Of a DNA stretch of 64,000 nt, positions 1 to 64,000 are shown piece after piece. The position numbers were made by a program, and so were the translations under genes. The notes beneath the pieces were generated by a model. The model saw nothing but the letters and a program-made list of their open reading frames with translations. It was not told where the DNA came from and ran no database searches. The DNA is from Phlyctochytrium arcticum. Lineage: Eukaryota; Chytridiomycota; Chytridiomycetes; Chytridiales; Chytridiaceae. The stretch is from assembly GCA_025602905.1 (NCBI GenBank), contig JAHLKI010000058.1, positions 1 to 64,000 of the forward strand, written 5' to 3'. Within the stretch, counting starts at the first letter, position 1. The number at the start of each line of letters is the position of its first letter.

Positions 1-83
1 ACAAATACCGGGATGTCATTGATTCCTTGTACCAGGAGGTCGCGGCCAACAAGGATGCTGTTGCCATCAAGGCGAAATTGTAG
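1..83 (+). CDS. 3' end of an unidentified protein-coding gene
   Basis: An open frame starting at base 3 runs 26 codons to a TAG at 81-83, rich in Lys, Asp and Ala and ending in AIKAKL. The upstream part lies outside the window. The stretch looks helical, but it is too short to name a family. The next 300 bases hold pyrimidine-rich DNA that looks like terminator and promoter for the following gene. Confidence 0.5.
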   Translation, partial: KYRDVIDSLYQEVAANKDAVAIKAKL

Positions 84-381
84 ATTTTTGTAATGTGTTG
101 GCTGTAGCTTTGTGCTGGGACACTTGTTTTCTTGTTTCTTTTTTTACATTCTCATTCTCATTCTATTCCGTTCCCATCTTGAGTTTTCATCATTTTTGTC
201 CTATAAAACTCCTTACTGCGCAGCACGCTGTCACATGCGATCATTGCGATGACAATTCGCGCTTGCGGCCGTTTGGGCAACTCATTCTCCGAAACCACTG
301 CAAAACTGATCTTGAAAAGACATTTGAGATATACCCAACAACAACAAAGATCTACCAACCAAACACACAAGTAGAGGAAGC

Positions 382-3257
382 ATGCCTTCACCACAAAAGC
401 CTCCCGAAATCCCTCGCGTATTGCCGGTCATCCCCACCCGCAACAACCGAGTCCTCCTCCCAGGCATTGTCCTCCGCCTCCAAATCGGCCGTAAAGACAC
501 GACCCATCTCATGGACCAGCTATGGGCACAGCACGGTCGAAATCGGGACATTGTTGTTGGATGTGTGCCCGTCCGCCCCGTTCGCAACGACGCTAGTCAG
601 GCACCGGCCGAGGGCGAGTTGATTCCGCAGTTGAGTGGACAGCAGAAGCGGCCGTCGTACAATGGCAGTGGTGGTGGTAGCGATCATGGGGATGAAGGCT
701 CGGGAAAGAAGGTGCAGGATACATCGGAATTGTTTACGTGGGGCGTAGCTGCCCGCATCGTTCAATTCAAAAAGAATTCGCCCGCCGAAGCTCGCCTTAC
801 GCGTGCGTCTTATGCTATTACGTTGGAAGGTAAATGTTTGCTGTATCAAGAAATCATATGTTTGTATGTTAAAGAGTTTGTGGTTTTATAGGGATTGCAC
901 GATTCAGAATTGAAAAGTATGTTAGGACGTCTCCGTACTGTGAAGCGGCTGTGGAAGTATTCCCAGAACAGGAAGTGAATAAAGACGATATGGAGCTTCA
1001 GGCCGTCATCTTGAATTTGCGGACCAGCGGGCATGGTAGGAGAGGTCCGGATTCATGTTCCCTCAAAAAGTGCTGACTATGTATATTAGAACTCGCAAAC
1101 GTGTTAAGCCAACTCCAACTCCCATCCGCGGTCCTGAACCAGTTACGCCAAATGCTGGATTCAACGCCACCCGGCCAACTCGCCGACCTGTTTACGTCCA
1201 TGATTGATTTATCCATGGACGAGAAGTTGCAAATTCTGGAAATGACGGATACGAAATTACGGATTTCGCGTACACTGGAACTGTTGACGCGGCAGATTCA
1301 AGTCTTGAAGATTTCGCAAAAGTTGCAGAGTACGGTTGAGAGTAAATTGGGAAAGAAGCAGAGAGAGTTTTATTTGCGACAGCAGGTTTGTTTTGTGCGA
1401 AATTGCCATATGAGTGGGATGCATTTCTGATTGTCTCTCTTGCTAGTTGGATGCCATCAAGAAAGAGCTCGGCGAAGCGGATGATCAGGAAGAAGATGAC
1501 GTGGCTGATCTCGGCAAACGCATCACTGAAGCCAAACTGCCTGAAGAAGCGAGTAAATCAGCCGACCGGGAACTCCGCCGCTTGAAACGGATGCATTCTG
1601 GTATGGCCGAGTACCAAGTCATCCGTACCTATCTTGAATGGTTATCCGAATTACCCTGGGACAAATCTACCCAGGACGTGATGGACATTGCGCGGGCGCG
1701 ACGACAACTGGATGAAGATCATTTCGGACTGGAAAAAGTCAAGACGCGAGTACTGGAGTACCTGGCTGTACGTAAACTCAAGCAGGACCTCAAAGGACCT
1801 ATTCTGTGTTTTTTGGGACCACCCGGTGTAGGAAAAACGAGTTTGGGCAAATCGTTGGCGAACGCGCTTGGGAGAAAGTTTCATCGGATCTCGCTGGGCG
1901 GGGTGAGGGATGAAGCCGAGGTGCGTGGGCATCGTCGGACGTATATTGGGGCCCTCCCCGGTCGGATCGTGCAGGGGTTGCGGCGCTGTGGCGTCAATAA
2001 TCCTGTGATTCTCCTGGACGAGATTGACAAACTCGGGCATGATGCACGCGGCGACCCTTCCTCGGCACTCCTCGAAGTCCTTGATCCGGAACAGAATGCG
2101 ACGTTCACGGACCATTACCTCAATGTCCCGTTTGACCTCTCCAACATTCTGTTTATCGCGACAGCCAATGACGCTGATACGATCCCGGGTCCATTGTTGG
2201 ACCGCATGGAAGTGATTCAAATCCCCGGATACACGTTTGACGAAAAACTCCACATTGCCAAACAATATCTCCTCCCCAAACAGATTTCGGCGCACGGGAT
2301 GACGCCTTCCGAGTTGCGGATGGGAGATGATGTGATTATGAAGGTTGCGACGGGGTATACGCGAGAAGCTGGCGTCCGGAATTTGGAACGCGAGATTGGA
2401 GCAGTGTGTCGGGCTGTTGCTGTTCAGTATGCTGAAGCACGAGAGTCATCGTCGTCACCCAAGCCGGGGTCCACCAAGACCGGGTTTGTGGCTGATGTGG
2501 ACCGGAATCGCCTGGTAGAGATTTTGGGGCCCGAGACATTTGATGATGAAGTTGCGGAGCGGACGGCCATTCCCGGGGTTGTGACGGGATTGGCGTATAC
2601 TTCAAGTGGTGCGGGTGGGCTGTTGTTTATTGAGGCGACGCAGATGACCGGGAATGGAGTATTGCATTTGACGGGTAAGCTCTTTACTCCATACCCCTCA
2701 TGCAACTGCGCATCTCATATTCTCTCTTTGCATGAAAAGGTAAACTAGGTGACGTGATTAAAGAATCGGCCCAAATCAGTTTAACCTGGGTCCGAGCCAA
2801 CGCTCCCCGTCTCGGCCTTCCCTCCAACATCCTCTCCAACACCGATATCCACATCCATCTCCCAGCTGGTTCAACCCCCAAAGACGGCCCCTCCGCCGGC
2901 GTCACCATCGTCACATCCCTCATTTCTCTCTTTACCAAACAACCCGTCCGGGAACATACCGCCATGACGGGCGAAATCACGCTCCGCGGGCAGGTTCTTC
3001 CGGTCGGTGGCATCAAGGAAAAAGTGTTGGCGGCCCACCGCGGCGGAATTCGTCGGGTTATACTGCCTGTACGCAATCAAAAGGATTTGGGGGATGTACC
3101 ACGGAACGTCAAGGAGGAAATGGAGTTTGTGTTTGTCAAGACGGTGGATCAGGTCCTTGAGGCTGCATTTGAGGGCATGGATTTGGGCGGTGGGAAAAAG
3201 CTGCAAGGGGCACGCGAGGGCTCTGGGCAGCCAGCCTTCTTGACACCTCGATTGTAA
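382..3257 (+). CDS. Lon protease, peroxisomal type (ATP-dependent AAA+ serine protease)
   Basis: Five exons (382-829, 892-1035, 1090-1385, 1447-2674, 2740-3257) join in frame to about 877 residues. The N-terminal LON substrate-binding domain includes [12 protein letters not shown]. The AAA+ module has Walker [10 protein letters not shown], Walker [10 protein letters not shown] and the [20 protein letters not shown] block. The protease domain has catalytic Ser in DGPSAG and Lys in [13 protein letters not shown]. The protein starts straight into [18 protein letters not shown] with no basic amphipathic mitochondrial presequence. It ends in PRL, a weak PTS1-like tripeptide. Both points favour the peroxisomal paralogue (LONP2/Pln), which degrades oxidised or misfolded matrix proteins, over mitochondrial Pim1. 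Family assignment is secure; compartment is inferred. Confidence 0.95.
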
Positions 3258-3539
3258 TTGTTTCGAATTGTTTTTGTTTATGTTTTGTTTTATACACTTC
3301 TTTTTTTCCTATGCATGTTTAGTGACATTCAATGTAGATATGTAATTTCAATACTCGCAAAAGCAGTTATGACCCTATCTGCAAACTCTACATGCATCTG
3401 CACAAGATCGAATGTGAAAGGTTCCTCCCAAATAACTACGTAAAGCCAGGAAGGAGCAAGGATCAGATATATATACGAGAATGTGCCGGTTTCATATGGT
3501 GTAAGATCAACCGCCGCAGACTTTTTTTGTGTTGATTGT

Positions 3540-4160
3540 TTATTTAGCAAGCTCGTTGACCTTATCCTTGACCTTGTCCTTGACGTCCACTGCCTTTCGC
3601 TCCACAGCGTTTACCATCGATTGTGCTTGTGTGGCCACTGGGTGGGTCTTTAATGACTGGCGATAACTAATCGACAAAAAAAGTCAATCCACTTTCCCCC
3701 AACGCAGTATAAAAATGATTCCAATACGTACTCGTAGATTCGGTACAACTGATACAACCCCGTGGCGCCGACAAAGATGTTGACGGCAAACAAGCTGTAG
3801 TTGACGGGTTTGATGACGAGCGAGTAGCGGGACCAGATGACGCCGGTAGCGGCCAGCGCGACGGTTTGGGTGACTGAGAGTTTCTCGGCGGGTCGTTGCA
3901 GATCGCTGATACCTGCTATGACCAGACCCTATTCGACAACATTAGAGATGTTTTTGGGTGAATTTGGATGAATGGGGGGGACTTACCCATTTCATGGCTG
4001 GAGCCCAAAAGTGTATTGTCTTGGGACCTGGTAAAAAGAGAGGAGAGCACATGAATATGGGTTCAAAGGTAATGATGGACGATCATCTTTGTGCTTTACC
4101 AGCAGGGTGATTCAAGAACTTTTGAAAGCCGGATCCGGCATTTGCTGCTGCTGCGGCCAT
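3540..4160 (-). CDS. Mitochondrial pyruvate carrier subunit (MPC2-like)
   Basis: Four short exons on the minus strand start at ATG 4160 and end at TAA 3540-3542. The product carries the MPC2 signature: FQKFLNHPAG followed by GPKTIHFWAPAMKWG, then RPAEKLSVTQTVALAATG and IWSRYS. MPC2 pairs with MPC1 in the mitochondrial inner membrane to import pyruvate. Two to three short hydrophobic helices fit this small family. The tail, rich in Lys and Val (ERKAVDVKDKVKDKV), is longer than the yeast protein. The start is the only ATG before the HPAG block in frame (MAAAAANAGSG). Exon borders are approximate. Confidence 0.92.
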
Positions 4161-4427
4161 CTTGCACTCAAACTTCAGATAAAGTACGGGGATGGGTCTA
4201 TTCTGGACAAACGAGGTTCTGGGTGTCTTGGTTGTGATAGATTGTAGCGGTGATGAACCCGAGTCCCTGGGATAAATGTCAAATTTGGCGATGAGCTGCG
4301 AGAGCACCTTTTGCCTTGGAATCCATCAAACGACTGTCGCCGACTGTGCCACACTGTGTGTCATGTCCGTCGACTTTCGGACTTTCGATTTCCCACCCAA
4401 ACTTTTTTGTGGAATTTACAATAGATA

Positions 4428-5933
4428 ATGACTGTAGAAGATACTCTCAACGACCTACCAACCACGGAACCCGTCGTATCTGCCCCCGTCGTCGCCAAAG
4501 CCAGTATCCCCGCCATGCCTCCGTTCAAAGATGAAAATGACTTGGGCGCCGACCTGGACGAGGCTGCTACCGGCTCGGATGCCGCTGCTGGCTTTGAGGA
4601 GGAATATGAGGATGGCGGTGAGGATGAGTTGTGCTCGGTGGAAGAGGCAGTCATGATGCTGGACCGGGGTGAAAAGCATTTGATGGATAAAGACTATGAA
4701 CTCGCGTCGGATGAACTTAGCCGGGCAGTGTCAGCTCTGTAAGCTCTCCGTTTTTGTTTTGAACATTCATGTTTGGATGAGTGTCGCTCATCTTTTGAGG
4801 TTGCATTGACAGATCAGCACATTATGGGGATGGTGCCGCAGAGTGCGCAGACGCTCTCTACCTGTATGGCCGGGCATTATACAATCTGGCAGTGGAGAAG
4901 AGCTCAGTGTTTGGTGGTGGAAATGCGGCACAAGACGCCGATCAGATGAGTTCAGAAGGTAAATGTCCATATATTTGGTTCATGTCCCCATTAGCACTTA
5001 CCGACGTCAATAGCTGTGAAATTGTTGGCGGAAAAGGCCGCGCGGATCATCTTTAGTGGGGATGGCGACGACCTCCCCGACGCCGAAGAGGGCAGCGCAG
5101 AGGCCGATGATGGGACGGATGATCTGGAGATTGCCTATGAATCACTTTGTGTGGCGGCTACCGCGTACCAAAAGCAAATGGACAATGAAGCAAGCCGCAA
5201 GCGACTATCGGATGTATACTTGTTATTGGGGCATTACCACTTGGAAGGAGGTAATACTCACAATCTCGATGTTTTGAAATTGTACGGTCCGCTAATACAC
5301 CTTGATAAAGATCGCCCACAAGAAGCGTCTGAAGAGTACAAAAAGGGCATCGAAGTGCGCGAGCAGCATTCCATCGAAGGCCACCGAGAAATGGCCGAGC
5401 TCCGATACTACTATACCCTCACTCTGGAAAGCACGGGGCGGTACAAGGAGGCCCTGGCCCAAACCGAACTGGCCATGAAGGACGTCAGTGCCCGCATCGC
5501 CATTCTGGAAAAGTTAAAGGCGGCAGAAGAGTCGACGAAAGGCAAAGGACCGGCTCCTGAGCGACCTGTTGATGCTGTCGGTGAGATTCGGGAGTTGCAG
5601 GAAATGCTCAAGGATTTGGAGGGAAAGGTATATTCTCGTTCTATGCGGATTGACTTGCCAACAACCATTTTGACATGTGGCATCTACCAGATTGAAGAAG
5701 TTACTTCCAAGATGAGTGCAGTAGACACTGTGTTACAAAAGACATTTGTTGGCGGAGACACTGACGGCGACGTATCCAAGACGGAAGTGCTGCTGACAAA
5801 GAAGGAGGAAAAGCCCGTCATGGACGTGTCCAATCTGATGAAGAAGCGGAAGGCCCCTGAACCTGTCACTGCTCCCTCTGAAACCGACACTTCAAAAAAG
5901 ACCAAGATAGAAGAAAAGCCAAGTTCACAGTAG
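4428..5933 (+). CDS. NASP/Sim3/Hif1-type histone chaperone (SHNi-TPR)
   Basis: Five exons are separated by introns near 4742, 4960, 5252 and 5628. An acidic N-terminal stretch is followed by TPR units: SVEEAVMMLDRGEKHLMDKDYELASDELSRAV, split by an acidic insert (DDLPDAEEGSAEADDG), then LEIAYESLCVAATAY and the SHNi segment RLSDVYLLLGHYHLEG. Two further helices hold EASEEYKKGIEVREQH and YTLTLESTGRYKEALAQ. A coiled coil (EIRELQEMLKDLEGK) and a Lys-rich, nuclear-signal-like tail (KKRKAPEP) complete it. NASP proteins escort H3-H4 to the nucleus and to histone acetyltransferases. The TPR layout and acidic insert make the call strong; splice sites are approximate. Confidence 0.88.
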
Positions 5934-6137
5934 ATGGCTGTGAGGGGACAGTTACACGCCGCATTCATGTTATTATTTTCACATTTTTTAATTGTGCTTT
6001 GAGCACCAATTTGGCGGTTTCATTATATTTGCACATGAAAGCCGTAAAAAACGGGGTATAAAAAAATGTCAAGGCCAACCCAAAAATTTGAAAACACTAG
6101 CTCAGAGTCGTCAACCACAATATCGAAAGATGTGTGC

Positions 6138-7634
6138 TCAATCCAATTCGTCTTCGCCATCGTATGTAGCTGTTGTGTTGGTGGTGGAGGTTCGATAGCG
6201 GTAGGATGTCGATGAAGGAGGAGTTCCGCGGCCCATGACAGAGGAGCGTGATGAGCCGGAATTGGTATATGGAGGAGAATCCGACGAAAAGTCCCTGCCT
6301 TTGCCCTTTGTATCCCCCGTTCCCCGAAAGACATTCACGACTGCGCCATGCACCACTTTGGTGACATTCCACGTTAAAAACATGATGCCAGTCACCGAAA
6401 TGATGGCAAATGCGATACTTGTGCCGAGCAGAGTCATGTAGACGGCCAAATCGCCGAATACGGGAACTCGGGTCGTCATTTGGTGCAAGACGCGGAATGT
6501 CAATGGAGTCATGAGGGCGCAAGTGTATGCGGCTCCCACCACCAACAGGAGTGCAGTCAGCTCGCGAGATGCGGGGTGGGCGCGCGTAGCAGTAATGACT
6601 TGAGCGATGCTGTCACGGCGCATGTGAAGCAACGTACCACTGACAAAGGCAGTGGACGTCGTTACCACCAGGGCCGGGTATATGCCCAATCGCAGGCCTA
6701 GCGTCCGGGTCCATATTGAAAAAGGGAAGAGATGAAGTGCGACGAATGAAACAAGGGAGAATAAAGCGCGGAGGAGGTAGGGTGAGGTAGGTGGCCGGCG
6801 TTTGGTTGAGTCGGCTGCTATGGACGAGGAAGGGGTTGTGCTTTGGGAGTAGGTAAAATGGCGGGGTGTTGGAGTGGGAGACCTTGAATCCGTGTATCCG
6901 TCATCGAAAGAAGGGTGAAAGAACTGTCGAACGTATTCGGTTTCGGTGTCAGCGGCAGGAGCCAACCCGGCCTTTTCGTCGCGTTTGATGTGATCAAAGG
7001 ATTCTTCAAACTGATGGCGGTCCATGTCGGCTGCCCACGGCTGTTCCAATTTCAAGTCAAAGTCCCGTTTGGCATCACCCTTTCTCGATTTGGAGTCGTC
7101 ATGCAATAATGGCCCGTCATTCTCGTAGATGAGCGTGGCACACGAATCCCAATCGACATCCTGGCGCTTGACAAAGTTGCGGAAATCATCTTCCTCCGCG
7201 GTGCTCTTTCGACTGAGTCCCCAGCGGTCATTCCCAGAGGCTACACGGTCCCCAGAGGATGCCCAACTGGTCTCTGGACGGAACCCCGACCCGAAAAAGT
7301 TGGAGCCACGCGCAGGGTTGCGGGGTACACTCAATGATCGTCCCTGACCCGAGCGAGCAGCACTTAGATACAAATTTGGGGTTGGCGACAACGAGGTTGA
7401 GCGAGCAGCCGCAGCAGCAGCCAGGGCATGGGAGGGGAGGGGTGGAGAGGCTCCTAGATAAGAGTTGGACCTGCTAACACCTGTCTCTGAAGAAGTGCCT
7501 GATATTGCGGACGCTGAACCTGAGCGTCGCGGCGGGGAGCGATAAGTCGGGGTGGAAAACGACGGGAAACCGCCCGAGGGTGCTGGTGCGGACGACGAGT
7601 AGGGGCTGTAGTAGGGAGAATACGAATAACTCAT
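6138..7634 (-). CDS. Multi-pass membrane protein with disordered N-terminus, unknown function
   Basis: A single exon of 498 codons starts at ATG 7634. Residues 1-100 are Ser/Pro/Tyr-rich and low complexity (SYSPYYSPYSSS). Residues 100-240 are hydrophilic. From about residue 285 to 440 four hydrophobic segments follow (near LFSLVSFVALHLFPF, YPALVVTTSTAFVSG, ELTALLLVVGAAYTC, FAIISVTGIMFLTW). The C-terminal tail is Ser/Thr-rich with an acidic end (DGEDELD). I do not recognise the family. It could be a nuclear-envelope or ER membrane protein, but nothing in the sequence decides that. Length and codon use match a real gene. Confidence 0.75.
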   Translation of the reverse strand: MSYSYSPYYSPYSSSAPAPSGGFPSFSTPTYRSPPRRSGSASAISGTSSETGVSRSNSYLGASPPLPSHALAAAAAARSTSLSPTPNLYLSAARSGQGRSLSVPRNPARGSNFFGSGFRPETSWASSGDRVASGNDRWGLSRKSTAEEDDFRNFVKRQDVDWDSCATLIYENDGPLLHDDSKSRKGDAKRDFDLKLEQPWAADMDRHQFEESFDHIKRDEKAGLAPAADTETEYVRQFFHPSFDDGYTDSRSPTPTPRHFTYSQSTTPSSSIAADSTKRRPPTSPYLLRALFSLVSFVALHLFPFSIWTRTLGLRLGIYPALVVTTSTAFVSGTLLHMRRDSIAQVITATRAHPASRELTALLLVVGAAYTCALMTPLTFRVLHQMTTRVPVFGDLAVYMTLLGTSIAFAIISVTGIMFLTWNVTKVVHGAVVNVFRGTGDTKGKGRDFSSDSPPYTNSGSSRSSVMGRGTPPSSTSYRYRTSTTNTTATYDGEDELD

Positions 7635-7935
7635 CTTTTCCTAGTGCTGTTGAAGCTGTTTGTGGTATAAGAATTTGGCTGCTTTTCAAAAGGAGCAAGG
7701 GCCCACTGTCAGGGGAAAGGCCTGTCATCAGAATAAGCGTGACTTGCTGGTCAATTGAGAACTTGGATTTTTTGGAAAATCCCTTGGGCAATTAGGAATT
7801 TGGGACAAGATCAAAGGTATTTATTAGAGGAAGCTCTTGGTATTATTCAGACGATTTCCTGTCTGGTCCTTTAGCGACGACGACAGAAACGCCATAGGAA
7901 GATTCTCTACCGCGATCTATGAATTCCAAGTCTAA

Positions 7936-8277
7936 CATTTCCTCTGCATTCGGTCCAGGTCCCCAGGAAGCAAATCAAAGTTGGCCAAGGACTCAAAGGA
8001 GCGAGATACCCCACAAAGAGTCAAGAACCGTCTGCAAATGCAAGGTCGCAAAAACTCTGTTCCCATGCCGAGGAAGATTAAGCAAGAGGTGCTTGCGAGC
8101 CCCCCGCCAAGCTCAGGAGAGAGGCCCCCCACCACTTACAAGTCCGTTCACGACGTTGAAGATCAAAACGCATTGATCGAAAGGCGAAACAATGCCCTGC
8201 GACGGAAAATCGAACTCCTGAAAGAAGAACGCAGACTCAATGCCGAGTTGAAGGAGCTCCAGCTTGCGCAAGACTAA
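7936..8277 (+). CDS. Possible small coiled-coil protein, 5' end unresolved
   Basis: An open frame runs from just after a stop at 7933 to TAA at 8275-8277. The last 40 residues form a charged helix (RRNNALRRKIELLKEERR) with heptad-like spacing. The first in-frame ATG is at 8038, giving 79 residues; an upstream exon carrying the real start may exist near 7919. No family is recognised. It sits head-to-head with the membrane protein on the other strand, with about 300 bases between them. Confidence 0.35.
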   Translation, partial: HFLCIRSRSPGSKSKLAKDSKERDTPQRVKNRLQMQGRKNSVPMPRKIKQEVLASPPPSSGERPPTTYKSVHDVEDQNALIERRNNALRRKIELLKEERRLNAELKELQLAQD

Positions 8278-8893
8278 CCTATTGTCATTCGCAACCAGGA
8301 AGCCATGCTAGCTTCGTAGATTGATAGATTCATAGATCCATAGATCAAGGTTTTGGAACGTTTGATACAAGTAATAACAGATATGCATCTTGCCCCGGGA
8401 CTTTTTCCTTTGATATTCCTATTACTCTGCCCAAACTTAAGGCAAATACATTCCGGCAAAAAGCTTTAATCATTCCCGATGGTCCAGTTGGCAGGAATAT
8501 CCGAGCAAGCGAGAGAGATCATATATAGGACCTCTCCGTTTTTTGAAATGTCAAATTTCAAGAGTGACATTTATCATATGACCGCCGCTGTCATCGCGTT
8601 TGGGCGCTTGAGCAAATCCCAGCACAATACAAGTTCCATCTACGAATCCGACGGCAAGTCGGCAACTTGCCAACATGAGCAGACTCAACTTGTGTAGGTT
8701 CCTGGGCAGACACCCTTTCGAATGACAAGCTGACCGATTCCAAAAAGTCGCGGAAACAAACGACCAGAAACAGCTGTTCAACCTCATACGGCATACCCAG
8801 GTGCGAAGAACGAAAGGCTAGAGGACTGTAAAACCATGCGCTGACGGGCATTTGGCAGACCCTTCCCGTCCGCAAAATTCCTTCCAGTCCCAA
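8278..8893. other. Intergenic stretch, no supported gene
   Basis: About 600 bases without a convincing reading frame. Near 8318-8348 there is a run of TAGATTGATAGATTCATAGA-like short repeats. Confidence 0.5.
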
Positions 8894-10424
8894 ATGTCAA
8901 CGCCGCGCGGCAGTAGCCATCATCATCCGAGTTCTTCCCACCTCTGTGGTTCGCTATCCCGCACCAAGCAAAGGTTTGCTAGTGCATCGTCTCATGAACT
9001 ATTTAGAATGACTTGAACCTTACTGTATTCGTCTATTGCAGCTGGCACCGTATCACCGCTGGATTTCCTTGACGGTGAGGCATTTTTCCGCGATTTCGAC
9101 ACATGCCAACGCGTGCTGACAGCCACCATCTTGCAGCGCAATGGGTCAAAGACGGCGAGCCAGAAGTGTTGTTTGTTCGACGCGCTGTCAATCCAACGGA
9201 CAGATGGAGCGGCCATGTACGTCTGGCCTCAGAGCTCATAGAGTGGTGAACCGTGTACCAACTACCAACTTATAGATGGCATTTCCCGGTGGAAAGTGTG
9301 AGCCAAATGAATCAGACCAGGAAGCCGCAGAGCGAGAAACTCTGGAAGAAATCGGCTTGGACTTGACATCTCCCGAGTGCGTAATAAATGTGACGCGGCA
9401 TCACAACCGGACCGCGTCTGATCGTCCACCCTGTTTAGATTTACTTGCCTAGGGGCATTGGATGAGAGAGAGGTCAAACCTCCCGCGAGTGGCAAACCCA
9501 TCATGGTCCTGTGTCCTTTTGGTAAGAATGCAAGAATCTCGAGTCACCCGCGTATCACAAATCTGACCGACTTTTCTAGTTTATTTGCAATTGACGCCAG
9601 CTACACCACCATTAACCCTCACCCCCGAAGAAATCGCATCTATACATTGGATACCCCTGTCGTTTTTCCTTGCCGCTGCGCGAAATTCGCGTCGGTGGCG
9701 GCCCATCACCTTCCCCATCGCCCGGCACCTCCTTCCCGCCCGACTCTTCTTGACCGGTTCAGGCACTCGAGTCATACCCCATACCTGGCTGCGTGTCGGC
9801 CTCGAAAAACCCCTTTTCTGGATTTTTGGATCCTATAGTTATAAAGGGCTACTACTCCCCTCTTCCGTCGGTGAAATTGTCACGCCGCTTCCTACGCCTC
9901 ATCATACTCGACGACCGTCCTCGGGCCTGCTCGACTTGCAGCCGCACCATGTGGCCGCCATTGAGCACACTGCCCATTCAGGACAGTCCACCGCGGATCG
10001 CCTCCTACTGTGGGGCCTCACTTTATGGATGACGAGTGACCTAGTTGACTTGTGTCATGATCCTAATGAAGTTCCAGAAACGGCATTGTTTGACATTGGA
10101 ACACCACGGTATTCCCATCGCGATGTTGATCTCATCTTTGGGCTGCTAGTGAGGCAGTTCGGTGCGAGTGGGAATGGTGGCGGAGCGCGGGGAGGTCATG
10201 GAAGGAAGCCAGCTGTTCTCGTTACCAAAGAGTAATTATTGTCTTATTTTTGCACACGGAAATAACCAAATCTAACCTGGGATGCTTCTTCTAGGGCAAA
10301 ATTGGAGTACTACCAGGCAATCAGAATATCTGTAGCGACAGCCATTGCATTACGAGGGCTAGCTGTTTGGCTGACAGTCCGACACGCCAGGGCAATAAAG
10401 AACTGGCTGCTCTCCGTCCTTTGA
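8894..10424 (+). CDS. Nudix hydrolase, fungal CoA/nucleoside diphosphatase-like
   Basis: Exons were joined by eye; the reliable part starts around 9040. The segment EPEVLFVRRAVNPTDRWSGH leads across an intron into the Nudix box GGKCEPNESDQEAAERETLEEIG, which fits G-x5-E-x7-REUxEExGU. Exons then carry GKPIMVLCPF, VYLQLTPATPPLTLTPEEIASIHWIP and GVRVGLEKP-like text. A last exon after 10297 ends LLSVL at TGA 10422-10424. The long insert after the box and its order resemble fungal NUDT7/NUDT8/PCD1-type diphosphatases, which cleave CoA or related nucleotides. The first exon is uncertain: ATG 8894 is in frame only if an intron removes a TGA near 9008. Confidence 0.75.
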
Positions 10425-10578
10425 AACACCCTTCCCAAATACAAAACCTTGTCGAACTTGTGTTTATGTGCATAATTTATTGGATTTGAGGAAAACCAAT
10501 GTATACCTCCCAATAGGGTGGTTTAAAAACGCTATGACTATATGTAACTGAAATCTACGCATAGAAAAATGTCGCGAA

Positions 10579-12500
10579 TCAATGGCCTTGTTCTTGGCCA
10601 ACCTTCCACAACTCTCGGCAATATGCAACAGCCAAGAACGGTGGTCCCTATGAGCATAATGTTAGCATTTTATATTGGGGGGGATGGTTATGTGTAACAG
10701 CCAAACTTACGAGATAGAGTCCAAACCAAAAGAATCCATTTCCGACTCGGGGGTAACTCTTGAGCTTTGACCATCTTGAAAAAAAGACGAGCGGTAACTG
10801 TCCCATTTGCAAGAAAAACAAATACATTCGTATCCGTTTGGCGAGCACAACCATCACTAGCTCGTGCATGCAACTCGACAGGAAAAATGTCAAGAATGTT
10901 GCGTTTGTCTTGGAGAGTTTGTAGGTGGATATTCCCTCGAGGTAGACATGGCGGAGCAAAAATTCGTGGACGGGCTTGTTCCATTTGCGGGCATACTCGT
11001 CCCAAGTGACACTGTTCCACCAGTCTTCGTAGAATTCGCGATCGGCAAACCGGGTCACTTCAGCAAACCAATTGCAGATGCACTGTTTGCGTCAAAAGTT
11101 TAGCACTTTGCATTATGCATATGAAAGACCGTAACGCACCTCAAAGATGACATAAAAGATGAGCATGTACGCGACCATGAACGGCAGAAGCAAATGCGAA
11201 AGAGATTCAAAGAATGTCAATTCGCCCATACGGTTCAGCACGGGGTAGATGTAATGTTCTACGAGCACGTAGAGAACCATAATGATACCCACAATGCCCA
11301 AACTTTTTTCCAACACGTACCACGGCCGGATGCTAAATAAAAGTTTAGTATAGGGACTGGCTCCGTGTAAATCATGCAGACTTTTACCTGTGCGTTCGGG
11401 GGTATTCGAGCTCATACACCAGTGTGGGTACCAGCAAGTAATCTGCATAGTTGGCAATGGTGACATTGGCCGGGAACATGGTATTCCCCTTGCACAGTTC
11501 CACTTGCAATTCCTGAGCTTGGGCTTTACACATCTCCCACTCCTCATTCAAGTCCAGTACTTCTTGCGTATCTTCCGAAATCTTTTTAAGCTCGCCGGCA
11601 ATTTCATCCATCCGCTTTTGTCGGCGTTTCAACCGGTGGTGTTTATGCAGCATTTCATTGTTGTACTCCATGTACGAATGCTGCTTCATCAGCATAGAGA
11701 TGGTATGAAGAGTGAAGAATCCGGATTGCGTCCAAGACCAGTAGTTGTTGTGGTAGACCCAATACAGGCATGAAAAAAACCACGTTGTCTGGTATATGTG
11801 CTGGATCACACGCGTCATACTCCGCGGTAGCCAACCCCACACAAAGAGTTTGGTGATAAAGAACGCGTTGAAGAGGGTCAGTACGAGTACCATGTCCGAA
11901 AAGAGAAGGAACCAAGAGCCCTAGATAAGTACCATGGGCGTTTTAATGGTGCTTGTCAATGACAAGAACTTCCGTGCATTTACCTGAGAAAACATGGTTG
12001 CAAATAGGTCTGCGCCCACTGGTTTGCCGTTTTTCCTCCAATTAAAGTAAAGTGTGGAAGCCATCCAATAAGCCATAGTCCACCAGAACAGAGTGAAAAA
12101 ACCTCGCATCGGGTTCTTTGATAGCTCCAATGTCTCCCAATCCAACGGTGATGGGCGTGGGGCAAACGAGTTCTTTCTGGGTCCCCGACGTCCCGATTTT
12201 TGCCCATGACTGCTTCGACCAGATTCAGATGGCGGGGCGAGATTGTGCAGAGCCGGGCTGGCAGGGGGCGAGACTTGGGTAATAAGTTTGCCTTCGTGAG
12301 TGGTGGCCGTCTCGAGAAAAGGGCCATTTTCCAAGGTCTGGGCAGCAGACGCCTTGTTTCTTAATGACCGATGACGGCTTACAGTGACCGATGGCGGGGA
12401 GAGAGTCGCTTCGCCAGTCTTGTCCTATATAAGTCCGGTCAGGGATGTTTTTTTTCAGGTACAGGGGAACGCTGCTTGAACTTGCCTTTTTACCGCCCAT
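10579..12500 (-). CDS. Sterol/acyl-CoA O-acyltransferase (ARE/SOAT-DGAT1 family, MBOAT)
   Basis: About six exons on the minus strand run from ATG 12500 (MGGKKASSSS, then DKTGEATLSPPS after an intron) to TGA 10579-10581. Hallmarks are FYEDWWN, the MBOAT histidine in SCMHELVMVV, and PTLVYELEYPRTHRIRPWYV, which resembles ARE1/ARE2 more than DGAT1. The N-terminal third is disordered and basic (GRRGPRKNSFAPRPSPLDW). Many membrane helices follow, with a charged coiled stretch between (KRRQKRMDEIAGELKKI). The enzyme esterifies sterols with fatty acyl-CoA at the ER for storage in lipid droplets. Diacylglycerol as substrate is the main alternative. Confidence 0.9.
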
Positions 12501-13451
12501 CGTGACCAAATTGACAAAATCAAGAAAACCTCGGATTCCTTCTGTGAAGCAGGCAGGCCGGCCGATGGGCTCTTTGAACAAAATCTCAGAACTTTCCTGG
12601 GAGATCGGTGGTTTCGGTGCAAACACGGGGACCGGTGACAAACGCGGCTCTCGAGCTTGCTTGAATCTTCTTTTATTGGACTTTGTCTTTTCAACAACGG
12701 GATTTCGCAGCAGATACTATTTAAAAGATGAGATCTGAGGGAGCCTGTATGGACGTTGGTGGCCCCTAGCAGTTGTTGTCGACAAATGTCAGCTGGTTGC
12801 ATTGCTGCTCTGGCCTCCTCGCGTCCCAACGAGGATCTGGAAGTCATAATACCGAGACCCCGTTTCTGAAACCGAAGCTGCAACTGCATGAAGGATGTAT
12901 CCCGGGGGGTCTATTGTGACGGGGGCCAGATACACGGATACAGGGTTACGGGTCGCCAAGATCTAACTATTCGCGACTACCTGGGGTCTACCCAGACCTG
13001 CGAACTTGGGATGAATCTCACCCTGAAAGCTCGTGGCGTATTACGGAAAGACGGCGTGGCATGCTGATCTTTGAGCCTCATTCGAGGTAGTTCCTCGATG
13101 AATCTGGTGGGCATCTGGTGGTGGCGTTATTTCGCGTGGGAGAGTTGTGAAAATCTGATGATGAGAAGTGAAATGAAGGATGTCAAGACGGAAAGGGAAC
13201 GGACCGTTGAGAGTAATACGCAGAAGTGGGGTATGCTCGGAAAAGGGAAATTGCGCAGAGAGTCATCAAACGATACCCGGGACGCAGTACGCGTAGATAG
13301 GTTCAAGCTGGCAAGCTACTCGATACCAAGAGTTTTGGATACCAATAAATATGCGGAATTCGCAATTCCGGGAGTGAATAAACTCTATATAGTCATGCGT
13401 AGGTTGCCAAAATAAGATACATTGCGTTCAATCGCTGGCATGTTTACTTTT
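12501..13451. other. Intergenic stretch of about 950 bases
   Basis: No supported gene. Open frames on the plus strand at 12445-12738 and 13071-13415 show no family motif and unlikely composition. It probably holds the promoter of the acyltransferase and the 3' region of the axonemal gene. Confidence 0.5.
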
Positions 13452-16039
13452 TCAAGAAAATGATAACAAGCGAGTAATTCCCACCACCTGCGCAATTGTC
13501 TGCGCAAAAATGGGAGATGACACGAGCGACTTCTCCGCCTCTGGGATTAAATCTTCAATCAGATGTTGAGGTGACGTGTGAATCTAACAATTCAACAGTG
13601 AGCGACTGCGTGGGAAAGTTATGTCAATGGATAACATACCGTTCCCTGATTTGCGTCTGAATTGACAATGAATGTCGTGCTATCCGTCACTTCAACTCCT
13701 GGGCTAACTATAAATCCTCCCTGAATATACGTATCGCCCATTTTCCAGTTGGCATCGTAAACCGCGGTTGACCATCCAGCCTGCAAAACAACAGTAAGCG
13801 CCACAGCAAGGGTTGATTTTTACGCGAGGATCATTTACATCTTCAGGGACCGGCCACGGCTCATCTGGATGACAATAACGGACTTGGAAAGCGCACTTGG
13901 AGCTGGATAGCTGCTTATTGCTGGGACTTCTGCGGCATGCGATCTGATTTGCGCAGATGGTTAGACCTGTCAGGCACGCTTCTTCTGCAGCAGGATTCTG
14001 TCGTGACATTAGGGAGGCATCTTCGTCAGGTGCATGAGTACTTCCGTACCTTTAAGATCAAGTCTGGAATGTCTATGTTTTTGATACTGGTCGGCCCAAT
14101 AAATTTCAAGCCCATTCGAGCCAACAACTGTGGGAAAATCGTTAGAACAACCCGACAGTATCGGCATGGATTTCCAGTACCATGAAAAGCATCGGCGGCG
14201 ACATCCAGCGATCAGAAAAATGTGTTTCCGTGTATTCCGTACGAGGGCTAACTAGCCGGCATTGGCCTTCCCCAATTTCAATCTCTACATCACTGAGAGC
14301 TCCGTAGATATGAATGATGGCCTTGTTCAGTCCTGAAGGATGCATATCCCAATCTTGGAGTGGAAACTCGGCGTACGCGTCCTGTTCATAGAATCCATAA
14401 ATCAAAGAGCGGAGGACTACTGGTTAACACACTGTGCAGTACCTGTACCGCCGCTGTTGGCGCAAAGTGAACGGTGCGGAATTTGACGAGACCTTCCACT
14501 TTTTCTATAGTCAGCACTAGCTAGCGGACCATCATACGTGCAGCACGAACCAGAGTCGATCTCTACATCTGTAATACCATCGTCATCCCACGTGTTGTTT
14601 TCGCTATTCCACCAACGAACGGTGGTAACATCGGCATACGTAAAGCAGCCGGGATCAATGGAGAAGGTGACTTGCATTGGCCAGACAGATGCATCAGCTG
14701 CCTCCTCTTCCCCTTCTTCTTCCAAGACTTCTTTCAGATCCTTTTTGAATGGATAGTTCAGACGCTTCAGTTTGCCACCCTTTGAAACTATTTGTTGAAT
14801 GACATAACAGCTCTGACAAGCATGGAGAGCAGCATGTCATACCAGGTCTGATTGTCCACTGATCCACTGTTTTGGGTAAATCCGGCATCTCGATCAGGTC
14901 AAATAGAAGAATGGGCCCGGTGACAGACAAAATCCTTGGTCCCGTTTGCTGTTCATATGGAACCGTGGCGCTATGACTTGATTCCAAAATCATTCGAATG
15001 GCCACGTTTGATAGCACGAGAGGTTTTGGCAATCCGCTTGACATATGCCTTTCGCCAAATTCTACGGATTTGTACCTTTTAATTTGAAAGGAGGTTAGTC
15101 TCCATTCTGACATTCGCCGTAAGTACAATTCGCACCGAGGGTTTTTAGTCAAATTGCCCCAGATGCAGAAAGTGTAGTCCTGCGTGGATGTCGCCATTTG
15201 AAAGTTCTCGTTAGGCTCCCTGCCAAACTGATCTACATGCTGCAGGACTTGTGCGGTGGTCAGATCCCATTTCTCGTGAATGAGTTCCCGTAAACGCAGC
15301 AGGTGCTTTGTTAGGCGACTAATCTCCTTTGCAGTCGGGGAGCCACTGTACACTTCATGCTGCACCTGAGCACATAGCTGTCCGAATCATTGGTATTAGC
15401 AGGGCACTTGCCATACGATAAGTCAGAGCCTACCAACTCAGCAGCGGGCAGCTCTGCTAGCAAAGGGTTAAGGGAGAACTCGCCATCTGACTCAAGAGTC
15501 TCGACAGCCCATAGATCCAGATAGGTGTTGATTTCGGTTTCGTTCTGCGGATTGGGCAGCTTGCGGCATTCGAGAAACGTTTTCCACTGATAGGGGTAAG
15601 TTTGTAAACAAGGGCATGGCTACCACGCGTAGAGAGAATTCACCAACATCAGCCTCTTTTCTCCGATCGTCAGCAGTTGTTGCCAGTTGTAATTTGCGTG
15701 CCTCGACGAGCTTGGAGAGTGCTGCAATTTCCGTCGCGAGTCGTTCTTGGTCCTTGATACCCTGTCAGCATATGCGGAATTGCCTTCCAAGAATTGAACT
15801 CAGGTACCTGACGAAACAAAGCTTCCAATGCTTCGCGCTGATGACTTTCCCGGAGCTCAAGTTCGCGCCGTTGTTGTTGAGCGACTCTGGCCTCTGTATA
15901 AACAGTCAGACCGGCAGCCCTCGAGTAGATCCGCACGATATTTACCCTCTTCAGCTCTTAGACGTTCTTCTTCGGCTAGACGTTCCCGCTCCAGTTCCTT
16001 CTTTCCCTTCTTCTTGCCTTTCCCTTTCTTTGGTGGCAT
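13452..16039 (-). CDS. Dynein axonemal intermediate chain 7-like protein (CASC1/IC97)
   Basis: Roughly ten exons run from ATG 16039 to TGA 13452-13454. The N-terminus is the Lys/Glu-rich MPPKKGKGKKKGKKELERER typical of the family. It is followed by WKTFLECRKLPNPQNETEIN and TYLDLWAVETL, the conserved CASC1 block. The C-terminal part has DPGCFTYADVTTVRWWN, KVEGLVKFRTVHFAPTAA, DWDMHPSGLNKAIIHIYGAL and, in the last exon, IHTSPQHLIEDLIPEAEKSL ending VVGITRLLSFS. The protein belongs to inner-arm dynein/axoneme assembly and is kept only in organisms with motile cilia or flagella. It is the best single clue that this fungus makes swimming spores. Individual splice sites are provisional. Confidence 0.85.
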
Positions 16040-16259
16040 GGCGGCAGCATGGTGCACTCGCAGGAATCATCATGGTCGGAATCTGAACGCGCGCGACTTC
16101 CAACGTAATCCGCAATCACGTGGGCTATTTGTCCAAAAATGCGTGCTGCGCCCCATCTTCCGTCCCGAAGCAACCGGTCCAACAAAGCGCTGGGCGAATG
16201 GAGGAGCGAAGCGAAATCAATCTGCAACGACCCGTCAGCCTACTCATAATACCCTAGAT

Positions 16260-17002
16260 ATGCTTCGTTACGCGACCAGGGTTGCTCGCCCAGTGAGCCG
16301 CATCATTAGCGGTGAGTATCAAAATCGTCGTCAAATGGTCTCGCGGCTATGTTTTACTTATATGACTTCCAGCCCGAACCTATGCCACAGAGACCACATC
16401 GTCCGGCGGCAAGTTGCGCCTGAACTTTGTTGTTCCCCACGATGTAAGGATCTACCTGGAACTCTCTGTTTTGAAAAGGTCCAAAGATCCATGAGTACTT
16501 ACGTCGACTGTTGTTCCACAAAAGGCTCTCATGAAGGATATTGAGGCCACACAAGTCAACATCTCATCTACCGATGGTGACATGGGTATCCTCGCCGAGC
16601 ACGTCCCTACCATCGCTCAGCTGAAGCCCGGAATTGTTGAGATTTTCACGGCCGCTGACAAGCCAAAGAAGTACTTTGGTATGTCCAGATCTGTACTATG
16701 TGGGCGCTTATATTATCTAACCATTGTGTACAGCCAGTGGAGGTTTCGCCATTATCAACCCTGACTCTACCTTGAACATCAACGCCATCGAAGCTTTCCC
16801 CATCGAAGACCTTGACCTTGAGGTAGGCATATGCTGTCACGAGTTTGGCGGAATGATTCCTAAATCTTGAATGAAGGAAACACGTCGTGCTGCTGATGAC
16901 GCCACCCGTCGCTCCACATCTACTGCCACTGAGGCTGAGAAGCTTACCGCCAAGATTGAGCTTGAGGTATACGAGGCCATTCTTGCCAACGTCACGAAAT
17001 AA
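16260..17002 (+). CDS. Mitochondrial F1F0-ATP synthase delta subunit (yeast Atp16 type)
   Basis: Five short exons. A basic N-terminal presequence (MLRYATRVARPVSRIIS) is followed by GGKLRLNFVVPHD, then KALMKDIEATQVNISSTDGD with MGILAEHVPTIAQLKPGI. GGFAIINPDSTLNINAIEAF and ETRRAADDATRR-type C-terminal helices follow. This is the bacterial-epsilon-like fold of the central stalk, which couples the c-ring to gamma. Stop TAA at 17000-17002. It lies head-to-head with the axonemal gene across about 220 bases. Confidence 0.93.
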
Positions 17003-17445
17003 GGAATCCCCCATCATGTTCATATAAGAAGATCACATTTGCTATATATACGCTGTCAACAAGCACCTGGTCCACTCTTTGAAGCTAGCTTCCTCCATTA
17101 TGCTCTGTTCATTTCCGTCTGCTTAAAGATTATGGTTGCGCGGTTCAGACGCAGAGCTAGAATGAATCGGGCGACACGAGGATTTACGATGTCCTCCGGG
17201 TAACGCCGTTGATTGCAGTACAGGAATTCGATTTTGCCGGTACTGCGTCAGTTTGGCGCATAATGAGAATATTGTTGTTTCACATTCGTCGCTTTGAATT
17301 TTATATACAGCCAAGAATTAGGAGGAGTCTTCAAAGAGATGTTGCTATGTACGAGTCAGGCACAGTAAATAAATCAGGTTCATCGTGAGCATGCCCCAGG
17401 CGTGCCCACTGCAGTCCGCAACAATTGATTAGAACGATGGCTACT
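17003..17445. other. Convergent 3' region between ATP synthase and HDAC genes
   Basis: About 440 bases between two gene 3' ends. No gene, RNA or repeat was recognised. Confidence 0.5.
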
Positions 17446-19759
17446 TCATCGACTGTTTTCGGGATGGGTGAAGTCGGGGGCAGATGAGTTTTCAATCCGA
17501 TCACTCTCATGCGGGGCGCCGCGAGCAAAGCTGTCACTCGCCATTATTGATGGTCCATTTGTTTTTACTTGGGGAGCGGCGTGCTCGTCCAGCTCTGATA
17601 CTCGTGATGACACCTCGTCAATATCCATAGCTCCTCCATCCGATGGAATAGGTGAATTTGCAAATAATCTCAAGGCGACAGATTCGCCTCCTGTGACGGT
17701 CACACCTGCAAGTTGACCTGTTGCATTTATCTGATCGAAGCGCGTTGAAAACGAGTGCTGATTTCGTCGGTCGTCCCCGTCATCGTCTGAATCGGAAAGC
17801 TCATTATCAGGCACTCGCCGTCGATCAAGCAGGGAATCTGGGATTTCTAGGCTTAATTCTCGCTAAATCACATGGCCAGTTGGCGATGTTACCCACCTGG
17901 CAGTCTTATATCTGACGAATCCTCCTGGTCCTCTTCAATCTCCAACTCATTTGGAACAACTGGGGAGAAGTCAGTAAGATACCTTATAAAGATCCGCTCA
18001 AAAAAAACGAACCGTGCATTTGCATACTGGGAGCATGCGGAAGATTCCTCAGGTTCTCGACGATTTTGGCGCTGATTTGTTTTTAATTAGTTTCAGAGAT
18101 CGTGATAATGTGATTTTGCACTCACTAGGTTCGCTCAAGATATTCGCGCGAGTTCCTGTTTTCCATGTTGTTATTTGGGACGTCCAGGCGGTAGTCAGGC
18201 CCATAATATTGAAAGTAATCATTGAATGGAATCTCTGCTTGGATTTAGCAACTGGCTCGTTGACGTATCTAAGGTAGCCTTACCTTCTGAAAGAACCTGA
18301 CCCACAGCTATCCCCGTTTCGTAGCACCAGGCGCGCGAAACGTTGCGAATGGTGTAGCCTCCCCCACCCAACATTAATATGGGAACGTTGAATGTTTTCA
18401 TAAATTCCACGGCCATAGAATGTCCTATTTACCAGGTTAGACGCGGTTACACTATGAGGCAGAGTTGGAGGATACCTTTCATAGATAAATTAAAGCAACC
18501 AAGTCGATCACCAGCTAGAGAGTCGGCGCCACATTGCAAAACAACAATCTCGGGGCGATACCAGCTCATTACGTGACGCATGACCTAGAAAGAAGATGAG
18601 AAGATTTCGAGAGATCGTAATGCCCGCAACGTACAGGTTGGAAGATTGTCTTGTATGTTTCGTCATCGATACCATCTTTCAGTGGAAAATTCACGGCGTA
18701 ATTCTTGCCCTGATCATGACCAACGTCCTACAGGATGATTCAGTGGTAAGACCTCAGTTGCAGTGGTCACAATGCCTTACATTGATGTCGCCGGTTCCCG
18801 GGAAGTATTCCCCGTACTTGTGGAAAGAGACTGTCATGACACGGTCATTGCAGTAGAATGCCTCTTCGACGCCATCTCCATGATGCACATCAATATCCAA
18901 ATACAGCACACGTTGGTGATATCTAAAGGACGTTAGTTTGAAAAACGCACGCACAGTCCCAAAAAAGCATTACCGGAGCAACTCCAAAATAGCCAACACG
19001 ATATCATTAACGTAACAAAAGCCAGAAGCTTCACATTTCTTTGCATGATGGAGACCCCCACTCCAATTGATTGCAATATCAGCCTCCCCTAAGTTCAGCT
19101 TTCTGGCGGCAGCTGTGAATGGAATCAACACATGGAGTCCGATCATGAGGGGCAAGATATGAGGGCTTACATATTGACCCTCCAGCAGACATGGAAGAGA
19201 AGTCGTAAAGACCATCAAAAACAGGGCAGTCCTCACCGACATTGACTGTATAGCGGTCAATCATTATGTTGCTGTACAAGGAAAGTGAGGTTTGCATACA
19301 TTTTTGCTGTTGCTTGGTCATCTCGTCCATGTTGTCTGGGGTCACTCTTTGCAGGAATTCAATGTATTCATCCGAATGGAACTTTGTCAACTCTTTGAAC
19401 GTTGCGGCATTCGGTTTCTACGTATCACGCGATGTTAATGCAGGGCGGGGTATTCATCATCCTCGTCTAACCGTACATGAATCTCAAGTTTCTTATACAG
19501 TCCATAGTTGACCACCAAGTTGTGTGTCATTCTTATCCGATGTGGCTGTTAACATCGCCTGGTTTAGGGGACTGTAATGCACATGATACGACAAGCTTCC
19601 GTACCTTCATTGGATGTTGCGGTCCATAGTGAAAATTTCCCACTTCCGCTGATCATGCCGTAGAAAAGGATTAGAGATGACCAGCGATGCATTCCGACCG
19701 ATGAAAAACCTACGATGGTAGAAGTAGGAAACCCTTTGCTTTTGTGCAGCCGTCGACAT
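17446..19759 (-). CDS. Class I histone deacetylase (Rpd3/HDAC1-like)
   Basis: About twelve exons run from ATG 19759 ([15 protein letters not shown]) to TGA 17446-17448. Conserved blocks in order are [63 protein letters not shown] and [20 protein letters not shown]. Next come the Zn-site block [43 protein letters not shown] and [20 protein letters not shown]. The C-terminal tail is acidic and disordered ([15 protein letters not shown]). The enzyme removes acetyl groups from histone lysines in Sin3-type repressor complexes. The two His of the active site and the Zn-binding Asp/His are present. Exon borders in the tail are uncertain. Confidence 0.93.
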
Positions 19760-20098
19760 ACTCGCTCTGTCGAGTTGTTTATAACCCCGCCCGTCCAATA
19801 GGTTTTGAGGAGAACCACCAGCCAGAGGAGTAACGACCCAATACGCTGCTATACGATGCTCCAAAGAGTAGTTCTCTGTTGCAATTTGTTAGGACCTGTG
19901 CAATGAATTTGCCAACCTTTTCCAAGGAAAGCGTTGAGCAAATTGAGGCCAACGCGAACAGGATTGATAAATCCCAACATGGTTAAGTAGCTCGATGAAG
20001 TGAGAACTTTGAGCGTCGTGACAGCACGAATCTGCGTCCAAGGATCTTGCAGTTTCTCAGATCTCTGACTCTATCTATAAGTTGGAACAACGAGCATC
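19760..20098. promoter_or_regulatory. Divergent intergenic region HDAC / USP14
   Basis: About 340 bases between two divergently transcribed genes must contain both promoters. No distinct box could be assigned. Confidence 0.4.
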
Positions 20099-22378
20099 AT
20101 GCCTGTAGTCAAAGGTATATTCTTACTTTATCTGCTTGTCATAGTTTGTACTCAATAGCAACTCAGTAAACGTGAAATGGAGTGGAAAGAAACTCGACGA
20201 TATCGAAGTGGACACTGACCAGCCGGGAGTTGTCTTCAAAACCCAACTCTACACAATCACTGGAGTACCGCCAGAACGACAAAAGATTATGGTTAAAGGC
20301 GGAATGCTGAAGGTAGGATTTTCACCTTCTTTGCTCTCGAGCCTGTCTCACTCCCACCCAGGATGATAGTGATATCAATTCCCTAAATTGGAAGGAAGGC
20401 CAAACGCTGATGGTAAGTTGCACACGAAGCATTGACTGATCATTTTACAAACGATTTTTTAGATGATGGGAACAGCGGGAGAGCTGCCAAAAGCTCCTGA
20501 TCAGCCCATTCAATTCATGGAAGACATGTCAGATTCTCAAATCGCAAAAGCAGTAAGTATATAGGAACTTCAAAGCATCGCACAGACTCCAACGTTCGCG
20601 AAATAGCTCAAGCTTCCTGCTGGTCTTACAAACATGGGAAATACTTGCTATTTGAATGCAACCTTACAATGTTTCCGTGCTATGCCAGAGCTTCAAACTG
20701 CACTTCTGAAGTACCTACAAGCCATTGGATGTTGATTTCATACCATCTGACGATTGTCTTAGGATGCCAGCTGGAATGAATGCAGACAGTCGGAATAACC
20801 TCGCTTTTGCACTTCGCAGCCTTTTTGACGAGCTTGAGCGAAGTGGAGATGCTGTTACTCCTTTGATGTTCTTGCAGGTACCTTTCAAACAAATCTGAAT
20901 GAGGATTAAATCATCTTTTCTAACTCGAAATATAGCTTCTCCGGACCGTATTTCCACAGTTTGGGGAGATGGACAACCGGGGGTATATGCAGCAAGATGC
21001 AGAGGAGTGCTGGGGTCAGATTGTAAACGCTCTAGGGGAGAAAGTTCCTGGTTTCACAAAGGACGGAGAGGGCGATTCTGGAAAAAAGTTTGTTGAGCAG
21101 TACATGACTGGGGAACTTATCAACAGGTGGGGAACCCTTTTCTGATGCTTTTAATTGGACAGATTTCTAAGATGTGTAGTTTGACCTGTGATGAAGCGCC
21201 AGAAGAGTCCCCTTCCATCTCCACAGATACTTTCAACAAGCTGCGAGTAAACATCGGTGCTGGCGGTTAGTGCATCCCAGAACGTTTCTCATACTACGGG
21301 CTGCGACTTACGATGACGTACCGCAACAGTTTCGACGTATATGTTGACCGATATCGGAAAGGTTTCTAGTCTCTTTGCGTCTTTGGTGAACATGAAGGTT
21401 GCTAACTTTGTAAACAGGGTCTAGAAGAGAAAATCGAAAAGAATTCTCCCAGCTTGGGACGAATTGCCCAATACACCAAGAAATCTAAAATTTCTCGACT
21501 TCCCGCTTACCTTGCGGTAAATTTTGTACGATTCCAATGGAAGCAGGACATTCAAGGAAAGGCAAAGATTTTGAAAGTGAGTTGATTTGCGCTCAGGCAT
21601 GTGATTATCAAACTGATTTGGAAATTCTAGAAAGTGAAATTTCCAATGGATTTGGATATGACTGAGTTTTGCACTCTCGACTTGATGGAGAAGATTCGAC
21701 CTGCAAAGCTTCGAATCAAAGAGGCGGAGGAGGAGAAGGCCAACCAAAGAGTGAGGAGATGATGCCAGGTGTCTATAGACTTCAGGGCTCATTTTATTCT
21801 TCTTCTAGAAAGCGAAAAAGGCCAAGCTGGATGAAGCACCAGGAGGGGCATCGAGTTCCATGGATGTTGACGTACAGGCGGAAAAGAAAGAAGACAAGAA
21901 GATCCTTTCTCGTACTGAAGAACTTGAAAAGCTGAAAGAACTTGGAGTTGACGCCAGCTTGTATAATGATGTCGGTGCAAATGTTTCGGGTCAATACGAG
22001 CTAGTCGCTGGTAAGGACCATGTCGTGAACTCCAACCATGAATCCCCTCTGATGTTTTTATGCTTTAAAGTGTTGACGCACGTGGGTCGGGCTGCCGATT
22101 CTGGGCATTACATTGGCTGGGTCAAACATACTGACGATCAATGGTGTACGTATTCGACGAATGATATTTGACGCTTCTTCTTCTCACAAAACTTTTGCAG
22201 GGAAATTTGATGATGATAAGGTGTCTCAGATTTCACCCGAAGACATCTCAAAACTGGAAGGAGGTGGTGATTGGCATACAGGTAACATTCTCCGGCGACT
22301 ATCCGTGAAGATTCAATTTGCTAACTTACGGTTATAGCATATATTTGTTTGTACCGTTCCAAGCGTGTCTTTGCTTAA
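20099..22378 (+). CDS. Proteasome-associated deubiquitinase (USP14/Ubp6)
   Basis: About thirteen small exons run from ATG 20099 (MPVVK) to TAA 22376-22378. The N-terminal ubiquitin-like domain has VNVKWSGKKLDDIEVDTDQP and LYTITGVPPERQKIMVKGG. The USP domain has the cysteine box GLTNMGNTCYLNATLQCFRA, the QQDAEECWGQIVNAL block, and the histidine box THVGRAADSGHYIGWVKH; it ends AYICLYRSKRVFA. The enzyme trims ubiquitin chains on substrates at the 19S regulatory particle. Order and length fit USP14 closely. A Lys-rich insert (KAKKAKLDEAPGGASSSMDV) sits inside the catalytic domain as in other fungi. Confidence 0.94.
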
Positions 22379-22614
22379 TCACCATGGGGTTGGAAAAATA
22401 ATATTTTATTGGGTGGTACCCGAGAGACTTGATTTTAGTCGGGAAACATAGATGCGCAAGTTTTATGTTGATGTTAAGTTGAAACTACAGTTATATATAT
22501 CTCTCTTTGTGGTGGTGCTGTGGCAGGGAGTGGTGAGGATAGATGACGGTATGCATGGCGATAGTACACTAAGAAGTGGGAGCGGGAGTGTGGGTCGGTA
22601 CTTCTAAACTAGAT

Positions 22615-23686
22615 CTACATTATGTTACACTCCTGTCCAGCGGCGGACCCAGGAAGTTTTGGGATGCCGTCGGCTCCCACCTCTAGCCCTGGGGCAAGAT
22701 CTTGCAAAATTTCTTCTGGTGGATTACCGCATTCTTGCATCTGCAAAGGAAAGGTCAGATTCTCATAGCGCGATGGCTATAATAACCGGACGAACCTTTT
22801 GCATGAGATCAGCAACCTTTTTGCTCTCCTCTTCCTCTGTTAATGAGTTTGACGAGCTTTCGTCATACACCAGCACAATGTCCTTGATATACTGGTGCTG
22901 CCGCTCGTACTTTTCCATCTCATCCGCGGGAAGCTTTCCGCGGTTCTTTGCTATCCATTCTGGGTACTACTGATGGTTTAATAAAATGATCCTGTTATTC
23001 CAGTGGGTGCTTATACTTACTTTACCCGCCAAATCTTTCATTGGCTCATACAACAACTCTTTGGACATCAATTGGTCCATAAGGCCCCCAAACACGTTAT
23101 CGAACTCTCCCGACGACATCATTCCCTCAAGCTCTCTCATCATTTGCTCCATGGCCTCCTCGCTCATTCCACCCGTCATAGAGGACAGCTTTGCGTCTTC
23201 CGCCACCTGCTGATCGACCTGGCTGGAGCTGGTCCTCAACTTTTGCATTGTATTAGCAATGGTATCTTGGAACGACTTTGCCTGCTGTGGGCCTGCAGCA
23301 ACATCAGCAGAGGAACTGGCCGCCTTCGCTGTTACTGGCGGTGCTGTAGCGGCTGAAGGGTCGACATTGAGATCTTTAAAAGTGTCCATGATTTGCGACA
23401 TGGTCGCGTCCATATCTGAGCCCCCAGCTCCACTTCCGTCAAAGTTCCCTTTCAACAAAGCCTCCATGTTGGATGCCAGCTGCTTTGCAAAGTCGTCGTC
23501 AAAAGTAGCCTCATTGGAGGCGGCGGTTGCAGGTGCTGCGGGTGGTGGTGGTGCGTTAAAGTCGTCAAGGACATCTAAAACAAGGATCAGTTCTCCTCCT
23601 TTTTCATTGAACAAATGAAAGCTACGAAGCATACCATCCAGATATGAGTCCAAGTCGTCTGCGTCGTTGCTTGCTTTAGAGGTCAT
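22615..23686 (-). CDS. PEX19: PEX19 peroxisomal membrane protein receptor, farnesylated
   Basis: Exons run from ATG 23686 (MTSKASNDADDLDSYLDGML) to TAG 22615-22617. The acidic N-terminus resembles the PEX3-binding region, followed by a low-complexity Ala/Pro stretch. The conserved helical domain includes EAMEQMMRELEGMMSSGEF and VFGGLMDQLMSKELLYEPMK. The last exon reads MQECGNPPEEILQDLAPGLE and ends in CNIM, a CaaX box for farnesylation. PEX19 binds newly made peroxisomal membrane proteins in the cytosol and delivers them to PEX3. CaaX plus the helical domain make the call secure. Confidence 0.93.
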
Positions 23687-24122
23687 GTTTAGAGATTTCA
23701 CAACAATTTCGCGGCCAAACTGGCCAAACTTTCACGGCGCGCATGTGCAAGGTGACCAATCAGAGTTGCCACAGCAACAGCTGGATGAGACTGGCCAAGA
23801 GTTCTGGGATGAATCTGCAGCGATTCCATCTTGGACAAACTTCGTAAAGACAAGGTAAGGATTTCAAAAGGATTGAGCGTTGCGAATCGGCGGTGATGAT
23901 TTGCTTTGCGTGTCATCCGAGGCCAGGTGCGGCTCATGCCTTCGGGCTAGAGTTTCAATACCTTGCAAGTCAAGCGCCTGGCCAATGAGGTTGCAGCGCA
24001 GGGAGTCTGAGCTTTTTCACGACGACAAGTGTTCTCTTGTGAGATCAAGTTGCTGATGCATTCGTTGTCTAGATCCATCCCCTTTTGACCATTGGTGGGG
24101 TTGTGCGTGCGCTCATCTGCCT
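23687..24122. promoter_or_regulatory. Divergent intergenic region PEX19 / KSH1
   Basis: About 435 bases between the start codons of two divergent genes. No further gene is supported. Confidence 0.4.
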
Positions 24123-24452
24123 ATGGTGAGAGTCTCTTCTGTCATTCATGCCTACCCACTTGGCTGACATTTCTCTAGTCAGCCCTCTTCCGCTTCCAGT
24201 CGTTACTTCTTGTCATCCTCTTGACGATATGTACATGCACATATCTTAGAGCACAGTTCCCATCAATATTGGATCGGAACAAGCATGGAATCAAGGGGCT
24301 TTTTTGGAAAGCTGCCCGTGTGGGTATGTTGCTGGTTAGACCGTACCTTCAAGTCCTTACGTGTATTGATCGTCTATCCAGGAGAACGTTTGAGTCCATA
24401 CGTCTCATTGTCATGTGTTGCAATGGCAGTTGCCATCGTTCTCAACCCATAG
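24123..24452 (+). CDS. KSH1: Kish/TMEM167 early secretory pathway membrane protein
   Basis: Three exons: ATG alone (24123-24125), 24179-24323 and 24382-24452, with introns bounded by GT-AG. The joined protein of about 72 residues reads [16 protein letters not shown] at the start and carries [20 protein letters not shown] and [20 protein letters not shown]. This matches the Kish family nearly end to end: a short lumenal loop between two membrane helices. The family acts in ER-to-Golgi secretion. The gene is easy to miss because its first exon is only the start codon. Confidence 0.92.
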
Positions 24453-24818
24453 TGTCTTTCTGTATATACTTGTGTTGGGCATTATCCGCCCGAAATGTAC
24501 ATAGCAAATCCCATTTTTGAACTGAAATCAAGCATTATCATTTTGGCATGCAGACTACGGCAAAGTGGGCAGCGAGAGTGGACCGCCGTAGTCGCTCACC
24601 TTGCAGTAGTCTTACTCATTTACTTATTCACGAACGAAAACGATAATGATCGATGCTTGTATTTGTCAAACGAGCTCGAAAAATTCATAAGAAGGGGAGA
24701 GAAACAATACTTGCACGTCCATATTGTACTCCGTCCCTCTGCAGCAGCTGTCGCTAAAATCAATATCTTTTGGAAGCACTTCGTAACCCAAGATTAGGAT
24801 CAGGCGGTCAGGCAGCGG

Positions 24819-25498
24819 TCAGGTGCAACCAGAGCGAGGAAGCGATGCTGATCTTTCTTCACCAAGCTCGCCCTCTGATGATCTTTGCTGTTTGGGAGGC
24901 ATGTCTACCCCATTATGGGCCTCTCTCAGCAACGCCAACGTCACGGGCTTTCCTTTGGCGTCCATCGGCCGGTCGCAATCAAGGATCTCGGCGCCGAAGC
25001 TTGAATTTGCTTCCAAAACCACCTGCAACTCGGTGTCGGCGTCGCTTCGCACAAAAACACCATCCCACTCGACCGCAGCCACCCCGCGGCGAACCATAGT
25101 GTTTGAGGTTCTTCCGACGCTCCTTTCAAATTCCCGTCATGCTTTTTGGGCCAGGCGTCGAGAACGCCCTTCAACAAGTGTTGCTCGTGGTTTGCGGATC
25201 GGTTTTTGATGTACGAAGAATGCGCATGAAGAGTCGTCACAAAGTTTTTCGTGACTGTCCCGAGCTTTGTCATGGTTTCATCAAGGTCGCGGCATAATTG
25301 TTGTCTATGCTCTTCCTCCCGTCGTCGTGTTACTCTCTCCAGCTGTCGCATAAGCATAAGCCAGCGAAATGTTGTTGGCCTTTGGGTAATCAGTTTTACT
25401 GAAGACCGACGAAATCGTTTTGAGATGCTCAACGCACTTGTCGAGCCGGGGCCTTCCTCCCAGTCTCTGAACAGATTCATTGGGTCAGATTTTCGCAT
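24819..25498 (-). CDS. Unknown coiled-coil protein, apparent frame break
   Basis: From ATG 25498 an open frame of 185 codons contains a charged helix (RQLERVTRRREEEHRQQLCR) and HAHSSYIKNRSANHEQHLL. Near 25090 a second frame takes over (AAVEWDGVFVRSDADTELQV) and runs to a stop at 24819-24821. A splice or a single-base shift could join them; I could not find a clean GT-AG pair. No family recognised. Confidence 0.4.
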
Positions 25499-25543
25499 CA
25501 GAGTCTGACCGCCTACATTTTTGTATGTACTATTGCCCGCCTT

Positions 25544-25895
25544 TCAACGGATAGCGAAACTGTCAAACATCACCGAATCCCCAACTTCAGCCGACTGGCC
25601 GCACCCATCTGGATGTCTCGAGCACTTTCTCCCGTGGTCTGCTTTGTTAAGGCCTACGATCATAATTCGTTCCCTGAGCGTCCGCGGCATGACGATCACA
25701 GAAGATGGGTTCACTTTTGCGATCTGCTCGAAACACGTCGGAAGATCCAGGAGGACGGCACCCGGTGCTTCCCGGTCTATTTCCGAACGCGTCAGTGCTT
25801 CAATTTTCACGTCTGAAACTTGTGGCGTTGGGAAAAGAATCCCTAATTTTGGTCGTTGTGTAGAAGGTATACATTCCTTTACTCTAATTCAGATA
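25544..25895 (-). CDS. Unknown open frame, start not found
   Basis: An open minus-strand frame without an ATG ends at 25544. It contains GILFPTPQVSDVKIEALTRS and SVIVMPRTLRERIMIVGLNK. It may be an exon of the coiled-coil gene just downstream on the same strand, or noise. It overlaps weak plus-strand open frames. Confidence 0.25.
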
Positions 25896-25959
25896 ACCCT
25901 ACGAACGCTCTACAGACTCCCGAAAGCGGTACTCATCTATAACAACACCCCCCTCTCCT

Positions 25960-27743
25960 ATGGACTTGGTGCGTGGAGAATGCTCGTCGGCAACCTCCAG
26001 TAGGCGGTTTCCCCAGGCTGGGCCAAGTGGGCCAGTGTTGGCCTGGCAGGCGCTGAGCATTTGTTTAGCTTCAAAACCTAGCCGCGATGCCGACGGTAAT
26101 CTTTGGGCAGCGTATCTGATGATTGGGGAGTACTTGGCGCGGATTAGGACGAATGCGAATAGTGGTCCACGGTCATCAAAGCACGTACGAAAACATGTGG
26201 GAACCAATACCCTTTCCAACACCCCGAGGAATCGGCAGACTCCAAAAGGACCCACCGTCGCTCCAAGTACCCTGCAGCATCCCATTCTCCCTGAAATCCT
26301 CGATCAGATCTTCTCATACCTGCATGAACAAAAAGACTTGTATCAATGTTCACTAGCATCCCGACAGTGGCATCGGGTGGCAACCCCGCATTTGTATCGT
26401 GCACCCATCCTACCATCGACTAGCGCGATCGACTCGTTCCTACGGATTCTCGAGCAGCCCACACAGCTCTCCCATTGGAATCACTCGCGCTTTATCAAAC
26501 AGATACGCTTTCCGTGCACAGCTTCTGGCTCCCTTCGCAGCAGCGAGACTGAAGGGTGTCTGATTCTACGCAAGCATTACTCCTCCATCTTCCAACACAT
26601 TCTGACCAGCAGCGAACGGACGAATGGAGAGGTCGCTCACAACATCTTCTTTCGATTTGCAGCGCTTTGCCCCCACCTTGAGTCCATTGAGGAGCTCGAT
26701 CAATCTCCCCGAAATCAGACTAGCCATTTGGTAACGCAAACCATTCTCCAAAACTTGCTGTGCATATGTCGGCATGTTACTCAGCTGAGTGTCTCCTGTG
26801 GGGTAGAACCTGAGATGTTGGCCGGAACGTGCGTGTTCATGCTTGAGCAGTACGAATGCGAGAGCCGCCCAATGTGGGAGCGAGTTGGATCATCGAAAAT
26901 GCGCTTGGCTAGGACGGTCGTTCTGGAAAAGTGTCAAATGATCCTCAATCGCCTCAGTTCGTGCATGTTTCTGGAAGCGCAGTATTTCGCACTGTCTGCA
27001 CAGCGCCTCCTGGACCAATACGCCCTCCTACACTATCGGGGGGTTGCTGGGGCACAGGATTTGGATCTGGATCTTGTTCAAGCAGAGCATGAACGCCAAC
27101 GAACGGATACAGCAAAGGGTGGACCGGATGACCCTGTTGCATTGGTATTGGAAGCAGTACAGATCATATTTCGCCAAAGCGTCGACGTGGCCACCACACC
27201 TTCGGACGCTTCATCTCTTCCGTCCAATTTACTGCGGCCTCCATCTCTTCTTGGCTTAACGGAAACGCCTCCGATTGTATATAGTCCCCAGCAACTTATC
27301 TTGGAAGTGCCTTCCTTGGAACCAGTCGAAACCGAATCTTTTCCCAGCGCAGCGTTCTTATCTTCCGCCTTAATGATTTTCCCTCCAGCTGCCATCAAAT
27401 GTGAAACAGTGGAGTTACTCAGCAATATCGTAGAACGCTATCGGCTACTGAGGCAGATGTATGAAGATCGGGGCGACGAGGAAAACATTGTTCTGGCGAA
27501 TGGATCATGCTGGTCAGACATGATATCGGACGTGGAGATGTGGTTCGGCTGGGTGGACGATTTGATTATCTGGCAGAAGGCTGGAATGGAATTGGATGGA
27601 ATCAGAGCGCTTTTAAGGAGGTGCATGGCCAATATGGAATCGTTTCGAGGAATTCAGGTAAGCCTGTGAAATACAGTGACCCTTTCAGCTGTCCATCGCT
27701 AACGTCCCACTAGAGACGATTTGGTATGGTCTTCATAGATTAG
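25960..27743 (+). CDS. F-box protein
   Basis: A long exon runs from ATG 25960 (or ATG 26119) to 27657. A short last exon after an intron at about 27658-27713 reads RRFGMVFID and stops at TAG 27741-27743. The F-box is LPEILDQIFSYLHEQKDLYQ with CSLASRQWHRVATPHLYRAP. The rest has a fungal F-box/LRR-like layout (RFAALCPHLESIEELD, CRHVTQLSVSC), but individual LRRs are weak. F-box proteins recruit substrates to SCF ubiquitin ligases through Skp1. The substrate cannot be inferred. An antisense open frame covers the first 300 bases, so the true start may be 26119. Confidence 0.8.
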
Positions 27744-27955
27744 GTAGGGTATCTAGCGTATGTAGGTTTTATAGATTTGTAAATAGCAAGGCCTGTGCTC
27801 AGCAGGGTATTTTTGCAAGTCCTCATTGGGACGTCCTACTGAAACTCGGGAATTCCCACTCATTTCATAGTTCACGTAAACAGAATGAGAATGATTATTA
27901 TACGTGCAATTGCACAAATTAACATCAAATGGAGAGTCCATAGCGCAACTCCACA

Positions 27956-30021
27956 TTATGGTTCGCATCTGCCCATGAATCGGGGGTACAAGCAAACCTG
28001 AGTACCGAAGTTAGTGGCTGGTATACAAACGGAAGTAGGTGGGAATACTTACGTCACGCACTGTGTAACGGTTCAACAACCATGCCAGGAAACGTTCTAC
28101 ACCCAGACCGAAACCGCCGTGCTCGCACGTTCCATACTTGCGCTGGTCAGTGTACCAATAGTACGGACTTGGGTCAATTCCTTCCCGCTTGTATCCTGCC
28201 GCAAGCTCGACAAAGTCCGTTATCCTCATACTACCACCTACAATCTCTCCAACGTTGGGCATCAGAACATCAACGCTCTCCGTGAGTCGGCCATCCTCCG
28301 GGCACCGTTTCATGTAGAAACTCTTGATTTCCGTTGGGAAGCGGCACAACAGGATAGGTTCACCAATGGTGTCAGTCATACGACGCTCAGGGGCTTCAGG
28401 AATATCTTCACCAAACTCGTAGTCGGCCTCACCAATCTTTTTACCGTCCGCGTCCAAAACGTCCTTCTTTACGCCATTGTCGTTCAACCATTTGATAGCA
28501 TCGGCGTAGTTCATTCGTTTGAAAGGTTTTTTTAGGGCTTTGAAGTCCGGGTTCAATTCTTTCATGATCTTGCTGCCGACAGGGTCCGATGTGACCTGCT
28601 CCATAACGGAGACAATCATGTCTTCGATAAAGTTCAACAAATCCTCAAAATCAATGAATGCCAGTTCCCCCTCGCAGTGAGTGTATTCGGAGAGATGGCG
28701 GCGCGTGTGGGACTTTTCGGCACGGAAGGATTCAGCCATGCAGTAAACATCTCCGAGTGATGCAAGACATGTCTCAAGGTATAGTTGGGAAGACTGGGTC
28801 AAGTATGCCTGAAGGAAGCAAACGTGTCAGGCATCATTCTGAGCAGACAAGCGAAATGTCCGACTTACAGTTTCGCCGTAGTACTGGAAATCAAAGAGCG
28901 TGCTGCCTCCTTCAACTTGCGTCTGGACCATCAAAGGCGGTGTGACTTCTGTAACCTTGCGAGAGTCAAAGAAATCGCGGAACGCTTTGAGAACCAAGGC
29001 GCGCATTTTCAACACATTGGATGCAGTTTCTCCACGAATGACCAAATGACGCTGATCCAACAGAATATCCGGGCTGGATTCCTATCATGTGAAGGTTAGC
29101 ATCTTACACAGTCATACAGGGGTTCCTTTAAGTCTTACGGTGTTCAGTTTGTTTCCAAAGGCCTCATCGCCACCAGGTGCGCGTCCAACAATTTCCCAGT
29201 AATCAGCTTGAAGCTCATGTCCTCCAGGAGCCTTCAATGACGGTCTCATCAGTAAGGCGAACGAAAATATCAGCCATGAGAACCATGCAACATACGGATT
29301 TGCCTTCCTTGACAACTTGGAGTACACCAGTGATGAAAACAGTTGATTCCAGGGTCAGTGTAAGCGCATCATAGCTTTGACACTTTTGGATTGGATGTAA
29401 GTATCTGCCATATGGGCGCACGGGCTTCCTCCACATACCTGCTTGCCCGTCAGGACACATTGAAGGTAGCCTGTCCCATCACGTAGGACCACAAAGGCAA
29501 TATCTTTGCCTTGCACACGATGGCGATGCACCCAACCAAACACCTTGACACGCTTGCCACGGTAGGCTTCTCCGTCTCGAATTTTGATCTGTACGAATGT
29601 ATTGTTAACCAAAAACCGCCCAGAAAAAAACGATACAGTACCGCATGGACTATACCTTTTGAGCCACTGGGAGCGACTTGTCCTCTTCCAGAACAATGCT
29701 CTTTGCCTCCGCCAGTCGTGCGGCATCAGCCTCTGCGTTCTTCTCGGCATTGGCGGCGTCTTGGGTTGCTCTTTCTGCAGCCTTTTGAGCCTTCTTCTGG
29801 TTCGCATCGTAAAGCTTTTGTGCCTTTTTCAATGCCGCTTTGGCAATAGGCTGATATCCTTCATCGACGCTCTTTCGAACTAGAATTTCGCCATTTCCAG
29901 AGAGGTGCGCAAAGGCAGCGTAGGCAGTCTTGAAGGGGAGTTTTTCGGTTCCTTTGCCCTGCTCATCATTTCCCTGGACCTCGCAGACGTAGGCCACGGC
30001 GGCCATGTCTGTCAGTGCCAT
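27956..30021 (-). CDS. Cytosolic asparaginyl-tRNA synthetase
   Basis: Exons run from ATG 30021 ([12 protein letters not shown]) to TAA 27956-27958. An N-terminal extension with a long Ala/Lys/Glu coiled stretch is typical of eukaryotic AsnRS. The OB-fold anticodon domain has [20 protein letters not shown] and [15 protein letters not shown]. The class II core has motif 2 [20 protein letters not shown] and motif 3 [20 protein letters not shown]. The last exon ends [11 protein letters not shown]. It attaches Asn to tRNA-Asn in the cytosol. The FRAEKS/RRHLSEY block separates it from AspRS. Confidence 0.95.
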
Positions 30022-30281
30022 GTTTGCTATAGTTGTGATCCGTCAAATGTTGCGAAATAACAAGTTCAACAACGTCCCCCACTTTGTTTATGTTCGCAAG
30101 CTGTGCCGCCAGACTGTAATTTGGGCAAATGCGGATATATTTCCAATTGTTGCCATGCCAACATCCATTATCGGAATCAATCGGGGATCGCCCAAACTGT
30201 CACTGCCCGACGAATCAACGACGATCATCACCACCATCTGAACGCATCTCACTTTCTGTAACTCATACACACATACACAAA

Positions 30282-31999
<1,718 letters not shown>

Positions 32000-32336
32000 G
32001 AAGTTTGTAAATAAGTATACCGTACCCACTTTGACCTCCTTTTGTTGTTTGCAATTGGCAAATATATTTGTTTTGACAAAAACCAACCCATTGTTGAGGA
32101 TATCACCGTGTGTTGCTCGGTAAGGAACATCATGAAATGTACCGAAAGAAAAGAGAGAGTATGGTGATCTGTCGATTAAACCACGATCTGTTGTTGGAGC
32201 GAATTTCCGGACTAGGTTCTGGCTGCTCCATTCTGCTGGCGATGTCCCGAGTGACCTGGTGAGAACAGGGTATGGTCCATTTAGTGTACTCACAACACTG
32301 ATCCATCAATCCCAACTATTCTATTCTAAGGCGCTT

Positions 32337-33615
32337 CTATATATCGCTGCCTATTACTATATTACGAATGGGTATATGCTGGCGGAGGTGAACCCCGCCT
32401 TCCTTGAGTAATTTTGCCGTCATGTCGTCCATTCCATACGATTGGGAAAAAACAACCTCGTGAACTCCCACTTGGACAATTTTCTTTGCGCATCCCAGGC
32501 ACTGTGCATTTGCATTAGCACTCTGAATCTCCATGCCACAAATTTGATCTCTTACCGGACAAGTGTTGCAATAAAGAATGGTTGTCGCATCCACCCTCTC
32601 TCTCCCAGCTTCCAAAAGCGCGTTCTGATGTTCAGAGTCTTTGTGAGCTTTCACGTATCAGGATCATCATAACCAGGTACCAACCTCTTCTGCGTGTAAG
32701 CACAGACATGAGTCCAATCCTGATCCGCAGGGTGCGTTTTCATTGCATCGAGGGCAACCGCCTTCATTGCAATTTCGAACGCCCCGAGGTGTTCCGTTGT
32801 AACCCGTGGATATTATCCGCCGTTCTTTGACAAGGATAGCTCCGACCCGTCTTTTCATACCTATGGTTCCAAGAACTTAGTCATGAAAACTTGACATTCT
32901 GATGATGGAACAAATTACAATTGCTTCGGCGCGCTGCCAAGTTGCACAGCTCCATGAAATAAGAGTCCCAGCTTGGTCTCAGGCGATCTGGATCTGTCAA
33001 GCGAGCCGATGATAGGGCAACATGGAGATCATCCAAATTTGAAAAATGATTGACGATGCGTAAATCTGCCTTGGACATGAGGGAATACAGGGATGACAAT
33101 GAACTCTCGATTGGAGCGGAATTTGGTGAATTAGAGAGTAGAGTCATATTTGTCAAGATTTCCCCCACATGTCCAACTAGGCCGCCTTGACTGTTGTTTT
33201 CAGCTTCCGAGTCTGGCTCTATCCTGACTTGATTAGGGGCATAAAGACGCTGTTCGTCGCGTTCCAGAAATTCAGCCAATGTCCCCCCTGAGCACTTTTG
33301 AGAGTACCTCTTGAACCGCACTGTGACAGGAGCATCGACAGTAACTAGCAGCGCGAACGGCCGCTTGCCAATCAAGTCCCAATCGCTCGGGCGCTCAAGC
33401 GACATCAATACAAAGCTTTCGGACCATCTTGATGTCACATATGTGATGAGTGCCGTGACTGATTGAAAGACTAGCCCGCTCTTTCCCGCTACAGCAGTTG
33501 AAGAGGAAGAATCTGAATAGTCCAGTGCAATCTTTGTGAACTGATATTGCTGGGTGAAAAACTCTGCTACTGCATGTTTGCCGGCACAGATTGGCCCTGT
33601 CAGCACGATCAGCAT
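32337..33615 (-). CDS. dCMP deaminase (Dcd1-like) with N-terminal P-loop domain
   Basis: From ATG 33615 the first exon encodes a kinase-like P-loop (MLIVLTGPICAGKHAVAEFF), as in fungal Dcd1 proteins. The deaminase domain follows after 32860: MKRRVGAILVKERRIISTGY, a Cys cluster (GGCPRCNENAPCGSG), the catalytic CLCLHAEE and YCNTCP joined across an intron to CLGCAKKIVQVGVHEVVFS. The enzyme converts dCMP to dUMP for dTTP synthesis. Zn ligands His and two Cys are visible. The stop is near 32337. Confidence 0.9.
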
Positions 33616-33907
33616 GGCGTGTATTTCGGAAGCGGGGTCTGAAGGTCTCTTCTTGACAAGTATCCAATCCAAAGCAAACTTGATGATCGATGGTTCTTGG
33701 CTTTGTTTAGTGATTCAGGTCAGTCTGCTCCAAAGTTTCTGCTTCAAAAATGTCTCAAAAGGTCCAAGAAGCGTTGTGACAGCTCTCCGAGCCCTAACCG
33801 CAATACGGTACTGAAGTTGCGAGTTTCCTTCCAAGGATCCAGAAAATCTTTGTCCCAAAACCACCGAATTTGTCGTCCACGTTGTGACAAATTCACAAGC
33901 GTTGGGC

Positions 33908-36900
33908 ATGTTCTCACCAACGCCCACAACTCCATTGCGGAGAGCACGGACCTTTGGCCCGATTGATCACTCTATTCAATCGTTCTCCAGTGAGTGCAAT
34001 TGGTGGGCACGAGAAGATGCATATGCTCATTTCTTATTACTAGACAGCATCGGTGAGACTCCGGTTCGGAGGCCCAATTTTGGGGTTGCAACTCCCAGAC
34101 GAAGTGCTCCGGGAACTCCCAAGACACCATTCAATAATAAGAGCATTCTAAAGGGTAGGAATATGAAATGGGTTGACAATGTGACAAGATCTGACGGGCA
34201 AATTGTGAAATCAACCAGATCGTGAGCTTGGCGCGTCTTTCCGACCCAATGCATCTCAAGTAGGAATAGCTTGTGGCCCGGCACACAACTGCACGAGACT
34301 AAAAGTTGGAAATAGGCCGATTACAACCGAAAGTCATTACGACATGCTTTAGAAGAGGTATGCAGAATGAACTCTTGTTGATCATGGAATGCTCTCTGAC
34401 TGTACATTATCATGAAGAGTGTCTATCAGCAAACCCAAGGTATACCGATGTGATTCATGTGTCCTTTTTGGTTGGGCTGAGCGGTTATAGGCGGCAGCTT
34501 TGAAATTGGCGAGGACTGTGCCAGATTCGCCGAAATTTTGGCTCATGGTGGTGCGGGTGATGTCTTCGAAGAGAACGGTTTAGTTGACGGGTATTGGACG
34601 TATTGCCAGGAGAAGTAAGCTGGACTCTATTCGTACTTCTGATGGACACGAGTGACTGAGTGCCAATCAGGATTGAAAAGCTTCGCCAAGCTGAAGACGA
34701 AGATCCGACTTTCAACAACAGCCCCGAGGCCACGGAACTTGCCTGGTGGAAGCTGGAAGCAAGTACCTGGCGTTTGATTAAATCGCTTCTAGGGTAAGCG
34801 ACCTGCTTCACAAGATCCAGCTCGTGTCACGCGTTTGATGGTTGGGTTTAGAATTAGATTCCAGGCAACGGAAGGGATGGCAACTGATCCACCATCGGAT
34901 GCATATGCTTCGGACGAGGCAATTGCGTCTATGATCCACGGCAAGGACTTCGAGGAGATGCAGGTAAGACATTCCAAAATGTTAAATATTTGTCGCTAAA
35001 GCAATTCATCCCAGACAGTTCTCGCGTGGCTGGAAGAAACCGCACCGGGAGAGTTTGATGCACCCGAGACACGTCGGGAATATCTGGAACATACGGTCAA
35101 GCACATACAGGCCCTGAAGCGGCTTGGTCCGAAAAACTTTGCAGCCGATATTGTTACTGACGCTGATCCGGACGCCGCTACTCGTCAACATAAACAAATC
35201 AAACCATTTGACTCTGTAAGATTTTTTTGTTACCCTAGCATGTAAGCGCCCGTTAATGAAAACCTCAAAGGAATATGAGGCGTCGTTGCACCGAACAGCA
35301 TACGAATACATTCGTCGCGGACTACGCGGGGACGCACTTTCTCTGTATAGCCATAGTGGTCAACCATGGCATGCGGCATCTCTGAGTGGCGGAGATCTTT
35401 GGAATGCCCCTGATAATGGTAAGTCTTTTGGAATGCCCCAGATTATTATAATGATGCCTAAATTTCTCTGAAGACGGCGTAAATGAAGTAAAACATGGCA
35501 ACCAGAATCGCGACCTATGGAAAGCCGTGTGTTATCAAATAGCATCAAATGTATGTCAAAGTGTGCTAACTTACACCGAGGACTGAGTGTTAAACGTTCG
35601 TGCAACAGCCATCCTATGACGCGTACGAAAGAGCTTGCTATGCTGTGTCATCAGGCGATGTCAACAATGTAGGTTTTACTTACTGGCTTCCCGATCTGAG
35701 TAGCGACTGAACTCCATTTTCAGGCCACTCAAGTTTGCAAGTTTTGGGAAGATTACTTGTGGGCCTACTACAGCGCATTAATAGAGTCAAAAACGGACCA
35801 GGTAATAACTTTTGGCGATAGCTACCAATTGAAGCTTTTCTCATTGGGCTTTTAGCGATTGCGCGCTGTTCCTCTTCCCATGGAACCCGATGAGGCTGTG
35901 GATGTCGAATTTCCTTCAGCGCCATTGGAGGCAAAAGAGATTTTTGACGCTTTGGAGAAAGGAGACAATGAGCACTTGAGGTAGGTATTTCGAAACGCAG
36001 CTGTTTAGCATATGATGTACTGACATCTCCATAGAACTTCTTCTCAAGAACCATTCCACATCGTTCAAAAGGCTATCATTCTTAATGACATAAATGCGCT
36101 TATGAGTCAATTTACAAGCAACTTGCAGGGGCAGACATCACAATTCGGGTATTTTGTTTGTCGGTTATTGTATATGTCATACGCGATACTAAGTGATATT
36201 TAGCACCCTCACTCCACACTTTTTGCGGTTCATGGCCCATTTCGCATTATTGATGCAAGATATTTCTTTGTCTATACCCACTGATGATGTCACTGCGATT
36301 GTGGAACAGTATGTGCAGGCCTTGACGCAAGGAAAACAGGTAGGCTCGAGACTGGTCTTTCTTATGTCGCATGACCTTATTTGTCGTCCAGAATGAGCTT
36401 GTCGCGCAATATGCCTCCTTCCTGCCAAGTAGCATTCAAGTTGAGCGCTACGCCATGTTTATGCAAAGTAAGCCATACGTATGACATGAGCCATTAGACT
36501 ATGTTATTCAATCTCTTTGCAAAGATGTGCTCGACGATCCTGACATGAAACGCTACCTTCATCTCGCAAAGCAACATGGAATGGACGCCACGGCCATCGC
36601 TCAGGAAGCTGCGCTTATAGCTTTTAGAGAGGGAGTTCTCAGTGTGAGTTTACAGGTCTACGCATTGTGAATCGTCGTGGAGCTTATTCTTTTCGGAAAA
36701 GGATCGATTTTCCGCACCAGCCCCCAAGGATCTTTTTATCGCACAACTCAACGACAATACAACCGCGGAGGAAGAGCGTCAAGTGTTGGCCCTGGGCTGG
36801 CTGCTTTACGATACAGACCTGTCCGCGACGGCCCTGTTTTGCAGCAATATCCTGATTAGAAAATACCTTGGTACTTCGACATTGACCATTATGTGCTACG

Positions 36901-37785
36901 TTTGTGCTAATCCAACATGACAGCATGTGGGCGTGTCAATGCCGCCGCAATGGTGCCCGAATTCCTTCGGCGGTCCCTCGGCAAACAAAACTATATAGAA
37001 GTACTGGCTCAACCGGAATGGCTCTATGGCGCACTTGCCGGCGGAAGCGTAGATGGAACAACTGAAATCCAGGATGCGACGTTGGAGCACATGCATTACG
37101 GTTGGTTCTTTGATGGCATGCGGCACTATCAACAATGGCTATCGATACTCTACTCCCGTCCACCACCTGCAGCGTGAGTTGGCGCCGACCTCACTGTGGC
37201 TCGTCCGCAAACTAACATGTTTTTTATCAGACCCGGTTTGGAAGATCACGAGTCTGTGGAGCATCGTCGATGGCTGCACGAATTTCGGGTAGGAACTCTT
37301 GCAGTCATAATTTCACATTTTAAGCAGTTGCTTATATCTACTGTTGACAGGCGGTCACTCGAGCGGCTCAGCAAAGTTTTGAAATGTTATTGGATATGGA
37401 TTGGCTGGTCCCTACAGCAACTAGCAGACTTGAGACGGGTATGGATTGTTCGCGGGACACATCATTCACACATCTTCATTTATCCTCGAAACCTTTTAGT
37501 CCGGGCAGAGCTAGAGTCGCTTCAAGACATATATATTCCGCAATTGGTTGAAGAATACTATCAAGTTCTATACGAAACACGCCAGATATTACCAGGGTAA
37601 GAAGGCTGGCCACCTGGCTGTTGGGAGTGTGGCAAGAATGCTAAGAAACTCTTTTTAGCAATCTGGAAAAGAGCGAGGAATTGATTGCCCGAGTGGAAGA
37701 TGAGCAATCGGATGAGCATCGACACTTTGTGCGGGTTGACAAGCTTCACACCTTTTTGCATAGAATCCGACAGTCGGCGAAATAG
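33908..37785 (+). CDS. Nucleoporin Nup107/Nup84
   Basis: About twenty small exons run from ATG 33908 (MFSPTPTTPLRRARTFGPI) to TAG 37783-37785. Helical-repeat segments in order include ELAWWKLEASTWRLIKSLLG, PGEFDAPETRREYLEHTVKH, EYEASLHRTAYEYIRRGLRG and DALSLYSHSGQPWHAASLSG with GDLWNAPDN. FLRFMAHFALLMQDISLSIP, QYASFLPSSIQVERYAMFMQ and LGWLLYDTDLSATALF follow. The RGDALSLYSHSGQPWHAASLSG-type motif is diagnostic of Nup107, a scaffold of the nuclear pore Y-complex. Individual introns were not all verified. Confidence 0.92.
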
Positions 37786-37918
37786 CGACGATAACATATC
37801 TTTTGACTTATTATTTATGATGGGTGTACATAGGCCAATACAAATGGATGCTACAACAATAGGGAGAGTCTCTATGTGTTTCAGCAGCGGCAGCAGCATG
37901 TTGAAGGGAAGAACTGAA

Positions 37919-39859
37919 CTACCAATCATCACCTGATTCCTCAACATCTTCGTCTGAATCCGAATCTGAAAGACCGCAAATTTTAGGACACAGGTTCGCA
38001 GCGTAGTGAATGTATGAGGCGTTCCCTTACCCTCGAGTGCGGCACGCTTCTTCATCAACTGATCTCTCAAAATGTCAGCGAGGTTACTGCTATCAACAGC
38101 CTTTGGTGGTGTAGTAGATCCATCGGCCTTTCCGGTTGAAGTTTTGAGAGCACCGATACCGCCAGCTCCACGGATGGCGGCCAACAGGTCTGATGGATTT
38201 CCGCCAGACAATGGGGCTGCAGGAGCTGGGGTACTGCGAGTTGCATCCGGCCGGGCTGGTGGTGGCGGAGGGCCCGATGCGGGGGGAGCTGGTGGAGGTG
38301 GGGGACGCGGACCACCACCACTTGCTGGTGGGGGTTGAGGGATGGGTCGAGCTGGTGTGGGTGGGGGTCCTGCAGCTGCGGGGACGGGTACAGGTGCTCG
38401 TCTGGCAGGTTCTGGAGGAGGAGGAGTCTGAGCAGATATTGTTGGACCACGCGCTGGAGGAGGGGGCGGAGCCTGTCGACGACTGGGTGGCGGGGGCGGG
38501 GGTGCTCGACGCGATGCTAGATAGATTGATTAGTAAGAGTGCATCAAGCAGCCGCGAAAAGACTCACATCCGCTGTTGGGAATGGCGGGCGGTGCAGCCG
38601 GTGTAGGTGGGGCTTGAATAGCGGGTGCGGCTTGCTCCGCATTTACGTCGGCAGCATGTTGCTTCATGAATTTTTGTACAAATTTGGCAGTCTTTTTGTC
38701 GGAAAGTTGTTCCTGTGAAGGGAGTTTAGGTAAAGTATTGATAGTGGAAAGCAAGACAAACGTACGGAGGTGATTCCGGCTTTTTCGAAAATAAGCTGCC
38801 ATTCTTTGGGAATGTTGTGGGCCTGCATTAAGAGATTGTTTAAGTCAAGTGACGTCTGGCATACACGATCTGGTCAACATACCGTAAATCCCGAGGAGGG
38901 GTTGTAGCCAACGTGGGTGATGTGCCTAGGGACAGGGTTGGGTTAATATCAGTTGCATGTGTCCCTTTCAAGGTTACGCACTGGAAATTAGATGGAGCAG
39001 AGATTTGGGACGGATCTACTCGGCGCTTCTTGTCACCCTTTCCTTTCTTCGTTCCACTAGAAAATATTCCGCTTGCCCGAGGTGACGATGTCATGCCACC
39101 CCCGCTACGAATGGAATCAGAGCTGGCACTTGGGATCATTCCTAGCGAAGAGGATGTGGCAGATGATACTGATGCACATGATTTTAGTATGCGCGCCTCT
39201 TCTACACCTTGAATCAAAGCTGCTGCTTACATGGGGCTGGTGCGAGAGTGGGTGGTGGAGGGACATTTCTCGCTGGGGGAGGAGGGCCAGACACCGGTGC
39301 AGCAGGCGAAGATGCTTTTGACGCAGCATAACTTTCCTTGCGAATATATATGTCGTAAAAGTCAGAGGCCTCCCCTTCGTCGGCAAATGACAAGCCAATC
39401 ATTGAATCCTGTAATACAATGAGAGATTTGTACTTTTTGCTTGATGCATCATTTGACGTACAGTGCCAACAAAGGAATGAAAGAAGGGTTGATCCTTTTG
39501 ATAACTAACATCATCCACAAACTCGTATTCCCAAACTATGCGACCAGCCTAACGCAAGCAAAAGCTCAGTACGGCAGACCCAGTTTTGTGCTTTCCTTCA
39601 ATTAAGACCCACCGGAACCTCCACTAGCTGAAATGCAAACTTGCCAGAAGTCTTTCGGGACAGAACAACAGCGCCGACATTCCCTGTATAGGTCCATTGG
39701 TCTCGTTGGGAAGTGTAAATTCTTGCGATAGTCGATGCCAAGACCTTTTGAAAAGCGTCAGAATCCGTAAGTGGATGAGCCCACATCCAAGCGTACCTCT
39801 GAACCTCGAGTTGCATTCTTGATGGCTCTACTCTCGTCGGGCAGAATAAGTGCAGGCAT
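37919..39859 (-). CDS. Wiskott-Aldrich syndrome protein homologue (WASP/Las17)
   Basis: Exons run from ATG 39859 (MPALILPDESRAIKNAT) to TAG 37919-37921. An N-terminal WH1/EVH1 domain (GRIVWEYEFVDDVSYQKDQP, FHSFVGT) is followed by a CRIB motif (HITHVGYNPSSGFT) and a long Pro-rich region. A WH2 motif (DLLAAIRGAGGIGALK) leads to an acidic Arp2/3-binding tail ending SDSDEDVEESGDDW. WASP links Cdc42-type GTPases to Arp2/3-driven actin branching. Unlike yeast Las17, a CRIB is present. In chytrids this suits amoeboid crawling, which is inference. Confidence 0.93.
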
Positions 39860-40513
39860 CTTGGGAATATGTAGGGGTTGATGTTTCTCGCTGTTTACAA
39901 TTGCAATCCCTTTCACAGCCAATTCACGTTTGGAGCAAAGTCACGCGACTCCAAAATGACAAACACATTCGCCAAGTTCCAACACATTCCCAGCGTACAT
40001 CTCGACCGTCGATTTAACTTGAAAACGGTTAGTCTGATTCAACATGGCGGCACTGCCGAGACTCGGATGTCTATAGAAACGATGTCTTGGAAGGACCGGA
40101 GAACTCGGAAATTGATGACCAGGAGGGAGTTAGCCTAGAACTTGGGTATCGAACGCTGAGACTCTGATGTCTGCTGGAACTCTTGATTTTGGCGTTAGAG
40201 GCTGAATTTCCTGCTTGCCATCTATACCGGCTTCTAGCCTGTTTTCTGTGGAAGGAAAATGACCCAGAAATGGACTTGTAGTCTTGTAGGAGTGCTCGAA
40301 GGGGAGTGACGTGGCACTACGCACTGAGCATCAGAGTTTAGGCTATTGGAGAGTCCTTTTGTGGTCGTCAAAGCAGAGTGGAAAGACTCTGAGAACACAT
40401 CATTGGTATGTTGACAGTCTGGTATGTCCAGGGATAAGAGCACAACACGATCAGGGATGTCAGGTCCAAGTATTTACATTGAAATACAAAAAAGCTTCAG
40501 CTTGCAAGTATTG

Positions 40514-42197
40514 CTACAGAGTTTTCTTGGCTTCCGAAAAGATTTCGCCTGGAAGCTCATCATCCTCGTCATCAATGTCAAACACCATCTCCATAATATA
40601 TTCCAAATCTCCTCGTAACCGCGTACAGAAGTAGTCGATTGGCAAGTCGTTCTACAAAGCAATCGTTAGCTCGAATAGCGAATAAGAAAGTCGCAATGTA
40701 TACCTCATCGGTGCCAAACGGATCTTCAATTTCCCCAGCTGAAATGCAGCAGTTAGGGGTTGTGATAGTGCAAGCGAATAAAAATGGCACACGATACCTA
40801 TAGCATCTGCCCCAAAGAAAGCGAGCGATGTTATGAAAACGACAGGAATGAGCAACCAGCCCATCTGACGAACTAGTTGGAATGGTAATGCCACAAAGTA
40901 CGCCATGAGTATCTGCAAGTTAAATCTCAGCATAATTGGCATGTTTCTAAAGCTTGGTAAACATTACCTGTTTCAAATGCGTATCATATGATTTTGGCAT
41001 GGGAATGTACAAGATCTAAGGGATAATCTCTTAATAGCGGTCGATGCAAATATACCGCCAAATGTGACAATTACCTGCTCGAATTTCGAGACTGCGTCAA
41101 TCATGCCATTAACAGCGCTAGTCATCGATGGTAGATCCTCCACATCAGTAATGCCTCGTTGGCGCCGGAGATATGCTCCAATACGATAGATAATGTCGAG
41201 TGGCGCGTTGATAACCAACGTATCCGAAAGTGACGAGACTCCACCAAATGGCCTTATGAACGGATATCTCCGCGGGCCAACCGGAATTGATTGCGACGGT
41301 GAGAGCAGGGTACTCATCTGTCGCGAAATACTTGCTCGATTCCGAGGAAGTATGATACTAGGCTGCTTACGATGCATGTCGCGAAAATCCCGCTCCCTCG
41401 TATCCAGTTCAGCAAACATGGGTTTTCGGGTTTTGTCTCCTTCATTAAAAAGATCTTCGACGGGTGAGGACGGGCTCGTAGGTACAGCGCCAAGGTCCAT
41501 CAAGCTAGATCGGTATGATTTGCTCGCGTAACCAGCAGGTAGGAGCTGCACCAACTCTTTTTGTTCGAACGCATTCTCTCCGCGTAAGGCATATTTTGTT
41601 GCTACAGCTACTCCAAGAAGCAGCTTCATAATCTGAAGTTTCTCCTGATATGATTCTGAGCTAGTAGTATTGATTCCGTTCCAGACAAGCCGGCTCATAT
41701 TCCGGATCTGGATGGCCAATGTAGTCCATAGCTGCGCTCCCTGCCAATAGCGGTCGAAGCCGCGGTTGATACGGAATGCCAACAACATTGCGAGAGAAGC
41801 GCCTAATATCGCCGTAAGTCTGTAAAATTACCGTATAGGTCCAATCAATCAAATGTGCTCCGATGAGTGGGAAAGGAGGTACATACTTGTCGTCCATGGC
41901 GAGAGGCCACCCTTGTTTGTACAGGAAGATGATTCCGATCGCCCATATCTCAAGTACCAGGATAACAGGCGCTAGTTTTGGAATGATGGTATACTGCACC
42001 CGTATCGCACCCAAAAGAGATCTATGGTACCCATCCTGGAAATTTCTGCCAGAGGTTCACTCCATAAATAAATGGCTGCTTCGAGGAACTCGTAAAATAC
42101 ACACCGGAACACACCGGAAGTATGGGTGATAATGCGCTAGTCTGATTTCAGGTGGGGGCTGGGGTCCTCTATCTGAAGATTTTGTTTCTGTCTTCAT
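40514..42197 (-). CDS. Bestrophin-like anion channel (RFP-TM/UPF0187)
   Basis: From ATG 42197 a short first exon (MKTETKSSDRGPQP) splices at a GTGTGTTCC donor into NFQDGYHRSLLGAIRVQYTI. Hallmarks follow: AFRINRGFDRYWQGAQLWTT, RNMSRLVWNG, PMPKSYDTHLKQ (decoded around 40990) and GEIEDPFGTDENDLPID. The protein ends DDEDDELPGEIFSEAKKTL. Fungal members are predicted chloride channels of the plasma membrane. A Ser/Pro-rich insert between the helices (residues about 120-200) is unusual in length. Stop TAG at 40514-40516. Confidence 0.88.
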
Positions 42198-42250
42198 GGT
42201 CAAATGTTGTTGCGGAGCGTGTTGGATCGCTGTGACAAACTACTTTCAAG

Positions 42251-43570
42251 ATGTCGCGACAAGCGTTATTGGCGTTTGGGTTTGACGCCTTTGGACAATG
42301 CAGCAGCGCCAGCAAACAAGAACGGAAGGCCAACGACGACCCTCTGTGTCACTCTACTCCCCAGATCTTGGCTCGATTCCAGTCGGATCGTATTCTTGGT
42401 ATCGCAGCTACCTGGTCCCTCTCGATTGCCTGGTCGGCTCAAACGATATATCTCTGGGGGTTTGTTGAAAGCTTCACGGGCGTATCAGGCTCTCGATATG
42501 CCCAAATCGATTTTAAGAGGGGTGCTTCCGATGCTGGACCAATCACCAAAGTCTCGTCGACGAAAAATTCGCCTACAGATAAGGAAGAAACTGTTTTGTT
42601 GGTTCTGATTGAAAATCACCTTGTGCGGATTGGTCCCCAATTTGAAGCCGATGAACCGCCTCCTCCCACCAAGAAAGTTAGAAAAGAAGCGGGAGCCTCC
42701 GAGGGGGCACTCGAAGCAAACATCACATTCGACACGGGAAAGCGAAGCTTGGTAGTGGACATGATATTAGATTATTGCATTGATGTTGCTGCCACAGCTG
42801 GTCAAGTTGCCGCCATTGAAGCATCTGGTCAGCTCCGGATATGGGCAAGCGGAATGGAGTCGGGCAAACAAGTTCTGCCAACACCCAGCAAGATGAATCA
42901 GGTTTGCTTCAAGCAACTCAGCGCTGGGGCGTCCCACTTCCTGGCCGTATCTGATCAAGGCACTCTGTATACATGGGGATCACACGGAGCAAGAGGCCAG
43001 CTGGGTCATGGGAGTGTAGAAATACATCCTCGAGAGGAGCCGCAGATCGTCGAAGCTTTGGAAGGGCTACGTGTAGTGTCCGCCAAAGGTGGAGGCAATC
43101 ACTCAGCTGTCAGTACAAGTGACGGCGTGGTTTATACCTTGTAAGACTATTGCTCCTTGTTCAGTCAACTTTGGTACTAAACGTCATCGGATTTCAGTGG
43201 GTGCTCCGAAGATGGCCAGCTCGGGCTCGAAGAGGACACCTCCGCAGAGTCAGAACCGGTCAATCACGCCTTACCCTCACCATTGGAATTTGACTTTGCA
43301 AACGAGGAGGCTGTCAGTATAGCATGCGGAGCACGACATACGCTTGCCGCGGATGCAACTGCCCTCTATGGGTGTGGGTGGAATAAATATGGTCAAATAG
43401 GGGAAATCGGCTTTGGTACATCTCGGCGTCTGTTGCAACCTTGTGAACTTCCAATCATTGGCAGACATCAAAGTATAAAAGCAATCGCAGCGGGAGGATG
43501 GCATTCGTTGGTACTACTTGAGTACGAAGACTTGAATGGTTCTGATCTCGAGACAGGCCCGGTGAAGTAG
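42251..43570 (+). CDS. RCC1-repeat protein (SERGEF/RCCD1-like)
   Basis: Two exons (42251-43140 and 43198-43570). The N-terminus MSRQALLAFGFDAFGQCSS is a typical beta-propeller first blade. Later blades carry AGASHFLAVSDQGTLYTWGS, ARGQLGHGS, GGGNHSAVSTSDGVVYTF, ACGARHTLAADATALYGCGW, NKYGQIG and AAGGWHSLVLLE. It lacks the features of the Ran exchange factor and resembles small RCC1-only proteins such as RCCD1 or yeast Ats1. The exact partner is unknown. Confidence 0.82.
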
Positions 43571-43651
43571 GTACGACGGAAATCAAGGACTCAAGGTATT
43601 GTAATGTCCGGTCTGTACAGAAAAACGTGTATGCATTTCTAATTTGCAGGT

Positions 43652-44003
43652 CTAGGACATAAATGAACTTTCATCCGGCACCGCAGTCCCCGCATGCTTC
43701 GATTCCATATGTTGGACCAGAATCTTATAACTCGCCATGGGCCCCTGTTTACGAGTTAGATGAGTCTGATTGCTGATCAGCGGAAATTTCACCCAAGAAC
43801 ATACTCGGCAACTGGGGCAGCTGATCTTCAATCCTTCCGCTCGTGCCTTCAACTGCGAGCCTTGCTTATTGGCACTCGCATTCTGCTTCTGATTGCGCTC
43901 CCTGAGGACAACGTATTAGCTGCCTTGCCGAGACCAAGTGGGTGGTGCATGTAATTCAACTTCCTACGGACCTTGCCTGGGCTTTTGCTGCACCTCGCAC
44001 CAT
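43652..44003 (-). CDS. Small C2H2 zinc-finger protein (ZNF706/At2g23090-like)
   Basis: Three exons join to about 73 residues: MVRGAAKAQA, then RERNQKQNASANKQGSQLKA through GLKISCPSCR, then GPMASYKILVQHMESKHAGT to a TAG at 43652-43654. The zinc ligands are Cys-x2-Cys and His-x4-His-type (QHMESKH), and the basic N-terminal 4F5-like half is characteristic. The family is small, conserved and poorly understood. Introns are GTCCGT...CAG and GTATGT...CAG. Confidence 0.85.
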
Positions 44004-44256
44004 TGCGCGAAGCGTACTTGAAGGAAGTGAGATACTGCCCGACGACGAGGGCGTTTGTTATTTGCCCTATATCCTCTCGCACACGGCTGCTCTACCCACC
44101 ACGAAATGACAACCTTGGCGGCCTCACTTTGACGGTCCCTCGATCCTTTGAACCTCTTGCTAAGCCACCGAAATGACCTGACATGTCACCAAGAGATTCT
44201 GTGTAAGTTCCCAGAACGCTATATCAAATGACTATGTACAATTCCGCCAGACTACT

Positions 44257-46419
44257 CTATCTATGTAATGAATCTAGTTGAGAAATCGCTGCTTGCACGG
44301 AGCTCTTCTCGATCTTGTCGTCCGCAACCACCTTCTCGACAAGCATATCCTTCAGAGTCGATATGGCTTGCTCCACATCCACTCCTCCTCGTACGCTTTG
44401 TGTCATGTCTGCCACTTCATGCGCGGCAACGCGTAGAATTGCTTCTCGAGTTGCCTGAAGCTGCAGCTCGGACCGCGGCCCAGAGGCTGAGGGATTCCAT
44501 ACTCCTGAACGCTCTAATTCGCTGGTAGCACTGAATGCCATTGGTGTCAGGGTGCCAAGTTTCAGGCGCTCGTTTAAGCTAGTGAAAGCTCGCTCAAGAT
44601 TAGCAGGAGTGAGCGGTGTTCCACGGGCGACCGCCGTGGCCAGACAATCGTTGAGAACCTCTCTTGCTTCCTTTTGGTGCTTAATTGTATGCAGCAGATC
44701 GAAAAAGTGTTTTTCCTCGTTCGGGCCACTTTCAAATATCTCAATAGCGGTCGAATAGTCACGGGTGGGACTTGAGCCAAAGGCTTTGATAAAAGCAGTG
44801 TGAAGTTGTCGATCGTCCCGCTTGACACCCAGGATAACTTTGCGATCCGCTGATTGCTCAGTGGACAATGTAGTTGATGATAATGTATCGAAATCACGAA
44901 TCAATTTGTACACGTATTCCAGCCCATATCGGTCACCAGAGCGACCCAATGCCTTGACAAACTCAATAAACATCTTCTGCGAAGGTTTCTTTGAAGATTC
45001 CCGCCAATACTTCCAGATTTTCCATGCTGTTTCCTCGGTTCTCGGCACACTCGCGTCCTGATTGGAGCTGGTACCAACGGAGCGTAACAGCCCCAAAAGA
45101 GTTTCGTCTGATGGTATAGATCCAGAAGATTCACTGTACATTAAAGCGTTCAGGGATGATCCAGCTTGTCCATGTGCTTGAATGATTAGATCTGAAGCAA
45201 GATTTTGAAGCGGAATTCCTAGACCAGCCAACCGATGTGCCCAGTCTAGGTAGCGAGCTAGCGGACTATCAGATTTACTGTTCCTTCCCGCGGCCTGTAA
45301 TAGCTCCTTTTGCACTAACGGCGACCTCAGTATTGTCCATCTCTGCAAATCTTTGAATACCATCTCCAACTCTGGGTCCCCTCGTGTATGTCGAAGTAGT
45401 ACGCACGCAGTTGTGACATTGGGTCCCTGGCGTACGCCTTCTCGTGGGGGGTACATCTCCAAAAGCATAACCATAGCTTGATTAGCACCCTCATGATACG
45501 TGTTTCCTTCTAACAAGCATTTAGACAAAACGGCATTGAGAGTATCCAGTGAGACCCGGAGCTTCCTAGCCTGCATATGTTCCAGCATCTGGAACGCCGC
45601 TTGAGTGTTTTCTGGCTCGACGCCAAGAATCAGGTAATGAAAGGTGCGGGAATTTGGTTCTATCCCTTTTTCAAGCATTTGAGCGAGAAGTGTCTGACAA
45701 TGTGCCGCATTCTCCTGTTGTACATGATACGCGAGTAAGGTATTGTACGGCGTTGCCAGCCGATATTTGTTTTGTGTGGATATATCAATGTCGGGTATCG
45801 CCTGCGAGTACAGCTTGAGAATTTCTTCTGCAAGATCCAACTGCTGTATCGAAATGCAGCGCTTGATCAAGAGATTTACCCCAGCTGGTAAAAGCGCTTC
45901 ATGTGGAACTTGTGCATTCGTGTCTACAGATACCCAATGGCTCAGGTGATGACGAGTAGCATCAATCAAGATCCTTCGCTGGTCTTCTGGTGTTTGCTTT
46001 TGGAAATTCAATGATATGATGGGATCTAAAATCAAGTTTGCATCGACAAACTGGGAGCTGCTCAGTCTCTCAGTTCGGCGCAAACGTCGTTGCTCCTGTT
46101 GCTCCCGGCAAACTGTAATCTCCGACGGGTTGCTTTGCAGAGCCTGAATGACTGATTTCCAGTTGGGCAGCCGTCGTGACGAGAGTTGCTGTTCTGCGCT
46201 CCTTGCTCCCTCCGCCTGTGGGTCTCGTCGGCTGGAAGGAAAAATTGTTCGCTCAAAATTTCCATACGTCCAAATCGGAAACTCTCGTTGATGGTGCGGA
46301 ACTCTGACAATCTCTCGGTAGAAAATTGGTGTGTACGCTGAAGAGGAGCACACATGTCGAATTCCTTTTAATGACTTGTTTGGCCGGAACGGACTCGAAA
46401 GTCTTCCTGGGCCCGACAT
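44257..46419 (-). CDS. Pentatricopeptide-repeat protein, probably mitochondrial
   Basis: A single exon of 720 codons starts at ATG 46419. The first 60 residues are basic and hydroxylated (MSGPGRLSSPFRPNKSLKGI), consistent with a mitochondrial targeting sequence. PPR units are clear around residues 215-310: TPYNTLLAYHVQQENAAHCQ, TLLAQMLEKGIEPNSRTFHY, LDTLNAVLSKCLLEG. Fungal PPR proteins of this shape bind organelle RNAs. The gene has a truncated, adjacent duplicate at 47820-48899. Confidence 0.85.
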   Translation of the reverse strand: MSGPGRLSSPFRPNKSLKGIRHVCSSSAYTPIFYREIVRVPHHQREFPIWTYGNFERTIFPSSRRDPQAEGARSAEQQLSSRRLPNWKSVIQALQSNPSEITVCREQQEQRRLRRTERLSSSQFVDANLILDPIISLNFQKQTPEDQRRILIDATRHHLSHWVSVDTNAQVPHEALLPAGVNLLIKRCISIQQLDLAEEILKLYSQAIPDIDISTQNKYRLATPYNTLLAYHVQQENAAHCQTLLAQMLEKGIEPNSRTFHYLILGVEPENTQAAFQMLEHMQARKLRVSLDTLNAVLSKCLLEGNTYHEGANQAMVMLLEMYPPREGVRQGPNVTTACVLLRHTRGDPELEMVFKDLQRWTILRSPLVQKELLQAAGRNSKSDSPLARYLDWAHRLAGLGIPLQNLASDLIIQAHGQAGSSLNALMYSESSGSIPSDETLLGLLRSVGTSSNQDASVPRTEETAWKIWKYWRESSKKPSQKMFIEFVKALGRSGDRYGLEYVYKLIRDFDTLSSTTLSTEQSADRKVILGVKRDDRQLHTAFIKAFGSSPTRDYSTAIEIFESGPNEEKHFFDLLHTIKHQKEAREVLNDCLATAVARGTPLTPANLERAFTSLNERLKLGTLTPMAFSATSELERSGVWNPSASGPRSELQLQATREAILRVAAHEVADMTQSVRGGVDVEQAISTLKDMLVEKVVADDKIEKSSVQAAISQLDSLHR

Positions 46420-46645
46420 GGCGCCGTTGCCCAGAACACAAGAAGAGCGTTGGTGAATAAGTCAGAGATGGGCAGCTTGATCTTGGCTTTTGCTCAACGT
46501 TTCCGCGAACTTGTTTTTGACATTTCAACATTTGAGTATTTTGACGAAACGTGTCAAAGTCACGGGGGATGCATAACAGTACTGTGGCAGCCTTCCTTCC
46601 CAACCCCAAACCGCGCAACCATACCACTTTTATACGTACCAACAC

Positions 46646-47199
46646 CTACCATGAACGGATTTGAAGTAGCTTCTCCACCGGGCCAAATTCCTCAGAATTC
46701 CCGTCAAGGTAAACAGGGTATTGTACGTTGCGACTCGCCGCTTTGAGCATTTGCATGGTCTGCGAAAAGCCTTTCTGCGAGTGATCAGAGTCGGGGAACC
46801 AGTTGGCCAAAATCGCTTGCGTTGCGCCCTTGTCTCGGCGAGTGGCAATGTCCATAGCCTTCCCTGTAGTCATAGCGAGAATGTCTTGTTCGGTGCAATA
46901 CCTGTGTGTCGGTCAGAAACTTCACTACTTTCATTAGAGCAGTCGTTTTCTCCACCAGGCTATCTACAGCTGCCCAGACGCATTCGACACTCGTCTGCAG
47001 GTGTTCTGTAGATTCGAGAACGTGCTCTACGACGGCAGAGAGCTGCTCAACTGATGGCGCAACTCTGGTCGTTGTCGCGGCATCCAAAAGAGCCTGGTGA
47101 GTGCTTCGTACCATCTGCTTGTTTTTGTGAGGAAATCGTCCCGGCCTCAGCGTGCAGATTGTGTACTCGCTCGATAAGATTGTCACATTGGGCCTCCAT
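46646..47199 (-). pseudogene. Broken reading frame, origin unknown
   Basis: An ATG at 47199 opens a frame (MEAQCDNLIERVHNLHAEAG) that shifts near 47100 into TTTRVAPSVEQLSAVVEHVL and ESTEHLQTSVECVWAAVDSL, then shifts again near 46890 into DKGATQAILANWFPDSDHSQ. Each piece has helical, protein-like composition. No GT-AG introns of workable size restore one frame. It may be a decayed gene wedged between the two PPR copies. No family recognised. Confidence 0.35.
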
Positions 47200-47819
47200 G
47201 GTTTTAGTATGATCCTATGGTCGTTCGTTCGTCAAGCGGGAGGCATTGACATGTTGTCCTTTATACACACTGTCTATGGTGTCTATAGTGTCTACCCCTC
47301 CCATCAGTGACTGCTACACGTTCAACGATGTAAATAAAGGCAACCAGCAGAATTGACTCCGTTATGGGCATCTCATATTTGCAGTTCGCGCGTTGGGATC
47401 AAACGACGGACGCTTCGTATTCTTCATGCCGTTTTGGGTTGTAAAGCGGTTTTTTCAGCAGGTAGGATTTTTCCAATGCAGGGGTACTGTCACCTTCTGT
47501 GTGTGGGAAACTGGTGGCGAAATTGATGGGTGTAGGGGTGGATTCTGGTTAGGCTCTATTCAGGGCTCTATTTACAAAATAGTCAAGACTATATATATAC
47601 ATACAGCAAAGGGGAACCTACGGTAGAGTGAGAAATGAGTTCGTCTAAATATAATAATTTCACAGTGCGCTATATACCATGTCAGGAAGCTGTGTGTGCG
47701 GGATGCCTAAGTGCCAGCACTCGGGAGAGAAAATAAAGACAATCGAAGTGTCATACAAGTTGCTATGAGATTCAATCTCACTTCTCTTTGAATCAAAGGA
47801 GACCTCATTTATTTCCATC
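47200..47819. other. Intergenic stretch between unknown frame and truncated PPR copy
   Basis: About 620 bases; a TGTCTATGGTGTCTATAGTG short repeat lies near 47272. No gene supported. Confidence 0.45.
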
Positions 47820-48899
47820 GCCGCAGATCTTTGAAAACAGTTTCCAAGTCCAAGTCTCTTGGTTGTTTGAGCGAAGGTAGTGCGCACGCAATTGAAGCGC
47901 CAGGTCCCTGGCGTACATCTTCTCTTGAGGGGGACTTGTCCAACAATTTGACAAAAATTCTTGGCGATACTTACTTCCTTCTGACAAGCATTTGGAAAGG
48001 ACAGTACTGAGAGTATCCAGCGAGACCCGGAGCTTTCTGGACTTCATATGTTCCAGCATCTGAAATGCGGCCTGAATATTTCCTGGCTCGACGCTTGAAA
48101 TCAGATAATGAAAGGTGCGGGAATTTGGTTCTATCCCCTTCTCAAGCATTTGAGCGAGAAGCGTCTGACAATGTGCCGCATTCCCGTGTTGTACATGATA
48201 CGCGAGTAACGTATTGTACGGCGTTGCCAGCCGATATTTGTTTTGTGTGGATATATCAATGTCGTGTATCGCCTGCGAATATAGCTTGAGAATTTCTTCC
48301 GCAAGATCCAATTGATGTATCGAAATGCAGCGTTTGATCAAGAGATTTGCCCCAGCTGGTAGAAGGGCTTCATGTGGAAGCGGTGCGTGCTCGTCTGCAG
48401 ATACCCAATGGCTCAGATGATGATGAGCAGCATTCATCAAGATGCTTCGCTGGTCATCGGGTGCTCGATTTCTCAGACTCAATGACAAGATGGGATCCAG
48501 GATCAAGTTTGCATCAGCAAACTGGGAAGTTCTCAGCCTCTTTATGCTACGTAAACGTCTTTGCTGGTATTGTTCTCGACAGATCTTTGTGGGGTTGCTT
48601 TGTAGAGCTTCAAGGACTGATTTCCACTTGGGTAGCCGTCGTATCAAGAGTTGCTGTTCTGTATCCCTTGCTCCCTCCGACCGTCGGTCGCTCAACTGCG
48701 GGTCTCTTCGGCGGGCAGGAAAAATCGTTCGTTCAAACTTTCCATGCATCCAGATCGGAAACTCTCTTTGATGGTGGGGAACTCGGACGGTCTCCCGGTA
48801 GAAAACTGGCGTGTACGCCAAAGAGGTGCATGCATGTCGAATTCCTTGTAAACCTTTGTTTGGCCGGAACGCACTCGAAATTCTTCCGGGACCCGACAT
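47820..48899 (-). pseudogene. Truncated duplicate of the neighbouring PPR gene
   Basis: From ATG 48899 the first 300 codons are a close copy of the PPR gene at 44257-46419, starting MSGPGRISSAFRPNKGLQGI. It keeps RTFHYLISSVEPGNIQAAFQ and LDTLSTVLSKCLSEG. At about 47985 the frame breaks, but nucleotide similarity continues to about 47820 (the stretch matching 45340-45500). The C-terminal half is absent. The copy therefore covers only the 5' half of the source. The N-terminal frame is still open, so expression of a short protein cannot be excluded. Confidence 0.8.
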
Positions 48900-49134
48900 G
48901 ACGGCGTTGCCCAGAACTAAGTAAACGACCTCAATCTTCCCCTCGGTATTGTTCTCCAATTGTTTTCATGGCAGTGGTTCTGATATTTGCCAGAGTTTTC
49001 GGGTCCGGTGGCAAAGTTTTCCAGGCGGAGTTCAATATCTTTCTTGAACGAAAAAGCAGCGGCGCTGCAGTTTCTGTGCAGTTCTCTCAATACGGACACA
49101 TCGGATGATCAATCAACAGCACAACCTTGTAGCA

Positions 49135-50637
49135 ATGACCAACCCCATCAATGATCGAATCTGGTATCATTTAGTCAATGAGGAGGGCGAAGATTTGAAT
49201 ATTCCTTATCCGATTCGTCCCAGCTCACAGATTCAGATTGTCGCCGACGTGCTTGAGGCGGTCTGGGAGAAGTGGAAAACGACGAAACTTATGCACGGGC
49301 TGGTGGCCGAAAAACTCTCCGTCTACGCGGACAAAGCAGCAATCGACAATCGCAGCCCTGCCTTAGAGATGGGCCAGACGGTCACGGCACTGGAGACGGC
49401 CGAAGAGAAGCCGCTCGTGATTGTGGTACCGGAACAGAAGCCGACAACGAATGGTAAGGCAGAGCGGATTCGGGGTGTATGTTTTAAGTCACAATTTTTA
49501 CATTTCGCTTCTGCATTGAAGAGGACACCCTTTTGAACGCTGTTCTGCGCCAAGTTACCGAAACCAATGCGAAACTGGAGGACATCAATGCGAAACTGGA
49601 GGTCCTGAAGCCCATTGTGGCTTACACGGTCGATCGAGCGTTCGAATTTGTCGCGGAGAGTGACCGGACAGAAGATAAATGGAGAGGCATATCGTTTCGG
49701 GCAGAACTGATAAGGGCGTATGGTTTGCCGATAAAACCGACCCATATCCAATGTAGCCTACTCGGCAGTTATCTCCCAGCTGGAAACATAATTGCAGCGC
49801 ACATTTTCCCGCGCATATGGTCTCATTCGCTGTATTTACTAGAAATTGACGATGTAGATGACCTGCGCAATGGGGTGTTCTTATACAAGCCGATCGAGCA
49901 CGCGTTGGACGCTGGGTGGATAACATTTCTGTTCTCGCCCAGTACCAATCAGTTCCACTGCCGAGTATTGTATCCAGGAATTTTAGGCGAAGATGTGGAA
50001 GCGGAAGGTTAGCATCTATCCTAAAGTGGAATTTGTGCTGCTTATTATGAATCTTCTTGCAGCCAGAAAACGTCTGGGAAACCAATATATTTCCACACCC
50101 ACTCCCATCAACAAAACCTTCCAAGATTTGATTAATGAACCCTTGATCCTGGCACAAGGGCACATTCCTTGGCAGCGGGTCTTTGCGTTTCACTCTATCC
50201 TAGCTAGGCAGCAAGCGATCAAGAAGGGTTGGATAGTTGCTACTGACTTTCTGGAAATTGAGGACGACGAGACATGGAGCCCCGCTGTTCTTGTCACAGT
50301 GCATCCCGTAGTATATACTACGGGATGCACTGTGACAAAGCGCTCTCAACGAGCCCTCAACGGTAAATGCTCCCAACGAGCCCTCCACGGTGAACGCTCT
50401 CAACGAGCCCTCAACGGTAAACGCTCTCAACGAGCCCTCCACGGTAAACGCTCCCAACAAGCCCTCCACGGTAAACGCTCTCAACGAGCCCTCAACGGTA
50501 AACGCTCCCAACGAGCCCTCCACGGTGAACGCTCTCAACGAGCCCTCAACGGTAAACGCTCTCAACGAGCCTGTGACAGTGCACAATTCATAAACCTAAG
50601 GTTTATGAATTGTGCACTGTCACAGGGGGCGGTTTAA
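49135..50637 (+). CDS. Crinkler (CRN) protein with C-terminal HNH nuclease domain
   Basis: Exon 1 (ATG 49135 to about 49451) encodes a ubiquitin-like CRN header: MTNPINDRIWYHLVNEEGED through AEKLSVYADKAA to LVIVVPEQKP, the counterpart of the HVLVVVP end motif. After an intron, exon 2 (from about 49520) has a short coiled coil and an HNH_2-type domain: AAHIFPRIW, DDLRNGVFLYKPIEHALDAG. Exon 3 from about 50063 carries the C-terminal extension common in fungal HNH_2 proteins (LIEPLILAQGH-like, SILARQQAIKKGW). The frame stays open through palindromes and tandem repeats to 50637, adding a 9-residue repeat tail that is probably not native. CRN proteins are predicted effectors or genome-conflict proteins; secretion and role here are unproven. 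Confidence 0.8.
50291..50338. repeat. Perfect 48-bp palindrome
   Basis: Arms of 24 bp (TTGTCACAGTGCATCCCGTA plus GTAT) meet without a loop. The next outer base pair does not match. It lies at the left edge of the 27-bp tandem repeat. Confidence 0.95.
50341..50570 (+). repeat. 27-bp tandem repeat, 8.5 units
   Basis: Units begin CGCTCYCAACGAGCCCTCMA and end CGGTRAA. Eight full units run from 50341 to 50556, with a 14-base partial copy to 50570. Variation is limited to a few positions. Because 27 is a multiple of three, it stays open in several frames on both strands. Confidence 0.95.
50570..50626. repeat. 57-bp palindrome with 1-base centre
   Basis: Arms 50570-50597 and 50599-50626 are perfect 28-bp inverted copies (CCTGTGACAGTGCACAATTC plus ATAAACCT) around one A. 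The arm shares TGCACTGT with the palindrome at 50291. Confidence 0.95.
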
Positions 50638-50670
50638 TGATTAAGCATTAAACCAATGGTTTAATGATTA
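50631..50670. repeat. Short hairpins with duplicated GGTTTAATGATT
   Basis: GGTTTAATGATT occurs at 50631-50642 and 50658-50669. CATTAAACC between them pairs with either copy. The next 350 bases (to 51022) carry GGATTA/TAATCC words but no gene. Confidence 0.7.
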
Positions 50671-51022
50671 GGGCTTTTTGGGCATTTTCAACACTCAAAA
50701 ACTGCACAGAACCCACCATTAACCTATCAAAAGCACCCATTTTCCGACATTGCCATTACACAGTATTACACAGGATAATCCCTGGTTTAATCCTTTACAC
50801 AGGATTAAAAATAATCCTCTACATAATCCAACAATCGAGTCAACACTCCTAAACCGAATCATCTCGCTCCATCTTTCATCGAGTGCCGCCCCTGGCTCCG
50901 CCAACACGGGAATTCTAGTCTATACTCAAGAACAACAGCATTTTATTCGAGCGGGATGTTCCCAAGCATTCACTGGGATGTCACCATATATTCATGTATT
51001 CATATATACAAAGAAAATATAT

Positions 51023-51367
51023 TTATGTATCCAACTTTTCTTCCTTCTGTATTTCCTCCACCAAATTGCCCATATCTAGAACATTCACAGTCTTCCACCA
51101 TACATCCGACTCTTTCAGATACTGTTCCCTTATGTCTGGTGGTAGAGCATTTGTGTCTACTCGGTTCATCTTTCGAATATTGAATTGTAACTGTTTCAGT
51201 ATTCGTCCTTTCCGTATCTTGATTTCCGTAATTCCTTTTGCTTTCATGCTAGTCTTGACACTTGCCAGTATATCCGTGTGCCTCTTAACTACTGCTGCTG
51301 CTTTTTTGTACTCCTCTGATTGATCCAAATCGATAAACTCTTCGGCTTTTTTCTCAATGAATTCCAT
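51023..51367 (-). CDS. Small unknown protein near the element's left side
   Basis: An ATG at 51367 opens 114 codons rich in Lys and Glu (MEFIEKKAEEFIDLDQSEEY, VKTSMKAKGITEIKIRKGRI). It ends VVEEIQKEEKLDT-like. It is intronless and looks like a small helical protein. No family recognised. Confidence 0.5.
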   Translation of the reverse strand: MEFIEKKAEEFIDLDQSEEYKKAAAVVKRHTDILASVKTSMKAKGITEIKIRKGRILKQLQFNIRKMNRVDTNALPPDIREQYLKESDVWWKTVNVLDMGNLVEEIQKEEKLDT

Positions 51368-51481
51368 TATTCGCTGGTTTGTGTGGAATTCTGCTGAATA
51401 TTGAGGGAATTTCCGCCATGCTTTGCACTCTTTTATGTCTTTGGCAATGGCATATCGATCTACTTTTCTGGGTTCTTCAGA

Positions 51482-51531
51482 TCGATAGGGAAATACTGCT
51501 TAAACAATTTGTGAGTAGAAAAACCTGTCGA
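51482..51531 (+). other. Candidate recombination site, left copy (degenerate dyad)
   Basis: The 50-base segment starts TCGATAGGG and ends GAGTAGAAAAACCTGTCGA. The right half matches both copies at 63631 and 63871 almost exactly; the left half is worn. Orientation is the same as the right copies. Confidence 0.5.
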
Positions 51532-51729
51532 TATGTCGGCACCTTTAGAATTTGCTGGATATATTGTCAGCAAATTCTAGCCTTTCAAAAATGCCCCAAA
51601 ATGCGACAGATTTCACCAGTTTTCAACGGCTGCCTCTGGCATTTACGGGAATTCTATTCTGTGGTAGTTTTGTGGGGGTATTATCAATCATCTTCACAAG
51701 TCAAACACACCTGCAATTTCACCTCTTGT

Positions 51730-52178
51730 AAATGTACCTCTCCATCACTTTCTCACCCGTTTTCACTTTCATACAATCTCGACATTATGGAAAGGACGGT
51801 GTATAATGTTCTGCAACTTTATGGAGAAGTACATTTACAAAAAGGGAAAATAGCAAATGTACCACTACATACTTTTGATTCTTTCTTTTTTCTTTTTCTT
51901 TTGACTAGAGAGAATAGAGAGAAGAGAATAGAAAAGGGTAATGGATATATGGAGCCGTACATTTAGTACATTTGTACATTTAAAAATGAAGTCAGAGAAA
52001 AAAAAAGGGAAAAGGTAAAAAATAATATTATGAAAATTTCAGACCCTTGCAAATGTACTCACTCCATGCCCGAGTCAAACATATTGCTGGATTGATAGTG
52101 TATGGAAAGACTTTATCTAGTGAGTACATTTACATTTTCTATCTGTAAATGTACCAACAATTGTACATGTAAATGTAC
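51730..52178. repeat. Iteron-like cluster of AAATGTAC/GTACATTT, candidate origin
   Basis: Ten exact copies of the octamer or its complement lie at 51730, 51829, 51855, 51957, 51966, 51974, 52051, 52124, 52147 and 52171, three of them back to back at 51957-51981. The region is AT-rich and gene-free and lies just past the 3' end of the primase-helicase. By count this is far above chance for 450 bases. An origin role is inferred from location. Confidence 0.6.
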
Positions 52179-52249
52179 TGCAATTCTTTTAGCCGGCTTT
52201 TTCTATTCTTTGACAATCATTCTACAAACATTCTATATTACATCTTGCT

Positions 52250-54829
52250 TTAAATCTTCTCTATTTTTATTATGATTGGTGTTCCTCCATTCCTGTGTGT
52301 GCTAGCATTCTTAATCCATACCTTTTTTCGAATTAGTTTTCCAAAGCCCTTTTTGGACAATTGCTCTGACATTCTTCCACCCTGCTTATCCTCATAGCAA
52401 AACTTGTGATAATATCCAAACAATTCATCCATGGTCAATTCATATTCTTCACCTGGCAAAAAGTACTCGGCCTCTGTATCAACCTCGTGTCCTGGAATCC
52501 AATTATCAGCAATTCTGTACCTGCCTGGGATAAATTCCTTTTTACTTGGTGTTTTAATGATATTGCCATCAAGTAATTCATCTACAAAGAGATCAATTGG
52601 TGACCTTGTAAATACAGCCATTTCACGCTTCTCCTCTGTCATAGGGACTTCTCGTGGATCAAAGTCAGACAAGTCCATATCGAGCAAATATGTGTAGAAA
52701 TGATTGGCAACATCTTGACGCATTTCGTCACCATTTAACCTTGCAAAATAGTCTTTGAAATACTGTCTTGGTGGTTTGCTTGCGGTTCTTTTGACACCAA
52801 ATCGTCTATCACCATCGCCGCCATCTTCAATACGAATTGCATCTTTGTTATTTGATAAGAACACGAAATGCATAAAGGAATCGATAAGAAGGAGATCAAT
52901 GCCTTTTTTCTCCAATGGAATTTGTGTTTCAGTAATTTTGGATTTCAGTATGTTATTCTGCTTATGCTCGCCTGCAAAGGTGACCTCGTTTGCTACTGTG
53001 TAGAGAGACTTTGCTTGATGAGCATTGAATCTTCCGGTAATTTGATCCATCGAACTGGTAGAGAAAAAGTGGTTTTTCCCATAGATGTAATTGCCGAGAA
53101 AGTCAAAGAATGCATTTTTTCCTGTACCCTGTGGTCCGATGATAACCGGTGCTGTTCCCATCTTGATCCAAGGGAACTGAAAGGCATGTGCCTGCCACCG
53201 GATGAGCCAATCATAGAATGTTTCGTCGCCATTGCATATGATATTCTTACAATGGTCAAGTAGAAATTGGATTTTGTTCATATCAACAACTGGAACCCGT
53301 TTTGCCTGGAAACCTTGGAAGAGATTGATAAATCGACCTTCAATATCTCCAGCATTCCGCGGGTTCAATGTTACATTCTTGAAAGTTCGTATATGGGGGT
53401 CAAATATCCAATCCGAGCATTTGAATTTCTCTTCTACAGTTTGACTTTTGCCTTTTTCATCTACAATAACATACTCGTACATAAACCACTTATTCTCAAG
53501 ATGATTCGAGAAAGCCGGTTTACCCCGAACTAACCATGGTGAATCAATTGAATCACGTATACAATACCATATTGAATCTTCATGAGTGACTTTTGCAAAG
53601 TAATGATTCAAATAGTGGATCAACATTTCTCTTCCATGTTTCTCCATTAACTTACGTGCTTTACGTAGGTTAAGTTCTTCTCCAGGTTGTACCAATGCCT
53701 TGGCATCCTCGGGAAAGTGTTCAGCAATGATGAGGTTATCGTGGGCTTTAGTGAATGATTTATCACAAACATCACAGTGATATCTCATCTTTTTGCGAGA
53801 GACCGAGATATACATTTTGGGATTCGATTCAGTATGTTCACATTTTGTATGTAGACAAAAATACGGTGCTTTAATGTATGCGATAAAGGCATGTTCAAGT
53901 TCTGAAATGTTTCCTAAATCGCTTTTTCTAATGCAGAATAATTCAACAATTGACTTTATAATCTCGTCTTGTAGAATCTTTGGGCATTCTTCGGAATCTA
54001 CAGTTTCTGGGCATGCCACTTTCGCCTTCTTTTGCATTGGATCATCTGATTCTACATGTACAAATTCGGAATCTTCATCATCTTCATGTACTCTTTTCAT
54101 GGTCGCTGTGGGAACGTTTACTATGGCTTTTTTCTTAGTATTGAACGCTGTGTGTTGACTCCATTTGACAGGTTCATCATCGGATTGAACATTCTGGATA
54201 AGATAATTCTCCAAAGGTTCATTATCGTCCTCTTGATACAAGATCCGATTATCATACTTCGATTTGGTCTTTCCAACACATGCCATGGAGCGATTGACAT
54301 CACTATATACACCGGTGTCAAAGAGTGAATCATTGTCAAAGGAATAATTGCGCACACATTCTGGAAATGTTGATAAATCAGGCATGAATCCCTTTAGATG
54401 CTTTGACAAGTCTTGACGAGAAGTGAATACATTGTTTGCATAAAGCCGATAAGAAATCTTATACTTTCCATGTTCGATATATTCTCCAGATTGTTTATCT
54501 CGTTTCTTATTGGTAGCAAACCCCCTTTCGCGGTATGCAGCAAGAATTTTTATATTGGTATTTAAAAAGAGACTGTAAAAGATATTTTTAAGGGCTTCTC
54601 GAATTTTCAGTTCTTCATCATCTGAAGGAAGCGCTTCTTTTGATTTGAATGACATATCGAAGTCAATGAACGGTCTGATTTTCTTGGTTGTAATACTGGA
54701 ACTTTTGGCAAAAAAGTCAACGAGATGGGGGTATTTCTCGTGATTTTCTAGATACTGATTAACAGTCCAGTCAAATGTTTCAACCGGAAACTTTTTTGAG
54801 GTACTAAGGTAAGAGGTTTTGAAATACAT
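52250..54829 (-). CDS. AEP primase - SF3 (D5-like) helicase fusion
   Basis: An intronless frame of about 859 codons starts at ATG 54829 (MYFKTSYLSTSKKFPVETFD); an extension to ATG 55006 crosses a TATA-like box and is unlikely. The primase domain has the metal-binding FIDFD near residue 54 and GKYKISYRLYANN. A Cys/His cluster follows (CLHTKCEH, YHCDVCDKSF). The SF3 helicase has Walker A IIGPQGTGKNAFFDFLGNYI, an FLSNNKDAIRIEDG motif C-like block and the arginine finger region GDRRFGV. This architecture is known from large DNA viruses, virophages, transpovirons and plasmids. It would prime and unwind element DNA. It is the best-preserved element gene. Confidence 0.88.
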   Translation of the reverse strand: MYFKTSYLSTSKKFPVETFDWTVNQYLENHEKYPHLVDFFAKSSSITTKKIRPFIDFDMSFKSKEALPSDDEELKIREALKNIFYSLFLNTNIKILAAYRERGFATNKKRDKQSGEYIEHGKYKISYRLYANNVFTSRQDLSKHLKGFMPDLSTFPECVRNYSFDNDSLFDTGVYSDVNRSMACVGKTKSKYDNRILYQEDDNEPLENYLIQNVQSDDEPVKWSQHTAFNTKKKAIVNVPTATMKRVHEDDEDSEFVHVESDDPMQKKAKVACPETVDSEECPKILQDEIIKSIVELFCIRKSDLGNISELEHAFIAYIKAPYFCLHTKCEHTESNPKMYISVSRKKMRYHCDVCDKSFTKAHDNLIIAEHFPEDAKALVQPGEELNLRKARKLMEKHGREMLIHYLNHYFAKVTHEDSIWYCIRDSIDSPWLVRGKPAFSNHLENKWFMYEYVIVDEKGKSQTVEEKFKCSDWIFDPHIRTFKNVTLNPRNAGDIEGRFINLFQGFQAKRVPVVDMNKIQFLLDHCKNIICNGDETFYDWLIRWQAHAFQFPWIKMGTAPVIIGPQGTGKNAFFDFLGNYIYGKNHFFSTSSMDQITGRFNAHQAKSLYTVANEVTFAGEHKQNNILKSKITETQIPLEKKGIDLLLIDSFMHFVFLSNNKDAIRIEDGGDGDRRFGVKRTASKPPRQYFKDYFARLNGDEMRQDVANHFYTYLLDMDLSDFDPREVPMTEEKREMAVFTRSPIDLFVDELLDGNIIKTPSKKEFIPGRYRIADNWIPGHEVDTEAEYFLPGEEYELTMDELFGYYHKFCYEDKQGGRMSEQLSKKGFGKLIRKKVWIKNASTHRNGGTPIIIKIEKI

Positions 54830-55050
54830 TGTTGTTGTTTTTCTTTGGATACTGATAAACAACAACCATTTATTTAAATAGCAGTAAAACGCAGACATCG
54901 CAAATGCACTTTCCGATGTTGAATTTGATGGATCTCGATGTTGAATGTGTGGGATTTCGATGATCTTAGATGTTTTCCAATGGTAAAAGATGCGTTCATT
55001 GAACATATTTAAACAAATACAAGTAATATAGTACTAATCAACACGATAAT
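54830..55050. promoter_or_regulatory. Divergent promoter with two TATA-like boxes
   Basis: TATTTAAATA at 54871-54880 lies 42-51 bases before the primase-helicase ATG. TATTTAAAC at 55006-55014 lies 37-45 bases before the ATG at 55051. Both fit a core promoter position. Confidence 0.5.
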
Positions 55051-55290
55051 ATGCCTTCTTCGAAACACAATTACACAGGTTATTATGAAAAGTATGGAGT
55101 TGAACATGTCTTTCATGCAGAATCTCTACGAGATCTGGCTAAGCAAATGAGTATAAATTATGTGACAATGTTAAAATACTCACATGCGCCAAATGGAGTT
55201 TCTCCTATTGGAAAACTGCCTCTACGTATAGCGAAAACATTGAAAAATGACACAATGTCATTTAAAGATATGAATGTGGTTATTGACTAG
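55051..55290 (+). CDS. Small unknown protein, possibly DNA-binding
   Basis: 79 codons from ATG 55051. The middle (AESLRDLAKQMSINYVTMLK) has the spacing of a helix-turn-helix, with YSHAPNGVSP after it. It is directly followed, 12 bases on, by the DUF3223-HNH gene, so both may share a transcript. A regulator role is only a suggestion. Confidence 0.55.
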   Translation: MPSSKHNYTGYYEKYGVEHVFHAESLRDLAKQMSINYVTMLKYSHAPNGVSPIGKLPLRIAKTLKNDTMSFKDMNVVID

Positions 55291-55302
55291 TATTGTACCC
55301 AC

Positions 55303-56016
55303 ATGTATAAATTAGGAGGTAAAGATTTCGCTTCGATAAAAGCAATCCAAAAGTATGTATCTCAACTGATCACCGAAACACCATTTGGAACTTTCATGAT
55401 TGGTGAACAATATAACGTCCTGCATAATTTGTTTAAATGCCATCCGAATGCCAAAGGAAAGTTTGGTAATACAGAATTTCCAAAGATTAAAAGAGAGGAT
55501 GGCGGGTTTATATTCGAACGAGAAGATGGGTCAAGAACTGATATTAGTTACTTGAAATGCTTAAAGAAAAGCCTTCTTGTGCACGGAGAATTAACCCCTG
55601 CAGAGAAACAAATGTTAGATTACCAAGACATATGTCGCGCTGCTCGCTTTGAAATTCAACAGCAAATTGATCAATTTCGAAGGGAGTTTTGGAACGACAA
55701 TAAAGAACCAACGCCATGTCCGATATTGGGATTGCCAATGACAAAAGCATGTTCCGAAGTTGACCATGAAATTACATTTAAACATCTCATTGATCGGTTT
55801 TTAGAAACTGATATTGGTATGACATTGTCAATTGAACATATAGGAGGTTTTGAAGATAATTGTACTCATCACTACTTCAAGAGAAAAGAACATTCGAAAG
55901 CATGGAGAGAATATCATGAACAAAATTGTAAACTTAGAATGGTACACAAGACAGCAAATCGTGGTGTGCTTCGACAAGGAATCAGAAATGAGAAGCCAAG
56001 TTTGATTTTGCGCTAG
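55303..56016 (+). CDS. DUF3223 (DCL-family) domain fused to HNH-like nuclease
   Basis: 237 codons, intronless. Residues 1-95 match the DUF3223 pattern: GGKDFASIKAIQKYV, NVLHNLFKCHPNAKGKFGN, REDGSRTDISYLKCLKKSLL. Residues 135-225 look like a modified HNH domain: PTPCPILGLPMTKACSEVDH with EITFKHLIDRF and WREYHEQNCKLRMVHKTAN. The His-His pairing and Asn near the end fit, but the metal ligands are not certain. Phage proteins with this pairing exist to my knowledge. A nicking or resolving role in the element is possible. Confidence 0.65.
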   Translation: MYKLGGKDFASIKAIQKYVSQLITETPFGTFMIGEQYNVLHNLFKCHPNAKGKFGNTEFPKIKREDGGFIFEREDGSRTDISYLKCLKKSLLVHGELTPAEKQMLDYQDICRAARFEIQQQIDQFRREFWNDNKEPTPCPILGLPMTKACSEVDHEITFKHLIDRFLETDIGMTLSIEHIGGFEDNCTHHYFKRKEHSKAWREYHEQNCKLRMVHKTANRGVLRQGIRNEKPSLILR

Positions 56017-56075
56017 CAACTGCGCAACAAGCCAGAAACGCGCACTCGAATCAACAAGCCAAAACGCGTGACGTA

Positions 56076-56318
56076 TCAACTTGACGCTCGGAAATTCTTG
56101 TCTGCAATTTCATCTGGCTCTAGTTTGAACTTGACCACCTTTTCTTCCTTATTCCGCATCCAACAAGGCATACATCGCAAGCGATTTTTCATATAAGGGA
56201 TTACAATGGAACAAAGTATGTTATCGGATGAATAATCTTTACAGATTCTGCAGTTCTTTGGAACAATGGGGTATCCTTTATCGTCATATTTGACGATATA
56301 GGGCGTCGTGTCAATCAT
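56076..56318 (-). CDS. Small cysteine-rich (zinc-ribbon-like) protein
   Basis: 80 codons from ATG 56318. Two CxxC pairs (NCRICKDY and RCMPCWMRN) lie 30 residues apart, as in a treble-clef or zinc ribbon. A TTTAAATATA box at 56348-56357 sits 30-39 bases upstream. No family recognised. Confidence 0.55.
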   Translation of the reverse strand: MIDTTPYIVKYDDKGYPIVPKNCRICKDYSSDNILCSIVIPYMKNRLRCMPCWMRNKEEKVVKFKLEPDEIADKNFRASS

Positions 56319-56694
56319 TTTGATGTTCTATAAATAGTATCAAAACGTTTAAATATAAAACAACAGTAGCGCGGCTGTAAGATTCTTTTCTTTTTTCCAT
56401 GCATGGAAAGAAAGTATCCGAGAGGGTTCCGATAAGTATAAAGGTGTGGAAGCACCATCTGTAAGGGTAGCGGGACAATTGTTGTCCGCTCGATAATAGG
56501 AATGAATAAAATGTAGTTGTGTGGGTCGAAACGCCGCTTTATCGGCTTGACCAATGTTATAAGTGACCAGGATTTCGACGTCGCGACCATTGGTCTCAAG
56601 AATTCTCGCCTGGTCAAGAAAAGTTTGGTCACGAAAACTCTAGTGAAGAATATTAAGTTGTTCCAATGGTTGGTACATATCGCATTCCAGATAG
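56319..56694. promoter_or_regulatory. Divergent intergenic region in the element
   Basis: 376 bases between divergent starts at 56318 and 56695. A weak minus-strand open frame here looks like chance. AT-rich with TATA-like boxes on the left side. Confidence 0.4.
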
Positions 56695-57756
56695 ATGATG
56701 GATTTCTCAACTTCAATGTATAGCCTGAACCAACAACAAGTGACGCTGCGGGGGGCTCTACCAATGAGGATTTTCAGTCGGACTTTTACTGATGAGGATA
56801 TCCGGTCGAGACTCCAAACTGCACTTGGTTCGGAAAACATCCCTCATTATGACCGCATCCGAGCGGTACACGAGGTTTTGAAGCAAAAAAAGACGTTCAA
56901 CATCATCTCTACAACAATTGTTGAATTGTTACAAGATGGTCAAAGGGAGATTGAGAATCTGAAGCGACAGTTACATACAACTACAATGAAAATGGAGCAA
57001 GGTCTTGAAGACAAGGTTGGGCACCAAGTGGATGCTGGTAATCAGCGCGCTATCAATATAGGATTGAAAACGAAAATTGGGGAATTAGAAGCCGAAATCG
57101 AGCGGTTAAAGAAGAATCAAAAACGACCCCTTGCGCTCCCAGAGGATTGGGGAAAAACCAAGAAAACCAAAAAACAAGAAGGATACGGTCCGATCGAAAA
57201 CATCATCAATTTAATCGTGAAACATGACTGTACATACGACATAACACCATCTGTAACTATCTCGCTTTCCAACATATGCGGCTTATCAACATACGACGAA
57301 CTTACTGCGCAATTGACAAACCTCGAAAACGCCAAGGTCATGGGTGTATTCCTGCGGGCGGTTATGTCTTGTGTATATTTCGAATTGTTCGGAACCAAAA
57401 ACCGCGATGCCAAACGTTGGCACACATTGAACACCCACTTAAACGCCTGCATCATACCGGTATTCTGCGACAAACCGAGTTTGAATCACATAGCCGACGA
57501 CAACTATAAACTCGATCTCCTCCAGCAATGGCTGGACGAACAACGCCGCAAGCCAAAAAACGAACAGATACCGTTCATCACCCGCGAGAAATTATGGCTG
57601 GAGTTCCTGACCTGTATCCGATTAGGTGACACCGATAAGGCGTTGGCACTTGTGCCGAAACTGCGTGGAAAGCGCAACATCAGTTTGCCGAAGTCGCCTG
57701 TTGAATTTGATGAAGACCCAGTGGAAATTGATGAAGATGGTGGAGAAGGAAATTGA
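56695..57756 (+). CDS. Unknown element protein with central coiled coil
   Basis: 353 codons from ATG 56695, intronless. Residues 60-150 form a long charged helix (DGQREIENLKRQLHTTTMKM, KIGELEAEIERLKKNQKRPL). The second half (GLSTYDELTAQLTNLENAKV, AVMSCVYFELFGTKNRDAKR) appears globular. The C-terminus is acidic (EFDEDPVEIDEDGGEG), with the GGEG/DEDG stretch encoded by a short repeat that continues past the stop. No family recognised; it could be a DNA-binding or structural protein. Confidence 0.65.
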   Translation: MMDFSTSMYSLNQQQVTLRGALPMRIFSRTFTDEDIRSRLQTALGSENIPHYDRIRAVHEVLKQKKTFNIISTTIVELLQDGQREIENLKRQLHTTTMKMEQGLEDKVGHQVDAGNQRAINIGLKTKIGELEAEIERLKKNQKRPLALPEDWGKTKKTKKQEGYGPIENIINLIVKHDCTYDITPSVTISLSNICGLSTYDELTAQLTNLENAKVMGVFLRAVMSCVYFELFGTKNRDAKRWHTLNTHLNACIIPVFCDKPSLNHIADDNYKLDLLQQWLDEQRRKPKNEQIPFITREKLWLEFLTCIRLGDTDKALALVPKLRGKRNISLPKSPVEFDEDPVEIDEDGGEGN

Positions 57757-57860
57757 TGAAGATGGTGGAGAAGGTGGTGAAGGTGGTATAGATGGTGAAG
57801 GCGAAGCGGGCGCCAGCGGTTCTCGAATTTGATATGTTTGTTTGCTTTTCGTAATCTTTT

Positions 57861-57983
57861 CATCGTTTTCGTTTGTTTTTCATCTGTTTGTTTTACCAAT
57901 ATCATTCTTCATCGTTTTCTTTCAATACATCATCGTTTTCTCACATCATTCTACATCGAACTTGCCCGTTTTACATCGTTTTC
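57861..57983 (+). repeat. Four copies of CATCGTTTTC upstream of the recombinase
   Basis: Exact copies at 57861, 57910, 57931 and 57974 inside a T-rich leader. A TATATAAG box at 58012 and the start codon at 58079 follow. They may bind a regulator of the recombinase gene. Confidence 0.45.
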
Positions 57984-58078
57984 TCCCCTTGTACATCCCG
58001 TTACAAAAGGGCTATATAAGGACGTGAATTTTCTTATTGTTCATAATCATTAAACCATTAGTTTCACCATTAAGAACA

Positions 58079-59350
58079 ATGAATATCGAAACTGCCAAAC
58101 GTTATCTTGCCATTGCCCCTCTTTCCGATTCGTCCAAGAAGAATTATGCATCTGGTATCAACCGGCTCGGTGAATTGAAATTCTTTACCGATAACATGTT
58201 GTTTGACCCGGTTACTGCCATCGCTAGAATCAATGTGAAATATCCCAATCAGTCAAGTGCGGGAAATCTCACCAAAGCACTTTCCGCGGTTTTCAAGGGA
58301 ATGTCAGATATCGAGAAGATTGCCATATTGAATGGTTATATTGCGCAACAACCAATGCTTATACAAAACTCACTCACAGCGCTCAAAGATGCCGATAAGT
58401 TGAAACTTTTCAAAGATTCACTCGTAAAACCATATGAAGAATTACACCATCAGAAATGTAAAGCAATTATTCCCAGAGTTGTCAAAGAAGCCGATATCAC
58501 AATGAGTGACAAACAAACGGCACGATTCATTCATGCCGATGTCCTCAATGAGAAGTTGAAAAAGGCCATAAAGAAATCTTTAGACGAATGCAAATATACT
58601 GATGCGAGTTATCTCATTATCGCCGCGTTGTATGGAGAGTCAACAGATGAAACACTGCGGACAGATATTCTCCATGCCCGCTGGAGGAACTGAACCGATC
58701 ATGACAATGTGACATATGATCTGCAAAATGCTGTTTTTCATGTTAGTTCATCACGCAAACAAGGTAACGAAACATATATCCAGGTGCTGGATAATGAGAT
58801 GAAAGAGTATCTAAGCACACTATGCGCCGCTCGTGATATTGAAAATTGGGATTATCTTGTTCGAAAACAAAGGAACAAGGATGATCATCCCCTGGATGAT
58901 CGCGGTAGATGGAGTAATACCCATGCTTCAGCATTGTCAAGGACTATGGAGAAATATCTTGGAACCAAAATGAGCAACAATGATCTCCGCAGGTCCATTT
59001 CAATGAAACTATCTGAGAGTGATAATGGAGACATTATTGCACAAAGCGCAATTGTCAAGAAAATGAACCATTCATATCCGGTTCATCAAATTTTCTATAA
59101 CAAGCGAGTTCATTGTGTACAATGCAACCAACAAATAAGGGGCGAAGATTTACAAGATATCGTTGACGGTAAATGCTCATTATGTCAGAGTTTGGTTCAT
59201 AACGATGACGAGCCGGCTGCGCTGGCAGGCTCGCAAAGCGAGCAAGATTTCTTTAGCGACATTGAATCCGACGATGATTTAGAACACGAAATGAACACAA
59301 TATTCGAATTAATAGATAGATCTTGTTCAGCCATGGATGTCAACGAGTAG
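58079..59350 (+). pseudogene. Tyrosine recombinase with C-terminal zinc finger, split by in-frame TGA
   Basis: One frame of 424 codons holds a single internal TGA at 58691-58693 (codon 205). The N-terminal half has a SAM-like core-binding domain (YLAIAPLSDSSKKNYASGIN). Catalytic elements are Arg in TDETLRTDILHARW just before the TGA, Lys in SSRKQGNE, Arg in MSNNDLRRSISMKL (an Asn replaces the usual box II His), and HSYPVHQIFYNKR with the predicted nucleophile Tyr near residue 339. A Cys4 finger follows (HCVQCNQQIRG, DGKCSLCQSLVH). Host genes nearby use TGA as stop, so a nonsense mutation, readthrough, or sequencing error are the options. It is not a DUF3435 Starship captain by eye. Confidence 0.8.
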
Positions 59351-60672
59351 TAGAGTTGTATAAGTATTCTCTGTAATATATTGATGATCTTGCACCATCT
59401 TCAAATTCTTCAACTAGATCCATAACTTCCAGTAAGTTTGACAGCGGCTCATACGTGTCGGCAGAAGCATCATAACCTTTCCAACGGACTCGGTACTCCA
59501 CTCGGTGACCCCTACGCCGCTTGTCAACAATATAATCCACTTCATAAAATCCTGGTCGATTTTGCCGCAAAGACCTACGTACTGGTGCTTCCTCTTCTTC
59601 CTCTTCTTCTTCCTGGTCTTTCTCTTCTTCCTGTTCTTCCTCATCCTCTTCCTCTTCATCCGGTTCATTTCCATGGGGAATTAAGTCATTTGGAACACGA
59701 TCTTGTTCATCATCAACTTCACCATCTTCTTCTTCATCATCAACTTCACCACCTTCTTCTTCATCATCTTCTTCCTCATCATCAACTTGATCCTCGTCTT
59801 CTTCTTCTTCCGCTTCGGGATCATCTTCGACATTGTCTTCGACATTCACTTCTTCATCATCTTTAGAGAGTATCGGAGGGATTGGTAGCAGCGACGTTCT
59901 TGGGAATCTTAAATCTGTTTATCCCAGAACCCCAGTAATCCAGGTTTCTTTAAACCCCCCTTGTAATATACGTTTCTTCCGCACTTTTTGCCCAACAAAC
60001 AATGGTGTTCCAATTTGCCGAGTTTTATATCTGCTTGCGATATTCTTTTCAATACGAGCCTTTGCTGCTGCAGAAATATTTTCATCACCTACTTCCATCT
60101 GATCAAGTGAGAAACCTGTTGACAAAGATTTACGGAATTGATGTTGTCGACAACGGTTTGCAGATAATTCACCCATTTTTTATCTCCATTTGACTCCATA
60201 ATTTGGTATAACTGTGATTTTATCACACCACCCCGCCTTTCCACAAATGCATTTGATGGCGGTCTTGCCGCTTGACTGTAGAAATGTTTGATTCCACGAT
60301 CTTCGAGTTCTTGTTTGAAAATCTGTTGGAAGTGTGCCCCTTGATCCGTTTGCATACTGAAATTTTCTTCCCTTCCGCATCAGCCTTTTGTAAACACTTT
60401 TTTAGTGCTTCCGTTACTTCTTCTTCCGATTCTCCTCGTAAAGGAGAAGCGTAACCTTTTTTAGTGAAGCCGTCAATCATGGGAACAAAAGCGACATAAC
60501 CTCTGTCGGCATATGTCCGCATTGATACTAAATCTGCTTGAAAATAGCCCGGTTTCGTTATTTGCAATGGTGCGATACTCGATGCCTTTGGAGGTTTCAT
60601 GTGTGTTTGCCATTCGGGCTTGTATTTTAGAAACGAATTCAAAACTGACCTCTGCGAACCAGTGAGCCGCAC
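59340..60672 (-). pseudogene. Decayed Polinton/Maverick-type DDE integrase with chromodomain
   Basis: Four minus-strand segments in shifting frames: KPGYFQADLVSMRTYADRGY, which carries the first Asp; QTDQGAHFQQIFKQELEDRG, the second Asp; PPSNAFVERRGGVIKSQLYQ, the Glu; and a C-terminal chromodomain (YRVRWKGYDASADTYEPLSN) after an Asp/Glu-rich linker. Frames break near 60354 and 60120, and a TAA interrupts near 59916. The N-terminal zinc domain is missing. No GT-AG pairs repair it. The last codons overlap the recombinase end by 11 bases, so the genes converge. Confidence 0.8.
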
Positions 60673-61213
60673 TCCATGATTTCAGAAATTTAGAAAACTA
60701 AAATGTTTGAATTCATCAAGAAAAAAGGGTCATTCTAATTATGCCAAATTGGGAATGTGTGAAAAACATGTTTCACCCAGTTTTCAAACTTTTCACCCCG
60801 TTTGTGTTGATAAACCGTCAAAACATACAAAAAATGTCAATTGATATGACTTTATCAACTCAAAACGCTACCTTCTCGACACTGTTCACCGGGCGGGACG
60901 AAACAAGAAATCTTACCCGCAGTTTTCCCACAGACACGCCTCACTTGCTACATTTTTACCAACATACAATACGAACACTCTTTATTCTCTACACACTTAT
61001 CAAGTACCATACTGTTACAAGGGTTACACTACATGAATCTTTCATCAGATTTACACCCGCAGTTTCTTCGCTTTTCACCTACCCTCACTTTTCAGCATCC
61101 ATTCTCGTGTTACATATGTTCACACTTTCCATCTACTTTCCGTGTAGGCGCACGGATAAGTGAGTAAGAGTGTATCGTTCCGCTCCATATATGCATTTGT
61201 ACAACAGTTCATT
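60673..61213. other. AT-rich intergenic stretch between integrase relic and Crinkler
   Basis: About 540 bases. A plus-strand open frame at 60741-61163 has low-complexity aromatic content and no motif; I do not accept it as a gene. Confidence 0.45.
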
Positions 61214-63121
61214 CTAAGGCGACAATTCCAGTACCAAAGGGGTGTCATAGCCATATACAAAGTGGCATGTTTTGAATTCGAGAGACCCAAAAAAAACCGA
61301 TAGCCGATTTCGAGAACGCCGAATGTTCGAGACTGGACCCAGCCGAAAATCTACGACGACGTAATCCTTCACACGAAGCCCATAGTATTTTCCTCCGGGA
61401 GAAAATCGATCAATGTGTTCTCCAATGCGGCGACCGCTCACAAGGAGTTCGATTCCCCAGCGTAAAAGTCCGTTTAGATAAAAATCAAACCTTCCTTGGA
61501 TTTTTTCGTTCGATTCCTTGTCATTCTCGGGAAACACGTCTGATAATTCTGGACATATCTGACAAGTTGGCGGAGTTGATGCGGCAACTGCAGCCATCAG
61601 AAGATGTTGGAAGGTTGTCTCGTTTGGAAAGCCCCCATCACCAACCGTAGATTGACGAAGCAGCGAACCTGACAAACGGGAAATGGCAACCCTTCATCAA
61701 ACTTTCAAGAGAAGTCGGCAGCGCCACAGATGAACTTCTGTTTGGGAAGAGGAACCTGGTGTAAAACCGCTTGGCCAAAGGCGATGAGAATTTAATCTCA
61801 ACCGCAGTCTCGTCCTGTCCAGTGTCAGACAGAATTCCAGATTTGGTCAACCATCTGAGGTGGCGCTTTGCCTCTTCATCAAGTGATGCTACTTGTAGGA
61901 TCCGCCCTGTTTGAAGCAAACAACTTTCCAGAAACGTCTTCAGGTTTCTATCCACCGGGGTCGACTGTTTCTCGCCAAAACACCGCGTCATCCGCTCAGC
62001 AACACTTGAAGAAAAAAAATATTGCAGTAATGTCGATTCCGAAGGCTCTTCTCCAAATGAATTCTTTGAATACCTGTCCACAAGGGCATCAATCGAAACG
62101 CGGAGTGCAGCAATCAGTCCGTTGCACTCTCGAATTAGAACTTGCTCAAGCAGATCAGTCTGCCAATTTTTCGGCAGACCAAAAGGTGACGGCGCTTGGA
62201 GCAGATCAAGTGCCTCTTTGTACGAAATTTGAAAATCACCCCATTTGATTCGTGGTAAGGATCGAAGCGCGGGAGGACTTTCATTCCGGGTTTCCAGTAA
62301 ATGTGTTGCCGATAAAATAAAATTCGTGCACCCAAATAATGGTATCACATCTTTGACGAGTTCTGCCCAGTGGGAATGTTGGTCATACGTTGCTTGAGCG
62401 TCATCCAGCCATACAATACAGCGGGTCTTATTGTTGAGTAGATGCGTTTTAGCGTGGCGGTCGATGATGCTTCCGGTGCGCAAACGGTCAATAAACTGAG
62501 CGAAATCACTTCTGAGAAGTGAAGCACAAATGACATTCCTGATATTGGCCTCAAACAATCTGGATAGTGAGGTTTTACCGGAGCCGGCCGGCGAGGATAT
62601 CACCACAATCTGATTCCGTTGTAATTTACTTAGCAGTTGATCTCGCAATTTAATACGGGGGAGGTAAAAGCCGTCCACGTTGATGTCATTATGTTGGGTG
62701 AAGAGATCGTGCCAGGTTGCTAAATTGTGTGGCGGTAGCGGGAAAGGAAAGGCATGCGTTAGAAAGGCTAATGTACCTGTAGTTGCTTTCAAACTCCCTT
62801 ACCACTAGTTGTCGCCTGACCTCGCTCCGGCACCACAATGAGGATCGGGTGGTCGTCATCCGTGTCTCCTAGCGTATCCACCTTCTTGCCCGGCTTTAGC
62901 CCGGTCAGAGTTTTGTTTGCGGCAATATCATCGTCTAGTTCACTCTTGCTGGCGTAGACGAGGAGTTGGTTTGCGTCAACCTTCTCCAAGTCGTTGGCGC
63001 ACTTCCCCTTCACGGCATCGCGCAGATTGTCCACATTCGAGGTTTCTGAGACAGAAACGGAGGTGACGGTTGCTACTCTCTTGCCGTTGGCAGTAGTTAG
63101 TTGAAACCAGATTGTCGTCAT
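61214..63121 (-). pseudogene. Crinkler (CRN) with NTPase and REase-like domains, one frame break
   Basis: From ATG 63121 the CRN header (MTTIWFQLTTANGKRVATVT, KLDDDIAANKTL-like, ending HPILIVVPER) splices at a GTAAGG donor near 62797 into ATWHDLFTQHNDINVDGFYL. The NTPase domain has Walker A ISSPAGSGKTSLSRLF and Walker B RCIVWLDDAQ. The C-terminal domain (GRFDFYLNGLLRWGIELLVS, EHIDRFSPGGKYYG, DYVVVDFR) matches the REase-like part of the classical CRN effector design. NTPase and REase parts lie in different frames that overlap at 61638-61675 with no intron to join them, so the gene is probably broken there. CRN effectors of this type are predicted to act on nucleic acids. Confidence 0.8.
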
Positions 63122-63630
63122 GGTTGTTTCCTGTGAATCTTGCTTGCGGTATTTCGCCGTATTTCGGCTACTGAAGTGGTCAGTCAACAACTGCAGGCGC
63201 CCCCCCGCAGGTGGCTTATGTCAGTGGCACAGATATCAAAAAGTAGCGCGTGCGGCGTGAAAACATTGGTTCTGTACAGAGGGCAGTACTAGAGGCAGCA
63301 CTAGAACCAGTACAGTGCATTCATATAGATTCTCAAGGAAAACGCCCTCCAGGGACTTTTTCCCGTATCACTTTGCGGCTTGTTCCAGGACAAACGACTC
63401 CATTACCCGCTCAGCCCAAATTGAATCTTCACCAAAAATGTTTGTGGTAGTTGCTATACATTGCCGTCAAAATGCACATGTGACCAATACGATAAAAGCA
63501 AGCGAATAAAGCGGAAAATCGTCAAAGATATCAACGTTTACAAGGTTGATAAAAGCGAACGATTGCGCCAAATTGAAAGTATAGTTGGTGAATACTTGTA
63601 AATGATGGACAATCCATATTACATTTGTTA
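63122..63630. other. Upstream region of the right-hand Crinkler
   Basis: About 510 bases without a supported gene. A run of nine C/G-rich bases (GCGCCCCCCCG) at 63198 stands out in AT-rich DNA. Confidence 0.4.
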
Positions 63631-63681
63631 TCGACGGGGTAAAGTACTCATTTAATAGAAATGAGTAGAAAAACCCGTCGA
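63631..63681 (+). other. Candidate recombination site, right copy 1
   Basis: A 51-base dyad: left arm 63631-63652 starts TCGACGGG and ends ACTCATT, 7-base centre TAATAGA, right arm 63660-63681 starts AATGAGT and ends CCCGTCGA. Seventeen of 22 arm positions pair. The shape resembles tyrosine recombinase core sites. Confidence 0.6.
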
Positions 63682-63870
63682 ATACAACGTCATTGAAAAA
63701 CCTTTGTGAATAATTTACTAAATTTTGCCCTTTGCCCGATTATGCCCAATTATGTATGAAATCGATACATAATTTGCAAATGTAGCCGTTTATTGCTGTT
63801 TCCGGTATGAAATGCTGAGATGTTAGCCATTCAGTTTCAGGATCGGTTCCCTTCAAGTTGTATTTTGTAT

Positions 63871-63921
63871 TCGATAGGGCAAGTTACTCATTCACAAGAA
63901 ATGAGTAAAAAAACCTGTCGA
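63871..63921 (+). other. Candidate recombination site, right copy 2
   Basis: The same dyad, exactly 240 bases after copy 1: arms 63871-63892 and 63900-63921 around CACAAGA. Similarity to copy 1 continues about 40 bases downstream (ACCTTTG, ATAATTTACT), so the two form a partial direct repeat. Confidence 0.6.
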
Positions 63922-64000
63922 ATACTGGGACACTGTAAACCTTTGCATATAATTTACTTGATTTTCAGTTCGCGTGGTTTTCGTTGAATCTTGATCGTTT

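Follow-up and report, generated by a model that had tools for sequence, protein, structure and literature searches.

What kind of element is the virus-like gene block near the right edge of this chytrid sequence, and how might it multiply and move? We analysed a stretch of 64,000 nucleotides from Phlyctochytrium arcticum (the window, positions 1 to 64,000 of contig C58), in which a first-pass annotation had described a capsid-less, virus-like mobile element of a chytrid occupying 12 kb (51482..63921). Its capsid-less, virus-like, mobile and chytrid character is supported. The block exists, but its size and ends had to be revised: it is part of a TIR-bounded element of 17,938 bp (C58:50572-68509), the final 4.5 kb of which lie outside the window.

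Extent and ends of the element

The features that delimit the element are as follows.

50291..50338, no strand: perfect palindrome of 48 bp, on the left flank of the tandem array, outside the element
50338..50571, no strand: 27-bp tandem array hosting the element, resuming on the other side at C58:68502-69380
50571..51459, no strand: left TIR, aligning with C58:67626-68510 over 891 columns at 95% identity
50572..50624, no strand: left terminal palindrome, 26-base arms, 0 mismatches
50572..64000, no strand: the element within the window, running on to C58:68509 (from TIR match, palindromes and duplication)
51023..51367, minus strand: ORF for a 114-aa TIR-encoded protein, function not assigned; its twin is matched 75 times in the genome

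The left terminal palindrome has a twin at C58:68457-68509, and by sequence both termini have the capacity to form hairpins. The left copy of the target-site duplication, GAGCC, is formed by the final five bases of the 27-bp array left of the element. The block had also been said to be bounded by repeated dyad motifs. Perfect palindromes are indeed present at 50291-50338 and 50570-50626, but the former lies outside the element and looks like the end of a different one. These are the only two palindromes in the window with arms of at least 15 and loops of at most 4, and 20 mononucleotide shuffles produced none.

Gene content

51730..52178, no strand: iteron-like cluster, 10 copies of AAATGTAC/GTACATTT by motif count, putative replication origin
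52250..55006, minus strand: primase-helicase 1, 918 aa, open, with a DUF5906 helicase part
55303..56016, plus strand: DUF3223 protein, putative HNH nuclease
56076..56318, minus strand: 80-aa protein with a zinc-finger match too weak to reach the cut-off; 52% relative in the C30 copy
56695..57756, plus strand: coiled-coil-like protein of 353 aa, its matches weak and under the cut-off
58037..59350, plus strand: putative tyrosine recombinase, two same-frame ORFs (58037-58693 and 58709-59350) with a stop between
59340..60672, minus strand: rve integrase with C-terminal chromodomain (Pfam), broken over several frames
61214..63190, minus strand: Crinkler gene, comprising N-terminal domain, putative intron, P-loop NTPase-like part and C-terminal part
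62789-63190, minus strand: Crinkler N-terminal domain (PF20147, 26.3 bits, cut-off 24.6)
61638-62792, minus strand: Crinkler P-loop NTPase-like part, with the putative intron as its 5' neighbour
61214-61675, minus strand: Crinkler C-terminal part, in a frame different from that of the NTPase-like part here and in the same frame in C30

The proposed primase-helicase was confirmed by Pfam (DUF5906, 1.5e-17) and by two PDB entries named Primase (3.1e-11). A second, different primase-helicase (922 aa, open) lies beyond the window at C58:64206-66974; it was missing from the earlier gene list, as were the rve-chromodomain integrase and the Crinkler gene. Primase-helicase 1 is matched in only three of 17 pairs delimited by the TIR-encoded protein (C58, C30 and C4). 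The iteron region also withstood scrutiny, since the ten motif copies within 51640-52240 compare with a mean of 0.044 and a maximum of 2 in 2000 mononucleotide shuffles. For the supposed DUF3223-HNH protein, the DUF3223 part was recovered by Pfam (1.7e-6), and the window copy is its sole match in the genome search. The 353-aa protein has a close copy (84%) only in C30, with four weak matches elsewhere in the genome. As in the first-pass annotation, no family-B DNA polymerase was seen: Pfam gave no match to one among the 16 element ORFs scanned, the rest being mostly overlapping ORFs.

The proposed tyrosine recombinase could not be confirmed. For 58037-59350 no support came from Pfam or NCBIfam, from sequence comparison with the PDB, or from Foldseek, whose query model was of very low quality (mean pLDDT 36.3). 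Its product has only motifs that look like those of tyrosine recombinases, and stays a candidate for the enzyme that marks Crypton-like elements. We do not favour a protelomerase role for this protein, given that elements with no matched recombinase copy likewise terminate in perfect palindromes.

In the window the rve matches of the integrase pieces fall below the Pfam cut-off and the chromodomain above it; an intact relative is found in C17. With breaks in its integrase and in its putative recombinase, the window copy looks decayed and inactive for integration by itself. The same two genes are multi-frame or stopped in C30, so that help in trans would be needed. This argues against a self-sufficient, transposon- or plasmid-like element that lost its capsid genes and spread within the genome by its own proteins with no helper, as does the retention of ends like those of capsid-bearing elements. 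In favour of that reading, the C58 element keeps replication genes and an integrase, the latter in pieces, and genome searches found pieces of the element on five other contigs. Protein database searches, one of them confined to the best 7992 candidates, returned only P. arcticum proteins and a single ENA protein (33%), which counts on the same side. We consider this reading unlikely.

The C-terminal piece of the Crinkler gene has no Pfam match; by eye, it may resemble a nuclease. Zhang et al. reportedly described in 2016 Crinkler effectors with an NTPase and a nuclease C-terminus. A Crinkler-integrase block of 3.5 kb recurs in C58 and C30 (93%), at different places. In C24, C1 and C79 a Crinkler stands beside an integrase fragment in which the order of chromodomain and core is reversed, and the two may travel as a separate piece of their own.

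Capsid-bearing relatives in the same genome

Genome searches gave 75 matches to the TIR protein, 50 capsid-matched stretches and 45 packaging ATPase-matched stretches, some of them being pieces of one gene. The capsid protein of these relatives is probably of the double-jelly-roll type, a claim carried by the fold search: all 50 PDB matches listed by Foldseek are double-jelly-roll virus capsids (best E 3.7e-11), with TM-scores up to 0.33 in the matches listed and a model of mean pLDDT 48.7. Most top-ranking named BFVD matches are major capsid proteins, unlike names standing lower. Pfam Capsid_N appeared only below cut-off in three of five capsid proteins (0.0018, 0.017 and 0.094), and PDB sequence searches with the capsid proteins gave no meaningful match.

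Against this background the first-pass claim that the element lacks a capsid could be examined. Capsid profile A1, run on six frames of C58, C30 and C1, gave a best E of 0.82, compared with 1.3e-118 for the C4 control. The claim also survived a search for a full virus just outside the window: the C4 element's capsid, ATPase, penton-like and fibre-like proteins, used as tblastn queries, had no match in C58:48001-71824 (to the contig end). The C30 copy was considered as a fuller virus, an idea abandoned because the additional sequence on its left contains a Helitron. It was fold rather than sequence that revealed the capsid proteins of this group here, and the element could in principle be a complete virus with a capsid protein diverged beyond recognition. 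The C58 element has no packaging ATPase match either, however, and the genes left over are the coiled-coil-like protein, the DUF3223 protein and small ORFs, which makes this very improbable.

Pairs of the TIR-encoded protein delimit 17 stretches, of which eleven have a capsid match and no Crinkler match, four a Crinkler match and no capsid match, two (C5 and C6) neither and none both. Fisher's test gives 0.0063, a value that overstates independence because the pairs are related copies. The tally used one capsid protein and the middle piece of one Crinkler type as queries, and other capsid or Crinkler types could therefore be missed. All TIR-protein (75/75), capsid (50/50) and Crinkler (24/24) rows entered it, together with 57/117 integrase, 18/29 primase-helicase and 6/7 recombinase rows, chromodomain-only and short pieces being excluded. 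An ATPase match accompanies nine of the eleven capsid-bearing pairs and none of the other six.

What unites the two classes is the TIR protein, together with duplications of 5 bp and palindromic ends of the TG..CA kind. A 5-bp duplication with TG..CA ends is present in five of the six elements read at both ends, both capsid-less (C58, GAGCC; C30, GACCG) and capsid-bearing (C4, CCGTT; C26, GTAAC; C18, GTCAG); the sixth (C1:1528055-1551009) has unlike ends and no duplication. Across the 12 ends of these elements the palindrome arms have no mismatch at 11 and one at the remaining end, and in C30, C18 and C1 the two ends of the same element differ from each other. Between the TIR protein of C58 and those of capsid-bearing pairs, identity is only about 40-46%. 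The integrase of the C30 copy shows 60-78% identity to integrases adjoining capsid genes, of which three loci were read. This close type occurs in three of the eleven capsid-bearing pairs (C3 and two on C4); five (C15, C18, C23, C26, C41) have an integrase only about 30% identical, and three have no integrase match. The C58 element thus has ends, TIR protein and duplication of the kind found in capsid-bearing elements of its own genome. It has, besides, an rve integrase and TIRs, and is not a plasmid- or transpoviron-like element without kin.

The tally also bears on decay, that is, on ordinary capsid-bearing polinton-like elements that suffered capsid deletion after insertion and gained a host Crinkler by chance. 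In favour of decay, genes are broken, the TIRs are 5% apart and a Helitron has inserted in C30. An intron-like stretch is present in the Crinkler gene, as would be expected of a gene of the host, and for 13 of 24 Crinkler rows the nearest TIR-protein match is more than 30 kb away or the contig has none. Yet four TIR-bounded pairs of 17-32 kb, the C58 element among them, have the same Crinkler-positive, capsid-negative make-up, both primase-helicases are open, and the Crinkler-integrase block recurs at different places. We find decay a doubtful explanation.

A model for the element and its significance

With slightly better than even confidence, we favour a capsid-less, perhaps helper-dependent offshoot of a lineage of polinton-like viruses that has colonised this chytrid genome, one that replicates through hairpin ends and is then inserted by an rve integrase. 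As free linear DNA, such an element would be replicated from its iteron regions by the primase-helicases it encodes. The palindromes at its termini, to judge from their sequence, could fold into hairpins and be copied back, so that each palindrome would stay perfect. The rve-chromodomain integrase would then join the TG..CA ends to host DNA, giving the 5-bp duplication. Because the element makes no capsid, spread between cells, if any, would take place inside the particles of a capsid-bearing relative, as in a satellite, and the Crinkler protein may be cargo that aids the element against helper, host or competitor. Weighing against this model are the few pairs with primase-helicase 1 or the close integrase type, the modest identity of the TIR proteins, and the chance that the Crinkler moves with an integrase fragment as a unit of its own.

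A bolder proposal, which we regard as a long shot, is a true satellite class of polinton-like viruses in chytrids: hairpin-ended, with a Crinkler toxin in place of capsid genes and carried in relatives' particles, the Crinkler disabling a helper or rival or holding the host, and Crinkler genes spreading among eukaryotes in this way. If it were true, virus satellites would be a vehicle for the origin and spread of Crinklers among eukaryotes.

A single fungal genome contains polinton-like elements with capsid genes as well as a capsid-less class whose ends are of the same kind, and satellite behaviour of eukaryotic DNA viruses therefore becomes directly testable. Crinkler genes are now placed inside virus-derived elements, and the ends point to a possible solution of the end problem for a linear genome that relies on a primase and has no protein-primed polymerase.

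Comparison with known systems

Searches of IMG/VR viral contigs with primase-helicase 1, two capsid queries, the integrase, the putative recombinase, the ATPase and the DUF3223 protein found no relative; these and the protein searches need shared short words and may therefore miss distant kin. Titles and abstract openings, with subscription journals mostly outside coverage, held no description of these elements. Polinton-like viruses in a chytrid are already published; the capsid/Crinkler split and the hairpin-type ends are not among the literature found.

A family-B polymerase of the protein-primed kind and duplications of 6 bp are typical of Polintons, and those of Rhizophagus and Entamoeba in which no capsid gene was detected are integrated, with TIRs and an rve integrase. 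Like a Polinton (Maverick), the C58 element has an rve integrase with chromodomain (in pieces in the window, intact in the C17 relative); unlike one, it has primase-helicases, a 5-bp duplication and no family-B polymerase match. Rhizophagus (Glomus) and Entamoeba are among the examples of Polintons without a detected capsid gene in the published account (PMC7805220). Of the features of polinton-like viruses, TIRs, a primase-helicase and an rve integrase (in pieces) are present in the C58 element, and a double-jelly-roll capsid gene and a packaging ATPase were not found. The Spizellomyces punctatus polinton-like virus and its metagenomic group have a capsid gene; among the fungal element and ten oomycete elements integrated in large contigs, 7/11 have TIRs and 3/11 have 5-7 bp duplications, and the elements with them encode a tyrosine recombinase or RVE integrase (PMC7805220). 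Compared by that description, the window element resembles the Spizellomyces virus in its chytrid host and in the TIRs and short duplications of the group, and differs in that no capsid gene was found in it and in having a Crinkler.

Transpovirons of mimivirids are described as linear, plasmid-like 7-kb episomes of giant viruses that encode a helicase and parasitise viruses (PMC7031253, PMC11071308). The C58 element, by contrast, is 17.9 kb long and sits in a chromosome; it has pieces of an integrase and a duplication of 5 bp. Transpovirons, too, are not known to have a capsid. Crinklers are effectors of oomycetes and chytrids that have previously been tied to transposable elements (PMC5289972). 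The C58 gene is like them in its Crinkler N-terminal domain and P-loop NTPase-like part, and unlike the known effectors, as far as they are set out in that source, it lies inside a virus-derived mobile element (PMC5289972).

Extent and gene content of the element

The first-pass annotation had proposed a 12-kb capsid-less, virus-like mobile block (51482..63921). The block is real, but its extent was underestimated: it forms the left-hand three quarters of a longer element, which is bounded by terminal inverted repeats (TIRs; C58:50571-51459 and 67626-68510, the window being C58:1-64000 in this chytrid genome of 31.48 Mb and 91 contigs). The TIRs are 95% identical over 891 columns, and both terminate in 53-bp perfect palindromes. 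GAGCC is present on either flank; since the insertion site is a repetitive 27-bp tandem array, this duplication is weak taken alone. Four further 5-bp duplications, at other elements, all lie in unlike sequence. From the left, the element carries a TIR-encoded 114-aa protein (TIR protein, minus strand), iterons, primase-helicase 1 (minus), a DUF3223 protein (plus), a small protein (minus), a coiled-coil-like protein (plus), a putative recombinase (plus), an rve-chromodomain integrase (minus), a Crinkler gene (minus) and a small ORF (minus). Two genes lie further right:

C58:64206-66974, plus strand, primase-helicase 2, past the right edge of the window
Beyond the window, after primase-helicase 2, plus strand, second TIR protein

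The primase-helicases have an N-terminal part in common (DNA 54045-54829 versus 64266-65050, 89% identical), which we take to be an AEP primase. Their helicase parts are unlike in Pfam (DUF5906 in the first, D5_N in the second), and each gene is followed by its own repeat region, the iterons and an inverted repeat (C58:67020-67318) respectively. Both remain open in the window copy, as do the DUF3223 and coiled-coil-like proteins; the integrase is spread over several frames, the putative recombinase contains a stop and the Crinkler gene a frame change. The copy has probably lost the capacity to integrate unaided.

The N-terminal piece of the Crinkler gene scores above the Pfam cut-off, and the middle piece gives weak STAND/AAA matches below it. 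Middle and last pieces occupy different frames in C58 and a single frame in C30. GTAAGG closes the N-terminal piece in five copies (C58, C30, C24 and two on C1), with TTCTAAC downstream, ahead of an AG, in four of them; we read this as a predicted spliceosomal intron between the N-terminal and middle parts. A Crinkler-N-like ORF (window 49105-49536; 30% to the element's Crinkler, E 3.7e-5; no Pfam match) is found beyond the element's boundary, to the left of the array. Elsewhere on the contig, GC (0.555) and GC skew (0.283) both rise locally at 38001-39000, and the stretch at the contig end (C58:70519-71824) holds the start of another element, with a 62-bp perfect palindrome and a TIR protein (70955-71251, minus).

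Pieces of the window element also occur on C30, C24, C45, C43 and C39. A second complete element is C30:303708-333778, with the duplication GACCG; the integrase-Crinkler block (C58:59910-63417) is common to both at 93% identity. Helitron-like genes (Helitron_like_N, PIF1; C30:303960-312314) are inserted in the left part of the C30 element. Perfect 87-bp palindromes with outer TGTGACAGTGCAT arms (C45:135509-135595, C43:3636-3722) lie near primase-helicase 1 copies at contig ends.

Capsid-bearing relatives

The genome contains 75 TIR-protein matches, 34 of which make 17 inward-facing pairs (spacing 14-50 kb) and 41 of which are unpaired. One pair, on C4, was followed over its whole sequence. Its TIRs are at least 1.1 kb long and 97% identical, and it encodes a capsid protein (two pieces), an A32-like ATPase (Pox_A32, 29.7 bits against a Pfam cut-off of 22.8), a primase-helicase in pieces, a presumed penton-like protein and a 1749-aa protein that we assume to be fibre-like, for which a Pfam scan gave no match. 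Two further ORFs lie in a stretch of this element (L036:1126-1596 and 1623-2030): the first is F-box-like, with a match that stays below the cut-off, and the second resembles a response regulator, at 30.1 bits against a cut-off of 30.2.

Capsid-protein matches number 50 stretches genome-wide, some being pieces of one gene. The predicted model of one annotated copy is poor (mean pLDDT 48.7). Among the PDB matches listed, 50 of 50 were capsids of double-jelly-roll viruses, at TM-scores of 0.33 or below; named BFVD matches near the top were mostly major capsid proteins, with other names mixed in, more so lower down. Integrases of the window's type adjoin capsid genes at the three loci examined (C17, C3, C6), and the integrase of C30 shares 78% identity with its C6 counterpart and 68% with the one on C17. 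An integrase fragment with chromodomain and core in reversed order recurs in C1, C24, C79, C16, C6 and C28, beside Crinkler genes in at least the first three.

Separation of capsid and Crinkler

Classes were assigned to paired TIR-protein matches only, with one capsid protein and the middle piece of the window Crinkler as queries. Eleven of the 17 pairs have a capsid match without a Crinkler match, four a Crinkler match without a capsid match (C58, C30, C1:1528566-1550658, C42), two neither (C5, C6) and none both (Fisher 0.0063, only indicative because the pairs are related copies). ATPase matches occur in 9/11 capsid pairs and 0/6 others; the pair C1:1324622-1343329 has capsid matches near both its ends but lacks one to the ATPase. 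Scanning every frame of three of the four Crinkler elements (C58, C30, C1) with a capsid profile gave no hit. Capsid loss in Polintons was proposed earlier, and divergent capsids were later found in some such hosts, not all, according to two reports (PMC7805220, PMC10120064), so this negative needs care. The C1 Crinkler element also retains a D5_N protein.

Features common to the two classes are unevenly distributed. The integrase is of the close type in 3/11 capsid pairs, ∼30% identical in 5/11 and without a match in 3/11; TIR proteins of capsid pairs are about 40-46% identical to that of the window element. Among unpaired Crinkler matches, C45:44724 has a capsid match 7.8 kb away and C23:392269 a TIR protein at a distance of 485 bases; others are distant from both.

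Element ends and proposed mechanism

Both ends were examined in six of the 17 pairs (C58, C30, C4, C26, C18, C1). Eleven of the 12 terminal palindromes have no arm mismatch and one has a single mismatch. Left and right ends of the same element differ in C30, C18 and C1, yet each is self-complementary, and the outer-arm form TGNNAYRGTGC is kept in both classes. A 5-bp duplication flanks all of these elements except C1, whose two ends are unlike. Palindromes and duplications are the traces expected if folded-back ends were copied and an rve-type integrase made the insertion.

We suggest that the element probably replicates through its own primase-helicases and, as the palindromes make similarly likely, has hairpin ends. 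The rve integrase very likely inserts it, producing the observed duplication. Spread of the capsid-less element inside particles of its capsid-bearing relatives is a tentative proposal, and we are slightly more doubtful still that the Crinkler is cargo benefiting the element.

Comparison with known elements

Among the papers listed in literature searches on Crinkler with polinton, on polinton palindromic ends and on P. arcticum, none was seen to describe the elements reported here. Fungi were excluded from a large protist survey (PMC10120064). Polinton-like viruses in a chytrid and another fungus, with TIRs and 5-7-bp duplications, are already on record (PMC7805220).
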